This document shows positions 1 to 64,000 of a DNA stretch of 64,000 bases, in pieces. The stretch lies in NCBI GenBank assembly GCA_027490195.1, contig JAIXYN010000085.1, forward strand, positions 1 through 64,000. Direction: 5' to 3'. The notes under the pieces were generated by a model that saw nothing but the letters and a program-made list of their open reading frames with translations, did not search any database and was not told the DNA's origin. The position numbers and the translations under genes are program-made. How positions within the stretch are numbered: position 1 is the first letter of the stretch; the number at the start of each line of letters is the position of its first letter. Source of the DNA: Verrucomicrobiaceae bacterium (GTDB lineage: Bacteria; Verrucomicrobiota; Verrucomicrobiia; Verrucomicrobiales; Verrucomicrobiaceae).

Positions 1-579
1 CATGGACGGACGGGCTATCGCCACGTCCATCCTACGTCCCAGCATGGAGTGCCGGGCCTGATGCTCTGCTTGGAAAACAGACCTGTTCCTTCAGACTCAT
101 TTTCAACTGTCCTGGGTATTAGCCTTGTGCAGCCAGCCGGGAGACGTTCGTCTTGCCGCAGAGATGGCAAAGGCTGAAATTCATTCTCTGCTCCCTCTGA
201 CTCTCCGCCCCTCTGCGGCAGATTCGAACGTGCCTGCGACTTCCAAACAGCGGGGCTCGGAAGCGCGTAGCGCTGGCACAACGGTAGCCGTGGGTGCCAA
301 CCCACGGTACCACGATGCAAATGCATGTGGCATCAGGTATAACCGCGGAGCGGTGACACAGAAGCGTCGTTCCACCCAACGCATCCGCCATCGTCATCAC
401 AAGGACACAACGCCGGGTTTGTGTCACCGCTACGCGGTTCCGCCTGCGAAGAAAAATATCAGGCTTACGATCCGTGGGTTGGCACCCACGGCTACCTTTG
501 TGCCAGCCCTACGGGCTTACGATCCGTTGCCATGCAACCAAGCTTTCCCGTCCGCAGGAACAAGGTTACTTTATCCCCC
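1..579. repeat. Non-coding region with dispersed intergenic hairpin repeats
   Basis: No convincing gene is seen before the TatD start. From about 240 to 510 the stretch holds short palindromic modules. Module A is CCGTGGGT-loop-ACCCACGG (around 286-306 and 472-492). Module B is built on ACCGCGTAGCGGT-like palindromes (around 343-358 and 421-440, with a variant near 265). The same modules recur at 9515-9770, so this is a dispersed family and not a local accident. Positions 1-239 show nothing recognisable. The open frames here are by-products of the high-GC repeats. Confidence 0.6.
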
Positions 580-1371
580 ATGCTCTACGACGCCCACAAT
601 CACCTCCAGGACGAGCGCCTCGACCCATGGCGTGAGCAAATCCTCGCCACGCTGCCGCAGACCGGGCTGGCGGAGGTGATCGTGAACGGCTCCTGCGAGG
701 AAGACTGGCCCGCCGTGGCGGAGCTCGCACGCCAACACGCCTTCATTCGCCCCGCTTTTGGCCTGCACCCATGGTACGTCAAAGAGCGCACCCAGGACTG
801 GGCCACCACACTCAAGCAGCTTCTGGTAGCGCATCCACGCGCCGTCGTCGGCGAGATCGGGCTCGACCGCTGGATTGAAAACCCCGACATCGATGCCCAA
901 CTCGAATGCCTGCACACGCAGCTCGCCCTCGCCGTGGAGCTCGACCGCCCCGCCACCATTCACTGCCTGCGCGCCTTTGGCCTGCTGGAAGAGACGCTGC
1001 GCAGTACCCCGCTGCCACGACGCGGCTTCCTCCTCCACTCCTACGGCGGCCCTGCCGAGATGATCCCCACCTTCGTCAAACTCGGTGCCTACTTCTCCCT
1101 CAGCCCCTACTTCGGCCACCCGCGCAAAGCCGCGCAGCTCGCCGTCTTCAAAGCCGTCCCCCTCGACCGCCTCCTCGCCGAAACAGACGCCCCCGACATG
1201 TGGCCACCGGATGAGCTGAATCCCCACACGCTGCACACAGCGGATGGCAAAGCGCTGAACCACCCTGCCAACCTCCGCGTGAGCTACGACCTCCTCGCTC
1301 AGGTGCGCGGAATGGAAGTGACGGAGCTAGAGGAGGTCATCGCCGAGAACTACCGGGCCTTGTTTGGATAA
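580..1371 (+). CDS. TatD family metal-dependent hydrolase (putative DNase)
   Basis: 263 aa, the usual length for TatD-type TIM-barrel hydrolases, which act on DNA ends or related phosphoesters with two metals. The metal-site landmarks appear in order: DAHNHLQD at the N-terminus (H-x-H), GEIGLDRW near residue 90, HCLRAFG, HSYGG and ETDAPD near the C-terminus. The frame is open upstream, but that part is intergenic repeat, so the ATG just before LYDAHNHL (580) is chosen. It stands alone, with pyruvate kinase following after about 180 bp. The class is well supported; the substrate is not. Confidence 0.85.
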   Translation: MLYDAHNHLQDERLDPWREQILATLPQTGLAEVIVNGSCEEDWPAVAELARQHAFIRPAFGLHPWYVKERTQDWATTLKQLLVAHPRAVVGEIGLDRWIENPDIDAQLECLHTQLALAVELDRPATIHCLRAFGLLEETLRSTPLPRRGFLLHSYGGPAEMIPTFVKLGAYFSLSPYFGHPRKAAQLAVFKAVPLDRLLAETDAPDMWPPDELNPHTLHTADGKALNHPANLRVSYDLLAQVRGMEVTELEEVIAENYRALFG

Positions 1372-1553
1372 AGGGACACAGGGCGCTACTTTCAGCCCCC
1401 CCCAAAGCGCCCCCTTCATTTAATTTTTTAGCGCATTTTTTCGGCCCTCCTCAGACCGGTGCCGGAAGTTCCAGCGCCGTTGCGATGTGCGCCTTGCTTT
1501 CAGACACATCAGGGCCAACGCTGGCCCGTCCCCTGCTTTCATTTATGCCATCC

Positions 1554-2963
1554 ATGCGAAAAACCAAAATCCTCTGCACTCTCGGACCTGCCACAGAGAG
1601 TACTGAAGTCATTGCCAGTCTCATCGCCAAAGGTGCCGACGTCATCCGTCTGAACATGAGCCACGCCTCCCATGACTGGGTGCGCACCGTCTATGCCCGC
1701 GTCCGCGATGCCGCCGCCGCCTCCAAGCGTGAAATCGCCGTCCTCATGGACCTCACCGGCCCCAGCATCCGCACCGGAGATGTGGAGCAGCCCTGGCAGC
1801 TTCAGGTGGGCGACACCATCGAATTTCGCTGCAAGGCCGAGGTGCCCCCTACCACGCCGTATTCCGTCAGCGTGAACTACCCAGAGCTGGGCAAGGACCT
1901 CAAAGTCGGCGACACCATCATGGTGGATGGCGGCATGATCCAGGTGAAGGCCACCGAGGTCTCCACCCTCCGCGTCATCGGCACCGTCATGACCAAGGGC
2001 GAGATGAAATCCCGCCGCCACATCAATCTCCCCGGCGTGCCCGTGCGCCTGCCGCCCCTCACGCAAAAGGACTACGCGGATCTCGATCTCGGCGTCGAGC
2101 TGGGCGTCGATTTCGTCGCCCTCAGCTTCGCCCGTGAGCCTGGCCACTTGCAGCACCTGCAGCTCCTCCTTGAGCAGAAGCAGAGCAAGGCGCGCGTGAT
2201 TGCCAAAATCGAAAACCAGCAGGCCATCGACAACATCGACGCCCTCGTGGAGGCCTCCGGCGGCATCATGATCGCCCGTGGTGACCTCGGCAGCGAGTGC
2301 CCCATCGAGGACCTGCCGCTCATCCAGCGCCAGATTGTGGAGCGCTGCTCCTACCATGGCCGCAAGGTCATCGTGGCCACGCAGATGCTGGAGAGCATGA
2401 TCGAAAACCCCGTGCCGACGCGCGCGGAAGTCACCGACATTTTCAATGCCGTCATCGAGCAGGTGGACTGCGTGATGCTCAGCGGTGAAACCAGCGTGGG
2501 CCGCTACCCAGAGAAATGCGTCGAGGTGCTGGACACCGTCATCAGCCGCATCGAGCAGAAGTATCCCTCCGGCCGCTTCGCCAGCGATGCCCCGCTCAAG
2601 ACCAACAAGCACAAGACCGTCAAGGCCGCCATCCTACTGGCCAACAGCATTCCCGGCAGCAAGCTGCTCGTCTTCACCATCCGTGGCGTCATGGCGCACC
2701 TGCTTGCGCATCAGCGCCCCGAGTTTGCCCCCATCTTTGCCTTCACGCCCAATCTGCACGTCAGCCGCACCCTGGTCACCGCCCGTGGCGTGAACCCCTT
2801 CGTGCTGAAGTTTGCCGAGGGCGATCCCGAAGAAGGCATCCGCAATGCCTTGGAACTGCTGCGCAGAGAAAAGCTCATCAAGCATGGCGATCCCCTCGTC
2901 ATTCTCAGTGACGCACTCTATGATGGCATCAATGTCGATGCGATTCTCCTGCGCGAGGCTTGA
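1554..2963 (+). CDS. pyk: Pyruvate kinase
   Basis: 469 aa cytoplasmic glycolytic enzyme converting phosphoenolpyruvate and ADP to pyruvate and ATP. It opens with MRKTKILCTLGPA, the conserved family start, followed by IRLNMSHAS and the MDLTGPSIRTG segment. The K+/Mg2+ site is seen as AKIENQQAIDNID, then IARGDLGSE and the ATQMLESMIENPVPTRAEVTD signature, with LSGETSVGRYP closing the barrel. The C-terminal allosteric domain is present. The frame extends upstream to 1485, and an ATG at 1545 is an alternative, but homology begins at 1554. No Shine-Dalgarno is visible. Confidence 0.95.
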   Translation: MRKTKILCTLGPATESTEVIASLIAKGADVIRLNMSHASHDWVRTVYARVRDAAAASKREIAVLMDLTGPSIRTGDVEQPWQLQVGDTIEFRCKAEVPPTTPYSVSVNYPELGKDLKVGDTIMVDGGMIQVKATEVSTLRVIGTVMTKGEMKSRRHINLPGVPVRLPPLTQKDYADLDLGVELGVDFVALSFAREPGHLQHLQLLLEQKQSKARVIAKIENQQAIDNIDALVEASGGIMIARGDLGSECPIEDLPLIQRQIVERCSYHGRKVIVATQMLESMIENPVPTRAEVTDIFNAVIEQVDCVMLSGETSVGRYPEKCVEVLDTVISRIEQKYPSGRFASDAPLKTNKHKTVKAAILLANSIPGSKLLVFTIRGVMAHLLAHQRPEFAPIFAFTPNLHVSRTLVTARGVNPFVLKFAEGDPEEGIRNALELLRREKLIKHGDPLVILSDALYDGINVDAILLREA

Positions 2964-3013
2964 AAGCGAGCTGCTTCCGGCAGATTAGGGCAGTGTCAGC
3001 CGTATTCCTGCCC

Positions 3014-3793
3014 ATGCGTTCCGTCCGCCTGCTTTTCCTCTCCCTCCTCATCGCCCCCATGGCGCTGGCGGACACCCGTGTGTTCGTCAGCCTCGCCGGC
3101 ACGCTGCTAGAGGCGGAGATCACCGCCGTTGCAGGTGACAATGTGACCTTGAAGCGCAGCAGCGATCTGCAAACCCTCGTCGTCAACCGCAAGACCCTCT
3201 GCAAAGAGGACAGCGCCTACATTGCAAGCTGGGCTGCGCAGCACCCGGACCTAGCCACCGCCCCAGCCGCCATGGGCACCACCGCGCCCGTGCAGAAATA
3301 CCGCCTCGTCTGCCAGACCCAGCCAGTCAAAAGCAATCGCAGCGGCGCAGACCCCTACCAGCGCACCTTTGAGCACACCTACAACTTCAACATCAGCAGC
3401 CAGGAGGTGAACCGCGAGCTGCAGGATGCCCGCGGCCTGGCCCTCATCCTGGCCAAAAACACCTCCGACCGCAACGGCGACCTCATCGTGCTGCAAAAGG
3501 AGGAGTTTGACATCACCATCCGCCCCCAGTCCAAGATGGTACACACCACGCAGCCCGTGCGCCTCACCTACGTTGTAGGCGGCGACTCGCCGGATGTCGG
3601 GGTGAAAAGCTACGGCTACGTGCTCATCATTCGTGATGCCGCAGGCAACGTCTTGCACGTGGAGGCCAGCCCTGACACCAGCGCGAAGTTCACCAAAGAG
3701 ATCCTGGCACTTCCCGAAGCCCCCTGCCTCGTGAACCGGGACTTCAAGCTCAGGTCCCAAACGGATTTGCCGATGGGCTACATCAGCTTCTAA
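3014..3793 (+). CDS. Secreted protein with SHD1-like N-terminal segment
   Basis: 259 aa with an N-terminal signal peptide (MRSVRLLFLSLLIAPMALA, cleavage near residue 20), so probably periplasmic. The first 60 mature residues read like the short beta-rich SHD1 (SLA1 homology 1) domain frequent in Planctomycetes and Verrucomicrobia: a FVSLAGTLLEAEI strand, a VTLKRSSD hairpin, then a helix ending in YIASW. The remaining about 180 residues are unfamiliar and look beta-rich. It starts about 50 bp after pyk, so it may be cotranscribed. Function unknown; the SHD1 assignment is by pattern only. Confidence 0.7.
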   Translation: MRSVRLLFLSLLIAPMALADTRVFVSLAGTLLEAEITAVAGDNVTLKRSSDLQTLVVNRKTLCKEDSAYIASWAAQHPDLATAPAAMGTTAPVQKYRLVCQTQPVKSNRSGADPYQRTFEHTYNFNISSQEVNRELQDARGLALILAKNTSDRNGDLIVLQKEEFDITIRPQSKMVHTTQPVRLTYVVGGDSPDVGVKSYGYVLIIRDAAGNVLHVEASPDTSAKFTKEILALPEAPCLVNRDFKLRSQTDLPMGYISF

Positions 3794-4031
3794 GGGCTTG
3801 GCCACCATGGCTAGAATGGGCACCAGGATGGGAAAAATGGCCAGCCGTGTGCAGCAGACAGACGCTGCAAAGTCAGGCTAAAAATTTCGACATTTTTGAG
3901 GATCTCGTTCCTCTTGCATGCAGTCGATCAAATGATGTAAGATCATTTTGCCAATACATCCGCAGAGGCCACTGCCTTAGATCCATCTGCGTACAAAGTC
4001 ATCGCAACAACCTGGTAGCCTTCATCCAAGC

Positions 4032-4193
4032 ATGAACCTTCTTCTCCTTGTTCTGCTGATCGGCGCTGGCGGTTACGGCTTCCGTTCCGGCCATCATTCC
4101 TTCGGCAGTGGTGCCAGCCTCCTTGGCATGTCCAGCTCCTCTCGGGGCGGATTTGCAGCCATGCCATGCTCTTTCGCGGCCCATCGCCGCTGA
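4032..4193 (+). CDS. Possible small hydrophobic Gly-rich protein (DUF3309-like)
   Basis: 53 aa reading frame starting MNLLLLVLLIGAGGYGFRSG, a hydrophobic helix followed by a Gly/Ser/His-rich stretch. This resembles the very small DUF3309-type membrane peptides, but the second hydrophobic segment usual in that family is missing; the tail is GMSSSSRGGF and then a non-conserved end. It may be a decayed copy or chance. It lies 20 bp before a small lipoprotein gene on the same strand. Confidence 0.3.
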   Translation: MNLLLLVLLIGAGGYGFRSGHHSFGSGASLLGMSSSSRGGFAAMPCSFAAHRR

Positions 4194-4212
4194 ACCCACA
4201 CCAACCCCGCCC

Positions 4213-4407
4213 ATGAACCATCACCTTATGAAACTCCATCCCTGCCTCCTCCTCATTCCAGCCCTTGCCACCTTGAGCCTCGCTTCCTGTATGGCTCCCA
4301 CCACGTCCGGTGGCGACTCTCACAGTGCCCAGCATCAGAACCACTCGCAAAGCAGCTCCCAGCTTAGCGGATACCACAACCGGAATTTAGAGCGCGAAGA
4401 CCCTTAA
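4213..4407 (+). CDS. Small putative lipoprotein
   Basis: 64 aa. A positively charged start (MNHHLMKLH) is followed by a hydrophobic stretch and the lipobox LSLASC, with Cys26 as the likely acylated residue. The mature part is short, polar and rich in Ser, Gln and His (about 39 residues). An internal ATG at 4228 is an equally good start. No family recognised. It is confident only as a lipoprotein-like reading frame. The 250 bp downstream to 4659 contain no recognisable feature. Confidence 0.45.
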   Translation: MNHHLMKLHPCLLLIPALATLSLASCMAPTTSGGDSHSAQHQNHSQSSSQLSGYHNRNLEREDP

Positions 4408-4659
4408 TAGCGGATCAACCTGATCGTCTGATGGGTGGAGAAGCACCAGCGCTTCACCACCCCTTTTGCGTACCGGAACTGGGAGTTTGCATGGCTTTCA
4501 CCCAGGAGCCATGCAGCTCGCTCCGTTCCCTGCCTGTCAGTGACCATGTTACTACTCAAACCAATCAGGGAGGATGGCACCATGGTGAGTAGCGTGCGAC
4601 CTCCGAAAGGTGTGGCTGAAGTGGAGCCATCCCTTGTTGCCCAGCAACAAGGGAACTGT

Positions 4660-7095
4660 TCACTCCTTCGTCACCGCCTCATCCAGATTCATCAGCATGA
4701 GGCACAGGCTTGTCCACGTGGCGTGATCCACGGCATCGATGGATTCATCACGCTTCGATTCCCCGACGGCGAGCAGCTTCAACGCCGCCGCGCGATCTGA
4801 CTGCTGCGTCTTCAATTTACCAAGCTGTGCCTTCAGCAAAGCGGCTTCCGAGTTGGTCGGCTCACGGCAGGTCACCCAACGAAACGCCTGCGCGAGCGCT
4901 GCGTCTTCGTTTCCACGATTGGCCAGCAGCACGCGCTGCGCCAGCGCACGTGCGGCTTCAATGTAGGTCACATCATTCAAGGTGACCAGCGCCTGCAGCG
5001 GCGTGTTCGTGCGCGTGGCTTTGATCACGCAGGTCTGCCGCGCGGAATTGTCGAACAGCATCGTGGGGCCCACGATGCGGCGCCAGAAGATGTACAAGGT
5101 GCGGCGGTAGAGTGCGTCGCCGTGATCCTGCACGTAGCTCTTCTTGCCAAAGGTCGCCTCCTCCCAGATGCCCTCAGGCTGGTAGGGTTTCACGGACGGG
5201 CCGCCGATCTTGTCCTGCAGCAGGCCCGCCACAAACAAGGCCTGATCCCGCAGCATCCACGAAGGCATGCGAAAGCGTGGCCCGCGTGCGAGGTAGCGGT
5301 TCTCAGGATCGACCTGCGCGTCTTTGATTTTCGAGGACTGCTGATAGGTCTCGCTGGTCACGATCAAACGCATCAGCGCCTTCACATCCCAGCCGCTGTC
5401 GATGAACTCGGACGCCAGCCAGTCGAGCAGTTCGCGCTGCGGTGGCTCCTCGCCCTGCAGACCGAAATCCTCCGCCGACTTCACGAGGCCCACGCCAAAG
5501 AACGCCTGCCAGAAGCGGTTGACCGTCACACGCGCCGTGAGCGGATTGTCACGATTCACGATCCATTGCGCGAGGCCCAGGCGGTTGCGCGGCGCGTCAG
5601 GCTTCATCGGCGGCAGACTCGCGGGCACGTTGAAGCTCACCTTCGTGGTGCTGTGTTTGTCATAGGCACCCTTCTCCAAAACAAACGTCTCACGTGCCTT
5701 CGGCAGCGTGTCCATGACCATCACCTTGGTGACGGCGCTGGTGGCTGAAACGCGCGCACGCACGGCGGCGAGGAGCTTTTGCAGCAGCTTCGCGTAGTCG
5801 GCGTCCTTGTCTTTGAAGTAGTTCACCGCCTCCAGCAGCGGATCCACGCCGCGATTCTTTGGCTCTGTCTTGGCGATGTAGCTCGGCAGGTTGCCCGGCA
5901 GCTTGATCGCAGCGGATTCCGTCAGCGGCTTGCCTGCCGGACGCGGCCACTTGGTCAGCTCAAACGTCTCCACCTCGGCGGCGACTTGCTTCACTTTTTC
6001 CGTGGTCGTTTTCACGAGTTCGAGTTCGGCAGGCGTCGAAATGTCCATGGCCGGAGCCGCCTGACCGCTGCGGCCAAGGCCGTCCTCGCTGGTCTGGTTG
6101 AAGGCGTCGTAGAGCCCGTAGTAATCGCGCATCGTCAGCGGGTCGAATTTGTGATCGTGGCACTTCGTGCAACCCATCGTCAGCCCCAGCCACACGGTGC
6201 TGGTCGTCTCCACGCGATCCATCACATTTTCCACCCGCGTCTCTTCGGCGATGCGTCCGCCCTCGCCGTTGATCATGTGATTGCGGTTGAAACCCGTGGC
6301 CAGCTTTTGCTCCGGCGTTGGATTGGGAAGCAGATCGCCACCAAGCTGCCAGATGGTGAACTGGTCATAGGGCATGTTTTCATTGATGGCCTTCACCACC
6401 CAGTCACGCCACGGCCACATGGTGCGCTCGGGGTCTCCCTGGTAGCCATTGGTGTCCGCATAGCGCGCCGCATCCAGCCAGTCCCAGGCCCAGCGCTCGC
6501 CGAAGCGAGGTGAATCCAGCAGGCGCTGCACCGTCTTCGCATAGTCGTCCTTCAGTTGGTCCATCGTCGGCGGCAGCCCGGTCAGATCCAGCGACACACG
6601 ACGCAGCAGTGTCACCGCATCGGCCTTGGGCGCAGGCTTCATCCCCTTCTCCGCCAGTTTGGCACGCACCAAGGCATCGATGGGATGCTTAGCACCCACG
6701 TTCGGCACCTTGGGCCGCTCTATTCGCTTGAAGGCCCAGTGCGTCCCCCACTTCGCTCCCTCGTCGATCCATTGCTTGAGCAGTTGCTTCTGCGCCGCCG
6801 TCAGCGTGCGGTTGCTCTTCGGCGTTGGCATCACTTCGTCAGGGTCCGTGCTGAGGATGCGTTCGATCAAAGAGCTCTCATGGCTCTTGCCCGGAAGAAC
6901 GGCCGCCACACCGTCCTTCACCGCCTTCGCCTCCTTTTCCACATCCAGCCGCAGGTCGCCTTTGCGCTCCTTGGCATCTGGGCCGTGGCAGAAGTAGCAT
7001 TTGTCGGAAAGGATCGGCTGGATGTCGCGCGAGAAATCGATCGGTGCCGCAGGAAGAGCGGAGCCGAGGCTGAGGAGGACACAAATGACACGCAT
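4660..7095 (-). CDS. DUF1549/DUF1553 cytochrome c-like protein (PSCyt1-PSCyt2-PSD1)
   Basis: 811 aa exported protein of the family expanded in Planctomycetes and Verrucomicrobia. Signal peptide at residues 1-17, then a class I cytochrome module with CYFCHGPD (Cys33, Cys36, His37) and a candidate distal Met in DEVMPTP. DUF1549 follows from about residue 130, including the second haem-type motif CTKCHDHKFDP, and DUF1553 forms the C-terminal third (NRLGLAQWI, VNRFWQ). Usually such genes sit beside a DUF1501 sulfatase-like gene; none is here. It is at the shorter end for the family. The frame is open upstream to 7269, but the signal peptide fixes the start at 7095. It is divergent from the phosphorylase gene, with a 76 bp shared promoter region. 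Confidence 0.9.
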   Translation of the reverse strand: MRVICVLLSLGSALPAAPIDFSRDIQPILSDKCYFCHGPDAKERKGDLRLDVEKEAKAVKDGVAAVLPGKSHESSLIERILSTDPDEVMPTPKSNRTLTAAQKQLLKQWIDEGAKWGTHWAFKRIERPKVPNVGAKHPIDALVRAKLAEKGMKPAPKADAVTLLRRVSLDLTGLPPTMDQLKDDYAKTVQRLLDSPRFGERWAWDWLDAARYADTNGYQGDPERTMWPWRDWVVKAINENMPYDQFTIWQLGGDLLPNPTPEQKLATGFNRNHMINGEGGRIAEETRVENVMDRVETTSTVWLGLTMGCTKCHDHKFDPLTMRDYYGLYDAFNQTSEDGLGRSGQAAPAMDISTPAELELVKTTTEKVKQVAAEVETFELTKWPRPAGKPLTESAAIKLPGNLPSYIAKTEPKNRGVDPLLEAVNYFKDKDADYAKLLQKLLAAVRARVSATSAVTKVMVMDTLPKARETFVLEKGAYDKHSTTKVSFNVPASLPPMKPDAPRNRLGLAQWIVNRDNPLTARVTVNRFWQAFFGVGLVKSAEDFGLQGEEPPQRELLDWLASEFIDSGWDVKALMRLIVTSETYQQSSKIKDAQVDPENRYLARGPRFRMPSWMLRDQALFVAGLLQDKIGGPSVKPYQPEGIWEEATFGKKSYVQDHGDALYRRTLYIFWRRIVGPTMLFDNSARQTCVIKATRTNTPLQALVTLNDVTYIEAARALAQRVLLANRGNEDAALAQAFRWVTCREPTNSEAALLKAQLGKLKTQQSDRAAALKLLAVGESKRDESIDAVDHATWTSLCLMLMNLDEAVTKE

Positions 7096-7171
7096 GGTAG
7101 GACGGACTGAGCATACGATCTCCGCAGGTTCAGTATTGCCAAACATGCATGGCAGAACCAAGCATGACGAA

Positions 7172-8404
7172 ATGCACATCCCGACCCTCATTGAGCACAA
7201 GCGCGACGGCGGAGCCCTCACCTCCGAGGAGATCCACTTCGTCATCAGCGCCTTCACTCGCGGGGACATGCCGGACTACCAGATGAGCGCCCTGGCGATG
7301 GCGATCTTCTTCCGCGACATGAGCCCGGAGGAAACCGCCGCCCTCACCGAGGCCATGCTGCACAGCGGCTCCATGCTGCTGTGGAATGACCACGACCCCA
7401 TGCGCGTGGACAAACACAGCACCGGCGGCATTGGCGACAAGACCTCGCTCATTCTCGCGCCCCTGCTCGCCTGCGACAACGTGTGGGTGCCGATGATCTC
7501 CGGACGCGGCCTCGGCATCACGGGCGGCACCTTGGACAAGCTCGAAAGCATCCCCGGCTTCCGCACGCAGCTCAATGAGGTTGAGATTCACAATGTCATC
7601 GACCGCATCGGCTGCGTCATGGTCGGCCAGACTGCGGGCATCTGCCCAGCGGACAAAAAACTCTACGCCCTGCGCGATGTCACCGGCACCGTACCGAGCG
7701 TGCCGCTCATCACCGCGAGCATCATGAGCAAGAAACTCGCAGAAGGTCTGAACCGCCTCGTGCTGGATGTGAAGTACGGCTCCGGCGCTTTCATGAAGAC
7801 GAAGGAGGAGGCGCAACGACTCGCAGAAAGCATGCTCACCGTCGGCCAGGCCATGGGCGTGCGCTCCAGCGTGCGCCTGAGCGAGATGAACGAGCCCACG
7901 GGAGAGTCCGCCGGCAATGCGCTGGAAGTCGCCGAATGCGTGCGCTGCCTCAAGGGCCAAGGCCCGCAAGATCTGGAGGACATCGTGCTCGACCTCGCCT
8001 CCGCCGTTTCCATTTCCTCACGCGCCGATCTCGCTACCATGCTGCATCGCGGCGATGCCTGGCGGAAGTTTCAGAAGATGGTCGCCGCGCAAGGCGGCAA
8101 CGTGGACGCATTGGAAAAGATGACCACCGTGCATCGCGCACCCTTCATCGGTGAGCTCAAAGCCACCGCCAGCGGCACGCTGACGCGCATGGATGCCCGA
8201 GGCATCGGCCAGGCCGTCCTCGAACTCGGCGCAGGCCGCTCCAAAGCCGCTGATGCCATCGACTTCGCCGTGGGCTGCGATCAAATCGCCAAGACCGGCA
8301 CGCAGGTACAAACCGGCGATGTGCTGCTGCGCGTACATGCACGGACGAAAGGCGCGCTGTTTCGCACGCTCGATCTTTTGCCGGAGTGCATCAGCATCGT
8401 GTGA
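7172..8404 (+). CDS. Thymidine/pyrimidine-nucleoside phosphorylase
   Basis: 410 aa cytoplasmic enzyme that phosphorolyses pyrimidine nucleosides to base and (deoxy)ribose-1-phosphate. It begins with the family helix MHIPTLIEHKRDG, then has the phosphate-binding motif KHSTGGIGDKTSL, the signature SGRGLGITGGTLDKLESIPGF, and the Lys-containing SIMSKKLAEG segment. The C-terminal alpha/beta domain is shorter than in E. coli DeoA (440 aa), giving a compact enzyme; whether thymidine or uridine is preferred cannot be read. The frame is open upstream to 7001, but that would overlap the divergent gene. A hairpin repeat follows the stop. Confidence 0.9.
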   Translation: MHIPTLIEHKRDGGALTSEEIHFVISAFTRGDMPDYQMSALAMAIFFRDMSPEETAALTEAMLHSGSMLLWNDHDPMRVDKHSTGGIGDKTSLILAPLLACDNVWVPMISGRGLGITGGTLDKLESIPGFRTQLNEVEIHNVIDRIGCVMVGQTAGICPADKKLYALRDVTGTVPSVPLITASIMSKKLAEGLNRLVLDVKYGSGAFMKTKEEAQRLAESMLTVGQAMGVRSSVRLSEMNEPTGESAGNALEVAECVRCLKGQGPQDLEDIVLDLASAVSISSRADLATMLHRGDAWRKFQKMVAAQGGNVDALEKMTTVHRAPFIGELKATASGTLTRMDARGIGQAVLELGAGRSKAADAIDFAVGCDQIAKTGTQVQTGDVLLRVHARTKGALFRTLDLLPECISIV

Positions 8405-8432
8405 GAAGACGCTGAGTATCGCTGGAGCGAAG

Positions 8433-8509
8433 CAAAGTACTCACGAACTTTAGTTCGCTCTGGAAAGTGCCAAGTTTCCCAGAGTGAGCTAAAGCTCACG
8501 AGCACTTTG
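8433..8509. repeat. Imperfect long inverted repeat (AACTTTAGTTC family, copy 1)
   Basis: Two 31-base arms (8433-8463 and 8479-8509) pair around a 15-base loop. Most mismatches are G-U compatible. The core is GAACTTTAGTTCG in the left arm and TGAGCTAAAGCTCA in the right. The same core and arrangement occur at 20386-20479, so this is a dispersed family. It probably acts as a transcript-end hairpin after the phosphorylase gene. Confidence 0.75.
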
Positions 8510-8573
8510 CGCTCTGCATCGTTTCAGCCGCTGCGGAATAAATCACTGTTTTCCTGACGTTTGCTTTGTCCAC

Positions 8574-9500
8574 ATGATGAACCGCCGCCGCTTTCTCCAG
8601 ACCACCGCTGCCGCAGCCCTGCTGCATGAATCCGTCCAGGCCGCACCGCCTGCGACGCGCATCATCGACACGCACACGCATTTCTATGATCCCACACGTC
8701 CCGGTGGCGTGCCTTGGCCGGGCAAGGGCTCGCAGCTCTACCGCACCGTGCTGCCTGCCGACTGGCTGGCGGTGGCAGCGCCGCATGGCGTCAAAGAAAC
8801 CGTCATCGTCGAAGCCAGCCCGCTGGTGGAAGACAACCAGTGGATCCTCGATCTCGCCGCCAAAGAGAAGAGCATCGTGGGATTCGTGGGCCATCTCGAT
8901 CCTGGCGCGGAGTTTGCAGGCCATCTGGAGCGTTTTGCTGCGAATCCCATCTTTCGTGGGGTGCGCTGGAGCGGTGCGTTTCTGCAGGATGCTGCGAAAC
9001 AGGAGGCCGTGCTCGCCGGTGCCAAACAGCTGGCCAAACACGGACTGGAGCTCGATTTGAACGGCTCACCTGCCTATCTGCCACACGCCTCCAAACTCGC
9101 CGCAGATGTGCCCGACTTGCGCGTTCTCATCAACCACCTCGGAGCCTCCGGCGATCCCCAGTCTCTGCGTCCCGAGTGGAAGGACAACATCCGTGCTGTG
9201 GCCAAGCAGCCGAACGTCTTCATGAAAGTCTCCGCCCTCGTGGAGCAGGTGAAATGCGAGTACGGCAAGGCTCCGAGCGATACCTCGTACTATCTCCCCA
9301 TCCTCGACCACCTCTGGGAATCCTTCGGCCCCGACCGCCTCATCTACGGCAGCAACTGGCCAGTCTCTGACAAAGGTGCCTCGTATGCCGGCGTCTTTAA
9401 AGTGGTGGACGAGTACTTCCGCGCCAAAGGCCCCGAAGCCTGCGAGAAGTACTTCTGGAAGAACTCGAAGGCGGCGTATCGGTGGGTCGAACGTGGTTGA
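8574..9500 (+). CDS. Exported amidohydrolase-family (amidohydrolase 2) protein
   Basis: 308 aa. The N-terminus NRRRFLQTTAAAALL is a twin-arginine signal, so the protein is likely exported folded. The mature domain is a TIM barrel of the amidohydrolase-2 type (L-fuconolactonase-like): IIDTHTHFYDP gives the first metal-binding H-x-H, FRGVRW and LDLNGSP lie mid-barrel, INHLG supplies the next His, and YGSNWPVSD carries the Asp near the C-terminus. Substrate is probably a sugar lactone or similar; this is inferred only from the subfamily. ATG at 8577 is an alternative start. Confidence 0.8.
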   Translation: MMNRRRFLQTTAAAALLHESVQAAPPATRIIDTHTHFYDPTRPGGVPWPGKGSQLYRTVLPADWLAVAAPHGVKETVIVEASPLVEDNQWILDLAAKEKSIVGFVGHLDPGAEFAGHLERFAANPIFRGVRWSGAFLQDAAKQEAVLAGAKQLAKHGLELDLNGSPAYLPHASKLAADVPDLRVLINHLGASGDPQSLRPEWKDNIRAVAKQPNVFMKVSALVEQVKCEYGKAPSDTSYYLPILDHLWESFGPDRLIYGSNWPVSDKGASYAGVFKVVDEYFRAKGPEACEKYFWKNSKAAYRWVERG

Positions 9501-9514
9501 TCCAATCCAAGCCC

Positions 9515-9770
9515 GGAGGGCTGCCATAGCCATAGCCGTGGGTGAAACCCACGGATCAAGCGCGAAATGAAGTTTCCATTTCGTGGAACCGCGTAGCGGT
9601 GAAACCTATCTCCGCGCCGCCCAGTGCATGGGTTTTATCATCCCCCCGAGCACATCGCGGTTTGTGTCACCGCTACGCGGTTCCACGGGGCTCGAAAGAC
9701 ATGTAGACTGCGGTTCCGTGGGTTGGCACCCACGGCTACGATTGTGCCACCGCTACGCGGTTAAGAAATG
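9515..9770. repeat. Cluster of dispersed intergenic hairpin repeats (second cluster)
   Basis: The 322 bases between the amidohydrolase and the next gene carry the module A and B palindromes also found in 240-510. Module A copies lie at about 9535-9555 (CCGTGGGT with loop GAAA) and 9717-9740. Module B copies lie at about 9588-9604, 9665-9685 and 9748-9763, in both orientations. No coding potential is seen; the short open frames run through the repeats. Confidence 0.7.
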
Positions 9771-9822
9771 CCATGGCGATTTCCGACACCGGTTTTGATG
9801 CGATGAATTGACTTCGGCAACG

Positions 9823-10101
9823 ATGAGTCTGAAAATGCCCACTATGAGTGCTCAATCGGCTTTTCATCGCGGTGTTCAGCCCTTGCTAGGTTTACTTCTC
9901 CAGGGCAAGGATGCGGCGGTCCTCGCTATGCAGCCGGATCAGGCGCTGCATGGCCGCATTGAGGAACTCGCCGCCAAGTCCACTGAAGACGGGCTAACCA
10001 TGAACGAACGTGATGAATACGAAGGCTACGTGCGGGCTAACAAACTCATTGCTGCGCTGCGCCAGCAAGCCCACAAAATGCAATCTGAGCAGGCGATGTG
10101 A
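9823..10101 (+). CDS. Small conserved-looking hypothetical protein
   Basis: 92 aa and largely helical. The C-terminal half ([20 protein letters not shown] followed by [22 protein letters not shown]) has the pattern LxxLAAKxxExxLTxxERxEYEGYVxANxxIAxLQ, which I recall from many small proteins of Planctomycetes, Verrucomicrobia and cyanobacteria, often beside HNH-type genes. No such partner is adjacent here; dtd follows after 67 bp. Starts at 9835 or 9844 are also possible. Function unknown. Confidence 0.6.
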
Positions 10102-10168
10102 ACAAAAACGGAATGCTTCCTTCTTCTGCCATTCGTCCTTCCTCATTCTGTTTTCGTCATTTCCAATC

Positions 10169-10621
10169 ATGCGCCTCGTCCTCCAACGCGTCTCCTCCGC
10201 CTCCGTCACCGTCGATGACACCATCACCGGCCAGATCGGCATGGGCCTCATGATTCTCGCGGGCATCGAACATGAAGACACGCTTGATGACGCGACGTGG
10301 CTGGTGCAAAAGCTCTCGCAGATGCGCATCTTTGGCGATGCGGAGGGCAAGATGAACCTCAGTGTGAAGGACATCGGCGGCGAACTTCTGGTGGTGAGCC
10401 AGTTCACGCTGCACGCCAGCACGAAAAAGGGCAACCGTCCCAGCTTCATCCGCGCTGCGCGTCCTGAGACCGCGATCCCGCTCTATGAGCAGTTCTTGGC
10501 GCTGCTGGAGGCAGAGATGGGCAAGCCCGTGGCGCGCGGCATCTTTGGTGCCGATATGAAGGTGGCGCTGGTTAATGACGGACCGGTGACGATCTGCATC
10601 GACTCAAGGGCACGGGAATAA
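10169..10621 (+). CDS. dtd: D-aminoacyl-tRNA deacylase
   Basis: 150 aa, the standard length. It hydrolyses D-amino acids from tRNA and so protects translation. It begins [16 protein letters not shown], has [13 protein letters not shown], the substrate-pocket motif SQFTLHAS followed by KKGNRPSF, and the Gly-Pro element [11 protein letters not shown] near the end (the GPVT cis-Gly-Pro loop). The open frame extends upstream to 10010, but homology begins at 10169. A strong hairpin lies just after the stop. Confidence 0.95.
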
Positions 10622-10650
10622 AAAGTAGCCCTGTCTACTTCATGAAACAT

Positions 10651-10680
10651 AAAAAGGGCGGACCGAAGTCCGCCCTTCTC
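10651..10680 (-). terminator. Rho-independent terminator of the ECF sigma gene (UUCG tetraloop)
   Basis: Read on the minus strand, the 10-bp stem AAGGGCGGAC / GTCCGCCCTT closes on a TTCG loop, the extra-stable UUCG tetraloop with its C-G closing pair, and is followed by TTTTT. It lies 33 bp after the sigma gene stop at 10713. On the plus strand it also sits after dtd but lacks a T-run, so it may be partly bidirectional. Confidence 0.85.
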
Positions 10681-10712
10681 ATTGGGTTTTCCAAGTTTTG
10701 GGGGTTGGAAAG

Positions 10713-11309
10713 TTAGGCAAGTCGTGGCTTCACCAGCGTTTCGAGGCGGTTCACGCCACGACGAATGCGAGCTTTAATCGTGCCAAGAGGCTCGTGCAGG
10801 CGCTCGGCCACCTCGGCCTGGGTGAGGCCGTTGAAGTAGGTCAACTCGATGGCTTCGCGCTGGTCCTGAGTGAGGCGCGAAACCGCACTGTGGAGGATGG
10901 TGTCGCGCTCCTTGAACTCGAGATTTTCGTGACCGGAAGGCTCAAATTCGTACTGGTCCTTCTTGTTTTCGGACTCGAAGTCGTCGTTGAGGCGTGAGCG
11001 GCGCTGCTTGGAGCGGATGCGGTCGATGGCACGATTGCGGGCCAAAGTCGTCAGCCAGGTGAGCGGCTTGCCTTTGCGGGGTTCGTAGAGGTGGGCCTTG
11101 TTCCAGACCTGCACGAGAACCTCCTGCATGACGTCCTCGGTGTCGTGGTGATCGTTCAAGACGTTCGAAATAGAGGCGAAGATGAGTCCGCTGTATTTTT
11201 TGTAGAAGGTCTGGAAGCTGGCGGAATCACGTTCCGAGATGCGCTTCAGGAGTCGAATGTCTTCGACGACATTGGGGTCAACCTCAGGGGAGTTTTCAGT
11301 CGTGTTCAT
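10713..11309 (-). CDS. ECF-type RNA polymerase sigma factor
   Basis: 198 aa. Region 2 spans about residues 25-95 (SFQTFYKKYSGLIF, DTEDVMQEVLVQVWNKA, and the -10 recognition helix LTWLTTLARNRAIDRIRSKQ). Region 4 spans about 130-190 (LTQDQREAIELTYFNGLTQ, AEVAERLHEPLGTIKARIRRG). This is a complete two-domain extracytoplasmic-function sigma factor. No anti-sigma gene follows; the gene is monocistronic between its own promoter and terminator. Start at MNTTENSPEV; the upstream open frame (to 11366) overlaps the predicted promoter. The regulon is unknown. Confidence 0.9.
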   Translation of the reverse strand: MNTTENSPEVDPNVVEDIRLLKRISERDSASFQTFYKKYSGLIFASISNVLNDHHDTEDVMQEVLVQVWNKAHLYEPRKGKPLTWLTTLARNRAIDRIRSKQRRSRLNDDFESENKKDQYEFEPSGHENLEFKERDTILHSAVSRLTQDQREAIELTYFNGLTQAEVAERLHEPLGTIKARIRRGVNRLETLVKPRLA

Positions 11310-11337
11310 GGTGGTTGGGGGATGCCTGACAGAATGG

Positions 11338-11366
11338 AATAATTGCGACAAACAGCCATTCGTCAA
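11338..11366 (-). promoter_or_regulatory. Candidate sigma-70-type promoter for the ECF sigma gene
   Basis: On the minus strand TTGACG (11361-11366) and ATTATT (11338-11343) are separated by exactly 17 bases, close to a housekeeping -35/-10 pair. The start codon follows 28 bases after the -10 box, leaving a leader of about 20 nucleotides. This is an inference from consensus only. Confidence 0.45.
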
Positions 11367-11379
11367 AGATTTGTTTCAC

Positions 11380-11415
11380 TTTTGTCTAATTTTAAATCGA
11401 ATTTTGTCTAACTTT
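11380..11415 (-). promoter_or_regulatory. Two direct repeats upstream of the ECF promoter
   Basis: TTTTGTCTAA occurs at 11380-11389 and again at 11402-11411, 22 bases apart, about two helical turns. Both copies lie just upstream of the predicted -35 box of the sigma gene. That spacing and position suit a dimeric activator site on one face of the helix. No regulator can be named. Confidence 0.35.
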
Positions 11416-11433
11416 TGAAGACTTCGCAAATGC

Positions 11434-11691
11434 GTGGCCACTGGAAAGTGTGACGGATCGGGGCTGTGTTTATTCCCCCCGAAATTGGGACGGCCCAGCA
11501 GAGCAGGCAGTTTCTGGGAACACATCATGGGCATGAACCTCCATCCGTCCCCGTGCCGAGTCCAGATGCACAAAGGTTCAAACTGGCTGTCTATTTTGAC
11601 CGTCAATTTGAGGCGTCTTGTTCAAAATATTGCCATAGCAGCCCACATCCCACTGGCCGAGATCATCGACGAGGAACAAAACGAAGAATGA
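11434..11691 (+). CDS. Doubtful small ORF in a 516-bp intergenic region
   Basis: 85 aa frame in the gap between the divergent sigma gene and aspS. The last 30 residues (LRRLVQNIAIAAHIPLAEII and an acidic tail) look like a plausible helix, but the first half has no protein-like pattern and there is no ribosome-binding site. A shorter start at 11533 would keep the better part. The rest of the gap to 11825 shows nothing recognisable. Confidence 0.2.
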   Translation: MATGKCDGSGLCLFPPKLGRPSRAGSFWEHIMGMNLHPSPCRVQMHKGSNWLSILTVNLRRLVQNIAIAAHIPLAEIIDEEQNEE

Positions 11692-11825
11692 GCGGTGTTT
11701 TCCAAGACACCGGGCGAAGGGAATGAACCCCGCGTCTCCGGCCTTGCCCCAATCCTCCGTTTTGGCCCTGCCTTCCCCCTTGCACGCAGGCCGAATCCGC
11801 CGACTCTACGCGCCCTTTTTCAGCC

Positions 11826-13658
11826 ATGATCCCCAACGCCTACCGTACCCTTCACTGCAACGCCGTCCGCTCAGAGCACATCGGCCAGACCGTCACACTC
11901 TGTGGCTGGGTGAATTCGGCCCGCGACCATGGCGGCGTCATCTTCCTGGATCTGCGCGACCGCGAAGGCCTGACCCAAGTCGTCTTCCGTCCGGAAGAAA
12001 ACGCTGAGCTCGCCGCCCTGAGCCATGACCTGCGTGACGAAGATGTGCTGCAAATCACCGGCAAGGTGGCTGCACGCCTCACGGGCACAGAAAACGCCAA
12101 GCTCGGCACCGGCGATGTCGAAATCGTAGCCACCGAATTCAAGGTCCTCAACAAGGCCGACGTGCTGCCCTTCCAACTCGACCGCGAACTGTCTAACGAA
12201 GACATGCGGATGAAGTACCGCTACCTGGACCTGCGCCGCGAGCGCATGAACAAGAACATCCGCACGCGCCACAAGATCACCAACACCGCGCGCAACTACC
12301 TCGACTCAGCCGGCTTCATTGAGGTCGAAACACCGATCCTGAGCAACCCGACACCCGAAGGCGCACGCGACTTCCTCGTGCCTGCCCGCTTGAACCCCGG
12401 CCGCTTCTACGCGCTGCCACAAGCCCCGCAGCAGTACAAGCAGCTCATGATGGTGGCCGGACTGGAGCGCTACTTCCAGATCGCCCGCTGCTTCCGCGAT
12501 GAGGACCTGCGCGCCGACCGCCAGCCTGAATTCACCCAGATCGACATCGAAGCCAGCTTCATCGAGCGCGAGGACATCCTGAACCTCGTCGAAGGCCTGC
12601 TGGTCAACATGTTCAAAGCCGGCACCGGACGCGATATCCCCTCCCCCTTCCCACGGATGACCTATCAGGAAGCCATGGACCGCTACGGCTCTGACAAGCC
12701 GGATACGCGTTACGGCAATGAGATCGTGGACATGGCCGACGTCTTCGCCAGCAGCGGCTTCAAAATCTTCCGCAGCACCATTGAAAACGGTGGTGTCGTG
12801 CGTGCCATCAACGCGAAGGGTTTCGCAGGCATCACCACTGGGCAGATGATCCGTCTCAACGAGATCGCTACGCAGGCGGGCATGAAAGTGAAGCAGCTCG
12901 CCTTCATCAAGGTGGAGCGCAATGAACAGGGCGTGCTCGAGTATAAGAGCCCGCTGTGGAAGTTCTTCAGCGAAGACGAGCAGAAGGCGCTCGTCGCCAA
13001 GCTCGAGGTCGTGGAAAACGACATCGTGTTCTTCTACGCCGGCACCTGGCAGGAAGCCTGCGACATCCTCGGTCGCGTGCGCGTCGAGATCGCCAACATG
13101 ACCGCGCTGACCAAAGACAGCACCGCCTTGAACTTCCTGTGGGTTGTCGATTTCCCGCTGCTGGCCCACGATGCCGAAACGCAGAGCTGGGTGGCTGTGC
13201 ATCATCCCTTCACCCGTCCAAAGACGGAAGACATCCCGCTCATGGACGCCGGCGAATACGCCAAGGTGCGCGCTGAAGCCTATGACGTGGTCCTCAACGG
13301 CTACGAACTCGGCGGCGGCTCCATCCGAATTCACGAGAGAGATCTGCAGTCCAAGATGTTCAGCGTCCTCGGTGTGAATGAAGAGGAACAGGCCCACAAG
13401 TTTGGCCACCTCCTTGACGCCTTCCGCTTCGGCGCACCGCCCCACGGCGGCCTCGCGCTGGGTCTGGACCGCATCGCCATGCTTGTCAGCGGCGAGGACA
13501 GCATCCGCGAAGTCATCGCCTTCCCGAAGAACAACAAGGGCAGCGATTTGATGACCGACAGCCCGACCCAGATCGACTTCAAGACCCTGCGCGAAATCTA
13601 CATCCAGAGCACCTGGAAGGAGAAGAAGCCTGAGACGGCTGCAACACCCACCGCCTAA
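11826..13658 (+). CDS. aspS: Aspartyl-tRNA synthetase
   Basis: 610 aa class IIb synthetase that charges tRNA-Asp (and tRNA-Asn in organisms with a non-discriminating enzyme). An OB-fold anticodon-binding domain comes first (TVTLCGWVNSARDHGGVIFLDLRD would be its core; key motif GWV..RD.GG). Motif 1 is FIEVETPIL, motif 2 RYFQIARCFRDEDLRADRQPEF in shortened form FRDED, and the bacterial GAD insertion lies around residues 300-430. Motif 3 is GLALGLDRIAML. This is the long bacterial type. The TAA stop lies inside a REP-like repeat shared with 14376. Confidence 0.97.
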   Translation: MIPNAYRTLHCNAVRSEHIGQTVTLCGWVNSARDHGGVIFLDLRDREGLTQVVFRPEENAELAALSHDLRDEDVLQITGKVAARLTGTENAKLGTGDVEIVATEFKVLNKADVLPFQLDRELSNEDMRMKYRYLDLRRERMNKNIRTRHKITNTARNYLDSAGFIEVETPILSNPTPEGARDFLVPARLNPGRFYALPQAPQQYKQLMMVAGLERYFQIARCFRDEDLRADRQPEFTQIDIEASFIEREDILNLVEGLLVNMFKAGTGRDIPSPFPRMTYQEAMDRYGSDKPDTRYGNEIVDMADVFASSGFKIFRSTIENGGVVRAINAKGFAGITTGQMIRLNEIATQAGMKVKQLAFIKVERNEQGVLEYKSPLWKFFSEDEQKALVAKLEVVENDIVFFYAGTWQEACDILGRVRVEIANMTALTKDSTALNFLWVVDFPLLAHDAETQSWVAVHHPFTRPKTEDIPLMDAGEYAKVRAEAYDVVLNGYELGGGSIRIHERDLQSKMFSVLGVNEEEQAHKFGHLLDAFRFGAPPHGGLALGLDRIAMLVSGEDSIREVIAFPKNNKGSDLMTDSPTQIDFKTLREIYIQSTWKEKKPETAATPTA

Positions 13659-13717
13659 AGTTGACCGGTTGCGCCGCAACCGGTCTCTGACTCCAGTTGC
13701 GGCGCAACTGGGCTACT
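13656..13717. repeat. REP/BIME-like double palindrome, copy A
   Basis: 62-bp unit with two perfect palindromes: ACCGGTTGCG-c-CGCAACCGGT (13664-13684) and CCAGTTGCG-g-CGCAACTGG (13693-13711), joined by 8 bases. It is a direct repeat of copy B, exactly 720 bp away, with two mismatches. The aspS stop codon lies at its left edge, and the complement of CTA (13713-13715) at its right edge ends the transposase gene on the other strand. Confidence 0.9.
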
Positions 13718-14366
13718 TGGGCTTCGCCCAAGCTCGAAACTCGCCTTTCTTCAAGACAGCCTTCACTGGATTATTCAGGATGTATTGCCTGAATTTTTCC
13801 AGGCTGGCTCCATTTCGCACGACGTGGTCAAAGCTCTCCCACTGCCAGAACTGGCCGCTCTTTCCAAGTAGGGCATTGATGCGACCTGCGGTGTAGCGTT
13901 TCCAGTTGCGGCAAAGACTCTGCATCTCGCCGCGCCCACGAATGCCTGCCAGCACATGTACGTGATTTGGCATGACTACAAAGGCCTCCAGTTGATACTT
14001 TTCGCCGTCCATGTGCCGCAGGTTTTCCTCAACGATGCCGCTCAGTTCTGGCTGTCTCAACGCGCACTCGCCATGGCATTCATCCAGCATGCCATGCCAC
14101 TTGGCGGTGAAGAGGCGGTAGAACTCCCGATGATATCGCTCGGGCAGCATTTCGACTTCGCGCTGCCAGTCCTCAAGTGCAGGATCAATCCCGTGATCTC
14201 TCAGCCATGCGCAGCGTTCCTCATGCCATTTTTCAAACACGTCCGCAGGAATGGAATCCGCCGTGCGCCAAGTGATGAAGTAGAAAGCGTCAGATTGTTC
14301 CCAGTGCGGGAGGTTGCCCTGTGTGACATCTGTCTTCGCTCCTGGATCAAAGAACCGAAAGTCCAT
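13713..14366 (-). CDS. REP-associated tyrosine transposase (RAYT, IS200-like Y1)
   Basis: 217 aa. It starts MDFRFFDPGAK, then WRTADSIP, and carries the HUH metal-binding motif in MPNHVHVL (His-Val-His). Downstream come FWQWESFDHVVRNGASLEK and YILNNPVKAVL, the conserved YIxxNPVKA region of RAYT proteins; the nucleophilic Tyr is probably in this region. RAYTs are single-copy housekeeping relatives of IS200/IS605 transposases that process REP hairpins. Here the gene lies exactly between two copies of a double palindrome, as expected for such a module. The frame is open upstream into copy B (to 14399), but the natural start is 14366. Confidence 0.9.
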   Translation of the reverse strand: MDFRFFDPGAKTDVTQGNLPHWEQSDAFYFITWRTADSIPADVFEKWHEERCAWLRDHGIDPALEDWQREVEMLPERYHREFYRLFTAKWHGMLDECHGECALRQPELSGIVEENLRHMDGEKYQLEAFVVMPNHVHVLAGIRGRGEMQSLCRNWKRYTAGRINALLGKSGQFWQWESFDHVVRNGASLEKFRQYILNNPVKAVLKKGEFRAWAKPK

Positions 14367-14375
14367 GCGGCAGCG

Positions 14376-14437
14376 TAAAGTTGACCGGTTGCGCCGCAAC
14401 CGGTCTCTGAGTCCAGTTGCGGCGCAACTGGACTACT
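14376..14437. repeat. REP/BIME-like double palindrome, copy B
   Basis: 62-bp direct repeat of copy A with the same two palindromes at 14384-14404 and 14413-14431. The differences are one base in the spacer and one just after palindrome 2. Its right end (CTA, 14433-14435) supplies the TAG stop of the ECF sigma gene on the minus strand. It lies immediately upstream of the RAYT start. Confidence 0.9.
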
Positions 14438-15149
14438 TTCGCAACGCGCCCATCAATGCGTCCAGTTCTTCGCGCACGTCTCCTGTCTCTCCAAGCGTCT
14501 GCGCGATCTCTGCTTTCACCGCCTCGCGGAAACGTTTCCGCAGGCGATGAACGGCCACTTTGACGGCTTCGATGCTCATGCCGAGTTTCGTGGCTGCATC
14601 CACTTGAGGTATCGCATCGGCTTCCGCCGTCAGCCACGGCTTCAGCGCATCAAAGTGCTCTGATTTGCCATCGTCACGCATCTCGGACTCCAAACGTGCC
14701 AGCGCACGCGCCAGCAACGTCAGCGCCCACTGGCGGTCAAAGGCCGCATCGGGCGCTTCGGCTTTGACATCAGCGATTTGCAGGCCCGCACCGGTCGTGT
14801 CGGACTCGCCGTCGATCACGGCATGAATCTGGCCACCGCCACGCTTGGCCGCACGGTCATGATCGCGTTGATTGGCGGCAAAGCGTTTCAAGACCATGAG
14901 CAGGTAGCTGCGAAATTTCCCACGCAAAGGATCGGCTCCGTCAATGGTCCCACCCGTGAGGAGCTTCGCAAAGAAGTCATGCGCTAGATCCCGCGCCACA
15001 TCCTCCGCACGTCCATCACGCCGCAGAAACGCGACCACCGGTGCATAGTAGGCCTCGCACAGTTCACTGAGCGCCGCCTTCGCCTGCGTGTCTTCGCCAC
15101 GAGAGCGGGAGACGAGCGTCCAGCGGGTGTCGTGGAAGGAGGAGGTCAT
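14433..15149 (-). CDS. ECF sigma factor coupled to a Ser/Thr kinase
   Basis: 238 aa. The sigma-2-like part lies at about residues 15-95 (ALSELCEAYYAPVVAFLRR, DLAHDFFAKLL, LRGKFRSYLLMVLKRF) and the region 4 helix-turn-helix at about 165-215 (ATKLGMSIEAVKVAVHRLRK, RFREAVKAEI). The layout matches large ECF-like sigma factors that occur beside Hanks kinases in Planctomycetes and Verrucomicrobia. Its ATG overlaps the kinase stop in an ATGA (15146-15149), so translation is coupled and the kinase is the likely upstream regulator. No anti-sigma factor is present. The stop codon is provided by repeat copy B. Confidence 0.85.
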   Translation of the reverse strand: MTSSFHDTRWTLVSRSRGEDTQAKAALSELCEAYYAPVVAFLRRDGRAEDVARDLAHDFFAKLLTGGTIDGADPLRGKFRSYLLMVLKRFAANQRDHDRAAKRGGGQIHAVIDGESDTTGAGLQIADVKAEAPDAAFDRQWALTLLARALARLESEMRDDGKSEHFDALKPWLTAEADAIPQVDAATKLGMSIEAVKVAVHRLRKRFREAVKAEIAQTLGETGDVREELDALMGALRK

Positions 15150-18100
15150 GGCAGGGGAGGGATTACCACATGGGGAAAGGTCACGCTTCGAATCTTGCGA
15201 CTGCGAAACTTAAAAGATTCCACCTCACGCAGAGGCACCAAGAATTTCACACTCTGCACAAAGTTTTTCCCATTTGAGCTCCGTGACAAGCCGAAGGAAC
15301 CGATGCTCCTGCCATCCTTCAGCCGGGCCACAGCGTCATAGAAAGTCTCGTCAGAACCCATGGACCATGAGACAAAAGCGTGATGCTGAGGATCATCCCC
15401 AAAGCCAGCGAGAATGCAATCATCACCGAGTGTCATGGCGCCATTGAATGTTGATGGAAGCAAGACGCCAGACTGCCACGGTCCGATGTTGTACCGCAGG
15501 GTGATCTGAACATCTGAAGGAAGCCTGCCAATGCGCCCGGGGCTGACAACATAGCTTAGCAACGGAGACTCCGGATCACCCAGACGCCTAACGGGCCTGG
15601 CGATGCTCCCATCGCGCTCGTTCAACGGGAGGCCATTGGCACCGTTTATATCAATTCTGATCGAACTGTGCTGGTCAAAGTCAGGATGCTCAAACCAGAG
15701 CTGCAGCCAGCAGTCCTCAGCACCTTGTCCGCTCATATCTCCACCCGCTGAGGCCATGACTAGGCGCTTGGATTCGTCATCGTTCACAGGCTTTCCTTCC
15801 GGTGAGTAAAGCGGCCACTGCCAGTCCTGCCTGTTGCGCTTCAGCCGTGTAAACCGCAGCACAGGCTGTTGATCCAATGCATGAGCCGACCCCTCGGCCA
15901 CCGGCGAAGTGGATGCGGAAGCAGCGGCGGCAACCCCATTTACCACCCCTGGCGACCAATACGAAAACATCATCTTCCCGATGATCTTGTCCCACGGAAT
16001 CAAGAACTCCTCAGGGCTGCCGCCGCGTTTTAGCTGCAAGCCTTTGGGTTCGACAGCAATAACCCGTGCGAGCCAGGCATGACCGCTTTCATGCTCATAG
16101 GCGATGAGATCGCCTGCGGCAAACCCTGTGTCCAAACGCGATGCGAGCCAAAGGCTGCCTTTGGCGACTCCCGGCTCGTTGCCATGAGGGATCGAATACG
16201 AGGCGCAGATGAAGGCTTTGATGAAGTAGCCCAGAACAAGCGCCGGGAGAAGCTGTTCAATGTTCCTCAGGAGCCGATGGGGTTTGATGACAGGTCCGCC
16301 AATCGGATGCCGGTGCATCCACACCAGCGTGGATGCCACCGAGGCCGCAACCGCGACCAGCGTCAGGGTAACGGCGGCCCACGAGTAGGCGTCCTGATGG
16401 CGCGGCAGTTGATAAAAGCCCGCGATGCCCGCAGCAATGACTGCAAGCGACCAGCAAAAGAGTTGCTTGCCGAAAACGGCGTTCACTTCATACCAGCGTT
16501 CATCGGAAACAAAAGTTGAGGGCAGGCGCACGCCATAAAACGAATTCATCGGCACCAGCCGCAGCCACAGTGGCAGGCTGATCGCTGCAAGGATGAAGCC
16601 AACGAATTCGATCGCAGACGCGATGAAGGCTTGCGCATTGACACCAAACTTGCCTGCATGGGACCAATGTTGGGTCATGCAGCCGAGAGCCAGCAATAGC
16701 AGGAGTGCAGCGGGTAGAAGCCAGAGCACGCGGGAGGGGCGCTCATACCATGATGTGACACGCTGCGCACCGCCCTGCGCTTCAAATTCGAGCTGCCTGC
16801 GCGCCCACCACGGCATAAGCAGGGAAGGAAGCATCATCGGCAGCCAGATCCACGATCCAAGCAAGGCACTTTGATCGGTGACCCACACCAGCCATAGAAG
16901 CATGGGTGGTGCCTCCATGTGATTCTTGAGCACCTGAGGCGCGTGCACTTCACCGCCATAACCGCTCACCAGCGCATACACCTGCCCACCATACGCATGC
17001 ACACCTGCTGCCAAACCTCCTGCCGCCTCCCAGCCCAAGGCCAGGCCACCTGCGGATAAAAAGCCTACGCTCAGGCCTCCATAGGCCAGCAGCAAGGCAA
17101 GGGCGAATCCACCCCAGGAGATCAGGCCAATGCTCATGCCGCCGAGCGCAAAGACACCGACCGCCATGCCACCACAGGCGAAGAAGCCTCGCGCATAGCC
17201 TCCAAAGGCAAATACCCCCACAGCCCGATCTCCGAATGCAAAGAAACCGCGAGCCGTGCGCTTGCGGCCCGTAGTGGGATCAATGCCTGAAGTAACGTGC
17301 AGCAGCGGCCTGCCCAGCAGCGTGCGTTTGGACTTGTATTCAAAGCTGCTGAACTTCATGGCCAGCGAGCGCCTCATCCGGGATGGCATGGAGGCAATGC
17401 CCTCAATCTGCGTTTTGAATTCACCCGCGCTTTGCTGGCGCATGGCGCGATCTTTGGCCAGCGCACGGAAGACGACCTCGTCCATGTTGCCATTCACGGC
17501 AGATTTCTCCGAAGGCGCAGCAAAGCGGCCGAGCGGCAGCTCGCCGGTAAGCATCTCATAGAAGACCACGCCGAGGCTGTAGATGTCCGCACGGTGATCC
17601 ACGCTGCCGGGCTGCTCGATCTGCTCCGGCGCCATGTAGGGCGCGGTGCCGAGCTTGGCCCCGCTTTGCGTGAGCATCATCCCGCCGTCGCCCTTTTCAT
17701 CGAGGATCTTGGCGATGCCGAAGTCAGCGATCTTCACCCTGCCCTTCGTATCCAGCAGGATGTTTTCTGGTTTGATGTCGCGGTGCAGCACGCCCTGGCT
17801 GTGGGCGTATTGCAGGGCCTCGCACATCACGGGGATGATGTTCAGCGCCTGCTCCGGGGTGAAGCGGCCGGCACGCATGGCCTGGCGCAGGTTCACGCCA
17901 TCCACGTATTCCATGATGAGGTAGCAGAAGCCGCCACTCTCGCCAAAGTCATGCACGGTGACGATGTTCGGATGGCTGAGCCGGGCGAGCACGCGCCCCT
18001 CACGCGTGAAGCGCTCTGCAAAGCCCGGTGTGGCTGCGAGGGATTTGGGCAGCACCTTGAGCGCGACGACACGGTCGAGCTTCGGCTGCCGCGCACGGAA

Positions 18101-18304
18101 CACCGCGCTCATGCCACCGTGGCCAATGAGATCGAGGATTTCGAGATCGGGAAACGCGGCGGCGATTTCCGCCAGCGTGGGCAGATCACGCGGGGTGAGT
18201 GGGAGCGTGTCAGCGCCGCCGTCCGTCGGCATGGCAGCAGCGGCCATCAGGTCGGCAGGGTTCAGTCCGTGGAAGGGATCGGATGAGGGAGTGGAAGAGT
18301 CCAT
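15146..18304 (-). CDS. Membrane Ser/Thr protein kinase with Gly-rich repeats, SdpI-like and degenerate signal-peptidase-like domains
   Basis: 1052 aa. Hanks kinase domain at about residues 55-305: glycine loop GHGGMSAVF, Lys83 in ALKVL, HRDIKPEN (Asp175), DFG (194-196) and APE (225-227), all intact. Residues about 352-441 form nine or so ten-residue repeats of type GxFAxGGxAx, probably membrane-associated. Several transmembrane segments follow. Residues about 565-665 match the SdpI pattern (PMNSFYGVRLPST, then WYEVN). Residues about 685-780 resemble signal peptidase I (GYFIKAF, SIPHGNEP, GDLIAYEH, ARVIAVEPKG), but the catalytic Ser and the Lys before RV appear absent. The last 240 residues are unassigned. 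The start is placed at MDSSTPSS. The ECF sigma gene overlaps its stop. The kinase is certain; the extra domains are inferred from motifs. Confidence 0.85.
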   Translation of the reverse strand: MDSSTPSSDPFHGLNPADLMAAAAMPTDGGADTLPLTPRDLPTLAEIAAAFPDLEILDLIGHGGMSAVFRARQPKLDRVVALKVLPKSLAATPGFAERFTREGRVLARLSHPNIVTVHDFGESGGFCYLIMEYVDGVNLRQAMRAGRFTPEQALNIIPVMCEALQYAHSQGVLHRDIKPENILLDTKGRVKIADFGIAKILDEKGDGGMMLTQSGAKLGTAPYMAPEQIEQPGSVDHRADIYSLGVVFYEMLTGELPLGRFAAPSEKSAVNGNMDEVVFRALAKDRAMRQQSAGEFKTQIEGIASMPSRMRRSLAMKFSSFEYKSKRTLLGRPLLHVTSGIDPTTGRKRTARGFFAFGDRAVGVFAFGGYARGFFACGGMAVGVFALGGMSIGLISWGGFALALLLAYGGLSVGFLSAGGLALGWEAAGGLAAGVHAYGGQVYALVSGYGGEVHAPQVLKNHMEAPPMLLWLVWVTDQSALLGSWIWLPMMLPSLLMPWWARRQLEFEAQGGAQRVTSWYERPSRVLWLLPAALLLLLALGCMTQHWSHAGKFGVNAQAFIASAIEFVGFILAAISLPLWLRLVPMNSFYGVRLPSTFVSDERWYEVNAVFGKQLFCWSLAVIAAGIAGFYQLPRHQDAYSWAAVTLTLVAVAASVASTLVWMHRHPIGGPVIKPHRLLRNIEQLLPALVLGYFIKAFICASYSIPHGNEPGVAKGSLWLASRLDTGFAAGDLIAYEHESGHAWLARVIAVEPKGLQLKRGGSPEEFLIPWDKIIGKMMFSYWSPGVVNGVAAAASASTSPVAEGSAHALDQQPVLRFTRLKRNRQDWQWPLYSPEGKPVNDDESKRLVMASAGGDMSGQGAEDCWLQLWFEHPDFDQHSSIRIDINGANGLPLNERDGSIARPVRRLGDPESPLLSYVVSPGRIGRLPSDVQITLRYNIGPWQSGVLLPSTFNGAMTLGDDCILAGFGDDPQHHAFVSWSMGSDETFYDAVARLKDGRSIGSFGLSRSSNGKNFVQSVKFLVPLREVESFKFRSRKIRSVTFPHVVIPPLP

Positions 18305-18453
18305 GATACCGGCTGCATGGGGAAGATGGCGGCGAAGGTTACACAAGATCCTGCGGACGAGGCCAGAAACTTCATCACTAGGCGTGGAATCCCTTCTTGC
18401 GAAAACCGGGCAGCACCAGCAAACTCACATTCCAACCCGCCTCTCACCTAACC

Positions 18454-19557
18454 ATGCGCCTCCTCGCGCTACCCACCTTTTTCCTGCTCCTCATGTCGAT
18501 CTCCGGTTCGTCAATTGCTGCCAGCGTCGAATCATCCATTTGGGGGAAAACCCCGGCGGGTGAGGAAGTGAAGCTCTTCACGCTGCGCAATGCCAGCGGC
18601 ATGGAAGCCAAGATCACCAACTGGGGCGGCTACATCGTCTCGCTGAAGGTGGCGGACAAAAGCGGGAAGTTCGCTGATGTCGTGCTCGGATTCGACTCGC
18701 TGGAAGGCTACCTGGGCAAAAACCCCTTCTTCGGCTGCATCGCGGGACGCTATGCCAACCGCATTGGCCATGCCACGTTCAAGCTGGATGGCGTGGAATA
18801 CAAAGTGACGGCCAACTCCGGCAAGCACCAGCTCCATGGCGGCAAGGAAGGCTTCGACAAAAAGCTATGGTCTGCGAATGAGGTCCCCAACGGCGTGGCA
18901 CTTAGCTACACAAGCCCCGATGGCGAGGAAGGCTATCCCGGCACACTGAAGAGCACCGTGACCTACACACTCACCGAGGATAACGGCCTGCAGATCGACT
19001 ACTCGGCCACCACGGACAAGCCCACCGTGCTCAATCTGACCAACCACGCTTACTTCAACCTTGCCGGTGAAGGCAGTGGCGACATCCTCGGCCACGAGCT
19101 GACGCTTCCGACGGAGCAAATCACCGCCACGGATGACGACCTCATCCCCACGGGTGAGATCGCCAGCATCAAGGGGACACCACTGGATTTCACCACTCCG
19201 CACGCGATTGGCGAACGCATTGGGGCAGATTTCAAACCGCTCATTCAGGGCATCGGCTACGATCACAACTACGTCCTGACCGGCAGCGGACTGAAGCTGG
19301 CCGCCACGGTCAAGGACCCCGCCAGTGGCCGGGTGATGACCGTGCGCACCACGGAACCCGGCGTGCAGCTTTACACCGGCAACCACCTGAATGGCGTGCC
19401 AGGCAAAGGCGGGCATATTTATGCAAAGCGTCATGGCTTCTGTCTCGAAACGCAGCATTATCCCGACAGTCCGAATCATCCCGCCTTCCCCAGTGCGACC
19501 CTGCGCCCGGGTGAAAAATTCAGCAGCACCACGATTTACCAGTTTTCCGCCGAGTGA
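18454..19557 (+). CDS. galM: Exported aldose 1-epimerase (galactose mutarotase)
   Basis: 367 aa with a signal peptide (residues 1-22), so probably periplasmic, unlike cytoplasmic GalM. It interconverts alpha and beta anomers of aldoses. Family landmarks are ITNWGGYIVSLKV, the substrate segment GRYANRIG, LHGGKEGFDKKLW (catalytic His region), LTNHAYFNL with the second His, and the late Glu region ETQHYPDSPNHPAFPS. Length and order are normal. The PP2C gene overlaps its stop by GTGA, so the two are cotranscribed. Confidence 0.93.
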   Translation: MRLLALPTFFLLLMSISGSSIAASVESSIWGKTPAGEEVKLFTLRNASGMEAKITNWGGYIVSLKVADKSGKFADVVLGFDSLEGYLGKNPFFGCIAGRYANRIGHATFKLDGVEYKVTANSGKHQLHGGKEGFDKKLWSANEVPNGVALSYTSPDGEEGYPGTLKSTVTYTLTEDNGLQIDYSATTDKPTVLNLTNHAYFNLAGEGSGDILGHELTLPTEQITATDDDLIPTGEIASIKGTPLDFTTPHAIGERIGADFKPLIQGIGYDHNYVLTGSGLKLAATVKDPASGRVMTVRTTEPGVQLYTGNHLNGVPGKGGHIYAKRHGFCLETQHYPDSPNHPAFPSATLRPGEKFSSTTIYQFSAE

Positions 19558-20387
19558 GCGCCACCACCACCGTCCTGACCGATCGAGTCCCCTTGTTTGA
19601 TTCTCAGCCACCTGCCTTCATTCAGGAGCAGGATTTTGCCGCGAGGCAGTATCGGGGCCGTCGTGACAACCAGGAGGACTACTATGCCTTTGCCGACGCC
19701 GCCGAGCCTGAAGAGCGCAGCCTTGAGCGTCTGCTCCTCGTCATTGGCGATGGCCTCGGTGCCCATGCGGGTGGCAGTGTGGCCAGCTACATCGGGGTAA
19801 ACGCCTTTGTGCGTGCCTACCATGAGCAGGACGGACCGCACTCCTGGAAGCTCAAGCATGCTGTCGAGACAGCGAATGAAACCCTCGGCATCATCACCAG
19901 CCGCATGCCAAACGTGGCACCGCCCATGGGCACCACGATGGTGGGCGTGCTCATCACGCCGAAGACGATGGAATGGATCAGCGTGGGCGACTCGCCGCTG
20001 TTCATCTTCCGCGAGGGCGAACTGATCCGCCTCAACGCCGACCACAGCCTTTCGCCGCTCATCGATGCCCGTGCTGATCGCGGTGAAATCACCCGCGAGG
20101 AAGCTGAAAATCACCCTGACCGTCACACGCTGCAAGCCGCCCTGCTGGGTATGCCGCTCGCGATGATCGACACCCCCGCAGAGCCTTGGCCCCTGAAGAA
20201 AGGCGACATCATCATCGCCGCTAGCGACGGCATCTTCACGCTCACCCACAAGGCGCTTGAGGAACTGCTCAGCTTTGGCAAGCACACCACTGCGGACAAG
20301 ATCGCCGATGCGATCATCTTCGCCATCCGCCGCATCAACAACGACCGTCAGGACAACACGACGGTGGGTGTGGTGAAGATCGGGTAA
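19554..20387 (+). CDS. PP2C-type Ser/Thr protein phosphatase
   Basis: 277 aa cytoplasmic metal-dependent phosphatase. Metal-binding motifs are all present: RRDNQEDYY near residue 36, VIGDGLGAHAGG, GTTMVGVL, ISVGDSPLF, ASDGIFTL, and the final RQDNTTVGVV. A GTG start overlaps the epimerase TGA (19554-19557), the only sensible start. It may reverse phosphorylation by kinases such as the large Hanks kinase just upstream, which is transcribed in the opposite direction; that link is contextual only. Confidence 0.9.
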   Translation: MSATTTVLTDRVPLFDSQPPAFIQEQDFAARQYRGRRDNQEDYYAFADAAEPEERSLERLLLVIGDGLGAHAGGSVASYIGVNAFVRAYHEQDGPHSWKLKHAVETANETLGIITSRMPNVAPPMGTTMVGVLITPKTMEWISVGDSPLFIFREGELIRLNADHSLSPLIDARADRGEITREEAENHPDRHTLQAALLGMPLAMIDTPAEPWPLKKGDIIIAASDGIFTLTHKALEELLSFGKHTTADKIADAIIFAIRRINNDRQDNTTVGVVKIG

Positions 20388-20479
20388 GAAAGTAGTACCG
20401 AACTTTAGTTCGTTCTGGAGAGGGCATTGCCTCGCCCCGGGCCTCCAGACAATGAGCTAAAGCTCATAACTACTTTCTT
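20386..20479. repeat. Imperfect long inverted repeat (AACTTTAGTTC family, copy 2)
   Basis: Arms 20386-20420 and 20443-20479 pair with a few mismatches. Arm cores are CGAACTTTAGTTCG and ATGAGCTAAAGCTCAT, as in the copy at 8433-8509, while the outer stem differs. It fills the gap between convergent genes and covers the end of both reading frames, so it probably serves as a bidirectional transcript end. Confidence 0.75.
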
Positions 20480-21516
20480 CACAGACCCAGCTCGCGCTTC
20501 ACGATGCCCACCCCCGCCACCATGCTGGCCAGCTTCTTCTTTGCAGCCCAGCGCGCGGTTTGAGACAGTCCGCAGTCCGGCGCAAAGACGAGCTTGTTAG
20601 CAGGTGCATGCTTCAAGCAGGCGCGCACGGCATCGGCGATCTGCTCCGGCGTTTCAATGTGGTAGCTCTTCACATCGATGATGCCCACGGCGACATCGTA
20701 GCGCTCGGCCATCGGCTTGATGACCTCCAGCTCGGCATATTCGCGGTTCGCCATCTCCACGTGCACTTCGTCGCAATGCAGATCGAGGAAAGCCGGAAAT
20801 AGCGGCGCGTATTTGCGCCAGCCGACGGGGTGTCCTTTGAAATTGCCAAAGCAGAGGTGTGTGCAGATGCGCGTCTTGCCGTAGCCGCTGGCGACGGTGC
20901 GGTTGAAGATGTCCACAAAGCGCTTGGTGTCCTCGCGATAGCCGTAGCAGCTCATGCTCGGCTCATCGACGCAGATTTCCTCCGCACCTGCCGCCACGAG
21001 GTTGGCGATCTCCTGATTCACGATGGGCAGCAGCGCCTCGGTGATGGCGTAGCGGTCTTTGTACTTCTCATTCGGCGCCAGGCGCCCGCTAAGCGTGTAG
21101 GGTCCGGGCACAGAGACCTTCAAGCGCTTGCCCGTGTGTGAAGCAAGACGCTGCAGACGCTCAAATTCCTCCACTACGCCCAGTCCACGCGGCGCGCGCA
21201 GTTCGCCCACGATCTCATGCTTGCCGCGCTGATCATGCGCAGGGGGGCCGAAGCGTCGCGGACTGGCCGGCTCCAGAGCGATGCCTTCGATGAAGCCGTA
21301 GAAGGACAGATTGAAATCAAACCGCGTCTGCTCGCCATCCGTGATGACATCCAGGCCGGAGGCGATCTGATCCTGAATGGCCACCTGCGCCGCGTCATCC
21401 TGCATTTCCGCGATGTCAGCGCTGCCAAACTCGGCGAGATGCCGCGCCGAAAATTCGAGCCAGCCGGGAAACGGATAACTGCCGATGACGGACGTGCGGA
21501 GGGGTTGGGATTGCAT
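20479..21516 (-). CDS. MetE-like cobalamin-independent methionine synthase family protein
   Basis: 345 aa, corresponding to the catalytic C-terminal barrel of MetE without its N-terminal half. It begins RTSVIGSYPFPGWL, has DVITDGEQTRFDF, VPGPYTLSGRL and ICVDEPSMS. The zinc ligands are placed as usual: HLCFGNFKG (His and Cys), a Glu in HVEMANREYAE, and the final Cys in FAPDCGLSQTARWAA. Such short proteins are core methyltransferases that may use a corrinoid protein or another methyl donor instead of folate; which one is not visible. Confidence 0.85.
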   Translation of the reverse strand: MQSQPLRTSVIGSYPFPGWLEFSARHLAEFGSADIAEMQDDAAQVAIQDQIASGLDVITDGEQTRFDFNLSFYGFIEGIALEPASPRRFGPPAHDQRGKHEIVGELRAPRGLGVVEEFERLQRLASHTGKRLKVSVPGPYTLSGRLAPNEKYKDRYAITEALLPIVNQEIANLVAAGAEEICVDEPSMSCYGYREDTKRFVDIFNRTVASGYGKTRICTHLCFGNFKGHPVGWRKYAPLFPAFLDLHCDEVHVEMANREYAELEVIKPMAERYDVAVGIIDVKSYHIETPEQIADAVRACLKHAPANKLVFAPDCGLSQTARWAAKKKLASMVAGVGIVKRELGL

Positions 21517-21599
21517 GATGATGGCACCTTATCGACTCAAGTGACTCATCGCCAAGCCCAAGCCGCAAAGCACAACCGATGCGGCGGGAAAATCACAGG

Positions 21600-22007
21600 T
21601 TAGTCTGGGGAAGGAAAATCAACAAACACTCCTAGAAACATCGACACCAAATAACCAAGCACGAGAATCACCACTTGGAGACACAGCCTTTTGCCCCATG
21701 TCATCCGGACAAATAGCCACAATGGGCTTAAGACGCAAACAATCCACACGAGGGCCGCAGCGGCATAAGAAGAAAAAAGTGCCGCCAGAGTCCATTTAAA
21801 ATCATAACCGCCGATCATTCTGGCTGCGCACTGCTCACCAATGATTGACGTTATGTACGCTGGCATGGTCAGCAAAGCACAGGCCGACTGGAAAAGCTCA
21901 ATGTGGTAAAAATAACCCAGCGGACATATCACCAGAAACAGAAGGTACACCGGCCCACAGACCCACAGACATCGTTGCGTTCCTGATGACAGTTTGAAAA
22001 TTTTCAT
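21600..22007 (-). CDS. Small multi-pass membrane protein
   Basis: 135 aa with about four hydrophobic segments (around residues 15-33, 40-55, 70-95 and 108-128) and a short acidic tail. No family recognised. The start overlaps the SIS gene stop by ATGA (22004-22007), so it is the last gene of the SDR-ROK-SIS operon. A transport or regulatory role for sugar metabolism can only be guessed. Confidence 0.7.
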   Translation of the reverse strand: MKIFKLSSGTQRCLWVCGPVYLLFLVICPLGYFYHIELFQSACALLTMPAYITSIIGEQCAARMIGGYDFKWTLAALFSSYAAAALVWIVCVLSPLWLFVRMTWGKRLCLQVVILVLGYLVSMFLGVFVDFPSPD

Positions 22008-22783
22008 ACACCCAGCTTCGCATAATACTTCGCGATCCGCCGGGCGTGCTCGTCATACGCGGCTTCAAACAACTCCGTCGCTTTCTCAGCTCCGACAACC
22101 GCTCCCGCTGTGAGCACCTTCGGTGGCTGCCCAGCTTTGACCAGCCGGTCGGCGACTTCGGCTTTGACGGCGTTCACCAGCAAACAACCGCCCACGGTGC
22201 TGCCGGGTGCCACCGGAGTTTCGAGGCCCTCGATCTTCACCATGGCATCGCCAACGGGTGCGCCGGTGTCGAGGACGATGTCGGAGAAGTCTTGGAGCTT
22301 CTTGCCGTCACGGTGGCGGCTGGTGCTGGCCTCGCTGTGTGTCGTACTGATGATGGCGACGACTTTGACGCCGCGCCGTTGGAACTCCTCGGCCATCTCA
22401 ACGGGGACGACGTTGCAGCCGCCGCTGGAGATGACGAGGGCACTATCGCCGGGCTGGAGATCAAAGTTCCGCAGGATGCGGTTCGCCAAACCGCTGACGT
22501 TTTCGAGGAACATGGCCTGCCGCTGGCCGTTCGCGCCGACGACGAGATTGTGGAAGGTGAGAGAGAGCTCGACGATGGGATTGAAGCCGGGAAAGGAGCC
22601 GTAGCGCGGCCACATTTCCTCCACCAAAATGCGGCTGTGGCCGGAGCCAAAGACGTGCACCATCTGTCCGGCGAGGATCGTCTTTGCGAACATGTCGGCG
22701 GCCTGCTGGATGAGCGGCAGTTGCTCGCGGACACGGTTGAGAAGGCCTTGGCTAGCGTCGAGGTATTGGAGGGCTGGAGTCAT
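22004..22783 (-). CDS. SIS-domain sugar-phosphate protein (UPF0309-like)
   Basis: 259 aa. The Rossmann-like sugar isomerase (SIS) fold is recognisable: VHVFGSGHSRILVEEMWPR, where GSGHS binds the sugar phosphate, LVISSGGCNVVPVEMAEE as the second phosphate loop, and VKVVAIISTTHS. The order and length match the UPF0309 group of SIS proteins, often found beside N-acetylglucosamine or other amino-sugar kinases. It follows a ROK kinase here, supporting action on a phosphorylated sugar. The exact reaction is unknown. Confidence 0.85.
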   Translation of the reverse strand: MTPALQYLDASQGLLNRVREQLPLIQQAADMFAKTILAGQMVHVFGSGHSRILVEEMWPRYGSFPGFNPIVELSLTFHNLVVGANGQRQAMFLENVSGLANRILRNFDLQPGDSALVISSGGCNVVPVEMAEEFQRRGVKVVAIISTTHSEASTSRHRDGKKLQDFSDIVLDTGAPVGDAMVKIEGLETPVAPGSTVGGCLLVNAVKAEVADRLVKAGQPPKVLTAGAVVGAEKATELFEAAYDEHARRIAKYYAKLGV

Positions 22784-22806
22784 GGAGAAAAAGAAGATTT
22801 GAATTT

Positions 22807-22879
22807 AACCACAGAGGCCACGGAGAAACACAGAGCCCGGAATTCCGCTCCTCTGTGTTTCTCTGTGAACTCTGTGGTT
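22807..22879. repeat. Inverted repeat between SIS and ROK genes
   Basis: Arms AACCACAGAGGCCACGGAG (from 22807) and its near-complement ending CTCTGTGGTT (to 22879) pair over about 29 bases around a short loop containing GGAATTCC. It fills the 98-bp gap between two genes of the same operon, where it could be a transcript-processing or attenuation hairpin. Confidence 0.7.
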
Positions 22880-22881
22880 GA

Positions 22882-23781
22882 TCAGTGAAGTTGCAAAAGA
22901 TTGAAAACGGAACCAAGGCATCCGGCGCTGTCGCCGAGTTTGGCGGGAACGATGCGGGCCTGATGGCCGCCGGGCCGCCATTCGAAATCAGTGAGGGATT
23001 GTTGCAGCGGATCAAACAGTCGGGCACCAGCGCCCGTGGCAATGCCGCCGCCGACGATGACGACTTCGGGATCGAGCACGTTGATGAGCGAGGCGATGGC
23101 GGCGGCGAGATGGCGAACGGAGGTGAGCCAAACTTTGGCGGCGTGTTCATCGCCTGCGCTGAAGGCATCGAGTAGTGAGTGCGTGGTGGCGTAACGGCCT
23201 TCCCCGCGCTGCGCGATGGTTTGATTGCCGATGGCATCCTCAAGGCTGCCCGGCGTATTGAAATCATCGCACGGTGCATTCGCGTCGATGGTGATGTGAC
23301 CAAGATGCCCTGCCCTGCCGATCTTGCCTTTCATAAGGCGTCCACCGCTCCAGATCGCGCCGCCGACACCGGTGCCGAGCGTGAGCATGAAAGCGTCCTG
23401 CGCGTCCTTCGCAGCGCCGGCCCAGACTTCACCGAGCAGCGCGGCGTGGGCATCATTCAGCACGCGGCATTCGCGCTCAAGAAAGGCGGACCAGTGAAAT
23501 TTTTCGAGTCCGTGCATGCGTCCGGGCATCCAGTCGATGCAAAGGCCGTCGGGGTTTGCCAAGCCGGGCGCGGAGAGTCCGACACGAAGTTTTTGCCCGG
23601 CCTGCGCTTCGAACTCTTGCACGATCTCACGCACGGTGAGGGCGAAGCGGGGAGTTTCGCCTTCGAACTCACCATCGCGGGTAGGTTTCGAAAGCGTGGC
23701 GAGGGTGCGAGCACTGGCGGTGTCCACGAGCGCGGCCTTGATGTTCGTGCCGCCGAGATCGATTCCAATGGCCTGGCTCAT
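22882..23781 (-). CDS. ROK family sugar kinase
   Basis: 299 aa. ATP-dependent sugar kinase of the ROK family: AIGIDLGGTNIKAALVD at the start (phosphate-1), LSAPGLANPDG, LNDAHAALLGE with the catalytic Asp, TLGTGVGGAIW (phosphate-2) and VVIVGGGIATGAG (adenosine). The sugar-binding His is in GHLGHITID. The usual zinc motif CxCGxxGCxE is replaced by CDDFNTPGSLE, keeping one Cys only, so the structural zinc is probably missing. Its ATG overlaps the SDR stop. With the SIS protein it suggests phosphorylation and isomerisation of a hexose or amino sugar. Confidence 0.88.
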   Translation of the reverse strand: MSQAIGIDLGGTNIKAALVDTASARTLATLSKPTRDGEFEGETPRFALTVREIVQEFEAQAGQKLRVGLSAPGLANPDGLCIDWMPGRMHGLEKFHWSAFLERECRVLNDAHAALLGEVWAGAAKDAQDAFMLTLGTGVGGAIWSGGRLMKGKIGRAGHLGHITIDANAPCDDFNTPGSLEDAIGNQTIAQRGEGRYATTHSLLDAFSAGDEHAAKVWLTSVRHLAAAIASLINVLDPEVVIVGGGIATGAGARLFDPLQQSLTDFEWRPGGHQARIVPAKLGDSAGCLGSVFNLLQLH

Positions 23782-24572
23782 GATGCTTGAAGTTGGCCTT
23801 CGCTGACAGTCCACCCGCCATCGACAGCGAGAACCTGACCGGTGATAAATTGAGAATCGGGCGAGAGCAGCAGAAGCGCGGCGGCATCGCAGTCCTCGGG
23901 CTGGCCGATGCGGCCACCGTCGAGCGGTTGTTTGGTTTTGACGAAGTTCATGATGTTTTCGTTGCTCACGGCGCGCTGGGACATCGGCGTCTCCACCAAC
24001 GCGGGGGCGATGACGTTCACGCGGATGTTTTGCGGTGCGTAGTAGGCGGCGATGGATTTGCTAAAGCCGATGATGCCCGCCTTGGCCGCCGCATAGGCGT
24101 GGGAGGCGAAAAACTGCGCGGATGGCGAATAGCCGAGCACGCTGGCCATGTTGAGGATCACTCCACCGCTGCCCTGCTTGAGGAACTGGCGGATCGCGGC
24201 GCGGTTCGAGTAGATGACGGAGTTCAGATTGAGGTCCAGCGTGTAGCGCAGGCCGTCATCGGTCATTTCATGAAGCGGGCCATCTCCCCGGCTGCGGCCA
24301 CTGCCGCCGGCGATGTGGTAGAGCGCATCCACTTTGCCAAACTCCCCCACCGCCAGCTCCACCGCGCGCTCCGCCGCTTCCGGCGTGGCGGCGTCTGCCG
24401 CGAAGCCCCGCGCGTTTGGTCCGAGGACTTCCAAGGCGGCATCTACATTGACCTGCGAACGGCTGCAGACGACGACACGGGCTCCCGCTGCCACGAGTTT
24501 TTTAGCCGCAGACAGACCCAGCCCCGTCGTGCCGCCCATGAGGATGATGTTCTGGCCTTGCAAGTGAGTCAT
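23778..24572 (-). CDS. Short-chain dehydrogenase/reductase
   Basis: 264 aa Rossmann-fold oxidoreductase. Cofactor motif MGGTTGLGLSAAKKL near residue 12 (TGxxxGxG type), HIAGGSG in place of NNAG, catalytic Ser in NMASVLG, YAAAKAG with Tyr and Lys, and the PALVETPMS loop after the active site; GQVLAVDGGW is the usual C-terminal signature. R-rich VVVCSRSQ after strand 2 suggests NADP. First gene of the operon, overlapping the ROK kinase by ATGA. Substrate is probably a polyol or sugar derivative, by context only. Confidence 0.9.
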   Translation of the reverse strand: MTHLQGQNIILMGGTTGLGLSAAKKLVAAGARVVVCSRSQVNVDAALEVLGPNARGFAADAATPEAAERAVELAVGEFGKVDALYHIAGGSGRSRGDGPLHEMTDDGLRYTLDLNLNSVIYSNRAAIRQFLKQGSGGVILNMASVLGYSPSAQFFASHAYAAAKAGIIGFSKSIAAYYAPQNIRVNVIAPALVETPMSQRAVSNENIMNFVKTKQPLDGGRIGQPEDCDAAALLLLSPDSQFITGQVLAVDGGWTVSEGQLQAS

Positions 24573-24721
24573 GTCCAAAATTCGATGGCCGCATGAACAC
24601 ACGGCCCCCTTTCATTGGCAACCGCTCAGGTTTGCTTTTTACGGCTCACTGAATGGTGCAACCGCTTGCCCGGACGATTTTATTCTTGTCATTAGCACAG
24701 GGATTCGCTCCAATGCCGAAT

Positions 24722-27700
24722 ATGAGGACATCCTTAAGTGTTATTTTCTTCGGCTTTGCACTTTCTTCACATGCGCAGGATTACCAAGGTGCCAGCGCCG
24801 TGCTCAAACTGCTGGCAGAAAAGGCACAGGAGCAGCCAGCGGAGAAAAAGGCCGACCCCGTGGAGGAACTGCGCCTGAAAGTCAAAGCTCTCCGTTCTGA
24901 GGCCGCCGCCCTGGCACCTGTCGAAGCGGCCAAGCGCTGGCTGGCCCTGCTGGACGCCTACCTCACCATCCCTGCGGAGCAGCTCTACTCAAACCGCGCT
25001 TATGAAGACCGGCTGAGCCTGGGCACCATCGTCACCGCCCTGCCGCCTCCCGCCGCCTGGGAGGAAATCCGCACCCAGCTAGGCAAACGCAAAGGGACCA
25101 AGCCGTTGCAGGATGAGGCCCTGCGCCTGCTCGCCGCAGCGCTGCTCAGTGATGAGGCTGGGCAAAAGGAGTCCATCGGCCGCTTGCGCAAGGAGCTGGC
25201 ATCGCTCCAAAAGCTGGAGGACTACCAGAAGGAGGGCTACGAAGAAAGCATCAACGGGGTGGAAGAGGCATTGGTAAATCTGACGGGGTCTGATGCCGAC
25301 AAAGTCGCCGCCTTTGAAAAGCAACTTTCCCAGCTGGAGAAAGCCAATGAGCAATACCTCGAACGCCACGGAGACCAACTTGATGTCCCTGATCTGGTAC
25401 GCCTCGCGGACGAAAAACGTGCGACAGCCCTGCTGACCCGTGCGCTGAAGCTTGGGCTGCAGTCCTTGGACATTGATGGTCTCGCGACCCGCAAACTCGC
25501 GGCAGCCCTGGCGCTCAAGCACATCAGCACACTCAAAAAACCGCTGTGGGACCTCGTGCAGTCTCTGGAGGATGCACCGCTTTATGAAGCCTTGAAAAAG
25601 AAGTTTCCGCAGGAGGACAAGAATGGAGGCCAGGAATTTGCCGAGCGTGTTTATCTGGTGTCCCTGATTGCCTCAGGCAAAACCGGTGAGGCGATCAAAC
25701 TGGTGCAAACCCAGGCAGGCCGCCTGAAGGACGGTGATCGCCTTGATATGGATTTGGACGACCTCGATGGAATGGGACAGCAGGGGCTGGAAGCCAAGGT
25801 GCTAGGTTTTCTGCAACAACTGCTGAGCCAGGACCCCGGCTTTCCTTGCTGGCACCAGTTCATCGAGCTTTCCGCCCGTCAAAATGCATCCGCAGCAGCG
25901 CTGGAACTGCTCGAAAAGAGCCTGGCCAAGCCCGGGCTTGCCGCTGATGTGCGGAACGACCTGCAATCCCACCACTACCAGGCCCTGCTCGCGGCGGACA
26001 AACGTGAGGAGGGAGCACAAGTGCTGCGAGATCTGATCAAGGCAGGCCCGCGCAACGCCGTCACGGATGGCAAGTCTCAGGCACAGGAAACACGCCAGCG
26101 CTGGGAACAAGTGGGCGTCCATGTCACGGAGGAAATGCTCAGCCGCTTCCAGAACGAGTCCAGAGGACGTGCCTCGGGAGGTCAGAACGAGCATGTCAGT
26201 TTATGCGCAAAACTGGCGGATTTGGGACGCTTGCTCGGCAAACCGGAATGGATCGAAGAGGCCCTGGCCGCCGCCATCGCCACCACTGAATCCATGCCGG
26301 CCACCGATCCTAATCGTGAATCGGTCGTAGATTCGTTGGTGGACCTGCTGATGGATCATCAACGGGGCCCCAAAGCGGAGGCCGTGATGGTGGAGCTCCT
26401 CGCAGCACAGGTGGTGCCAGACAAACAACAGCGTGGTCGTCAGCGGCTTGACAGAGCCCTGGGCAAACTTGCAGAAATCTATTCGCAGGCAGGCCGCCAC
26501 GCTGATGTGCTGGCCTTGTTTGAGCAGTCACCCGACTGGGGGGCTCCTGATCTGGCGGCGTTTGAGTCCAACAACATCGGGCGCACACCGCTAATGTTGA
26601 TCGCCGCCCGCGCCCTGCATGGTGTTGGGCGGACTGAAGACGCACGGCGTGTCATCCGCCGCACGGTGCAGGATTACCCGGGGCAGGACAGCGTTTATGA
26701 ATTGCTGCTGAGCGTGGGCGCAGAAAAGCCCCTCGAAGAACTGCTGGATCAACTGGCGAAACGCGACCTTTTCCAGGAACGGCCGCTCATCTGGAAGGCG
26801 CGTGTGCTTCTGGACGCCGGAAAGCTTGATGAAGCCGAAAAAGCAGTCCGTGCCGCGATCACCATCGACCCCAGTGACGGCGAGCAGGGCAAAGGCGACC
26901 GCATGCGCGCCTACGCCGTGTTGGCGGAAGTGCTGGAGAAAAAAGGCGATGCCGCCACCGCCAAAATCATGCGTGGGGCCGTGAGCGCCATCCGCAAGTC
27001 CGAGGCCGCAGACGACTGGTGGCAGGCTGGACTGCTGAGCGAAGCGGTGCGCCGCTACGAAGCCTCGCTGCTGGACTTCGCGGACGCCTACTGCATCCAG
27101 GCCCGGCTGGCGCTGCGGTATAGCGAAGTCGGCGATCTTGCCAAGGCGGAGCAGCATTACCTGCGCGCCTTTGAACTCATGCCCGGGAGCTTTGGCCGCG
27201 TGGAAAGCCACTGCTTTGGCTGCGAAGGCGCATTCCGGAGCCTGCAGGCGCAAAACGCAGCAGACAAGGTGTTCACCCATATTGCCAGCGTGCCACCGGT
27301 CAAAGCCCAGGTGTACTACCTGCTCGGCTACTTGCGCGAAGCTCAGGACCGGCCAGTGGATGCCGCCGAAGCCTATAGGAGGGCAGTGAAAACCGACCCC
27401 GATTACCTCAACGCCTGGAAGGAACTCTCCTCACTGCCGGAGGCCGCCAACATCCCGCGAGAAGAAAGTGAGAATGCCGCCCTCCAAATGTTCCGCCTGG
27501 ATCCAGCCGGCAGGCATTCTGGCCCCGATTTGAACCGCCTGCAAGATCTGCGCCGTCTCTGGGAAGCACTGCTGGCGGCTGAAAAAAACCTGCCTCCCAC
27601 AGAAACCGGCCCATTGCTGCCATTGACTGCCTCGAAGGCCAAAATTGAAGCTCACAAGGCCGCTGCTGGTGGCAGTGCGTGGGACACCTGGAGCTATCCA

Positions 27701-27799
27701 TCGCTCTTTTCACGCCGCACGGACACACGCGAACATCTGCTGCAGCATCCCACCGTTCAAACCATCGCCAACTTCATCGACAATCTAAACCGCAACTGA
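24722..27799 (+). CDS. Large secreted TPR-type repeat protein
   Basis: 1025 aa with a signal peptide ending SSHAQ (cleavage near residue 19). The body is almost wholly alpha-helical. Repeat units of TPR character are visible especially in the last 500 residues, such as KLDEAEKAVRAAITIDPSDG, AKAEQHYLRAFELMPGSFG and AAEAYRRAVKTDPDYLNAWK. It most likely is a periplasmic scaffold or interaction protein. Starts at 24653 and 24713 are also open; 24722 gives the cleanest signal peptide. No enzymatic domain was recognised. It is divergent from the SDR operon. Confidence 0.75.
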   Translation: MRTSLSVIFFGFALSSHAQDYQGASAVLKLLAEKAQEQPAEKKADPVEELRLKVKALRSEAAALAPVEAAKRWLALLDAYLTIPAEQLYSNRAYEDRLSLGTIVTALPPPAAWEEIRTQLGKRKGTKPLQDEALRLLAAALLSDEAGQKESIGRLRKELASLQKLEDYQKEGYEESINGVEEALVNLTGSDADKVAAFEKQLSQLEKANEQYLERHGDQLDVPDLVRLADEKRATALLTRALKLGLQSLDIDGLATRKLAAALALKHISTLKKPLWDLVQSLEDAPLYEALKKKFPQEDKNGGQEFAERVYLVSLIASGKTGEAIKLVQTQAGRLKDGDRLDMDLDDLDGMGQQGLEAKVLGFLQQLLSQDPGFPCWHQFIELSARQNASAAALELLEKSLAKPGLAADVRNDLQSHHYQALLAADKREEGAQVLRDLIKAGPRNAVTDGKSQAQETRQRWEQVGVHVTEEMLSRFQNESRGRASGGQNEHVSLCAKLADLGRLLGKPEWIEEALAAAIATTESMPATDPNRESVVDSLVDLLMDHQRGPKAEAVMVELLAAQVVPDKQQRGRQRLDRALGKLAEIYSQAGRHADVLALFEQSPDWGAPDLAAFESNNIGRTPLMLIAARALHGVGRTEDARRVIRRTVQDYPGQDSVYELLLSVGAEKPLEELLDQLAKRDLFQERPLIWKARVLLDAGKLDEAEKAVRAAITIDPSDGEQGKGDRMRAYAVLAEVLEKKGDAATAKIMRGAVSAIRKSEAADDWWQAGLLSEAVRRYEASLLDFADAYCIQARLALRYSEVGDLAKAEQHYLRAFELMPGSFGRVESHCFGCEGAFRSLQAQNAADKVFTHIASVPPVKAQVYYLLGYLREAQDRPVDAAEAYRRAVKTDPDYLNAWKELSSLPEAANIPREESENAALQMFRLDPAGRHSGPDLNRLQDLRRLWEALLAAEKNLPPTETGPLLPLTASKAKIEAHKAAAGGSAWDTWSYPSLFSRRTDTREHLLQHPTVQTIANFIDNLNRN

Positions 27800-27859
27800 C
27801 CTGAAACCGGGCAGAAGAATGCCGCGACAAGCGGCGTTGAGGGTGATACCCAGCACTGC

Positions 27860-28759
27860 ATGACCACACGACGCACTTTCCTTCGCAATCTCTCGGCCAC
27901 CGCACTCGCCAGCGCCCTGCCGACCGCAGCAGCGGAGCCAAAAAAGAACACCGTGTGTTTTTTCACCAAGCACCTGATTGGCCTGAGCTATGACGAGATC
28001 GCCACTCTGGGCGCAGAGGCGGGCTTCAATGGCGTGGAGTCACCGATCCGCCCCAAAGGGCACATCGAGCCGGAGAAGGTGGTGGATGAGCTGCCGAAGT
28101 ACATCGAGGCGCTGAAGAAGCAGGGCCTGGAAATGACCATCCTGACCTCCGGCATCAATGAGGTCAGCAAGGAGCAGCGCACGGAAGAAGTGCTGCGCAC
28201 GGCGGCCAAGCTGGGCGTGAAGCGCTTCCGCATGAACTACTACAAGTACGACCTCAAGCAGCCCATCTGGGAGCAGCTCCAGGCCGTGCGGCCCAAGATC
28301 AAGGACCTCGTGGCCCTGTGCAAAGAGATCGGCATCCAGCCCATGTTCCAGAACCACAGCGGCAAGGATTACTTCGGCGCACCCGTGTGGGACATCTTTT
28401 CCATCATGCGCGAGTATCCGGCGGCGGACTTCAGCTTCGCCTACGACATCCTGCATTCCACCTGCGAAGGCGGCCTGTCATGGCCTCTGGAGTTTAACCT
28501 CGTCAAAGACCACATCGGCGCCGCCTACTTCAAAGACTTCAAATGGGACGGCCGCAAGCTCGTCACCGTTCCCCTCGGCGAAGGCCAGGTGGACCCCGCC
28601 TACGGCAAGATGCTCATGAAAACCGGCTACAGCGGTCCGATTTCACTGCATCTGGAGTATTTGGAAGGGAATCCGAAGGATGCTGCGGTGCTGAAGGAGT
28701 TCCGCGAGGCGCACCTGCGTGATTTCGCGACGCTGAAGGGATGGCTGGGTTGGGCGTGA
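27860..28759 (+). CDS. Tat-exported sugar phosphate isomerase/epimerase family protein
   Basis: 299 aa. The N-terminus MTTRRTFLRNLSATALASAL is a twin-arginine signal. The mature part is a xylose-isomerase-like TIM barrel: EAGFNGVESPI, KRFRMNYYKYD, QPMFQNHSGKDYFG (metal His), FAYDILHST and ISLHLEYLEG at the C-terminus with the last Glu. Exported members of this family are abundant in Planctomycetes and Verrucomicrobia and probably act on periplasmic sugars; the substrate is unknown. Confidence 0.85.
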   Translation: MTTRRTFLRNLSATALASALPTAAAEPKKNTVCFFTKHLIGLSYDEIATLGAEAGFNGVESPIRPKGHIEPEKVVDELPKYIEALKKQGLEMTILTSGINEVSKEQRTEEVLRTAAKLGVKRFRMNYYKYDLKQPIWEQLQAVRPKIKDLVALCKEIGIQPMFQNHSGKDYFGAPVWDIFSIMREYPAADFSFAYDILHSTCEGGLSWPLEFNLVKDHIGAAYFKDFKWDGRKLVTVPLGEGQVDPAYGKMLMKTGYSGPISLHLEYLEGNPKDAAVLKEFREAHLRDFATLKGWLGWA

Positions 28760-28789
28760 GATCGTGAATCCTAGCTGGACGATACTATC

Positions 28790-29138
28790 ATGAGCTACGA
28801 CTACCTAGCTTGGAAACGGTCACCAGGCACAAAAACAGCGATGCTTGCCGATGTTTATCAAGCGACAGGAGAGGAGAGGTTCACCCGCGACGGCTCCTTT
28901 TGACACTGTTGCAGTAGAACGCGACCTAAAAGAGACATTCGGAAATGTAAATAGCAACCCGGATGGCCCTTTCCTTTACAGCATTGATCACGGAAATGCG
29001 TCGCCGTGAGTTACATTTAACGTGAATTACTCGCAAGTCGAAGCTGTGACCAACAATATCGTAACACTGGCCCTCCGTCACGGACTGATGGTCTATGATT
29101 CCCAACGGGGAGTTGTGTGGGGAAATAAACGAACGTAA
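28790..29138 (+). pseudogene. Decayed small gene with one frameshift and one premature stop
   Basis: The frame begins MSYDYLAWKRSPGTKTAML, reads ADVYQATGEERFTRDGSF and stops at 28901. Shifting the frame at this point continues protein-like sequence (VERDLKETFGN, then PFLYSIDHGNASP) to a TGA at 29007-29009. After that the same frame gives VTFNVNYSQVEAVTNNIVT, LALRHGLMVYDSQRGV and a natural stop at 29136. The premature TGA sits where a Trp codon (TGG) would fit. The whole is about 115 aa. Its GC is visibly lower than in the neighbours. Function of the intact ancestor is unknown. Confidence 0.65.
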
Positions 29139-29311
29139 CGCCGACCAACCATGCTCTGCCGCGTTTATCGGTGCGCCACAGGCAGGAGTATCAAAAGCCA
29201 CAACCATGAAGCCGAACTCCGTTGGCACTCGACAAATCTGTGGCCCATAGTGCAGAATACGTACTCGACAGATTTGTCGGCCATTCAATAGTTACTCTAT
29301 CCTACAAAAAT

Positions 29312-29995
29312 ATGGCGAGTGAGTTCTACTTCGAGATGACACCTGTCGACCAATGGCAGCCGCACGATCCAAACTCAATCGGCGGAACCCCGTGGCTTCC
29401 AACAGACATTGATTGGCCTCATTGTAAGCAGTGTGGTGAGCGCCTTACGTTCCTCATGCAGTTTACGATCGACGAGAGTCACGGCGTTCCGTTTCGGCCA
29501 GGAAGCCACTTTCTAGCGTTCGCGTGTTGGCAACATGACGATATTGCCGACCTACATGGAGGGAACTTGCCCAGTGAGTTTTGGACTGCCAGTGCAGGGC
29601 ACTACCAAATGATTCTGGCTCGACCAGAGGACGAGAAGAGGTTTCTGAAACTTGACGAACGGATCACCCCTCACCGCATCGAATTCATCCGCCGGACTGA
29701 ATCTATCGAGCATTTGGCGCCTGGATGCGACACAGGCGCGGATCATGCCAAGGTGGGAGGTGTGCCATGCTGGGCTCAAGATCCAGAAAGCTATAATTGT
29801 GGTTGCGGAGCTCCTATGCACTATTTCGCGATGCTTCCTGAAAACTTTGAGTTTCCAACAGCCAGTGGAGCGCCAATCCAGCCGAACGGCACGGGCGATG
29901 ATCATTACTTGTTGTTCCTCGGGAACGTCAATTACTTCATGGCATGCAGTAAGCAATGCTCCCCATATGCAGTCCTGACCGTAATGCAGAACTGA
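29312..29995 (+). CDS. DUF1963 (YwqG-like) domain protein
   Basis: 227 aa. The pattern GGTPWLPTDIDWPHCKQCG then LTFLMQFTID is characteristic of DUF1963 proteins, which resemble immunity-type SMI1/YwqG folds. Later Cys/His-rich pieces (CGCGAPMHYFAML, LLFLGNVNYFMAC) end the domain. The frame extends upstream to 29222 across a small inverted repeat (CGACAAATCTGT at 29229-29240 and ACAGATTTGTCG at 29268-29279), so the ATG at 29312 is preferred. GC is lower than in surrounding genes and it follows a pseudogene, suggesting acquired DNA. An immunity role is possible but no toxin is adjacent. Confidence 0.75.
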   Translation: MASEFYFEMTPVDQWQPHDPNSIGGTPWLPTDIDWPHCKQCGERLTFLMQFTIDESHGVPFRPGSHFLAFACWQHDDIADLHGGNLPSEFWTASAGHYQMILARPEDEKRFLKLDERITPHRIEFIRRTESIEHLAPGCDTGADHAKVGGVPCWAQDPESYNCGCGAPMHYFAMLPENFEFPTASGAPIQPNGTGDDHYLLFLGNVNYFMACSKQCSPYAVLTVMQN

Positions 29996-30293
29996 ACAAA
30001 GGATAACAATGGCGCTGCTGGACAACGGGAGGGACGCTTGTGGTCCTATCAACACCATCCGTAACTTGAATATCACCTGCTTCGTTCATGCACTCCGCCG
30101 CCCCTCCCGTGCCTGAGCTTGTTCGTTTGCCAGTCAGTGCAGGGATAAAAAAACTCTGATTACAAATCCGCACCTGGAACAGGCAGCCAAATGCTGCCTC
30201 TCGCTTTCCCCCTTGCACCTGCCCCACACAGCCCTTGCGCGCCCGCCGGAGCGCCCTAGAATCCGCTTCCCCCTCCCCCCTTCCACCCACGCA

Positions 30294-31373
30294 ATGAGCA
30301 CCCACGTCAAACTTTACATCCCTGGACCCGTTGAAGTCAGCCCTGACACCTACGCTGCGATGGCGCAGCCGATGATCGGGCACCGCGGCAAGGGGTTTCA
30401 GGACCTTTATGCTGAGATCCAGCCGATGCTGCAGACTCTCTTCGGCACGAAACAGCAGGTGTTTCTGAGCACTTCCTCCGCCTGGGGCGTGATGGAAGGT
30501 GCCATCCGCAATCTGGTGAAGAAAAAGGTTCTCAACTGCTGCAACGGCGCATTCTCCGACAAGTGGCTGGACGTGTCCAAGCGCTGCGGCAAGGAAGCCG
30601 AAGCCTACCAAGTCGAGTGGGGCCAACCCGTGCGCGCCGACGAGATCGACAAACGCCTCGCCACGGGCGAGTTCGATGCCGTGACCTTCATCCACAATGA
30701 GACCTCCACGGGAGTGCTCAGCCCCATCGCGGAAATCGCGGCGCTGAAGCAGAAGTACCCAGATGTGATGTTCATCACGGACTCCGTGTCCGGCTTCACC
30801 ACCGTGCCGGTGAACTTCGACGAACTCGGCATCGACGTGTTGCTCACCGGTTCCCAGAAGGCCTTCGCGCTGCCTCCGGGCCTGGCGCTCTTCACCGCCT
30901 CCGAGGCGGCGATGGCACGTGCGTCCACGATGAATGACCGCGGCTACTACTTCGACTTCCTGGAGTTCAAGGCGAACGGTGAGAAGAGCATGACGCCGAG
31001 CACGCCGTGCATCAGCCTCATCTACGGCCTGCGCCATCAGCTCCAGAAAATCTTCGCTGAAGGCGTGGACAACCGCTACGCACGCCACGCCAAACTCAAC
31101 GGCATGGTGCACGACTGGGTGCTCCGCAACGGCTTCGAATTCTTCGCCCCAGAGGGCTTCCGCTCCAAGTCTCTTACCTGCGTGGCGAACAACAAGGGCA
31201 TCGACGTCGCGGCCTTCATCGCTCTGCTGAAGAAGAACCACAGCATGATCATCGACGGCGGCTACGGCAAGCTGAAGGGCAAGACCTTCCGCGTGTCGAA
31301 CATGGGCGACGAGTCCGAAGCCAGCATCAGCACGGTGATCGCCGCGCTGGATGACAGCCTCGCCAAGCTCTAA
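30294..31373 (+). CDS. Class V aminotransferase (alanine-glyoxylate/serine-pyruvate type)
   Basis: 359 aa PLP enzyme. It begins KLYIPGPVEVSPDTYAAM with the GPxxV motif of the family; IGHRGKGFQDLY and FLSTSSAWGVMEGAIRN bind PLP phosphate. HNETSTGV and the Asp in TDSVSGFTTV contact the cofactor, and LLTGSQKAFALPPG carries the Schiff-base Lys. The reaction probably transfers an amino group between serine or alanine and glyoxylate or pyruvate. A strong terminator follows the stop. The 298 bp upstream hold nothing recognisable. Confidence 0.9.
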   Translation: MSTHVKLYIPGPVEVSPDTYAAMAQPMIGHRGKGFQDLYAEIQPMLQTLFGTKQQVFLSTSSAWGVMEGAIRNLVKKKVLNCCNGAFSDKWLDVSKRCGKEAEAYQVEWGQPVRADEIDKRLATGEFDAVTFIHNETSTGVLSPIAEIAALKQKYPDVMFITDSVSGFTTVPVNFDELGIDVLLTGSQKAFALPPGLALFTASEAAMARASTMNDRGYYFDFLEFKANGEKSMTPSTPCISLIYGLRHQLQKIFAEGVDNRYARHAKLNGMVHDWVLRNGFEFFAPEGFRSKSLTCVANNKGIDVAAFIALLKKNHSMIIDGGYGKLKGKTFRVSNMGDESEASISTVIAALDDSLAKL

Positions 31374-31421
31374 TCGCTTCGATCCCATTTCACCCCTGTC
31401 GGGTGATTCATTATTTGCCAC

Positions 31422-31453
31422 GAACGGCCCTGATTTCAGGGCCGTTCTTTTTT
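31422..31453 (+). terminator. Rho-independent terminator after the aminotransferase gene
   Basis: GAACGGCCCT-GATTTC-AGGGCCGTTC forms a 10-bp GC-rich stem with a 6-base loop, extendable by two pairs, followed directly by a run of T (31447-31453). It lies 49 bp after the aminotransferase stop. Confidence 0.92.
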
Positions 31454-31536
31454 GTGCATGCGGCAATTATCACAAAGCTGTTACGAGGTGGGACACGCGT
31501 TGGCACGCGTGATGCTATTATTAAATGTACCTTTAG

Positions 31537-31902
31537 ATGGAACCAACCCGCATCATTCCGATTTCATCAGCCCGCACCACTGCGAGCGCGCAACCCAGCA
31601 ACATCGTTCGTATGGAACCCGATCCTGGTCTCATCAAGATGGAGTCCTCCCAAGGACGCGAAATTTTGACAGGGGGCGACACCGAGTCTGCCCAGCGTTT
31701 CGCCGGAGAAGTGAAATACGTGAGCTACTTTGCGGAAAAGCTGGCGGAGACGCTTGGCATGCGCCGTTTGGAAATCGCCATCGTGGAAGATCGTGAAGGT
31801 CAGACCTCCATCAGCACGGGGGAGAAGGATGGCAACTGGCATGGAATGATCAGCAGCAACCGCCGTTCGATCAAACAGGTGCGCGAGTCAATGGCACGCT
31901 GA
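31537..31902 (+). CDS. Small hypothetical protein upstream of roadblock-like gene
   Basis: 121 aa. The N-terminal 45 residues are low in structure; an internal ATG at 31612 may be the true start. The rest (GEVKYVSYFAEKLAETLGMR, then LEIAIVEDREGQTSIS) looks like one helix and two strands, reminiscent of a half roadblock or profilin-like fold. It lies 13 bp before the roadblock-like gene and is likely cotranscribed with it. Function unknown. Confidence 0.55.
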   Translation: MEPTRIIPISSARTTASAQPSNIVRMEPDPGLIKMESSQGREILTGGDTESAQRFAGEVKYVSYFAEKLAETLGMRRLEIAIVEDREGQTSISTGEKDGNWHGMISSNRRSIKQVRESMAR

Positions 31903-31915
31903 TCCCGACTTTCTC

Positions 31916-32626
31916 ATGAGTTTGAATTCCGTGATCACCTCCGCAGCCTCCCTGCAACGCCTCGACGGCGTGGCAGGCGTGATGCTCTTCAAAGGCCGCA
32001 ATACCATCTACCGCCAGATGCCCTTCTCCGACATGCGTGCGGAAAACCTGCGGGAAATCATCATCCAGATGCTTGATGGTTACCGTCAGGTACGCCGTAA
32101 AATGCGCCAAGTCTTCCTGGAATTTGACGGCGGTTCGCTGCTCATCGCCATACAGGATGATGTGGTGATGCTGTTCTTCCTCACTTCTCGTGCGGATTCA
32201 GACCTCGCGGCCAGTGCTGCGTCAGTCATGCTCAATGATCACGCCAAAGTGCTGAACGAGGCCTCGACGGAATTTCAGGCTGTTGCTCCAACGGCGTCAA
32301 ATGCTGTCGAGGAGCTCGTCGTCACCAGCCCGCGCGCCTTGCAGCAGATCACCGAAAAAGCAGAGCTGATCAGCGGCACCACCAGCAATTGGTGGGCGTT
32401 GCGCAAGCACATCGAGGGCATCCTCGGCAAGGTCATGGGCCGTGCTCAGCTAACGATGATGATCGACCGCGTGCTGGCCAAGCGCGGCACGCCAGACCCT
32501 TACCGACTTTCTCCCGCCGAGACGCGCAAACTCGCAGTGGAACTCATCGAACAAGTACCCAACACCACCAAACGCCAGGCACTCATGAGCGAACTCGAAG
32601 CCGTGCTTGCAGATCACAAACTCTGA
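31916..32626 (+). CDS. Roadblock/LC7-like protein
   Basis: 236 aa. Residues about 1-105 follow the roadblock/LC7 pattern: LQRLDGVAGVMLFKGRN at the first strands, a long helix (LREIIIQMLDGYRQVRR), then FLEFDGGSLLIAIQDDVVML as the final strands. The C-terminal 80 residues (VMGRAQLTMMIDRVLAKRGT, ETRKLAVELIEQVPN) form a separate helical domain. Roadblock proteins regulate small GTPases such as MglA, but no GTPase gene is in this operon. The ammonium transporter follows only 4 bp after the stop, so the pair may be functionally linked. Confidence 0.6.
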   Translation: MSLNSVITSAASLQRLDGVAGVMLFKGRNTIYRQMPFSDMRAENLREIIIQMLDGYRQVRRKMRQVFLEFDGGSLLIAIQDDVVMLFFLTSRADSDLAASAASVMLNDHAKVLNEASTEFQAVAPTASNAVEELVVTSPRALQQITEKAELISGTTSNWWALRKHIEGILGKVMGRAQLTMMIDRVLAKRGTPDPYRLSPAETRKLAVELIEQVPNTTKRQALMSELEAVLADHKL

Positions 32627-32630
32627 TTTC

Positions 32631-34271
32631 ATGAAACAAACGCTCCTATTCATCACTCTGGCAGTCCTTCAGGCAGCTCCCCTGGTTCAAGCACAGGTGA
32701 CGCAACCAGCGCCGCCACCCGCCCCCGCGCCTGCCGCTCCGGCCATGGAGGGGAAGCTCGACAGCATCATCGGCAAGATCGAATACAATGAGCGGCTGGA
32801 CACCAAGCTGGATGGAATCATCACCCGTCTGGATTCGGGAGACCGTGTGTCCAGCAAGCTGGACACCATTTTGTCAGCCCTCAAGGAGCATGACCAAAAG
32901 CTGGAAAAAATTTCCACCACGCCCGCGACACCTGCGGCTGTGGCAGTTCCCGCAGCCGCAGCCGCAGCAACCCCAACACCTGCAGCTGCAGTGGTACCGG
33001 CAGCCCCGGCACCGCCCGCCTCGGGAGACCTCGGTGTGGTGCAATTAAACCTGAACGACGTCTGGATCGTCTTGACGGCCGCCATGGTGTTCTTCATGCA
33101 GGCCGGATTTGTCATGCTGGAAATCGGTGCGTGCCGTGCGAAGAACACGATCAACATCGTCATGAAGTCGTTCCTCGATTTCTGCATCTGCGCCATCGTC
33201 TTCCTGCTGGTCGGCTTTGCATTGATGTTTGGCAAATCCTGGAATGGGGTGATCGGCACAGACAGCTTCTGGCTTTCCAGCTTTCCCGGGGATCACAGAG
33301 TCTGGGTGTTCTGGTTCTTCCAGGTGGGATTCGCCGGTGTGTCCTGCACGATCATGTCGGGTGCCGTTGCGGAGCGCACCAAGTTCCTGGGTTATCTCAT
33401 GTATTGCGCTCTGTTCACCGCCTTGATCTACCCCGTCATCGGCCACTGGGCCTGGGGCAGCTTCGGCGGTGCCTTTGGCGTGGGTGATGGGACCAAAGGC
33501 TGGCTGGAGGCCCTGGGCTTCGTGGACTACGCCGGCTCCTCCGTCGTGCATGCCTGTGGTGGTTCTTGCGCGCTGGCAGGCATTCTGGCGGTTGGACCAC
33601 GAGCCGGCCGTTTCGGCCCGGATGGTTCGCCGCGATTGATCGCCGGTCACAACATCCCTCTCGTGACTCTGGGTGTCTTCCTGCTGTGGTTTGGTTGGTT
33701 CGGCTTCAACGCTGGCTCCTCCCTCTCCGGTGCTTCCATGATTGGTCGTCTGGTGGTCAACACCACCATCAGCCCCTCGGCTGCAGGCATCGCGGCCATG
33801 ATCTCCATGTGGTTCATTCAGGGCAGGCCTGATGTGAACATCGCCATGAACGGTGCACTCGGCGGCGCGGTGGCCATCACCGCCTGCTGCGGCAATGTGA
33901 CACCCGGAGCGGCCATCATCATCGGAGCCTTTGGTGGCATCATCACCACCGTGGCGACCATTGCCTTGGAACGCTGGAAAATTGACGATGCCGTGGGTGC
34001 CGTGCCGGTGCATCTGGCCTGCGGCTGGTGGGGCACGCTGTGTGTGGCCTTGTTTGATGAGAAAGGCTTCAGCATCCAGCGTCTGGGCGTTCAGGCTCTC
34101 GGTACTTTGAGCATCAGCGTCTATTCATTCGTTGTCTGCACAGCCGTCTTCGCCTTCATCAAGTTCTGCGTCCGCATCCGCGCCACGGAGGAGGAGCAGA
34201 TCAACGGCCTCGACTTTACCGAACACGCCGCCAACGCTTATCCCGACTTCCAGACCACGGAGCAGGCCTGA
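32631..34271 (+). CDS. amt: Ammonium transporter with long N-terminal extension
   Basis: 546 aa. A signal peptide (1-22) is followed by a Pro/Ala-rich and helical stretch to residue about 135, then the Amt/Rh channel of about 400 residues. Channel landmarks are MVFFMQAGFVMLEIGACR, DYAGSSVVHACGGSCALAG with the first pore His, WFGWFGFNAGS, and DDAVGAVPVHLACGWWGTL with the second pore His. It conducts ammonium or ammonia through the inner membrane. The about 110-residue segment before the channel would be periplasmic and is unusual. No P-II gene (glnK) is adjacent; the upstream gene is a roadblock-like protein. Confidence 0.92.
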   Translation: MKQTLLFITLAVLQAAPLVQAQVTQPAPPPAPAPAAPAMEGKLDSIIGKIEYNERLDTKLDGIITRLDSGDRVSSKLDTILSALKEHDQKLEKISTTPATPAAVAVPAAAAAATPTPAAAVVPAAPAPPASGDLGVVQLNLNDVWIVLTAAMVFFMQAGFVMLEIGACRAKNTINIVMKSFLDFCICAIVFLLVGFALMFGKSWNGVIGTDSFWLSSFPGDHRVWVFWFFQVGFAGVSCTIMSGAVAERTKFLGYLMYCALFTALIYPVIGHWAWGSFGGAFGVGDGTKGWLEALGFVDYAGSSVVHACGGSCALAGILAVGPRAGRFGPDGSPRLIAGHNIPLVTLGVFLLWFGWFGFNAGSSLSGASMIGRLVVNTTISPSAAGIAAMISMWFIQGRPDVNIAMNGALGGAVAITACCGNVTPGAAIIIGAFGGIITTVATIALERWKIDDAVGAVPVHLACGWWGTLCVALFDEKGFSIQRLGVQALGTLSISVYSFVVCTAVFAFIKFCVRIRATEEEQINGLDFTEHAANAYPDFQTTEQA

Positions 34272-34321
34272 GGAGAACTGGGGCGGTTGTTTGGGGTGAT
34301 GGGATCATCCTGGCCAAATGT

Positions 34322-34368
34322 CGAAACCAGAATGAGGAATGAGGAAGTCATTCCGATTTCTGGTTTCG
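34322..34368. repeat. Inverted repeat after the ammonium transporter gene
   Basis: CGAAACCAGAATGAGGAATGA (arm 34322-34342, 21 bases) pairs with TCATTCC...TGGTTTCG (34348-34368) with few mismatches and a 5-base loop. It probably ends the amt transcript, although no T-run follows. The remaining gap to 34512 shows nothing else. Confidence 0.65.
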
Positions 34369-34512
34369 TCATTCAAGCCCGCTTCAAATGCAACAAGCAC
34401 CCTCCCCCTAAGAACGCGCTTCTTCAGCAAGTCCCATAACTGGCAAGCTTGGTCAGGCATTGCGCAAGATCGGCGGCGCGACCCGGAGGCGGCTGTGCGT
34501 TGATTCCGGGTC

Positions 34513-35691
34513 ATGATCAATCTGACCCGTCTCTATTGTGATGTCGCCCAGCCCATGGACCACCTGCGCTACGGCCGTGGCCACGGTTCGCCCACTTCCG
34601 CCGCTGAGCGCCGCCCCATCGTCGTCTGGAACATCACCCGCCGCTGCAATCTGAAATGCGTCCATTGCTACCAGGATTCTGATTCGAAATTCTACCCCGG
34701 CGAACTCACCTGGGAGCAGTGCCAAGGCGTCATCGATGATCTCGCGGAATACAAAGTGCCCGCGCTGCTGCTCTCCGGCGGCGAACCGACGATCCACCCG
34801 CACTTTTTCGAACTGGCGGAATACGCCACCGGCAAGGGCCTCCGCCTCACGCTTTCCACCAATGGCACGCTGATCAATCCCGAGTGGGCGCAGCGCATCA
34901 AGAACATCGGCTTCTCCTATGTCGGCATCTCGCTTGATGGCATGGGCGCTACGCACGATCACTTCCGTGGCAAGGTGGGTGCCTTTGACAAAGCAGTGGC
35001 CGCCTTTCGGAACTGCAAGGCCGTGGGCCAGAAAGTGGGCCTGCGTCTCACCCTCTCCAGCCACAACATCGCCGATCTCGATTCCATCCTCGATTTCATC
35101 GAGCGTGAAGACATTGAGCGCGTCTGCTTCTACCACCTTGTCTATAGCGGACGCGGTGCCGATCTGATGGAAGTGCCGCATGAGGAGACACGCGGTGCCA
35201 TCGACAAAATCCTCGACCGCACCGCCAAGTGGGCCGCGAGCGGCAAACCGCGTGAGGTTTTGACCGTCGATCAACCCGTGGACGGACCTTACCTCTACAT
35301 GCGCCTGAAACGGGAGAACCCCGAACGCGCCGCACGTGCCATGGAACTGCTCACCTGGAACGGCGGTGGTGCGAACAGCAGCGGCACCGGCATCAGCAAC
35401 ATCGACACGCAGGGCAATGTGCATCCCGATCAGTTCTGGCACGAACTCACGCTGGGCAACGTGAAGGATCGTAAATTCAGCGACATCTGGAGCAATCGTG
35501 ACAATGCCACGCTCAATGCTTTACGGGATCGCAAACAGCACCTGACTGGCAAATGTGCCCAATGCAGTTTCTTGGATGTCTGCGGTGGCGGCTTCCGCGT
35601 GCGCGCATTGCAAATGACCGGCGACCTGTGGGCACCTGACCCCTCCTGCTATCTTAATGATCAGGAGATTGGCCTCGGTCAAGCAGTCTGA
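34513..35691 (+). CDS. Radical SAM/SPASM protein of the NirJ/AhbC/AhbD type
   Basis: 392 aa. The radical SAM cluster motif is CNLKCVHC (Cys45, Cys49, Cys52), preceded by RPIVVWNITRR and followed by LLLSGGEPTIHP, LSTNGTLI and VGISLDGMGATHDHFRG. Residues CFYHLVYSGRG and TVDQPVDGPYLY, then GNVHPDQFW and the C-terminal CAQCSFLDVCGGGFRVRA, match the haem-d1/alternative-haem enzymes NirJ and AhbC/AhbD, which modify tetrapyrrole side chains using a SPASM-type second Fe-S cluster. No other haem gene is in the window, so which member it is cannot be settled. The ATG at 34513 is the first in frame. Confidence 0.82.
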   Translation: MINLTRLYCDVAQPMDHLRYGRGHGSPTSAAERRPIVVWNITRRCNLKCVHCYQDSDSKFYPGELTWEQCQGVIDDLAEYKVPALLLSGGEPTIHPHFFELAEYATGKGLRLTLSTNGTLINPEWAQRIKNIGFSYVGISLDGMGATHDHFRGKVGAFDKAVAAFRNCKAVGQKVGLRLTLSSHNIADLDSILDFIEREDIERVCFYHLVYSGRGADLMEVPHEETRGAIDKILDRTAKWAASGKPREVLTVDQPVDGPYLYMRLKRENPERAARAMELLTWNGGGANSSGTGISNIDTQGNVHPDQFWHELTLGNVKDRKFSDIWSNRDNATLNALRDRKQHLTGKCAQCSFLDVCGGGFRVRALQMTGDLWAPDPSCYLNDQEIGLGQAV

Positions 35692-35854
35692 AATTACTCA
35701 GTTTAGCGGGTATGAAAATTAAGATGATTACGATGCGATAGCAGGATTTTGACGAGCTGTTTTCTTGCCCTTTGACCATACACCTGTCAGCATTGGCAGG
35801 TGACTTGTAGAGTCACTTCGCCGCATCACCGTCATCATCTGCCCCCTTAAATCA

Positions 35855-36547
35855 ATGAAAGATTCGCGTTGTTCCTCCGCCAGTGTTGTACGCATGTTAG
35901 CCATCCTGACGCCCGTCGTTCTTCTTGTCCAATGCGCCATACCGCCGCAACAAGCCTGGCGCACCATTCAGACTCAAGGACTGCTGCCCTACCTGAGTTC
36001 TTCGAGACAGTCACCTCCATTGCGCAGCGGCAGCTTGTACGCCCAGCGCTATACCGCTCAACCTCAGCGGATTCATTATGGAACAAGCAACTATTTCAGT
36101 GCCCTCTCCACAGGTTTGGGCAGTTCCAGGTATGTGCCTCGTTCGCGGTCGAGCAGCCCCTCGCGGGAGCGCAGAACAGATGTGAAAATCCCTGTGGAAG
36201 AACCCACCCACACGCACATTCCGAAAATTGCCCATAATCCGCCACCCGTCAGTTCGGCCCCCAAAACCACCGACAGCAGCGCCCCAGCCACGGCGGAAGT
36301 GCTCCCATATGGCACTGCAGTCCCGGGACGCATGAACATGGTGAACAGCCCCTTCGCCGGCAAAACCCAACTGGTCGATGTTTCCGGCATGAGTTCTGGC
36401 CAGACCGTGAAATGCCCCTACACCGGGAAATTGTTCAAAGTACCGCCGACCCAACAGGCTACAAACAACTTGGAAGCACGTCTGGAATCCAAGGCTGAGG
36501 CCCCCAAGCCCAGCGAAGAGCCCAAGGCCGGGGACAAAAAACCCTAA
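35855..36547 (+). CDS. Putative lipoprotein, Pro/Ser-rich
   Basis: 230 aa. A hydrophobic stretch ends in the lipobox LLVQC (Cys27), so it is probably a lipid-anchored envelope protein. The middle is Pro/Ser/Thr-rich and low in structure. Near residues 160-200 lies a compact segment (NMVNSPFAGKTQLVDVSGM, then SGQTVKCPYTGKLFKVP) with a conserved-looking CPYTGK motif that I recall in other Verrucomicrobial envelope proteins. The tail is Lys/Glu/Pro-rich. Function unknown. Confidence 0.7.
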   Translation: MKDSRCSSASVVRMLAILTPVVLLVQCAIPPQQAWRTIQTQGLLPYLSSSRQSPPLRSGSLYAQRYTAQPQRIHYGTSNYFSALSTGLGSSRYVPRSRSSSPSRERRTDVKIPVEEPTHTHIPKIAHNPPPVSSAPKTTDSSAPATAEVLPYGTAVPGRMNMVNSPFAGKTQLVDVSGMSSGQTVKCPYTGKLFKVPPTQQATNNLEARLESKAEAPKPSEEPKAGDKKP

Positions 36548-36683
36548 AAACAGCTCTAAAAGTGGTTTTCTCCACTCACTAATCCCGGGAAACCGGAGGC
36601 GGACTGCATTTGATGTTGATTCAACCTTGATCAGTGGAACTCTTGCCGCCCTCAAAACCGCAAACGACAACCGATCATCCATC

Positions 36684-36950
36684 ATGGGTCAACAACTGAA
36701 CAAAGTCATCAAACGCCGCCGCCGTAAGCTTTATCTTGCCCGCAAGAAAGCTCTGGCCAAGGCCGGCGTCTCCCGCAAAGCACGCGCCGTCAAATCCGAA
36801 GCCAAAACCGCCAAGAAGGCTCCAGCCAAGAAAGCTGCCGTCAAGAAGGCCACCACCAAGCCCAAGGCCGCTGAAGTCGCCGCCGAAGCAGTGGCTCCTG
36901 CCGTTGAAGTTGCTGAGACCGCTGCTCCTGAAGCTGCTGCCCAGGAATAA
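36684..36950 (+). CDS. Basic Lys/Ala/Pro-rich small protein (histone H1-like)
   Basis: 88 aa. The first 25 residues are strongly basic (QLNKVIKRRRRKLYLARKKA), followed by KxAKKAPAKKAAVKK-type repeats and a final acidic Ala/Val/Glu segment (AEVAAEAVAPAVEVAET). Such composition is like bacterial H1-like nucleoid or ribosome-associated proteins. The upstream frame to 36627 is open, but the ATG at 36684 gives the conserved MGQQxNKVIKRRRRK opening I recall from relatives. Strong terminator follows; the gene is monocistronic. DNA or RNA binding is inferred from charge only. Confidence 0.75.
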   Translation: MGQQLNKVIKRRRRKLYLARKKALAKAGVSRKARAVKSEAKTAKKAPAKKAAVKKATTKPKAAEVAAEAVAPAVEVAETAAPEAAAQE

Positions 36951-36983
36951 GCGGTTCGCCGAACAGTCATTTCAAAACAAGAC

Positions 36984-37016
36984 CACCGTCATGGCATGCC
37001 GTGACGGTGTTTTTTT
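36984..37016 (+). terminator. Rho-independent terminator after the basic protein gene
   Basis: CACCGTCA...TGACGGTG forms an 8-bp stem with inner pairs (GGCATGCC) extending it, followed by seven T (37010-37016). It starts 33 bp after the stop. The convergent lipoprotein gene ends nearby at 37041. Confidence 0.9.
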
Positions 37017-37040
37017 GTGCTGAAGCGCTCCAGGACCCGT

Positions 37041-37613
37041 TTAGCGGAACCACAAATTCCCGCCTGCGCCCTGGGCACCGCTGGAGGAGTTTGAATTGTA
37101 GCCGTCGTAGTAGCCACGCTCAAAGCTGGAGCGATAGCGCGGATCATAGCGTCCTACCTGAGCCGACGGATCGGCCACCCGTCCTCCTGTTCGATCACGC
37201 AGACCGTAGTCGTAACCTTGATTGTAGGTCGGATCGCGCGGTGCCTGCTGCTGCGGCACATTCGGCACAGGTGGCGGGACCATGCCGTGATTGGGATAGC
37301 CACCGATTTCTCGGTGGCTGTTCATCGTCAAACCATAACTTTGGTTGTAAGCATCGCGATAGGCCATCTCGGTGTTGCGGTCGTAACGCGAAGTATGGCG
37401 CTGATAGTTCTGGGGCTGGCCCTGCTGTGCATCCATCTGCCCATCCTGCTGGCCACGCTCAAACGCCATGCTGTTCATCTGCGAGCCCTGATCCCGCATG
37501 TCCTGACGGTATGGATTCGCATAGGGATCAGTCCCGTTCGGTCCTAGATAAGGGTCCACGCATTGCGTGAGAAACAGCGGCAGAGCCAGTGTGAGGAGGT
37601 GAACTGATTTCAT
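37041..37613 (-). CDS. Putative lipoprotein rich in Tyr, Asn, Gln and Gly
   Basis: 190 aa. Short signal with lipobox FLTQC (Cys18), then a low-complexity mature part with many Tyr, Asp, Gln and Gly (for example YQRHTSRYDRNTEMAYRDAY and DPRYRSSFERGYYDGYN). FERG-x-x-DG motifs occur twice (FERGQQDGQ, FERGYYDGYN). Composition suggests a disordered envelope protein. No family recognised. It is convergent with the preceding gene across a terminator. Confidence 0.75.
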   Translation of the reverse strand: MKSVHLLTLALPLFLTQCVDPYLGPNGTDPYANPYRQDMRDQGSQMNSMAFERGQQDGQMDAQQGQPQNYQRHTSRYDRNTEMAYRDAYNQSYGLTMNSHREIGGYPNHGMVPPPVPNVPQQQAPRDPTYNQGYDYGLRDRTGGRVADPSAQVGRYDPRYRSSFERGYYDGYNSNSSSGAQGAGGNLWFR

Positions 37614-37666
37614 AGGCTGAATCGTATGGGAAGATCACATGCTGGCAAGAATGCAGTCAGCCGAAA

Positions 37667-40036
37667 CTACTTCTTTCCCTTCGCCGCTGCTGCCGTGAAC
37701 CAGTCGCCGCCACCACCGCCGCCAAAGGGATTGCCCATGCCGCCGCCAGAGCTGCGCTGGCCACCGCCGCCGCTGGAAAAGCTGCGCTGACCACCGGCAG
37801 GGCCACCCGCCGGGCGAGGCCCTGCTGCTCCCTGCTTCTTCTCAAAGTCAGGCTTGGATTTCATGCTGAGGGCGATGCGCTTGCGCGGGATGTCCACTTC
37901 CGTCACCGTCACCTGCACCCGCTGCGCGACCTTCACGATCTCAGCCGCATCCTTCACAAAGGTGTCGCTGAGCTGGCTCACGTGCACGAGGCCGTCCTGA
38001 TGCACGCCGATGTCCACAAAGGCACCAAAGGCCGTCACGTTCGTCACAATGCCCGGCAGTTTCATGCCCACGGTGAGGTCCTTCATGTCGTTCACGCCGT
38101 CGGCGAAACTGAAGACTTCAAACTGCTTACGCGGATCGCGCCCTGGCTTCGCGAGTTCGTTCATGATGTCCTGCAGCGTCGGCAGGCCCACGTCTTCGCT
38201 CACATACTTTTTCAGGTCGATCTTCTGGCGCAGGTCAGCGCGCTGCATGAGATCCGGCACGGTGCAGCCAATCTCTGCCGCCATCTTTTCGACGAGCGGA
38301 TAGCGCTCAGGATGCACCGCGCTGGCATCCAGCGGATGTGTGGCATCACGAATGCGCAGGAAGCCCGCCGCCTGTTCGAAGGCCTTGTCGCCCAGCCTTG
38401 GCACCTTCATGAGATCCTTGCGGCTCTTGAATGGGCCGTTCTCATTGCGGAAGGCAACGATGTTCAACGCGTGGGTAGTGTTCAGGCCGGACACGTAGCT
38501 GAGCAACTGCTTGCTGGCCGTGTTCAACTCCACACCCACGCCGTTAACCGCGCTGATCACCACCTGATCAAGACTGGTCTTGAGCTGGTTCTGATCCACA
38601 TCGTGCTGATACTGACCGACACCAATGGACTTCGGATCGAGCTTCACCAGCTCTGCCAGCGGGTCCATGAGACGACGAGCGATGGAAACCGAGCCACGCA
38701 CCGTGAGATCCTGATCCGGGAACTCCTCACGTGCGGCTTCGCTGGCGCTGTAAATCGACGCACCGCTCTCATTCACCATGATCACCGGAATCGAAGCCGG
38801 CACACCGATCTTCTTCACAAACATCTCCGTCTCACGGCCTGCAGTACCATTGCCAATCGCGATGGCCTGAATCTTGTAACGATCCACCAGATTGAGCACC
38901 AGGTTTTTCGCATGCAGCAGACCACTGCCCTCGCCGAGAAGATAGATCACATCGTTGTAGAGAAGCTGCCCCTGCGCATCCAGCACCACCACCTTGCAGC
39001 CCGTGCGGAAGCCGGGGTCGATGCCCAGCACACGTTTTTGTCCCAGCGGGGCAGCCAGCAGCAGTTCACGCAGGTTGTCAGCAAACACACGCACAGCCTC
39101 CGTGTCCGCCTTCTTCTTCGATTCAAGACGCGCCTCAGTCTCCATACTGGAACTCATCAAGCGCTTGTAGCTGTCCGCACAGGCCAGCTTCATCTGGTCA
39201 GAGCAGAGATTGCCGCCTTTGACGAAGAGGTTCTCGAGCATCTTAACTGCCGTGTCTTCCGCCGGCTGGATGCGCATGAGCAGAAACCCTTCTTTTTCCC
39301 CACGCCGGATGGCCAGCATGCGGTGTGAAGGGATGGCCTTGAGCGGCTCGCTCCAGTCGAAGTAATCGCGGAACTTCTGCGCCTCTTCCTCCTTCTCTTT
39401 GCCGAACATGACCTTGGAAACAACCGTGGACTGCTCCGCAAAAAATTTGCGCAAGGTCGCACGAGCCTCCGCATGATCGCTGATGCGCTCAGCAATGATG
39501 TCGCGTGCGCCACTCAGTGCATCCGCAGCATCTTTGACACGCAGCTCTTCGTTTTCGTGATCTGGATTCACAAATTTCGCCACCTCGCCCGTCAGGTCCA
39601 CGCCATGCGTCATCAGATTGGCCTCGATGAAATCCGCCAGCGGCTCCAGACCTTTTTCTTTCGCAATCGTGGCGCGTGTGCGGCGCTTCGGACGGAACGG
39701 CGCAAAGATGTCCTCCAGCGCATTCATCGTCTCCGCCTTCTCGATCTTCCCGCGCAAAGCATCTGTCATCAGCTTGCGTTCTTCGAGCGATTTCACGATG
39801 GCCGTGCGGCGGTCATCCAGCGCAACAAGCTGCGTCATGCGCTCCTGAATGTTAAGGATTTGCACTTCATCCAGAGACCCCGTGGCCTCCTTGCGGTAAC
39901 GGGCGATGAACGGCACTGTGGCCCCATCGGCAAAGAGTTTGGCCGTCGCGCCCACCTGGATGGCCTTCAGGCCCAGCTCCTTGGCGACACGCTCGACATG
40001 GGTGACATTGATATTGAGTTCGTTAGCAGCAGACAT
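37667..40036 (-). CDS. tex: Tex-like transcription accessory protein with Gly-rich tail
   Basis: 789 aa RNA/DNA-binding protein related to Spt6. Order of domains: Tex-N helical region (FIARYRKEATGSLDEVQI), YqgF-like RNase H fold about residues 320-450 (VLGIDPGFRTGCKVVVLD), helix-hairpin-helix segments (GVGVELNTAS, RSRKDLMKVPRLG type), and a C-terminal S1 domain about 650-720 (LPGIVTNVTAFGAFVDIGVH, DGLVHVSQLS). An added 60-residue Gly/Arg/Ser-rich tail ends in KGKK and resembles RGG-type RNA-binding tails. Start at MSAANELNIN. Confidence 0.95.
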   Translation of the reverse strand: MSAANELNINVTHVERVAKELGLKAIQVGATAKLFADGATVPFIARYRKEATGSLDEVQILNIQERMTQLVALDDRRTAIVKSLEERKLMTDALRGKIEKAETMNALEDIFAPFRPKRRTRATIAKEKGLEPLADFIEANLMTHGVDLTGEVAKFVNPDHENEELRVKDAADALSGARDIIAERISDHAEARATLRKFFAEQSTVVSKVMFGKEKEEEAQKFRDYFDWSEPLKAIPSHRMLAIRRGEKEGFLLMRIQPAEDTAVKMLENLFVKGGNLCSDQMKLACADSYKRLMSSSMETEARLESKKKADTEAVRVFADNLRELLLAAPLGQKRVLGIDPGFRTGCKVVVLDAQGQLLYNDVIYLLGEGSGLLHAKNLVLNLVDRYKIQAIAIGNGTAGRETEMFVKKIGVPASIPVIMVNESGASIYSASEAAREEFPDQDLTVRGSVSIARRLMDPLAELVKLDPKSIGVGQYQHDVDQNQLKTSLDQVVISAVNGVGVELNTASKQLLSYVSGLNTTHALNIVAFRNENGPFKSRKDLMKVPRLGDKAFEQAAGFLRIRDATHPLDASAVHPERYPLVEKMAAEIGCTVPDLMQRADLRQKIDLKKYVSEDVGLPTLQDIMNELAKPGRDPRKQFEVFSFADGVNDMKDLTVGMKLPGIVTNVTAFGAFVDIGVHQDGLVHVSQLSDTFVKDAAEIVKVAQRVQVTVTEVDIPRKRIALSMKSKPDFEKKQGAAGPRPAGGPAGGQRSFSSGGGGQRSSGGGMGNPFGGGGGGDWFTAAAAKGKK

Positions 40037-40203
40037 GGTTGGAAAATAGAAAAGTTAGCGCTGAAAATTCGGTTGGGATGGGTGGAGTTAGCGAGACGAT
40101 CACACGCAGCAACCATTCAAGATCACATGTGAAAAACTTTTGTCGGAGCCATGGCTTGACATCGTGTTGCGAAATTTCCATGGCTGCTTCGTATGGAAGC
40201 TAC

Positions 40204-41424
40204 ATGAAGAAATTTTTCGCGGCTTTTCTGGTTTCAACTTGTGCGTTCGCCGCAGAGGACTGGCCGCGCTGGCGTGGGCCAGATTCGGATGGAGGCTGGA
40301 ATCCGCAGGACATCCCTGCGGACTTTGCCAGGAAAGAGCCCGAACGACTTTGGAAAAAGGAGATCAACGCCGGATTCGGCGGTGTCACCGTCAGCAGTGG
40401 ACGGGTGTATGTGATGGACCGGCTCAAGGTGCCAAAAGAGGTCGAACGCATCCTGTGCTTTGACGCGGAGAGCGGCAGAAATGTCTGGGAGCACGCCTGG
40501 GAGGTCAGCTACGGCAGCATGGATTACGGAACCGGGCCGCGTTCATCGGTGAACATCACCGCTGGCAAGGCCTACGTTTTGGGTGCGACGGGAGTGGCCT
40601 CATGTCTCGATGCCGTGACGGGTCAGGTGCTGTGGCAGGTGGACACGGTCAAAACCTTCGGGGCAAAGATTCCCACCTGGGGTTTTGCCGCGTCGCCGGT
40701 GGTCGATGGGGATCGAGTCTTGCTGCATGTCGGAGCGAATGCAGGCTCAGTCATCGCCTTGGACAAAAGCTCCGGCCAAGAACTCTGGCGCGGCGGCCCT
40801 GATCCAGCGGGTTACTGCACACCGGAAATCATCTCGCACGCGGGCACACGTCAGCTCATCGCCTGGGGGCCGGACCATGTGCAGAGCCTCAATCCAGACA
40901 GCGGTCGGGTGAACTGGCTCTTTCCATACAAAATCACCTATGGCGTCAGCATCGCTCAACCGCTTTACCATGACGGCATTCTCCTCGTCTCCGGCTACTG
41001 GCACGGTGCCAAGGCGCTTCAGCTCGGCAAGAGTCCGGGGCTGCTGTGGGAAAACAAAACCGAAATCTGCGGCCTCATGTCGGCCCCCTTGTTCAAAGAC
41101 GGCGTCGTTTACATGCTCGACAAGACTCGCGGCCTCCAGGCCTTCGAACTCAAGACCGGCAAAATTCTCTGGAGCGATGACAACTCGCTGACGCCGAAGG
41201 ACAGGAATCCGCAGATGAGCCTCGTATGGATGCAGGAATCAAACAACCTCGCCGCATTGCTCAACGCCAGCGGTGAACTCGTCTATGTCACACTGAAGCC
41301 CGAAAAGCGCGTGGAACTGGCCCGATGGCAAATCACCGGCAAAACCTGGGCGCATCCGGCTTTCGCGGGCAACAGGGTATTTGCTCGCAGCGATAAAGAA
41401 TTGTCAGCCTGGCGGCTTTGGTAG
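40204..41424 (+). CDS. Secreted PQQ-like beta-propeller repeat protein
   Basis: 406 aa with a signal peptide ending AFA-AED. It opens WPRWRGPDSDG, the hallmark of this verrucomicrobial/planctomycete group. WD-like propeller blades of PQQ type follow (CFDAESGRNVWEHAW, CLDAVTGQVLWQVDT, ALDKSSGQELWRGG, FELKTGKILWSDD). It is not a bona fide quinoprotein dehydrogenase; no cofactor residues are clear. It probably folds as a periplasmic propeller scaffold or sensor. The ceramidase-like gene begins 5 bp after its stop, so they are one operon. Paralogue at 50298. Confidence 0.85.
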   Translation: MKKFFAAFLVSTCAFAAEDWPRWRGPDSDGGWNPQDIPADFARKEPERLWKKEINAGFGGVTVSSGRVYVMDRLKVPKEVERILCFDAESGRNVWEHAWEVSYGSMDYGTGPRSSVNITAGKAYVLGATGVASCLDAVTGQVLWQVDTVKTFGAKIPTWGFAASPVVDGDRVLLHVGANAGSVIALDKSSGQELWRGGPDPAGYCTPEIISHAGTRQLIAWGPDHVQSLNPDSGRVNWLFPYKITYGVSIAQPLYHDGILLVSGYWHGAKALQLGKSPGLLWENKTEICGLMSAPLFKDGVVYMLDKTRGLQAFELKTGKILWSDDNSLTPKDRNPQMSLVWMQESNNLAALLNASGELVYVTLKPEKRVELARWQITGKTWAHPAFAGNRVFARSDKELSAWRLW

Positions 41425-41429
41425 TCAGC

Positions 41430-42782
41430 ATGAAACTCTGGCTGCCCATCCTCCTCGTCGTCTTCGTCATCGCCGCCGCTCCCGCACCTGAACCACCCGC
41501 CTGGAAGGCTGGCGCCGCCTCCGCCAAGATCACTCCGGAGAAACCCATGTGGATGGCAGGCTATGCGGCACGCACCAAGCCCTCCGAGGGCGTAGAGCTC
41601 GACCTCTATGCCAAAGCATTCGTACTCACCGATCAATCGGGCGGGCTCTTCGCCCTCATCACGATGGATTTGATCGGCGTGCCGCGAAATCTCCGCGTCG
41701 CTGTCGCTGAACGCGTGAAAAAAGAACACGGCATCGAACCCGCAAACCTCGCCATCAACGCCTCCCACACTCACAGCGGCCCCGAATTGCGCACCAGCAA
41801 GATTCATGGCGCGGACGATCTGGCGCTGCGTGAAAAAGAAGCCGCTGAATACACGTCCCAGTTGGAGAACACCTTGGTAAAACTGGTCGGCGAAGCTCTT
41901 CAAAAATCCGCCCCCGCCCATCTCGACTACAGCACCGCCCGCTGCGGTGTCTCCATGAACCGCCGCACCCCCGATGGCAAAGGCGGCTGGAGCAATTTCC
42001 CCAATCCGCAAGGCCCCGTCGATCAAACCGTGCCCGTGCTCAAAGCCAGCAGCGCCGAAGGCAAGGACATCGCGATCATCTTTGGTTACGCCTGTCATTG
42101 CACCACGCTCGGCCACCAAAAATTCAGCGGCGACTACGCGGGCTATGCGCAGCAGGAGATCGAAAAAGCGCACCCTGATGCCGTGGCGATGTTTGCGAAC
42201 GGATGCAGCGGCGATCAGAACCCTTACCCGCGCAGGACGATGGAACTCGCCCAGACGCACGGCAAATCCCTCGCCACCTCCGTGCAGGCGGCACTGGAAA
42301 CGAACATGCAGCGACTCAAAGGCCCCATCCGTGCCGCGTATCGTGAAATCCCTCTGGCCTATGACACACTCCCAACCAAGGAACAGCTTCTCGAAGAGCA
42401 AAAATCCACCAACAAGTGGATGTCCACACATGCCACCCGCGTGTTGCAGCGCATCGCCGATGAAGGCCCCCTGCCCACCACCTATCCCTATCCCGTGCAG
42501 GTGCTGCGTCTGGGCAACGACCTCACCTGGGTCACCCTCGGCGGCGAAGTCGTCGTGGATTATTCACTCCGCCTCAAGCAGGACCTCAAAGATCCCATCG
42601 TGTGGGTCAGCGGCTACACCAACGACGTCATGGCCTACATTCCCAGCCTCCGCATCTGGCAGGAAGGCGGCTACGAAGGCGGCGGCGCCATGATCTATGG
42701 CTCACATCCCACACGATGGAGCGACAAGACCGAGGAGAATATTGTCAACACGGTGATGGAGTTGCGGAAGGCCGTCGAGTGA
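41430..42782 (+). CDS. Neutral/alkaline ceramidase-like hydrolase, exported
   Basis: 450 aa with a signal peptide (residues 1-17). Motifs of neutral ceramidase: ASAKITPEKPMWMAGY at the start, NASHTHSGPE (zinc His residues), FGYACHCTTLG with the second His, FSGDYAGYAQQEIE and MFANGCSGDQNP, which includes the catalytic serine region. It is shorter than the about 650-residue classical enzymes and lacks their C-terminal domain, like many planctomycete homologues. The natural substrate need not be ceramide. It is cotranscribed with the propeller gene. Confidence 0.87.
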   Translation: MKLWLPILLVVFVIAAAPAPEPPAWKAGAASAKITPEKPMWMAGYAARTKPSEGVELDLYAKAFVLTDQSGGLFALITMDLIGVPRNLRVAVAERVKKEHGIEPANLAINASHTHSGPELRTSKIHGADDLALREKEAAEYTSQLENTLVKLVGEALQKSAPAHLDYSTARCGVSMNRRTPDGKGGWSNFPNPQGPVDQTVPVLKASSAEGKDIAIIFGYACHCTTLGHQKFSGDYAGYAQQEIEKAHPDAVAMFANGCSGDQNPYPRRTMELAQTHGKSLATSVQAALETNMQRLKGPIRAAYREIPLAYDTLPTKEQLLEEQKSTNKWMSTHATRVLQRIADEGPLPTTYPYPVQVLRLGNDLTWVTLGGEVVVDYSLRLKQDLKDPIVWVSGYTNDVMAYIPSLRIWQEGGYEGGGAMIYGSHPTRWSDKTEENIVNTVMELRKAVE

Positions 42783-42801
42783 AAACAAAGCAGGCCAGCA
42801 C

Positions 42802-43395
42802 TCAGGAGCTTTTCTTCCCGAATTTAATGCGGTCATAGACTTCAGCCAAGGGAAGCTGAATGCCGAGGCTTTTGATGGCGAGTTCTTGATCGAGGCCCTT
42901 GGCTTCGGTGAGGAACCAGAAGCCGTCGCCATGACGTTCGTAGATCTCGATGTGAGGGCTGGTCTGGGAAATGAGAATGTAGGCTTTGAGAGAGTCAAGC
43001 TGGCGGTAGTTCTCGGCCTTCTTACCGCGATCATAGCTTTCGGTGGATTTGGACAGCACCTCGAAGACGATGGTCGGATTAATGGCGGTCTGCTGACGCT
43101 TGTCCTTGGGATCAAATTCAAGCTTCTTGCAAAAGACAGAGGCGTCCGGGTAGGTGACGAGACCGGTGGCGGGAACCTTGATGCGCAAATTGCTGTCACA
43201 GGGCATGCAGGTTTTGCCTTTGAGCCTGATGCCAAGTTCGCGAAGAAGGCTGGCCACGATCAAGCTGTGTTCCAGACTGCCGCCTGCCATGGCAAATATC
43301 TCGCCGTCGTGAAACTCGCTTTTGTACACCTCGTTTTCTTCCAGGTCGTAGTACTGCTCGACAGTGTATTTGGTTTTGGCTTTTGCGATGCCCAT
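42802..43395 (-). CDS. Uma2 family (DUF820) putative endonuclease
   Basis: 197 aa PD-(D/E)XK-like nuclease-fold protein. It begins KYTVEQYYDLEENEVYKSEF (YxxLExNxVxxYEf type); HDGEIFAMAGGSLEHS, LVTYPDASVFC (the conserved PDxxV) and INPTIVFEVLSKSTESYDRG (the E-x-S/K motif) carry the predicted metal site. LKAYILISQTSPHIEIYER closes the core. Uma2 proteins occur in many copies in cyanobacteria and PVC bacteria; their role is unproven. The upstream frame extends to 43431, but homology begins at 43395. Confidence 0.85.
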   Translation of the reverse strand: MGIAKAKTKYTVEQYYDLEENEVYKSEFHDGEIFAMAGGSLEHSLIVASLLRELGIRLKGKTCMPCDSNLRIKVPATGLVTYPDASVFCKKLEFDPKDKRQQTAINPTIVFEVLSKSTESYDRGKKAENYRQLDSLKAYILISQTSPHIEIYERHGDGFWFLTEAKGLDQELAIKSLGIQLPLAEVYDRIKFGKKSS

Positions 43396-43440
43396 AATGG
43401 CTAAAGCTACCACTTTGGGGATTTGATTCAATCAACGAAA

Positions 43441-43465
43441 CGGCCCGGGAGGTAATCCCGGGCCG
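43441..43465 (-). terminator. GC-rich hairpin after the isomerase gene
   Basis: CGGCCCGGGA-GGTAA-TCCCGGGCCG, a perfect 10-bp stem with a 5-base loop, 42 bp downstream of the minus-strand isomerase stop. On the minus strand it is followed by TTTCGTTGATT, a weak T-run. Probable terminator separating it from the Uma2 gene. Confidence 0.7.
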
Positions 43466-43506
43466 TCGAAGAGTTGCAGATATCGCACACAGAGTGTGCG
43501 CATCCA

Positions 43507-44508
43507 TCACTTGCTGTTCTCAGCAAACTGCGCGTCGAAGATGATCTTCGAAGGCGGGAAGTCGATCTTCTTGACGAAGGCGGCGGATTCGGCAGCACCG
43601 AACTCGCGGTCCATGGCGCCGTCTTCCCACTCGACGCTCAGCGGGCCACCGTAGTCGATGTCGTTGAGGGCGCGGATGATGCGCTCGAAGTTGATGTTGC
43701 CACGGCCGACGGACTTGAAGTCCCAGTAGCGGCTCGGCTTGTGGAAATCGACGTGACCGCCGAAGACGCCAGCGGTGCCGTCACCGATGCCCCAGGCGAC
43801 ATCCTTCATGTGCACGTGGAAAATGCGGTCGCTGAACTTGTAGAGGAACTTCACATAATCGACTCCCTGGTAGCCGAAGTGGCTGGGGTCGTAGTTGAAG
43901 CCGAAGGCGGGATGGTAATCGACAGCCTGCAGAGCGCGCTCGGCGCTGGCGATGTCGAAGGCGATCTCCGTGGGATGCACTTCGAGGGCGTAACGAATGC
44001 CGAGCTTTTGATACTCGTCGAAGATCGGGGTGAAGCGCTTGGCGAAGTCCTTGTAACCGGCGTCGATCTGGCCCGGAAGGTTTGGCGGGAAGGAATAAAC
44101 GAGGTGCCAGATGCTGCTGCCGGTGAAGCCGTTGACGACGCTGACGCCGAAACGCTTCGCCGCATGCGCGGTCTTGATGAGCTCTTCAGCAGCGCGCTGG
44201 CGGACGCCTTCAGGATTGCCGTCGCCATAAATGTGGCCGGGAAGAATCTGGGCGTGGCGTGGGTCGATGTTGTCGCACACGGCCTGGCCGACGAGATGGG
44301 TGGAGATGGCGTGGCACTGCATCCCTGCGGCTTTCAGTTTGGCGCGTTTGGCATCGCAGTAGGCCTGGTCGGCCTTGTCCACTTCGAAGTGGTCGCCCCA
44401 GCAGGCGAGTTCGACACCATCATAGCCGAAGGCTTTGGCCTTCTGGATCATGGTATCAACGGGAAGATCGGCCCACTGGCCGGTGAAAAGAGTGACTGGG
44501 CGTGGCAT
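43507..44508 (-). CDS. Sugar phosphate isomerase/epimerase family protein
   Basis: 333 aa cytoplasmic TIM-barrel protein (no signal peptide). Motifs of the xylose-isomerase-like group: [53 protein letters not shown] (metal Glu), [16 protein letters not shown] (Asp and His), FHVHMKDV and [11 protein letters not shown] with the final Glu. The full set of metal residues is present, so it is probably active. The exact sugar cannot be given. It differs from the Tat-exported relative at 27860. Confidence 0.9.
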
Positions 44509-44595
44509 GTCAGGTGTGAGGTTGAGTTGAGGCAGGGAAGAAGGAGAAAGATTGGCGAAAGTCGAATGTGAATGACAATTTTTTGCGCTGGACGG

Positions 44596-45459
44596 CTATT
44601 TGCGCTCGACCGCCTGGGAGCGGACCAGGGTGTAGGGGAGATCGAGGGTGAGCTCAGCAGGCTTGCCTTCCGCGTCGTTGACTTGAGCGATGTTTTTGAG
44701 ATTGCCTATGATCTTGGTGTTCAGATCCAGCATGTCAGAGAGGCGGCGGACGAGCGTGATGTCGAAAGATACCTCCATGCGGCTGAGGTAGTTCATGGGC
44801 CGCTCCATGGTGAAATTGCCCACGAGATGAACGGTGGCCTGCGGCCCGTCGGGGCCCTGATCCACCGCAGCCAGGGTGCATTCGATGTCCTTCGCGACCA
44901 CCGCGCCGTAGTCTTTGCCGCTGGACTCATTGATGCTGACTTTCCATGTCTCGCCGGATTGGTGCGTTTGGTTGATGAGGCACGCTTCAGGAATTTCCAG
45001 TAGAAGCCGGGTGAACGCCAGATCATTGAGGAACTTCTGCTGCTCTGCGGTGGGCTTGCCTCCGACCATGGCGTATTTCCATTTTCCGTTCGACTTCCGC
45101 AAGCGTAGGGTTTTGCCCTGCAATGGCCCGGCTTGCTCGGCAGGGGGAGGCGCGATGCCAGTGTAATTGATCAGTTCACAGACCATCTCGCGCACCTGCA
45201 CCTCCTCGGTGTCATTTCCCAGCACGCGTCGGACGAGGTTGACCCGTTGAACGAAGCGGCAGAAGAAATCATTGGCCAAATTGGACTTCTGCATGCGGCT
45301 TTTTCCCTCCTGCACCCGCACTTCGCGTTTTTCCCGCAATTGCGTGCCGGTGCGGAGCGAAGAAGGAGCCCCCAGATCCACAGGCCCGCCGACACTGTCA
45401 GCAGCGTTCAGATGAACGGAGATGAGCAAAAGCAGCAGGAGGCGCAGCGGGGCATGCAT
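44596..45459 (-). CDS. Secreted protein of unknown function
   Basis: 287 aa with a signal peptide (residues 1-19, LLLLLLISVHLNAA). No domain recognised. The mature part looks mixed alpha/beta: a basic helical region (KSNLANDFFCRFVQRVN), then KTLRLRKSNGKWKYAMVGG and a beta-rich end with DITLVRRLSDMLDLNTK. It is 87 bp from the isomerase start on the same strand, so it may be upstream in the same transcript. It is divergent from the dehydrogenase gene. Confidence 0.65.
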   Translation of the reverse strand: MHAPLRLLLLLLISVHLNAADSVGGPVDLGAPSSLRTGTQLREKREVRVQEGKSRMQKSNLANDFFCRFVQRVNLVRRVLGNDTEEVQVREMVCELINYTGIAPPPAEQAGPLQGKTLRLRKSNGKWKYAMVGGKPTAEQQKFLNDLAFTRLLLEIPEACLINQTHQSGETWKVSINESSGKDYGAVVAKDIECTLAAVDQGPDGPQATVHLVGNFTMERPMNYLSRMEVSFDITLVRRLSDMLDLNTKIIGNLKNIAQVNDAEGKPAELTLDLPYTLVRSQAVERK

Positions 45460-45573
45460 GCCGGGAGACTACCAAAGCCATGCGTGCCAGCACAAGCGGC
45501 AAGTGCAGGGCCAATGTAGGGTGGCCTCATTTCATGCTTGGCGAATACCGCCCGTTCATTCCATGATGCGCCC

Positions 45574-48396
45574 ATGAACCGAGTGTTTCTCCTCTTCATT
45601 GCCTTCACTGCCACGATTCATGCGCAGTGGACCACTTCGCGCATTCAAGGTTCACCGGAGGCCCCAAAGCCCTGCATTGCGGAGCAGACTTTTGCTTCCA
45701 TCCAATTTCAGGATGCCTTGGAGATGATCGCCGCGCCCGGCGCGCATCGCTTTGTCGCCGTTGAAAAGGGCGGCAAAATTTGGAGCTTCAAGGATGGACC
45801 GGATGCGGATCAAAAAGACCTGCTCATTGATCTCAAGCCGGACCATCCGCTGCTGCAATACGCCTACGGCATTGCCTTTCACCCACGTTGGAAGGAGAAC
45901 GGCTACGTCTTCCTCTGCTATGCCTACGGCGACAAAGTACCCGATGGCACGAAGCTGTCGCGTTTCAAGCTCACTCAGCAGGAGCCACCGGTGCTTGATC
46001 CCAAATCGGAAACCGTGCTGCTGACTTGGCGAAGCGGCGGTCACAATGGAGCTTCATTGCAATTCGGCCCCGATGGCATGCTCTACATCTCCACCGGTGA
46101 CGCCGAAGTCCCCTCTCCGCCCGATCCGCTGAACACTGGGCAGGATATCAGCGATCTGCTGTCGTCCATCCTGCGCATCGATGTGGATCATGCGGACGAC
46201 GGCAAGGCGTATGCCATTCCGCCGGACAACCCGTTTTTAAAAACACCGCAGGCCATGCCGGAAATCTGGGCCTTCGGCTTTCGCAATCCGTGGAAGATCA
46301 GCTTCGATTCCAAGGGACGCCTGTGGTGCGGGGACGTCGGCTGGGAGCAGTGGGAAATGATTCATCTGGTCCAGCGTGGCGGCAACCATGGCTGGAGCGC
46401 GTATGAGGCAAGCCAGCCGATCAAGCCCGAAACCCAGCGACCCGAGCCCATCATCCCGCCCGTGGCAGCACATCCGCACACGGAGGCTGCGAGCATCACC
46501 GGCGGCTATGTTTATCACGGCACACGTTTTCCCGAACTGCGCGACGCCTACATCTACGGCGACTACGAAACCGGCAAAATCTGGGCGCTGTGGCATGATG
46601 GCAAACAAGTCACCCGCCGCGAGGAAATCGCCGACACACCACACAAAATCGTGACCTTTGGTCAAAGCGAGGACGGCGAGCTGTATTGGATGAACTGGGA
46701 AAAAGACACGCGCATCTACCGCCTGGCACCGAATCCCGCCGTCAGCAAACCTAACCAGTTCCCGCGCAAACTCAGTGACACCGGCCTTTTCACCGACACC
46801 GCCGCGCAAGCACCCGCCGCTGGAGTGCTACCCTTTGAGATCGCCGAGCCCATGTGGCAGGACGGTGCCAAGGCAGCGCGGTTCATCGCCCTACCCGAAG
46901 GCAAAAGCATCAAGACAACCGTCAGCGGCAATCCCACCAAACCGAACTACAAAGTCGAGTGGCCCGCCGAATCCGTCCTCGCCCGTACCATCACCTGGCC
47001 GGCCACGCAGCAGCGCATTGAAACCCAGGTTCTTCATTTCGACGGCGAGACCTGGAACGGCTATTCCTACCGCTGGAACGACAAGGGCACCGATGCCGAA
47101 CTCGTCGCCGCTGATGGCGCAGAGTTCTCCGTCCAAAAACAGCCCTGGCGCATCCATGGCCGCGCCGAATGCGCCCGCTGCCATACCAGCTGGAGCGGCT
47201 TCGCTCTTGGATTTCAGCCGGATCAGCTCGTCAGCATTGGCGGCAAAAAACCAGCCGAAGCATCAGGTTTGTTTAATGGTCCCTTTCTTGAACGGTTGCC
47301 CACGCATCTCGTTTCCAGCCAGGATAAAGCAGCAAATCTCGAAACCCGCGCCCGTTCCTGGCTGCACGCCAACTGCGCCCATTGTCATCGCCGCCATGGC
47401 GGCGGCAGCGTGCCCCTGATGGTGAACTTTGATCTGCCCACGGCTGAGACGATGATGCTGTATGAAAAGCCCACGCGGGGTGATCTAGGCATCAAGGACC
47501 CTGCCGTCGTCCATCCTTTGGCCCCTCAACGAAGCATTCTGTTTCATCGTGTGGCCCGCACCGGAAGCGGCCACATGCCGATGATTGGCGCACGTGATCC
47601 TGATCCGTCAGGGGTTGGGCTGCTGTGGGACTGGATCAGCGATCTCCCCACCCAAAATACGCCTGCGCTGAGCTCCATCGCTGAACTTGACCGGAAGAGC
47701 CGCTCGAACTTTGAAGACGCTGTTGCTCTGCTTGAGGCCAACAAACCAATTGAGGGGGCGGATCCCATGCGCTGGTTCCCGACTCCGTCTCATTTGATGA
47801 TGGTGATCAGCAGCGGTTTGCTGGCCCCTCAGGCTCGTGAAGCCGCCATCAAAGCCGCGATGGCAAGTGGCGATCCGAACATCACCTCCTTGTTTGAACG
47901 CTTCCTGCCGCCAGACCAGCGGGTGAAGACACTTGGCGTGAATTTTGATGCGAAAAAACTCCTCGAAGTCCAAGGCGACGCGAGGCGCGGTGGTGAACTT
48001 ATCAGCATGAGCGGCAAGCTGGCCGCCTGCCTCGCCTGCCACATCGTCAACGGCATAGGCCGCGATTTCGGGCCTGATTTGAGCAAAGCGGGGGCGCGAC
48101 TGACACGTGAGCAAATCCTCGAGAGCCTGCAAAAACCCTCAAAAAACCTGGCCAAGGGTTACGAGACCTGGCTCGTCACATTGAAGGATGGCAGCGTGCA
48201 AAGCGGGTTCGTCACCCATTCCGATGAAGGAGCGATCACGCTCAAGCTCCCCACTGGGCAGCCGCAGACGATCAAGCGTGACCAAATCAAAAGTCAGCAA
48301 CCGCTGCCGGTGTCACTGATGCCCGAAGGTCTGCTGCAAGGCATGACAGAACAGGAAGCGGCAGATGTGATCGCGTTCTTGGCGGGATTGAAATAA
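45574..48396 (+). CDS. Secreted PQQ-dependent sugar dehydrogenase fused to c-type cytochromes
   Basis: 940 aa with a signal peptide ending IHAQ. Residues about 30-390 form a soluble glucose/sorbosone dehydrogenase-type propeller (GIAFHPRWKENGYVFLCYAY, SGGHNGASLQFGPDGMLYIS, AFGFRNPWKISFD, GGYVYHG). Three haem-binding motifs follow: CARCH near residue 530, CAHCH near 600 and CLACH near 830. The last about 130 residues are a PVC-type cytochrome with QSGFVTHSDEG. Electrons from sugar oxidation would pass to the fused haems in the periplasm. The order propeller, middle beta domain, haems is typical of Planctomycetes and Verrucomicrobia. The start is set by the signal peptide; the frame is open to 45538. 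Confidence 0.87.
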   Translation: MNRVFLLFIAFTATIHAQWTTSRIQGSPEAPKPCIAEQTFASIQFQDALEMIAAPGAHRFVAVEKGGKIWSFKDGPDADQKDLLIDLKPDHPLLQYAYGIAFHPRWKENGYVFLCYAYGDKVPDGTKLSRFKLTQQEPPVLDPKSETVLLTWRSGGHNGASLQFGPDGMLYISTGDAEVPSPPDPLNTGQDISDLLSSILRIDVDHADDGKAYAIPPDNPFLKTPQAMPEIWAFGFRNPWKISFDSKGRLWCGDVGWEQWEMIHLVQRGGNHGWSAYEASQPIKPETQRPEPIIPPVAAHPHTEAASITGGYVYHGTRFPELRDAYIYGDYETGKIWALWHDGKQVTRREEIADTPHKIVTFGQSEDGELYWMNWEKDTRIYRLAPNPAVSKPNQFPRKLSDTGLFTDTAAQAPAAGVLPFEIAEPMWQDGAKAARFIALPEGKSIKTTVSGNPTKPNYKVEWPAESVLARTITWPATQQRIETQVLHFDGETWNGYSYRWNDKGTDAELVAADGAEFSVQKQPWRIHGRAECARCHTSWSGFALGFQPDQLVSIGGKKPAEASGLFNGPFLERLPTHLVSSQDKAANLETRARSWLHANCAHCHRRHGGGSVPLMVNFDLPTAETMMLYEKPTRGDLGIKDPAVVHPLAPQRSILFHRVARTGSGHMPMIGARDPDPSGVGLLWDWISDLPTQNTPALSSIAELDRKSRSNFEDAVALLEANKPIEGADPMRWFPTPSHLMMVISSGLLAPQAREAAIKAAMASGDPNITSLFERFLPPDQRVKTLGVNFDAKKLLEVQGDARRGGELISMSGKLAACLACHIVNGIGRDFGPDLSKAGARLTREQILESLQKPSKNLAKGYETWLVTLKDGSVQSGFVTHSDEGAITLKLPTGQPQTIKRDQIKSQQPLPVSLMPEGLLQGMTEQEAADVIAFLAGLK

Positions 48397-48468
48397 GCGT
48401 GCGTAGAATCTCCAACCGATGAGAAACCTCTTTACACCGGCACTGCATGGTACGTTTCCTTGTCATTG

Positions 48469-48666
48469 ATGCACACCACGCCCGTCACCTGCCCAAGCTG
48501 TTTTCAGGAGTTTGAAGTTCCTGCGCCCTCGTACAATGAGGTGCCCTGCGATGTGGACTACGACTGTGAAATCTGCTGCAGGCCGCTGCGCATCTTTTTC
48601 TCCGAAGACGACGGTGAAATATTGGGCATGGCCTACGGATTGGGAGAGAACGGACCTTATGGGTAA
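48469..48666 (+). CDS. CPXCG-motif cysteine-rich small protein
   Basis: 65 aa. CPSCFQEFEVPAPSYNEVPC then DVDYDCEICCRPL gives the CPxC and CxxC pairs of a zinc ribbon, as in the Pfam CPXCG family; the spacing and the DYDCExCC ending fit well. Acidic Asp/Glu residues follow. Function unknown; probably a zinc-binding protein. Starts after a TTG-rich leader at the ATG 48469, 72 bp after the dehydrogenase gene. Confidence 0.8.
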   Translation: MHTTPVTCPSCFQEFEVPAPSYNEVPCDVDYDCEICCRPLRIFFSEDDGEILGMAYGLGENGPYG

Positions 48667-48859
48667 ATCCCAGCGAACCATAGCCTGACATTATGGTACT
48701 CCCAAGTATCGCCTTTCTTATGTCTCCCTTGCGCGTTTTCGCAGAGAATGCATTTGGCTGTTTGCAAAAACAGAAGTTGTCGTTAATCTCGAAAAATCCC
48801 GCTGCCAGGAGTCTGGTGGATGGGAAGCTTAACAAACAGGTTAACACCCACACACACAC

Positions 48860-48964
48860 ATGAAAATCGCTATCCTCGCCCTCATCGCGGCTTCTGCCGT
48901 CCTCTCCGCTTGCCAGCAGCCTGCTCCTCCGCCACCACCACCACCAGTGCACAGCGGCAAGTAA
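48860..48964 (+). CDS. Tiny lipoprotein
   Basis: 34 aa: MKIAILALIAASAVLSAC is a complete lipoprotein signal with lipobox LSAC (Cys18), and the mature peptide is only QQPAPPPPPPPVHSGK. Such mini-lipoproteins (proline-rich tail after the acyl Cys) are easily missed by gene callers. It is preceded by a CACACA tract. Function unknown. Confidence 0.55.
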   Translation: MKIAILALIAASAVLSACQQPAPPPPPPPVHSGK

Positions 48965-49015
48965 GCAGTCCGCCGCCTAGCGCGGCTGGTTGTGTAACTT
49001 ACGTGTGATCATTTC

Positions 49016-49168
49016 ATGATCCGTCTTGCCACTGTTCTGTCGCTGCGTCCGTGATGCTTCATGCATCCTGTTCCAGCTAAGACGGCATGTGCGAAGTGCG
49101 ACGCCAAAGCGAAGGCCGACTGCAAAGACGGTCACAAGCTCAAGTCTGACAGCAAGCTGTCATATTGC
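49016..49168 (+). pseudogene. Possible broken small Cys/Lys-rich lipoprotein
   Basis: The frame from ATG 49016 begins MIRLATVLSL and then hits a stop at 49052. A neighbouring frame in the same place reads ASVMLHASCSS, the rest of a lipoprotein signal with lipobox LHASC. The first frame then resumes as TACAKCDAKAKADCKDGH and KLKSDSKLSYC. One inserted and one deleted base would join the three parts into one Cys/Lys-rich lipoprotein. A terminator follows at 49169. It could be a real pseudogene or two sequencing errors; no original function is known. Confidence 0.35.
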
Positions 49169-49210
49169 GCCGCCGTTCCCTACCCAACCGGGGGACGGTG
49201 GCTTTTTTTT
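49169..49210 (+). terminator. Rho-independent terminator upstream of tsaD
   Basis: GCCGCCGTTCCC pairs with GGGGGACGGTGGC around a short loop (49169-49202), followed by eight T (49203-49210). It terminates the transcript of the small genes and insulates tsaD, which starts 60 bases later. Confidence 0.88.
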
Positions 49211-49269
49211 GCCCTCTGCGCTGGAATCTGGATGCTGGATTCCCGTTTTTACTCCAATCGTATCCCCAC

Positions 49270-50280
49270 ATGCCAGACTGCCTGCTCGCCCTTGAATCTT
49301 CCTGTGATGAGACTGCTGCGGCTATTTGTACGCTCGAGGGTGAGCTGATCGCCGGCCGTATCGCCTCACAGATTGAAATCCACCGCCAGTATGGCGGCGT
49401 CGTGCCGGAAGTGGCCTCCCGCAATCACATCCTCCACGTGCGGCCACTGGTTCAGCAGGTCCTGGCTGACGCAGGCAAAACGCTCGGTGACATGTCCGCT
49501 TTTGCAGCCACCAGTGGTCCGGGGTTGGTCAGTTCACTGCTCATTGGTACTTCGATGGCCAAGGCGCTCGCCATCGCAGAAAACAAGCCCTTCCTTGCCG
49601 TGAACCACATGGAGGGCCATTTGCTCTCCCCTTTTATGAATGGCAACGGCTCGGTGCGTGCCTGTGTGGCGCTCATCGTCAGTGGCGGACACACGATGCT
49701 GGTACGCGTGCATGGCGTGGGCCGCTACGAATTGCTGGGCCGCACGCGTGATGACGCCGCAGGTGAAGCCTTCGATAAGGTCGCCAAGATGATCGGCCTC
49801 CCCTACCCCGGTGGGCCGGAGATCGACAAACTCGCCACGCGCGGCGATCCAACCGCCTTCGCCTTTCCACGGAGCTTCCTGGATGGCCGCAGCCTGGAGT
49901 TCAGTTTCAGCGGCTTGAAAACCGCCGTGCTGTATGAACTGCCGCGCGTCGATCTCAAGAGCGAGCAGGTGCTGGCCGATCTCAGTGCCAGTGTGCAGGC
50001 GGCCATCATCGACGTGCTGGTCGAAAAACTGGTGCTCGCGGCGAAGCAATGCGGCGAGACACTCGTCACGGTTAGCGGCGGGGTCAGTTGCAACCGTGGC
50101 CTCCGCGCGGCACTCACTGCACGCTGCGCCAAAGCAGGCCTGCAACTGCTGCTCGCACCGCCCGATCTTTGCACCGACAATGCCGGCATGATTGCATTCG
50201 CCGCTGCGCAACGTTTCAGCATCGGCCACACCTCTCCTTTGGAGGCGGATGTGGATCCCAACCTCTCCCTCGTCAGTTAA
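49270..50280 (+). CDS. tsaD: tRNA N6-threonylcarbamoyladenosine synthase TsaD
   Basis: 336 aa, with TsaB/TsaE making the t6A37 modification of ANN-decoding tRNAs. It opens LALESSCDETAAAI (ATP-binding ASKHA start), then GGVVPEVASRNHI, ATSGPGLVSSLLIG and the iron/metal site NHMEGHLLSP (the HMEGH motif). VSGGHTML, DDAAGEAFDKVAK, FSFSGLKTAV, VSGGVSCNRGLR and TDNAGMIAFA complete the family set. The start is at MPDCLLALES after the terminator; the upstream open frame is artefactual. Confidence 0.96.
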   Translation: MPDCLLALESSCDETAAAICTLEGELIAGRIASQIEIHRQYGGVVPEVASRNHILHVRPLVQQVLADAGKTLGDMSAFAATSGPGLVSSLLIGTSMAKALAIAENKPFLAVNHMEGHLLSPFMNGNGSVRACVALIVSGGHTMLVRVHGVGRYELLGRTRDDAAGEAFDKVAKMIGLPYPGGPEIDKLATRGDPTAFAFPRSFLDGRSLEFSFSGLKTAVLYELPRVDLKSEQVLADLSASVQAAIIDVLVEKLVLAAKQCGETLVTVSGGVSCNRGLRAALTARCAKAGLQLLLAPPDLCTDNAGMIAFAAAQRFSIGHTSPLEADVDPNLSLVS

Positions 50281-50297
50281 TCCCCATCCTCCTATTT

Positions 50298-51521
50298 ATG
50301 CGCCCGCTCCTACTTCTTCTCTGCGCATTCACCAGCCTGCAAGCAGGCGACTGGCCGCAGTTTCTCGGCCCGCAGCGCACCTGCACCGCCACTGACGAAA
50401 CCGCCATCGTCGGCACCGCTGAACCCGAGATTGTGTGGAAGCGCATGCTTGGCAGCGGCCACGCCGGACCAGTGGTAAGCGACAACTGTGTAATCATGAC
50501 GCACCGTCAAGGCGGCGAGATCATTACCGAGGCACTGGCAGCCGCAGATGGCAAATCCCTCTGGAAACACGCCTACCCCACCACCTACCGCGACAGCTTT
50601 GGCTTCGACAATGGCCCCCGCGCCGTGCCGTGCATCGCCGCAGGCAAAGTTATCACCCATGGCCCGGAAGGCATCGTTCAAGCGCTCAATTTTAAAACGG
50701 GCGAACTGATCTGGAGCTACGACACCGTCGCCGAGCTCGAATCACCGCAGGGGTACTTTGGCCGCGCCTGCTCGCCGCTTGTCACGGATGGCAAAGTGCT
50801 GCTCAACGTGGGTGGCAAGAACGCTAAGGGCGGCGCAGGCATCATCGCGCTGGATCTTGCCACGGGCAAACTCCTCTGGCAGGCTACGGACGACGAAGCG
50901 AGCTATTCCTCCCCCCTGCTGCTCCCCGAAGATCCGGGAGTGAGCGCCTTTTTCACCCGCCGCGGAATCCTGCTGACACAAGTCAGCGACGGCAAGGTCC
51001 TGGCAGATGAATACTTCCGCGCCAAGATCGACGCCTCTGTCAATGCCGCTGCCCCAGTGCCTTGTGGGGATGGCAGGCTGCTTTTCACCGCCGCTTACGA
51101 TGTCGGTGCTGACCTGTGGCAGTGGAACAAGACTGAACGCAAATTGACCAACGTGTGGAAAAAAGCCGACACCCTCGACTGCCACTACACCACGCCGGTT
51201 TATCACGCCGGGCATGTCTTTGGCCTGCACGGCAGACAAGAGAGCGGCATGACGCTGCGTTGCATTGCTGTGGCCGATGGCAAGATCGCCTGGGAAGCGC
51301 CGGATCACCTCCAGGGCGGAACCTTGATTCTGGTGGGCGACAAAATCCTGATGCACACCGAAGCCGGAGAACTGTGGATCTTCGCCGCCGACTCGAAGAA
51401 ATTCAATCTCCTGCAGCGCAGCCAGATCACCCGGGCGGGACACCGCAGCCATGACGCCTACTCAAATGGCCAGCTCTATGCGCGGGACGCGGAGAAATTG
51501 GTCGTGCTGAAGGTGAAGTAG
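50298..51521 (+). CDS. Secreted PQQ-like beta-propeller repeat protein
   Basis: 407 aa with a signal peptide (ending LQAGDWPQ). It opens WPQFLGPQRT, a variant of the WPRWRGP start, and has propeller blades such as ALNFKTGELIWSYDT, ALDLATGKLLWQATD and AVADGKIAWEAPD. It is a paralogue of the protein at 40204 with similar length, but no ceramidase partner follows. No catalytic residues were identified; probably a periplasmic propeller of unknown role. It follows tsaD after 17 bp, so it could be cotranscribed. Confidence 0.82.
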   Translation: MRPLLLLLCAFTSLQAGDWPQFLGPQRTCTATDETAIVGTAEPEIVWKRMLGSGHAGPVVSDNCVIMTHRQGGEIITEALAAADGKSLWKHAYPTTYRDSFGFDNGPRAVPCIAAGKVITHGPEGIVQALNFKTGELIWSYDTVAELESPQGYFGRACSPLVTDGKVLLNVGGKNAKGGAGIIALDLATGKLLWQATDDEASYSSPLLLPEDPGVSAFFTRRGILLTQVSDGKVLADEYFRAKIDASVNAAAPVPCGDGRLLFTAAYDVGADLWQWNKTERKLTNVWKKADTLDCHYTTPVYHAGHVFGLHGRQESGMTLRCIAVADGKIAWEAPDHLQGGTLILVGDKILMHTEAGELWIFAADSKKFNLLQRSQITRAGHRSHDAYSNGQLYARDAEKLVVLKVK

Positions 51522-51670
51522 GCACTGAGAGCCGCTAAGACCTGAAGTGAGGGGCCGTGACAGGGTCTCTCCAGACATCCAGGGCGGTGCCCACGGGCAC
51601 AGGGAGCTCTGTGGTGCGCCTTCAGAATGGACAGGAGGTCTTTCAGTTGGAAGTCGATGCGCGCGAGGGC

Positions 51671-51775
51671 GTCGTCGTAGCCACGCGCCTCATTCGCCGG
51701 CACCTTCCCCTCAATTTGGCTTTGACTGACAATGTTTTACGCCGGGCGATGCGTACATAATGCCTGGCATTATTA
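51671..51775 (+). repeat. Terminal-inverted-repeat element, partial copy 1
   Basis: Shares CACGCGCCTCATTCGCCGG, TTTGGCTTTGA, CAATGTTTTA and GGCGATGCGTACATAATGCC with copy 2 over about 100 bases at roughly 85 percent identity by eye. The right end (CATAATGCCTGGCAT) is intact, whereas the left terminal repeat is missing. Confidence 0.7.
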
Positions 51776-51877
51776 TCTCCCAAAGAGCCCAGGCGAGGCC
51801 ACACAGCATGAGCCACGAATACTCCACCCTTTCCCGGCTCGCAGCGCCTTGCAGCACAGCGCATCTCAGTTGCGCGT

Positions 51878-52030
51878 GAAAAAGATGCCGGGCATTATGA
51901 ACGCGTGACTGCGTGATCATCATCGTCGTACTCACGCGCCTCATCCGCCGGTGCCTCTGCCTCCATTTGGCTTTGATTGTCAATGTTTTAGGTCAGGCGA
52001 TGCGTACATAATGCCTGGCATGTTTTTTCC
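51878..52030 (+). repeat. Terminal-inverted-repeat element, full-length copy 2
   Basis: 153-bp unit. Left end GAAAAAGATGCCGGGCATTATG (kept short here: AGATGCCGGGCATTATG) is the near-complement of the right end CATAATGCCTGGCATGTTTTTTCC. The ends thus form about 22-bp terminal inverted repeats. The interior is related to copies 1 and 3. The size, ends and lack of coding capacity fit a miniature inverted-repeat element; no transposase of the same family is in the window. Confidence 0.7.
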
Positions 52031-52189
52031 AGCCGGAGGGAGGAGGGTTTCTGACGTTCTCACAAGCGGCATGATCTGGCTCCACCGCAACGCGGTGGAT
52101 GGCTCGAAGACCCACCATGCCCGCGAACGACGGTCTTTGCTGAGGGTGAGAGCGTGGCTGTCAACTTTTTGCACACTAACCCCAAGGGT

Positions 52190-52513
52190 TCACCTTTTGT
52201 AGCCCTCCATAAAAGATTCATAACTTCCTTTTTCTCGTTCCCCACCGTGAATTGCGGCTTGCCGCAGCCAATATCGGGCCTTTTCTCGATCATAGACAAC
52301 CAACAAGAAGTGATGCGCCAGTCTCGTTGCCGCGCTGGAATCACCAGCTTCAGCTAGTCTTGTGAACTTTTGTTGTTCCTGCAAGTTAAGGGCAATTCCT
52401 TCAACAAGTAAGTGGGGCTTCATGCTGTCGCCGACCTTTTGTTGAGAGCTTTTGCAGGAAACCAAAATAAGAACAGATGCTGCAATCGAAAGTTTTAAAG
52501 CGTTTGTTTTCAT
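52190..52513 (-). CDS. Putative lipoprotein, candidate immunity protein of the Rhs tip
   Basis: 107 aa. Signal with lipobox ILVSC (Cys20). The mature part ends with a single Sel1-like unit (AGDSSAATRLAHHFLLVVYD, then REKARYWLRQAAIHGG). The ATG overlaps the stop of the Rhs tip gene (ATGA, 52510-52513), so it is translationally coupled directly downstream of the toxin, which is the usual place for an immunity gene. A lipid-anchored immunity protein would neutralise a toxin in the periplasm. Function is inferred from position; no experimental family is known to me. Confidence 0.6.
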   Translation of the reverse strand: MKTNALKLSIAASVLILVSCKSSQQKVGDSMKPHLLVEGIALNLQEQQKFTRLAEAGDSSAATRLAHHFLLVVYDREKARYWLRQAAIHGGEREKGSYESFMEGYKR

Positions 52514-53241
52514 GATTTTTTTCCTTTGAAAAGATCCTTAACCTTCCCCCAAAAAGAAGTTTTAGGAGAATCCTTTTCGGTATTGTCTTTGCTAGAAGAT
52601 TCTGGGCGAAGCGGTGGAATGGTATTAGTGCGCACTAGTTTGCCATTTTTATCAAATACGTTCGTGTGTCCCTCTTTCGAAAAATCACCTTGAAGGTCAC
52701 CCAGCTTGCCTTTTTCAGTAGCGCCATTTTTTGCCGGAACCGACCCCCACTTGCCACTTAAATCAGTATACCCGTATTCGACTGGCGCTTCGAATTCCTT
52801 CTCGCCAAGAACTTTGGCAGTGCGCGCAGCTATTGGAAACTTGCCTTCGCTAAGTTGAATATTTCCCGTGCGGCATGCTGTGCATATAATCCCATCAGCT
52901 TTAGGATAAAATGGATGGCTTTTAATTTGATTGGCGGCCCATCTTTCATAACGATTTTTACCAGTATTGGAATCAAAGAAGCTGTCAGGAGTTCCATGCA
53001 TGCCAAAGACAAGTTTTGTCGGATTGGCTTTCGCTACTGCAACTAGCTGTTTTTCTATTATTGCATCATCCAAATAATCCGGATGAAAAAATTCCAACAA
53101 GTTAGGTGGCCTATTTGCTGGAGCATCAGCCAACCCCAAGGGGTCGAACGACGTCCAAGGGTTCTGCTTCACATAGGCATAGACATTGGGGCCATCCACA
53201 AACCCCGCCGGGTCTCTTGAGAGCCACACGCCGGTCTCCAA
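52510..53241 (-). CDS. Orphan Rhs C-terminal tip (5'-truncated), candidate toxin
   Basis: 243 aa. Residues 1-37 are the very end of an Rhs core (TGVWLSRDPAGFVDGPNVYAYV and DPLGL), after which comes the variable toxin tip of about 200 residues. The tip has LVFGMHGTPDS (His82) and GIICTACRTGN (Cys123), preceded by hydrophobic residues in both cases, like the HG and xC motifs of clan CD cysteine proteases. No intact Rhs is upstream: the frame begins with a TTG at the edge of a repeat copy (53239-53241), so it is a displaced or orphan cassette. AT content is clearly higher than in neighbours. The gene ends in the coupled lipoprotein gene. The protease reading is a hypothesis. Confidence 0.7.
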   Translation of the reverse strand: METGVWLSRDPAGFVDGPNVYAYVKQNPWTSFDPLGLADAPANRPPNLLEFFHPDYLDDAIIEKQLVAVAKANPTKLVFGMHGTPDSFFDSNTGKNRYERWAANQIKSHPFYPKADGIICTACRTGNIQLSEGKFPIAARTAKVLGEKEFEAPVEYGYTDLSGKWGSVPAKNGATEKGKLGDLQGDFSKEGHTNVFDKNGKLVRTNTIPPLRPESSSKDNTEKDSPKTSFWGKVKDLFKGKKS

Positions 53242-53351
53242 AAAAGATGCCGGGCATCATGTACTCATCACAAGTCGTAAATTATTGTAAATCAATGTTC
53301 GATAGACGCTGCTGCGCCGACCGATCAGGCGCGTGAGCACGGCGGATAAGG
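53238..53351 (-). repeat. Terminal-inverted-repeat element, copy 3 in inverted orientation
   Basis: The minus strand reads CTCACGCGCCTGATCGGTCGG at one side and TGATGCCCGGCATCTTTTTTGG at the other (shown in shorter form: CTCACGCGCCT and GATGCCCGGCATC), matching copies 1 and 2 in reverse. Its terminal repeat abuts the first codons of the truncated Rhs tip (53241). The distal end is not clearly present. The pair copy 2/copy 3 brackets the tip and lipoprotein genes in inverted orientation. Confidence 0.65.
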
Positions 53352-53409
53352 ATCAGGTGCCTCGCAGCAACTGCTGGATTCAAGCTCCGACACGTTTACT
53401 CTGCCTACC

Positions 53410-54294
53410 ATGGCTCAGATCGGCAAACGCAACTCTCTCATCGTCCTCCACAGTACGCCGCACGGCATTTATCTGGATGGGGGGGATCACGGGGAGATTC
53501 TGCTGCCGAACCGTTACATCGCCAAGGGCACCAGCCTGGGCGATGCTTTGGATGTCTTCATCTATCGAGATTCAGAGGATCGCCTCGTGGCCACCACGGA
53601 GACGCCGTTTGCCATGGTGGGCGAATTTGCCACGCTGGAAGTGGTGAGCGTGAACCGCAACATCGGCGCGTTTTTGAACTGGGGCCTGCTGAAGGATCTG
53701 CTGCTGCCGTTTCGTGAACAGGCGGATCAGGTTTATGTAGGAGATAAGGTCGTGGCCTACATCATGCTGGATGAGAAAACGGACCGTATCATCGCCACCA
53801 CGCGCCTGAACCGGCATTTGAGCCGCGAGCGACCGCCTTTCAAGCCGGCGCAGCCTGTGCCGCTGCTCATCACCGCCCGCACCCCGCTGGGTTACAATGC
53901 GATTGTTGCGGGGACGCACATCGGCCTGCTCTACCACAGCAACATCGGGGCTCCGCTTCAGGTCGGACAAAGAATCAACGGTTTCGTCAGCGCCATTCAC
54001 CCCAGTGGCAAGATCGACCTCAGCCTGGATGCTTCGGGCTACCAGCGTGTCGCATCACTGACGGACCGCATTCTCGAAGCGCTCAAGAACAATGGCGGCA
54101 GACTCGACTTTGACGACGACAGCCATCCCGAGGCCATTCGCAGCCATTTCGAAGCCAGCAAAAAGGCGTTCAAGCAGGCACTGGGCTCGCTTTACAAACA
54201 ACGCCGCATTGAGTTCACCCGCCCAGGTATTGCGATCCTGGACATTCGCGCAGCCAAGGACGGGGATTGGGAGCCTTCTGCCAAACGAGGCTGA
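53410..54294 (+). CDS. cvfB: CvfB-like S1-type RNA-binding protein
   Basis: 294 aa. Order as in CvfB/YitL: an N-terminal S1-like fold (IGKRNSLIVLHSTPHGIYLD, ILLPNRYIAKG, DALDVFIYRDSEDRL), a second one (GAFLNWGLLKDLLLPFREQ), a third (GYNAIVAGTHIGLLYHSN), and a C-terminal winged-helix-like part (FEASKKAFKQALGSLYKQRR, IEFTRPGI). CvfB proteins bind RNA and affect virulence or exoprotein genes in Firmicutes; the role here is unknown. The start codon is at 53410; there is no coding link with the upstream repeat. Confidence 0.88.
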   Translation: MAQIGKRNSLIVLHSTPHGIYLDGGDHGEILLPNRYIAKGTSLGDALDVFIYRDSEDRLVATTETPFAMVGEFATLEVVSVNRNIGAFLNWGLLKDLLLPFREQADQVYVGDKVVAYIMLDEKTDRIIATTRLNRHLSRERPPFKPAQPVPLLITARTPLGYNAIVAGTHIGLLYHSNIGAPLQVGQRINGFVSAIHPSGKIDLSLDASGYQRVASLTDRILEALKNNGGRLDFDDDSHPEAIRSHFEASKKAFKQALGSLYKQRRIEFTRPGIAILDIRAAKDGDWEPSAKRG

Positions 54295-54357
54295 TTCAGC
54301 CTGCGACTAGCTTAGATCGGCCCTAGACCGCAGTGATTAGATGTTCGCAAATTTGTA

Positions 54358-54395
54358 AATCAATATTGATTGTTTTACAAATAAAGATATATTTA
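54358..54395 (+). promoter_or_regulatory. AT-rich palindromes upstream of the first PEP-CTERM gene
   Basis: AATCAATATTGATT (54358-54371) is a perfect 14-bp palindrome, followed by TAAAGATATATTTA (54382-54395), 13 bp before the start codon. The latter resembles the palindrome before the next PEP-CTERM gene (TAAATATATATTTA). Either could be an operator; both lie in an otherwise GC-rich genome. Confidence 0.4.
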
Positions 54396-54408
54396 GAGAC
54401 CGTTATTC

Positions 54409-55251
54409 ATGAAGTCTTTAATAAATTGGCGATCTCACACTCTTTTTTTAATTTTTTGGGGCTCCTGCATGCTGGGAAAGCTGGGTGCGACCATCACAGC
54501 CACCAACATAGCGGTCGTCGGCTATGACGATTATCGCGGCACATTTTCAATGATGGCCTTGGGCAACTTGGCTGCGGGCGAAGTCATTTATTTCACCAAC
54601 AATGGCTGGAGCAGCAGCCAAGGAATGTTCAACGGGGCCGATCCGTCACAGGGTGCCGGAAATGAATCTTTGATCAAACTGACTCTGAATGAGTCCATTG
54701 CAGCAGGCAGCGTGATAGCCAGCAATATGGCCAGCAGCGCCTGGACTTGGACCAACAGTGGGGTCATTCCTGGTCAGGTGGAGGGTGCGGCGGTTTTTAG
54801 CGATCTGGCATTCAATTTCGAATCTGATCAAATCTATGCGTTTCAAGCTCATCCTGACAATCCCTTGCTGAATCCCACCCATTTCATCTACGCCCTGCAT
54901 TTTGGCAGTGCGGACTACCCTGGATTTTCTGATTCTGAAGACCCACTCACCGGAGACATCCCCCCCGGTTTGTCAGCATTAGATGGCACCGCTTTTGCCC
55001 ACACCAACTTCTCTTTTCACGGAGACGCCGACGGCAATCATTCTGCCTGGGGGGTGAACATGAATTCATCTGCAATCCAGCAGTTGCTGGCCAATGGAGG
55101 TTCGAAGGCTCAGTGGCTCAGTGCCATCGGCGATAGCAACAACTGGGGCCCGGTATTGAGCCCAGCGGGGGCAGTGCCTGAGCCAACTAAAACGATGCTG
55201 CTGTTTGTCAGTGTCATGGCCGTCTTTTTCAGACACAGCCGTCACAAATGA
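54409..55251 (+). CDS. PEP-CTERM sorted secreted protein
   Basis: 280 aa with a signal peptide ending LGAT. Mature domain of about 220 residues without recognised family; short patterns EVIYFTNNGWSS and NTHFIYALHFGS are typical of beta-rich surface proteins. The C-terminus is the sorting signal: VPEPTK, a hydrophobic segment TMLLFVSVMAVFF, and a basic tail RHSRHK. Such proteins are processed by an exosortase (XrtA-like), which is not in the window. Lower GC than neighbours upstream. Paired with the next PEP-CTERM gene. Confidence 0.85.
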   Translation: MKSLINWRSHTLFLIFWGSCMLGKLGATITATNIAVVGYDDYRGTFSMMALGNLAAGEVIYFTNNGWSSSQGMFNGADPSQGAGNESLIKLTLNESIAAGSVIASNMASSAWTWTNSGVIPGQVEGAAVFSDLAFNFESDQIYAFQAHPDNPLLNPTHFIYALHFGSADYPGFSDSEDPLTGDIPPGLSALDGTAFAHTNFSFHGDADGNHSAWGVNMNSSAIQQLLANGGSKAQWLSAIGDSNNWGPVLSPAGAVPEPTKTMLLFVSVMAVFFRHSRHK

Positions 55252-55272
55252 TGGTCTTTGCTATTTTTATAG

Positions 55273-55286
55273 TAAATATATATTTA
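55273..55286 (+). promoter_or_regulatory. AT-rich palindrome upstream of the second PEP-CTERM gene
   Basis: TAAATATATATTTA, a perfect 14-bp palindrome 41 bp before the start codon, in the 76-bp gap between the two PEP-CTERM genes. It matches the TAAAGATATATTTA element before the first gene at 12 of 14 positions or better, suggesting shared control. Confidence 0.4.
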
Positions 55287-55327
55287 TCCTTGATTGCTTA
55301 AGGGCTGGCAGATAATTTAGGGAGCTT

Positions 55328-56167
55328 TTGATCTCCCGTATTACCAGTGCCTTTGGGTGTCTTGCCTTTCTCTCAGCCCAGCTCTTGGGCGCTGACATCA
55401 TGGTCAATGAGTACTACAATGGCAGCGGGACCGTCAGACCCGGAACCAAGATGGCCAGAGATGAGTTCATCGAATTCGTCATCGTCGGGGAAACCACTGC
55501 TGCAAGCCTGGCCAGCCTCACTTTTGGCGACAGCAACGACGCCACCTCCCAACTGCAAGGGGTGTTTCGTTTCGCCCAGTCAACGCTGCAGCAGGCGCTC
55601 GACAGTGCCCAGCTACTGGCATTTTTGCCTGGGACCATCTTCGTGGTCAAAGGCGTTGATCTAGGCACTCAAAACCTCGGATACGACCCACTGAATGGCA
55701 ATTGGAGCATTGAGCTTGTGGCCGGACAAGGGGCGCTGGACCACCCTGAAACCAAAATCAACAGCAACATCTCCATCGGCAACAACGGTGACACTGTCTG
55801 GATTTCAACCACCACCCCGGTGCGCAATAGCGACACCAGCGGCTTCATTCACGCCATAGGCCATGACGATAATCCAGGGCTGATCGCCACGAATGTCGCC
55901 GCAGTTTTCGGAGCTGAAAACATCCTGCCGTCCACCATTCCAAGTGGCACCTCCATAGCCAACTTCGGAGACACCACGGAATCTCTTGTGGCCACCTCCA
56001 CCGCCACCATGGGGACAGCCAATGGCGGGCAGAATTCGATATGGATCGATGGTCTGAGGTATGTCGGTCTGGCCGCAGCACCCGAACCCAGCCGGAGCAT
56101 GCTTCTCTTGGGCTCTTCAGCGGCTTTTGTTTTTCGGCGACAGCGCAAAGGAGGTCTGTGTGCCTGA
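55328..56167 (+). CDS. PEP-CTERM sorted secreted protein, lamin-tail-like
   Basis: 279 aa. A short signal peptide ends LLGAD. IMVNEYYNGSG then DEFIEFVIVGE resembles the lamin-tail-type opening common in such proteins (INExxxxxxxxDEFIEL). The C-terminus is APEPSRSMLLLGSSAAFVF followed by RRQRKGG, a PEP-CTERM signal. Only a TTG (55328) is available as start, just after GGAG. The strong AAAGGAGGT sequence in its last codons (56147-56155) is discussed at the next gene. Confidence 0.83.
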   Translation: MISRITSAFGCLAFLSAQLLGADIMVNEYYNGSGTVRPGTKMARDEFIEFVIVGETTAASLASLTFGDSNDATSQLQGVFRFAQSTLQQALDSAQLLAFLPGTIFVVKGVDLGTQNLGYDPLNGNWSIELVAGQGALDHPETKINSNISIGNNGDTVWISTTTPVRNSDTSGFIHAIGHDDNPGLIATNVAAVFGAENILPSTIPSGTSIANFGDTTESLVATSTATMGTANGGQNSIWIDGLRYVGLAAAPEPSRSMLLLGSSAAFVFRRQRKGGLCA

Positions 56168-56330
56168 GCCCCGCCCCCAGCGCAGCCGCAGCACGCATGC
56201 GGTGCTAAGCCATGTGCCCGGGCTGGAGCGCTGGTGGATGCCGCCCGCTGCCCCTGTTTCCGCCGCCGCCTCTCCCCGGCACAAGGAACTGCGTTTCCAA
56301 AGTGGCGATCCATTTGAGCGCTTCGCCTTC

Positions 56331-58070
56331 ATGCGATACGCGATCATTGCCCTTTCCATCATCACTCCTGCGATCATCCTCACGACCGCCAATTTCACCC
56401 CTGGACTCGTGCGCCATGACTGGTCTGCTGATCCCATGCAAGAAGTTCGGCGCTCGTTGCAAAGCGGCCAGCAGCATACCGCTCTTGCCTCTTTGAAAGC
56501 TGAAGTTGAACGTTCGCCGCAAAATCCGGAAATTCTCCGCGCCCTGGCCACCTTGGCGGCCGACATTTCCCCGGCGGATGCGCGGCGTTGCTACCACCGG
56601 CTCAATGCCCTTGGTCTTGCCACGGACGCCGACTACGCCGGGCATGCCGCCCTGCTGGCAAAGCTCCACGACTTCACGGGAGCCAAGGCGGTTCTCTCAA
56701 ACATTTCAAAAGAAGCCCAGTCCATGCCCCAGGCACAATATGCCTGGCTGTCCATCTGGCGTGAAGCCGGAGATTTTGCCTCAGTGGCCGATACTTTGGA
56801 AAAGCTGGATGCCCAAGCCCCTTGCGATGTCGAAATCGTCCTGGATCTCGTTCGCAAAGCCGCCTCCGCCAAAACGCCCCGCGACCTTCTGGCCCGCATC
56901 GAAGGCAGCCTGCTCAAAAGCCTGCGCCACTGGATGAGTACCGGACGTGCGCAGGATGTGCTGTCCCTTGCCAAACAGATGGCCACCCTGCCGCTCTGCA
57001 ACAGCGTGCACCGCACGCACATGGCCCAGATCCTCCGCAACCTTCCCGGCACTCCGGTGCAGCACCGTCTGGCAGCCGTGCGCTTTGCCCTGCCAAACCA
57101 GCTCTCCACCGCCGACCAACAGCAACTCCGCACCGATTACGAAAGTGAGATCGCCTGGAGCGGTGGTCTCAGTGCGGAGGAGAAAGATAACGTCGCCATT
57201 TTTCTCCAGTCGCAGAACGAACACGCGCTCATCATCGCCCTGATCAGCGACCGCGAAGCCCTCACGGAGCCCAAGCTCTTCGCCCACCGCTTTGATGCGC
57301 TTCTTGAACTTGGCAAATGGCGCGAAGCGGGGGCCCTGAACGCCGCTCATGGAGCCCCGATACTGCCTCATTCACGCACCCTCGCCCATGCCTTCGCGAC
57401 TCTGCAAAACCGCATGTCGCGAAGCCACACCGTTGAAATCCTGCTCCATGAAGCTCTCAGCGCTTCTCAGCGCGAGAACCGCTCTTTGGACTGCTACGCC
57501 ATTGGTTGTGCTGCAATCGACCACACCCTTCCCAACCTCGCCGCCACTGCTTTTGCCGCCGCGCTCGACATATCCAATGACCGCGCCAAAACCATGCAGG
57601 CCATCGTTCGCAGCGCACGCCAGGGCCGGCTGCCGCTCGACACGCTCATGCGTTCCCTCATCGGCAGTCCCGCCATGCAGGATGAATCCATTCAGGAATC
57701 CCTGATCTACCTCAGCCTGCTCACCAGCCAAAAGGTGGATGCCATGCTCGCCGTCGTTCGCAATCGCCGCCAGATCTCCCCGGAGAACGTTTATCTCCGC
57801 TTCCTCGAAGCCTTGGCCCTGCATCAGCAAGGCCGCTCATTTGAAGCCGCCAGCCTGCTCATTCCCCTGCCGCAGTATCGCTGGCATCAGGGAGAAGCCG
57901 CCGTCCTCGCCAGCATCATCGCTTCGTCTGGAAAAATCGAACGCTCCAGTGCTCTCATCCAACAGATCGATCCCACTCAGCTCCTGCCTGAAGAGCACAA
58001 CCTCTTCGATCCCTGGCGCCATCGCGTCTCCCTCGGCACCGGGTTGGTTGGCAGCATCGGTGCGAAATAG
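56331..58070 (+). CDS. TPR-like membrane-anchored protein
   Basis: 579 aa from ATG 56331, which puts a hydrophobic segment (IIALSIITPAIILTT) at the very N-terminus as signal anchor. The rest is helical and of TPR type (ALASLKAEVERSPQNPEILR, LATLAADISPADARRCYHRL, RSHTVEILLHEALSASQ). An alternative is GTG 56160, which has AAAGGAGGT with a 4-base gap and overlaps the preceding PEP-CTERM stop by 8 bases; it would add 57 cytoplasmic residues. The context suggests a role beside the two PEP-CTERM proteins. No catalytic domain seen. Confidence 0.7.
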   Translation: MRYAIIALSIITPAIILTTANFTPGLVRHDWSADPMQEVRRSLQSGQQHTALASLKAEVERSPQNPEILRALATLAADISPADARRCYHRLNALGLATDADYAGHAALLAKLHDFTGAKAVLSNISKEAQSMPQAQYAWLSIWREAGDFASVADTLEKLDAQAPCDVEIVLDLVRKAASAKTPRDLLARIEGSLLKSLRHWMSTGRAQDVLSLAKQMATLPLCNSVHRTHMAQILRNLPGTPVQHRLAAVRFALPNQLSTADQQQLRTDYESEIAWSGGLSAEEKDNVAIFLQSQNEHALIIALISDREALTEPKLFAHRFDALLELGKWREAGALNAAHGAPILPHSRTLAHAFATLQNRMSRSHTVEILLHEALSASQRENRSLDCYAIGCAAIDHTLPNLAATAFAAALDISNDRAKTMQAIVRSARQGRLPLDTLMRSLIGSPAMQDESIQESLIYLSLLTSQKVDAMLAVVRNRRQISPENVYLRFLEALALHQQGRSFEAASLLIPLPQYRWHQGEAAVLASIIASSGKIERSSALIQQIDPTQLLPEEHNLFDPWRHRVSLGTGLVGSIGAK

Positions 58071-58422
58071 CTTCCATTTTCCCTAGAATGCGGCAACGCT
58101 GGTCGTGGTTTCCCAATAAATCACGCTCATGCCATACGCAATCCCATGCCTGCCGCCACACTCGCCACTTAGGTCATCAGCAACGTCTGCATCATGATCT
58201 TCTCCACCAGTTTAACCAAGGCAGCCGCATCGAAAACGAAATCATTGAGGAGAATTCCAATTGCCGTTAAACCGTCCCATATGCCACCAACGGCGTCCGG
58301 CTACTTGGCAAATCCCTTACCGCACTGAAACGCAAAGGCTTTCACTTCGATCTTAATAAAGGACTGTGGATGCGAGAAACGCATGTAGGTATTCGTCCGT
58401 TTTTCCCGATTACATTTCGTTC
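58071..58422. other. Intergenic region, no supported gene
   Basis: 352 bases between the TPR gene and the histidine kinase gene. A short frame (58088-58270) ends RIENEIIEENSNCR and has a mildly protein-like look, so this might be the remnant of a gene, but nothing is conserved enough to call. No repeat or terminator was identified. Confidence 0.5.
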
Positions 58423-60063
58423 ATGAGTTCCGAGCCTACTGTTGAGTTTTCTGACAAGTCTGTACATGACGACCTGCTGCGTCTCCGCGCGGAGCTGAAC
58501 TTGTACAAGCAGGTCATCGCTGGCAATCGTGATGGCCTTTGGCATCGTGATCTAAACACAGGAATACTCTGGGTTTCCGACCGCTGGTGGGAAATGCTTG
58601 GCTATCCGCCCGAGGATGCTCCAAAGCATCAGGATGACTTCCGTCGTTTGGTCCATCCTGAAGACATCCCCAAGATGGAAATAGCAGTGCGAAGCCACCT
58701 TTCGGCTGAAGCTGACGAATATCGGTGTCAATACCGGCTCAAGGACGGCAACGGCGACTGGCGCACTGTTTTATCCCGAGGTAGGGCGCTGCGTGAGAAA
58801 ACGAGTGGGAACTTCACCCACATCGTCGGTAGCCATTTTGATGTCACCGAGAATGCAGCCAAAGAGCAGGAGGAAAAGCGGCTTGGCCAAGTCTATGATC
58901 GTGTCTTTCATAGCATTCCGCATTTGATCGTGGTCAAAAACGAACTGGACCAGTTCATCTATGTGAACAAAGCGCTTGCCGAATTTTGGGGCGAGAAAGA
59001 TCCCAAGAAGCTAGTCGGAAAATGTGACGCTGACTACAATCCAGACAAAGAGGAGGTGTCAGCTTTTTTGAAGGCTGACGCTGAGGTTCGACGAACGCGC
59101 CAGCCAAAGGTTATTTCAATCGAAAAAAACACGGATTATCAAAAGAAGAAGCATTGGCTCAACACCATTAAGGTCCCTCTTATCAATGACGACGGAACAG
59201 TTTTTGTTGTCATCGTTGCGACCTTTATCGATGATGTGATGGAGATGGCTGAGAAGGTTAAACAACAGGAGGAAGTGCCGAAGCTCGCACGTAATATCGC
59301 CCATAAGTTAGGGACGCGCATTTTCACACTTCGCAACTTAGTCGCTATAACTCATCACGGTGCGGATGAGGATGATCTGAACGCTGCGTTTGATGACATC
59401 ACCCAATTCGCAGAGGACTTTCTGAAATTGACGAGTGCGGACCGCATCGTTCCCCAGCCGTTCAATCTCCTGAGCCTCATTCATGGTGTTCTCAAATCCT
59501 TCGCAGAAAAGGCAAAGATTACGCTTAATGGAGCGGTTGTCAGATCCGGTGGGGATGCCGTCAGCAAGTTTGGGGACCCGCTTCCTTATGAGATGACGGG
59601 AGATTCAACCAAACTCTTCGACGTGTTTGCTGAACTGGCTAAAAATTCGCTCGCGTGGAAAAAAGAGGACACCCATCGAATCAGTGTTTCTGTTCAACCG
59701 CTGCATCTCACACAACCCAGCATGGCCAATCTTCCCGGCACAGGTCGTTATCAAATCATTTTCGAGGACAACGGGCCAGGAGTTCCGCAAAATCAAAAAC
59801 AAAAAATTTTTGAGCCTTTCATTTCAGGACGTGCCGCCAGCCTGGTTCCGGAGAATGGTGACGCCATCACAGCGGCCAAGAATGATCATAGCGGTTCTGG
59901 CACTGGGCTAGGACTGGCCATCGCGGACGAGGTCATGAAATCGCACGGCGGATACATCATGGAAAACGGCACTCCTGGTGCAGGTGCTCGGTTTGTGATT
60001 ACGTTAATGAAAAGACCTCCTGAACAAAATGTGATCCGACATTCAAGCACCACACATCCCTGA
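58423..60063 (+). CDS. PAS-containing sensor histidine kinase
   Basis: 546 aa, cytoplasmic (no membrane segment). A first PAS domain at about residues 30-142 (DGLWHRDLNTGILWVSDRWW, FRRLVHPEDIP, YRCQYRLKDGNGDWR) and a second at 155-270 (FHSIPHLIVVKNELDQFIYV). The H-box is ARNIAHKLGTRIFTLR with His294 and an unusual Lys after His. The ATPase core has N-box FAELAKNSLAW, G1 EDNGPGVP and G2 GSGTGLGLAIADEV. Stop and start with the next gene overlap by TGATG (60061-60065). A start GTG at 58366 would add 19 residues. The signal is unknown. Confidence 0.9.
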   Translation: MSSEPTVEFSDKSVHDDLLRLRAELNLYKQVIAGNRDGLWHRDLNTGILWVSDRWWEMLGYPPEDAPKHQDDFRRLVHPEDIPKMEIAVRSHLSAEADEYRCQYRLKDGNGDWRTVLSRGRALREKTSGNFTHIVGSHFDVTENAAKEQEEKRLGQVYDRVFHSIPHLIVVKNELDQFIYVNKALAEFWGEKDPKKLVGKCDADYNPDKEEVSAFLKADAEVRRTRQPKVISIEKNTDYQKKKHWLNTIKVPLINDDGTVFVVIVATFIDDVMEMAEKVKQQEEVPKLARNIAHKLGTRIFTLRNLVAITHHGADEDDLNAAFDDITQFAEDFLKLTSADRIVPQPFNLLSLIHGVLKSFAEKAKITLNGAVVRSGGDAVSKFGDPLPYEMTGDSTKLFDVFAELAKNSLAWKKEDTHRISVSVQPLHLTQPSMANLPGTGRYQIIFEDNGPGVPQNQKQKIFEPFISGRAASLVPENGDAITAAKNDHSGSGTGLGLAIADEVMKSHGGYIMENGTPGAGARFVITLMKRPPEQNVIRHSSTTHP

Positions 60064-61208
60064 TGAAAGAACCACCCTCAATCCTAATTGTGGACGATCA
60101 TGCACCAACTGCTGACTCGTTGGTGAAAAGGCTCAAGAAGGCCCATCCAGCCTGGAATTTCCAGCCTGCCTACACATTGTCTTCGGCTCTGGAATATTTG
60201 AAAGCAGCTCCTTATGATGCAGTCATCACCGATTACCGGCTGGACGAGCATGATCCGTTAAAAACTGGGCTGGTTGTCATCGACCATGCAAGAGCCAAGG
60301 ACAAGCTTTGCGTTTGCATCCTAATGACGGCGTATCCAGAAGACTTTGACCGCTACAAGGAAGCCTTTAACAAAGGAGTGTCAGAATGCATTGTCAAAAG
60401 CCAGCGCGGCCTTGATATGGGAAAGGAGATTGAGTTCAAACTGCAGCTAGAGCTTCAGAGAAGATGGGAACACGAAGAAGCTTACACGTATGCACGCCAC
60501 ATCGATATGAAATTGCGTGCGGCCTGGGGCGCGACAAGCAATCGCAGCAAGCTTACTCAACGATTGGTAGCAATCATGTTCACGGATGTCCGTGGGTTTT
60601 CCGAAGCCACCCACGAACTGCGCACCCACCCTCACGTCATTATCAACTTTCTCGAAAAACTCTATTCGGTAATCATTGAGGAAGTCCATGCTCAAAATGG
60701 CATGGTGGACAAGTTCATCGGGGACGGGTCGTTATGCCTTTTCGGAGCACTAGGTTACAATGATGATGGCAACCACGGCAAACAAGCGGCGCAAGCCGCA
60801 CTGGCGATTCAACATCGCTGGGATGCTCTCGAATCTGATCTAAAGAAACAGACTTTGGCGGCAGTTGGGGTAAATCTCCCACCGATAAGCTTGGGCGTGG
60901 GAATTCACATCGAGGAAACGATGGTAGGAATCGTTCAAACTGACATAGGCAGGGACCAGTTCACTGCCCTGGGTTCAGGTGTCAATCTGGCGAAAAAGTT
61001 GGAGTCCTTTGCTGGCAAACTCGTCGCAGTTGACGGAAGCGGAAAGAAAGAGAAAACCTACCGCTTTGGAAACATCTTGATCACTGGGACGGTCCAACAT
61101 CAAGTCGAAGAAGACTTCGATTTGAAAAAAGAAGAGCACGAACTCAAGCTACTCAAAAACAAGACCCCCTATCCCATTTGGCATGTTAGGCGCGCCAAGA
61201 ATAGCTGA
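60063..61208 (+). CDS. Response regulator with class III nucleotide cyclase output
   Basis: 381 aa. Receiver domain: acidic pair Asp11-Asp12, phosphoacceptor Asp57 (VITDYRL), Thr in MTAYPED and Lys112. From residue about 165 a class III cyclase domain: FTDVRGFSE (Asp175) and DKFIGDG (Asp221) are the two metal aspartates. The substrate and transition-state region reads TALGSGVNLAKKLES: Asn308 is kept, but the usual Arg four residues later is Lys312 and the Asp of GD-x-VN is Ser. Thus it makes cAMP (or cGMP), or acts as a weak or inactive cyclase. It is coupled to the kinase gene, its probable phosphodonor. Confidence 0.9.
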   Translation: MKEPPSILIVDDHAPTADSLVKRLKKAHPAWNFQPAYTLSSALEYLKAAPYDAVITDYRLDEHDPLKTGLVVIDHARAKDKLCVCILMTAYPEDFDRYKEAFNKGVSECIVKSQRGLDMGKEIEFKLQLELQRRWEHEEAYTYARHIDMKLRAAWGATSNRSKLTQRLVAIMFTDVRGFSEATHELRTHPHVIINFLEKLYSVIIEEVHAQNGMVDKFIGDGSLCLFGALGYNDDGNHGKQAAQAALAIQHRWDALESDLKKQTLAAVGVNLPPISLGVGIHIEETMVGIVQTDIGRDQFTALGSGVNLAKKLESFAGKLVAVDGSGKKEKTYRFGNILITGTVQHQVEEDFDLKKEEHELKLLKNKTPYPIWHVRRAKNS

Positions 61209-61223
61209 TCTTAAACTTACACG

Positions 61224-61973
61224 TCAGTCTTTAATCGCGACGAGTTGCGGTCCAAGCAAGGCACGGCTCATGGAGCTGTAGGGAGCTTCTGGCAGGCAGG
61301 CTTCATGCATCAGAGTAATGAGAGCCTTTCTTGTCACTGAAGGAGTGTTGGCTCGTGACGCTTCATTGAGAATGGCTTTCAGGCGCTTCAGATGAGCGCG
61401 GCGTTCATCCACCAGCGCCTCGTCCTCATCCAGACGAAAGGTGCTGATCGTGTGGGCGGCGCGGGGGCATTCATTGACCGGCACAGGAATTGACTCCTGC
61501 CATCCGATATTTGTTTCAGGATCATCCACAAAGGCATCGAGAAGAAGCGGACGCTCGGCTGCGTGGCTCGGTTTTGCGGGGGTGGCGCGTCTGTGAGGAT
61601 TTGCGAGGGGGAAGAGGTTTCCTTTATGGCCTGCATCATTGCACATGGCGCAACTGACGCAGAGATTGCTCCACTCATAGGCCAGCCAGAAATAGCCCGG
61701 CACCTTGAGGCGGTCACTGCGCTTTTGTTTCCAACCTGCCTTGGGGCGGCAGTGCTCAACCTGACCGTAATCGCGGACGAGACGCGTTTCGCAGTAAGCG
61801 CATTTGCGGTGCTGGGCCTGGAGCAGTGATTGTTTGACCTTTTTGGAGCCATAGATCCGTGCATTGAAGGTTAGCTCTTTTTTCTGCCGCCAGTCCTCCC
61901 ATAGCTGCGCAGTAGCGGGTGGAGCGGATTTCAAAAGTACAGCCGGAGCTGGCGGGCGCTTTAACTTGATCAT
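61224..61973 (-). CDS. ptuB: HNH endonuclease, PtuB-like (Septu system)
   Basis: 249 aa. HNH-type zinc nuclease core: KCAYCETRLV, VEHCRPKAGW (the catalytic His pair region), LCVSCAMCNDAGHKGNLFPL. The C-terminal part is helical. Proteins of this type (TIGR02646-like) are the PtuB nucleases of Septu anti-phage systems and partner an ATPase encoded directly upstream, as here with a 24-bp gap. PtuB probably cuts DNA or RNA once PtuA senses infection. Start chosen at MIKLKRPP. Confidence 0.83.
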   Translation of the reverse strand: MIKLKRPPAPAVLLKSAPPATAQLWEDWRQKKELTFNARIYGSKKVKQSLLQAQHRKCAYCETRLVRDYGQVEHCRPKAGWKQKRSDRLKVPGYFWLAYEWSNLCVSCAMCNDAGHKGNLFPLANPHRRATPAKPSHAAERPLLLDAFVDDPETNIGWQESIPVPVNECPRAAHTISTFRLDEDEALVDERRAHLKRLKAILNEASRANTPSVTRKALITLMHEACLPEAPYSSMSRALLGPQLVAIKD

Positions 61974-61997
61974 AGGGGCAAAAGTGTGGCTCCAGAA

Positions 61998-63497
61998 TCA
62001 AAGTGCGAGTTTAGCTGTCGCGTGATGCCCGTTCATGGCGGCTCGGAGCCGCTGGTCCAGCCACTCCTCCGCCGACTGGCTGGCAGGTGGTGCCTCTAGG
62101 TCAAGCCTGCTGAGCAGTTCCTTTAGCACGCGGGACTGCTTCGGGCTGCGCTTTTTCAACCGTGAGAGGTCGCGAACGCGTTCAAACAATGCCTGATAGG
62201 AAGCGCTGCGAGTAGCGAGAAGGCCGTATAGCCCACTAGTGGCTAGCTGGTCCAGACGCCAGCCTTTCACATAGGGCGGGTCATTCACCAGAGTCACGCT
62301 CTGGCGTCCGCTCTCATCGGGCTCCTCCCGGAGCAAGGCGATGTTTGCCCGACCATCCGCCGCCAGAAGGATGACCGGGCTGTGGGCGGTGACGATGAAT
62401 TGAACATTTGGAAACGCCTCAGAAAGCCACTCAATGATGGTTGACTGCCAGCGGATGTGCAGATGCAAGTCGAACTCATCGATGAGGACCACGGCCGGCC
62501 CTGTCTCCGGTTTCGACAAATCGGGATACCATTGGTTCAGGCGGCGCACGAGATCCACTATCCACGCGGCGGTAGCACGATGCCCAAGGCTAAGGCCGGA
62601 AAAAGGCACCGGGCCATAGGGGGTCTCGAAGAAGACGCTCATGACCGGGTTGGGGTATCCGTAGGGCCGGATCACGACGCCGGCAACCCCTGGAAGAATG
62701 CTGCACAGGCACCTGATTGCTCGCTCCAGCGCGCGCGCGGCCTTACGCGCCCCTCGGTCCCCGGCGCTGGCCTGATGATGAAGGCTGAGCAGCCATTGCT
62801 CAGGACTGATGAGCGGTAGGTCATCGTAGAAAATGGTGCTGGTTGGAGAATCCGCATCGAGACCACGCGATTCCGGGGTAAGATACTGGGCGTTGGGGGC
62901 GGCCACATGCCGCCCAGCACCGTAGGCAATGATGCGAAGCTCATCGACCAAAGAAGAATCGCCACTTCCTGAACTCCTTAACTGAGGCCTGAAGGCCCCA
63001 ACCTCCTTGTGGTCGAAACGAACACAAAAACGCCATTCACCAGCATGAGGCCTGTGCAAACCTTGGGGCACTACGGCAGCTTGACGGGCCTCATTCAAAG
63101 TTGAGACTGGCTCGGTGAGTTCCAGGGAACTAGCGATGTCTTTGCGCTTCTCTCTTGGGAGGGAAAGGTTCTCGAAGTGCCAGTTGAGGAACTGCCTGTC
63201 CGAAAAATAGGGGACGATTGCCGCAGACGATTGCTTCCTGCCTGAACGTCCCATGTCCTGCACGGGTTTCATGCCAGCTATGTATTGCAGAAGGGAGGTT
63301 TTACCCGTGCCGTTTTCTCCTAGAATCACCGTCCATTGAGCCAGATTTCCGTCCGGGGTGCATAAATCGAGCTTCTGCTGAGAACGAAACGTGCGGACAT
63401 TCGTTAACGTCACGCTGCGGATGTAGCGGCACTTCGGTGTGTCGGCACTGCTTTTGGCAGGTATATTTTGGCCGTTGGCGGCTGGCTTGCGTGGCAT
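61998..63497 (-). CDS. ptuA: AAA/SMC-like ATPase, PtuA-like (Septu system)
   Basis: 499 aa. ATPase of the AAA15/21 ABC-like type: Walker A GENGTGKTSLL near residue 62, an ABC-signature-like SLGHRATAAWIV near 325, Walker B VVLIDEFDLHLH near 360 and the switch His TAHSPVI near 395. The opening VTLTNVRTFRSQQKLDL is characteristic. The C-terminal 100 residues are helical. With PtuB it makes the Septu pair; ATP binding is thought to restrain or trigger the nuclease. An unusual feature is a third gene (63559) 61 bp upstream in the same direction. Confidence 0.83.
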   Translation of the reverse strand: MPRKPAANGQNIPAKSSADTPKCRYIRSVTLTNVRTFRSQQKLDLCTPDGNLAQWTVILGENGTGKTSLLQYIAGMKPVQDMGRSGRKQSSAAIVPYFSDRQFLNWHFENLSLPREKRKDIASSLELTEPVSTLNEARQAAVVPQGLHRPHAGEWRFCVRFDHKEVGAFRPQLRSSGSGDSSLVDELRIIAYGAGRHVAAPNAQYLTPESRGLDADSPTSTIFYDDLPLISPEQWLLSLHHQASAGDRGARKAARALERAIRCLCSILPGVAGVVIRPYGYPNPVMSVFFETPYGPVPFSGLSLGHRATAAWIVDLVRRLNQWYPDLSKPETGPAVVLIDEFDLHLHIRWQSTIIEWLSEAFPNVQFIVTAHSPVILLAADGRANIALLREEPDESGRQSVTLVNDPPYVKGWRLDQLATSGLYGLLATRSASYQALFERVRDLSRLKKRSPKQSRVLKELLSRLDLEAPPASQSAEEWLDQRLRAAMNGHHATAKLAL

Positions 63498-63558
63498 GTG
63501 GACTGATGTACCGCTCCCATGGAGGAATCAAGCCCTGTCCTTTGTCTGCTGGTAGCCC

Positions 63559-64000
63559 CTATCTCGGCAAAAAGTAGCCTTTGATGCACTTCGGATTGCG
63601 AACGCAAATCTGGATGTGGTCCCGGTCCCGCAGCCCTGCGCCGGGATACAGCTCGGAGCCTTCGATGAAGAAGCCGCGCACGGTGTCGAAGGGCGGGAGT
63701 CCTTGCTCCTGCCGCCACGCATGGAGAGTTTCAAAGACCATGCAGTCCAAATAGCGAGCACGAAACCCAATGCCCCGGTTTCTTTCCTCGTTCGAGCCCG
63801 AGAGTTGGCAAATTTGCCGATACCGCTGGTAAGCATCACGCACGATCTGTAGAGCCTCAGCTTCGACCAAATCAAGGCACTTGCCCAAGTCCACCACGAC
63901 ACCGATCACCGCAGGGGTCTTGATGCGCCCCTCTTTGGCAGCTTCAAGCGCCCACTGCCAGCCCCGCTCAAGGCTGTATTCCCAGATGTATTGCCCATTC
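63559..64000 (-). CDS. Conserved protein, possibly ADP-ribosyltransferase-like, C-terminal part only
   Basis: The frame runs off the right edge of the window: its complement continues as NGQYIWEYSLERGWQWAL, EAAKEGRIKTPAVIGVVVDLG and then KCLDLVEAEALQIV. An apparent ATG at 63909 is internal. Further motifs are NRGIGFRARYLDCMVFETLH, PPFDTVRGFFIEGSELYPG, HIQICVRNPKCIKGYFLP. I recall this pattern from a family whose N-terminus has YHGT and YDWLGxGIYFWE, suggestive of an ADP-ribosyltransferase-type fold; that part is outside the window. It precedes ptuA by 61 bp on the same strand, so it could be a third gene of the defence operon. Confidence 0.7.
   Translation of the reverse strand, partial: NGQYIWEYSLERGWQWALEAAKEGRIKTPAVIGVVVDLGKCLDLVEAEALQIVRDAYQRYRQICQLSGSNEERNRGIGFRARYLDCMVFETLHAWRQEQGLPPFDTVRGFFIEGSELYPGAGLRDRDHIQICVRNPKCIKGYFLPR

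What the first reader, a model, noticed from the sequence alone, without database searches (positions are those of the whole stretch)
61224..64000. Septu-like defence operon with an extra, possibly ART-like, upstream gene
Seen: an AAA/SMC-type ATPase (intact Walker A, B and switch His) followed after 24 bp by an HNH nuclease, the standard PtuA-PtuB order, and a third conserved gene 61 bp upstream on the same strand. Established: PtuA/PtuB is the Septu anti-phage system; extra genes occur in variants. Inference: the third gene encodes a protein I associate with an ADP-ribosyltransferase-like N-terminus (YHGT, YDWLG), which would make a three-component system with modification and cleavage activities. 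The key N-terminus is outside the window.
Basis: partly seen in the sequence, partly recalled or inferred. Interest (0 to 1): 0.8.

Follow-up and report, generated by a model that had tools for sequence, protein, structure and literature searches.

The report
CmdT-like ADP-ribosyltransferase module beside Septu
The extra gene next to this ordinary Septu phage-defence pair is one half of a separate, widespread and apparently unnamed two-gene module, probably an enzyme toxin of the ADP-ribosyltransferase kind with a small partner, and not a third part of Septu.

Summary
Window 61224-61973(-) is a PtuB nuclease and 61998-63497(-) a PtuA ATPase (PADLOC 2.9e-67, 2.6e-102). The third gene is 185 aa once read beyond the window. 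The ADP-ribosyltransferase (ART) guess is right: a homologue models at pLDDT 95 and matches exotoxin A, PARP and ART toxins of toxin-antitoxin pairs. A three-component Septu is not supported. A 53-aa gene lies 5 bp upstream of the ART, and such a partner sits just upstream of the ART in 111 of 123 loci, downstream in some others. A same-genus genome has the pair at the same site without Septu; the window genome has a 5,485-bp insert there with a histidine kinase, a response-regulator cyclase, ptuB and ptuA. The ART family is distantly related to CmdT, the mRNA ART of the CmdTAC defence system (PD-T4-9_A in 52 of 52 members; profile E 3.3e-9). No SecB-like chaperone gene was found in 152 loci. 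Best reading: a chaperone-less CmdT-like toxin-partner pair, with Septu as a later neighbour. No activity was tested.

The parts
61224..61973 (-). ptuB, HNH nuclease of Septu
   Evidence: PADLOC PDLC00339 2.9e-67; NCBIfam NF041761 2e-17, below its cut-off
61998..63497 (-). ptuA, AAA/ABC-type ATPase of Septu
   Evidence: PADLOC PDLC00304 2.6e-102; Pfam AAA_21 2.1e-18; Walker A, Walker B and switch His present
63559..64000 (-). C-terminal 146 aa of the CmdT-like ART; the gene continues to contig position 64116, 185 aa in all
   Evidence: family alignments A1 and A2; PADLOC PD-T4-9_A 0.001 for this protein, 52 of 52 members at up to 0.1, best 4.1e-9
64000..64000 (-). Window edge. Beyond it, contig 64122-64283(-), is the 53-aa partner gene (P0002), 5 bp upstream of the ART start; further up, at about contig 64319-64342, a strong hairpin after glyA
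   Evidence: partner profile E 1.2e-7; hairpin -23.9 kcal/mol, z -5.1
58073..63557 (.). 5,485-bp segment absent from the same site in same-genus genome G012: histidine kinase 58366-60063(+), response-regulator cyclase 60063-61208(+), ptuB, ptuA
   Evidence: BLAST homology to L155 ends at L002:3073 and resumes at L002:8559, with 43 bp between these points in G012

Best explanation
Two separate units lie side by side. (1) A standard two-gene Septu pair, ptuA-ptuB. (2) A two-gene partner-ART module. The ART is a single-domain enzyme of the H-Y-[EDQ] class, distantly related to CmdT. Likely catalytic residues are His11, Tyr43 and Gln169, with Glu152 as an alternative third residue. I propose that the small partner, a helical hairpin with a short tail, binds the ART and keeps it folded and inactive. 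When the partner is lost, for instance by proteolysis during phage infection or by loss of the element, the freed ART uses NAD+ to ADP-ribosylate a macromolecule. By its relation to CmdT the likeliest target is RNA, so that translation and growth stop. Shown here: fold, homology, conserved residues, gene pairing, flipping gene order, and presence of the pair at the same site without Septu. Inferred: toxicity, neutralisation, target, trigger, and that Septu came later, on an insert placed at the ART stop codon.
For: Fold: AlphaFold2 model of homologue L033 (55% identical to the window protein), pLDDT 95, pTM 0.89. Foldseek: exotoxin A catalytic fragment 1.1e-4, PARP1 1.9e-3. VIA-align Z 6.9-7.9: a cyanophage A4 pre-ejectosome protein first, then NatT, MbcT, VPA0770, PARPs, ParT. 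Pfam PARP in 7 of 51 members (best 5.7e-6) and Exotox-A_cataly in 2 of 51 (best 3.5e-6), at up to 0.1. CmdT relation: PD-T4-9_A in 52 of 52 members at up to 0.1, best 4.1e-9; PD-T4-9 was renamed CmdTAC. hhalign against 13 CmdT-like sequences: 96%, E 3.3e-9, 164 columns. Shared pattern: H-x-C, WL-x-x-G-x-Y-x-W, Q-x-C. Partner: 111 of 123 loci upstream, 3 hits elsewhere among 8,443 ORFs. Cross-tests 36 of 43 and 70 of 80. New loci 21 of 24, at least 3 of which repeat seed sequences. P0002, not a seed, E 1.2e-7. Independence from Septu: G012 site; window PtuA found at up to 1e-20 in 1 of 56 related genomes, the window's own, while the ART family is in 18 of 56. Selection: ART dN 0.26, dS 1.50 between G000 and G012.
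Against: P0001 alone scores weakly against PD-T4-9_A (0.001; 0.02 in the genome search), and at 1e-6 that model finds nothing in 387 genomes of the phylum, so the link rests on the family profile. The invariant Glu152 (FxEG) has no clear counterpart in CmdT, so chemistry or target may differ. No homology of the upstream-type partners to CmdA was detected (E 0.68; 0.5). Downstream-type partners against CmdA gave only E 0.011, score 18.4, against a maximum of 11.5 in 30 column shuffles. The partners look basic rather than acidic (by eye, not computed). Partner genes are under weaker constraint (dN 0.56, dS 1.61). Foldseek TM-scores are modest (about 0.4) and Z is below 8. No hairpin separates the ART from ptuA, so read-through transcription is possible. 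Toxicity is untested.
Confidence: 0.75

Rival explanations
1. Three-component Septu variant: the ART is a working subunit or modifier of PtuAB in this genome.
For: Same strand, 61-bp gap, no hairpin between ART and ptuA.
Against: The ART has its own conserved partner. G012 keeps the pair at the same site without Septu. ptuA-like sequence near 1 of 151 other loci and not adjacent; in 0 of 24 further loci; no PtuA or PtuB model match among 99 downstream neighbours.
Confidence: 0.06
2. The partner-ART module is a toxin-antitoxin pair that acts on a protein or on NAD+ itself (like NatT or MbcT), not on RNA as CmdT does.
For: ART toxins of NatRT, MbcTA and ParST are among the top fold matches. Invariant Glu152 is without clear counterpart in CmdT. 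Many ARTs modify proteins (recalled).
Against: The sequence relation is to CmdT; the Pfam scan of 51 members showed no RES-type match.
Confidence: 0.3
3. The small partner is not an antitoxin but an adaptor, folding factor or substrate, and the pair is a regulatory or housekeeping modification system.
For: CmdA is needed to fold CmdT as well as to neutralise it (PMC11618068 section 6). No DNA-binding domain seen in the partner.
Against: Patchy presence (21 of 313 genomes of the phylum; 18 of 56 relatives), several copies in some genomes (4 matches each in G010 and G037), presence in 60 plasmid records and on 43 viral contigs are what toxin-antitoxin or defence genes show.
Confidence: 0.15

Closest known systems
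CmdTAC (PD-T4-9), E. coli ECOR22
   Same: Toxin of the same ART lineage: HxC, WLxxGxYxW and QxC pattern, exotoxin-A-like fold; small partner gene abutting the toxin gene; partner predicted as two helices.
   Different: No SecB-like CmdC in 152 loci, whereas 11 of 11 CmdT viral loci have one. Partner short: P0002 is 53 aa and ends LIRP, whereas the 12 CmdA read here are 77-117 aa or so and end in AA. Partner mostly upstream of the toxin, not downstream. Extra invariant FxEG.
Septu (PtuA-PtuB)
   Same: 61224-63497 is a normal ptuA-ptuB pair.
   Different: The ART module is not part of it. The target of this PtuAB is unknown; published PtuAB differ (tRNA-Tyr for retron-Eco7 and Septu EcB88, DNA reported for another; passages).
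ART toxin-antitoxin pairs NatRT, MbcTA, ParST, VPA0770/0769
   Same: ART-fold toxin beside a small antitoxin gene (entry titles).
   Different: Fold resemblance only (Z 6.9-7.8); no sequence relation seen. Their antitoxins are mostly Xre/MbcA/ParS-type (recalled); the partner P0002 gave no Pfam match.
phrog_14664
   Same: Same family as the third gene (7.7e-15).
   Different: A name for phage proteins of unknown function only.

Membership tests
Septu | PtuA ATPase with intact nucleotide-binding motifs | tested here: met
Septu | PtuB HNH nuclease directly downstream of ptuA | tested here: met
   24 bp gap
Septu | ART gene as a recurring third component | tested here: not met
ADP-ribosyltransferase fold | ART core fold | tested here: met
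   model of homologue L033, not of the window protein itself
ADP-ribosyltransferase, H-Y-[EDQ] class | Conserved His, Tyr and third acidic or Gln residue | tested here: met
   H11, Y43, E152 and Q169 invariant in 52 of 52; which of E152 and Q169 is the third residue is inferred
CmdTAC | CmdT homologue | tested here: met
   distant, and weak for the window protein taken alone
CmdTAC | CmdA antitoxin: helical hairpin plus long chaperone-addiction tail ending in LAA | tested here: not met
   A family partner (L082) models as a helical hairpin without a long tail; homology to CmdA not shown
CmdTAC | SecB-like chaperone CmdC next to the toxin | tested here: not met
   0 hits in 8,372 ORFs of 152 loci, 0 of 24 further loci; 29 of the 152 have only about 1.5 kb on each side, the others up to 5 kb
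Type II toxin-antitoxin pair | Conserved two-gene pair, small gene abutting the toxin gene | tested here: met
Type II toxin-antitoxin pair | Toxicity and neutralisation | not testable with these tools
   needs expression in a laboratory host

The most novel reading that the evidence does not exclude
A large, undescribed family of chaperone-less CmdT-like modules (partner-ART) exists across many phyla, plasmids and prophages, more common than CmdTAC where both were sought (43 against 11 viral loci; 21 of 313 against 0 of 387 genomes of this phylum, with different thresholds). It acts by ADP-ribosylating RNA to stop translation, with a new kind of antitoxin whose gene sits upstream or downstream of the toxin.
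Probability: 0.45. Interest if true: 0.72.

Novelty: new variant of a known kind. Interest (0 to 1): 0.52.

Why it matters
If right, the mRNA-modifying ART branch founded by CmdT extends to a much larger set of simple two-gene modules that the libraries used here do not name: no convincing Pfam or NCBIfam match for the window's pair, one PHROG of unknown function, 'hypothetical protein' on the 30 plasmid records listed. That would make nucleic-acid ADP-ribosylation a common bacterial weapon and give a simple, chaperone-free pair on which to study how CmdT-like toxins are held in check. It also corrects a tempting but wrong guilt-by-association call: gene order alone suggested a three-part Septu.

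Tried and rejected
Three-gene Septu: rejected on the site comparison, neighbour survey and partner pairing.

A recurring third gene of the ART module: 99 of 117 downstream and 79 of 119 upstream neighbours were scanned. I left the rest out when I gave the lists; they are mostly short ORFs, but the 18 downstream ones include the long L107 and L113. No family recurs in more than 3 of 99 downstream members (PADLOC at 1e-8, full list; Pfam at 1e-5, 25 of 104 families shown, ordered by number of members). For upstream neighbours 65 PADLOC families matched and only 25 were shown, so PtuA there is judged from tblastn with one PtuA and one PtuB, which can miss divergent ones.

CmdA homology of the partner: not established. 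In one search hhalign printed merge errors for two comparisons but returned scores.

Papers: no paper in the held library joins Septu, PtuA and ADP-ribosyltransferase. CmdTAC or CmdT in this sense was seen in 5 of the 20 papers listed, of 375, and no passage that I read describes the two-gene family. PMC11618068: abstract, sections 6, 12 and 34, part 1 of section 41, and passages; PMC9519451, PMC11833690, PMC13096335, PMC11555353, PMC9503650 and PMC7955679: passages only; others: listing only. The library lacks most subscription journals.

Sequence search of solved structures with the family profile found nothing convincing: best 0.065, aminotransferases; an exotoxin at 1.2.

Response-regulator cyclase as a Pycsar cyclase: PADLOC PycC 5.8e-16 covers the cyclase domain only; I did not look for an effector partner.
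Full report
What was checked. NCBIfam's retron-type PtuA and PtuB models match below their cut-offs. Motifs are intact.

The third gene. The window belongs to a 383-kb contig, so the missing part could be read. The gene is 185 aa (P0001), contig 63559-64116(-), 61 bp upstream of ptuA. Taken alone it has no convincing Pfam or NCBIfam match (exopolyphosphatase 0.0012 far below cut-off, SPRY 0.13, Exotox-A_cataly 0.23). PHROGs gives phrog_14664, function unknown, 7.7e-15.

A second, smaller gene. 5 bp upstream of the ART start lies a 53-aa ORF (P0002). A perfect 10-bp hairpin with a GAAA loop stands between glyA and this ORF (-23.9 kcal/mol, z -5.1), so the pair probably starts its own unit; the simple terminator scan did not list it, as it lacks a T run. 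No comparable structure separates the ART from ptuA (z +1.3).

The family. P0001 has relatives in 18 of 56 related genomes at up to 0.001, and the family profile finds it in 21 of 313 genomes sampled from the phylum at up to 1e-12. 43 loci came from viral contigs and 60 plasmid records have it, the 30 listed ones annotated 'hypothetical protein'; no match in the phage record collection. In 52 aligned members H11, D36, W37, L38, G39, G41, Y43, W45, R51, N113, D124, E152, H167 and Q169 are among the invariant residues. A1 holds 24 of the 29 matches; L018, L019, L020, L026 and L031 (partial, broken or near-identical) were left out. Some loci of the genome scan are the same places as loci (for example L085 and L021), so loci are not all independent.

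Fold. The only Foldseek matches at up to 0.001 are three exotoxin A entries (best 1.1e-4); PARP1 follows at 1.9e-3. The second aligner lists a cyanophage A4 pre-ejectosome protein first (7.9), then NatT, MbcT, VPA0770, PARPs, ParT and diphtheria toxin at Z 6.7-7.8, a range its notes call middling. The weight therefore lies on the consistency of the list and on sequence: Pfam PARP in 7 of 51 and exotoxin A catalytic domain in 2 of 51 members.

CmdT. Scanning full-length members against PADLOC gave PD-T4-9_A in 52 of 52 at up to 0.1, best 4.1e-9, P0001 itself 0.001. PD-T4-9 is the former name of CmdTAC (PMC9519451, passages), whose toxin CmdT is an mRNA ART with an exotoxin-A-like predicted fold and a catalytic Tyr41 (PMC11618068). 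In genome searches the same model scores the window's own two copies only at 0.02 and 0.04 and finds nothing at 1e-6 in 387 genomes of the phylum, so typical CmdT is rare there and the kinship is distant. To test it I fetched two clear PD-T4-9_A loci, found in 2 of 369 genomes of another class; L169 and L170 read as CmdT, CmdA and a SecB-like gene. 11 more came from viral contigs. Profile comparison of the family with these 13 gave E 3.3e-9 over 164 columns, with H, Y and Q-x-C in register. In CmdT the pattern is H-x-C, QWLT-x-G-x-Y-x-W, R-x-Q-x-C; in this family HGC, DWLG-x-G-x-Y-x-W, HIQIC. Gln169 is therefore my preferred third catalytic residue; Glu152, invariant here and without a clear counterpart in CmdT, is the alternative.

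The partner. A profile made from 83 of 123 loci hit a small ORF just upstream of the ART in 111 of 123 loci and hit 3 ORFs elsewhere among 8,443; two of those 3 lie just downstream of an ART without an upstream partner (L142, L146), and L145 joins them with a second profile. As the seeds came from the same loci, I cross-tested: seeds from genome loci found it in 36 of 43 viral loci (2 hits elsewhere), seeds from viral loci in 70 of 80 genome loci (1 elsewhere). P0002, not a seed, scored 1.2e-7. In 24 new loci (21 from the phylum search, 3 plasmids), 21 had a partner next to the ART, 15 upstream and 6 downstream; at least three of the 24 (L187, L188, L192) repeat seed sequences; the misses are L201, L202 and L203, the last with an ART cut at its N-terminus near a contig end. 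A subgroup of ARTs, including the second copy in the window's own genome (L025), carries the partner downstream. The two partner types are related (hhalign 9.5e-9). A family partner (L082) models as a two-helix hairpin with a short tail, pLDDT 92. CmdA is described as a pair of helices with a long disordered tail, but sequence homology is not shown. 11 of 11 viral CmdT loci have the SecB-like gene; none of the 152 family loci has one in the stretch held.

Relation to Septu. In G012, same genus, glyA, partner (38% identical), ART (67%) and the TPR gene stand in the same order, and only 43 bp lie between the points where homology to the window breaks and resumes; the window genome has 5,485 bp there. 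That segment holds a histidine kinase, a response-regulator cyclase, ptuB and ptuA; the kinase-cyclase part has lower G+C (0.49-0.52 against mostly 0.56-0.61 around it). Insertion in the window lineage or loss in G012 cannot be told apart from two genomes alone. But window PtuA and the cyclase are each found in 1 of 56 relatives at up to 1e-20, the window's own, and the cyclase in 1 of 387 genomes of the phylum at up to 1e-25, which favours gain. Across 151 other family loci only L129 carries ptuA-like and ptuB-like genes, about 3.5 kb upstream of the ART with other genes between.

Selection. Between G000 and G012 the ART has dN 0.257 and dS 1.496; the partner 0.56 and 1.61 over 53 codons, a weaker constraint. 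dS values this high are rough.

Host. G010 is given as same genus; its contig C158 and record NZ_JACSRD010000051.1 (Prosthecobacter sp. VE4) have the same length, 54,996 bp, and carry matching loci (L021, L085), so the genus is probably Prosthecobacter (inference).

Mechanism. Shown: fold, residues, pairing, kinship to CmdT. Inferred: the ART is toxic, the partner restrains it, the target is RNA. Without a chaperone sensor the trigger must differ from that of CmdTAC, where capsid protein draws off CmdC (abstract); partner turnover is the simplest proposal. Septu next door is an ordinary PtuAB pair whose target is not predictable, since published PtuAB cut tRNA-Tyr or are reported to act on DNA.

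Verdict. Right about Septu and about the ART; wrong, as far as these tests reach, about one three-part system. The interest lies in the widespread partner-ART family.

Noticed in passing
window 58366-61208 (+): A PAS histidine kinase overlapping a response regulator fused to a class III nucleotide cyclase, on the same insert as ptuAB and convergent with it. The cyclase was found in 1 of 387 genomes of the phylum at up to 1e-25, the window's own; plasmid matches are below 60% identity and mostly partial.
   Followed up: partly
L157 / L025 (contig C15 about 39895-40419, same genome): A second copy of the ART family in the window's genome, with the partner gene downstream instead of upstream, next to a mutS-like gene (recognised by eye).
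   Followed up: partly
L129 163-2189 and 4983-5582: A viral contig with a ptuA-ptuB-like pair about 3.5 kb upstream of an ART with its small partner, with other genes between.
   Followed up: partly
L034 404-670 and its main partner gene: Two partner-like small genes upstream of one ART.
   Followed up: no
search controls: The named control genome Methanocaldococcus jannaschii gives a PD-T4-9_A match in every run, down to a threshold of 1e-8.
   Followed up: no
L002 9378-11144 (-), contig 64377-66143: One open frame that reads as a RpiB-like N-terminus followed by serine hydroxymethyltransferase (by eye), directly upstream of the module.
   Followed up: no
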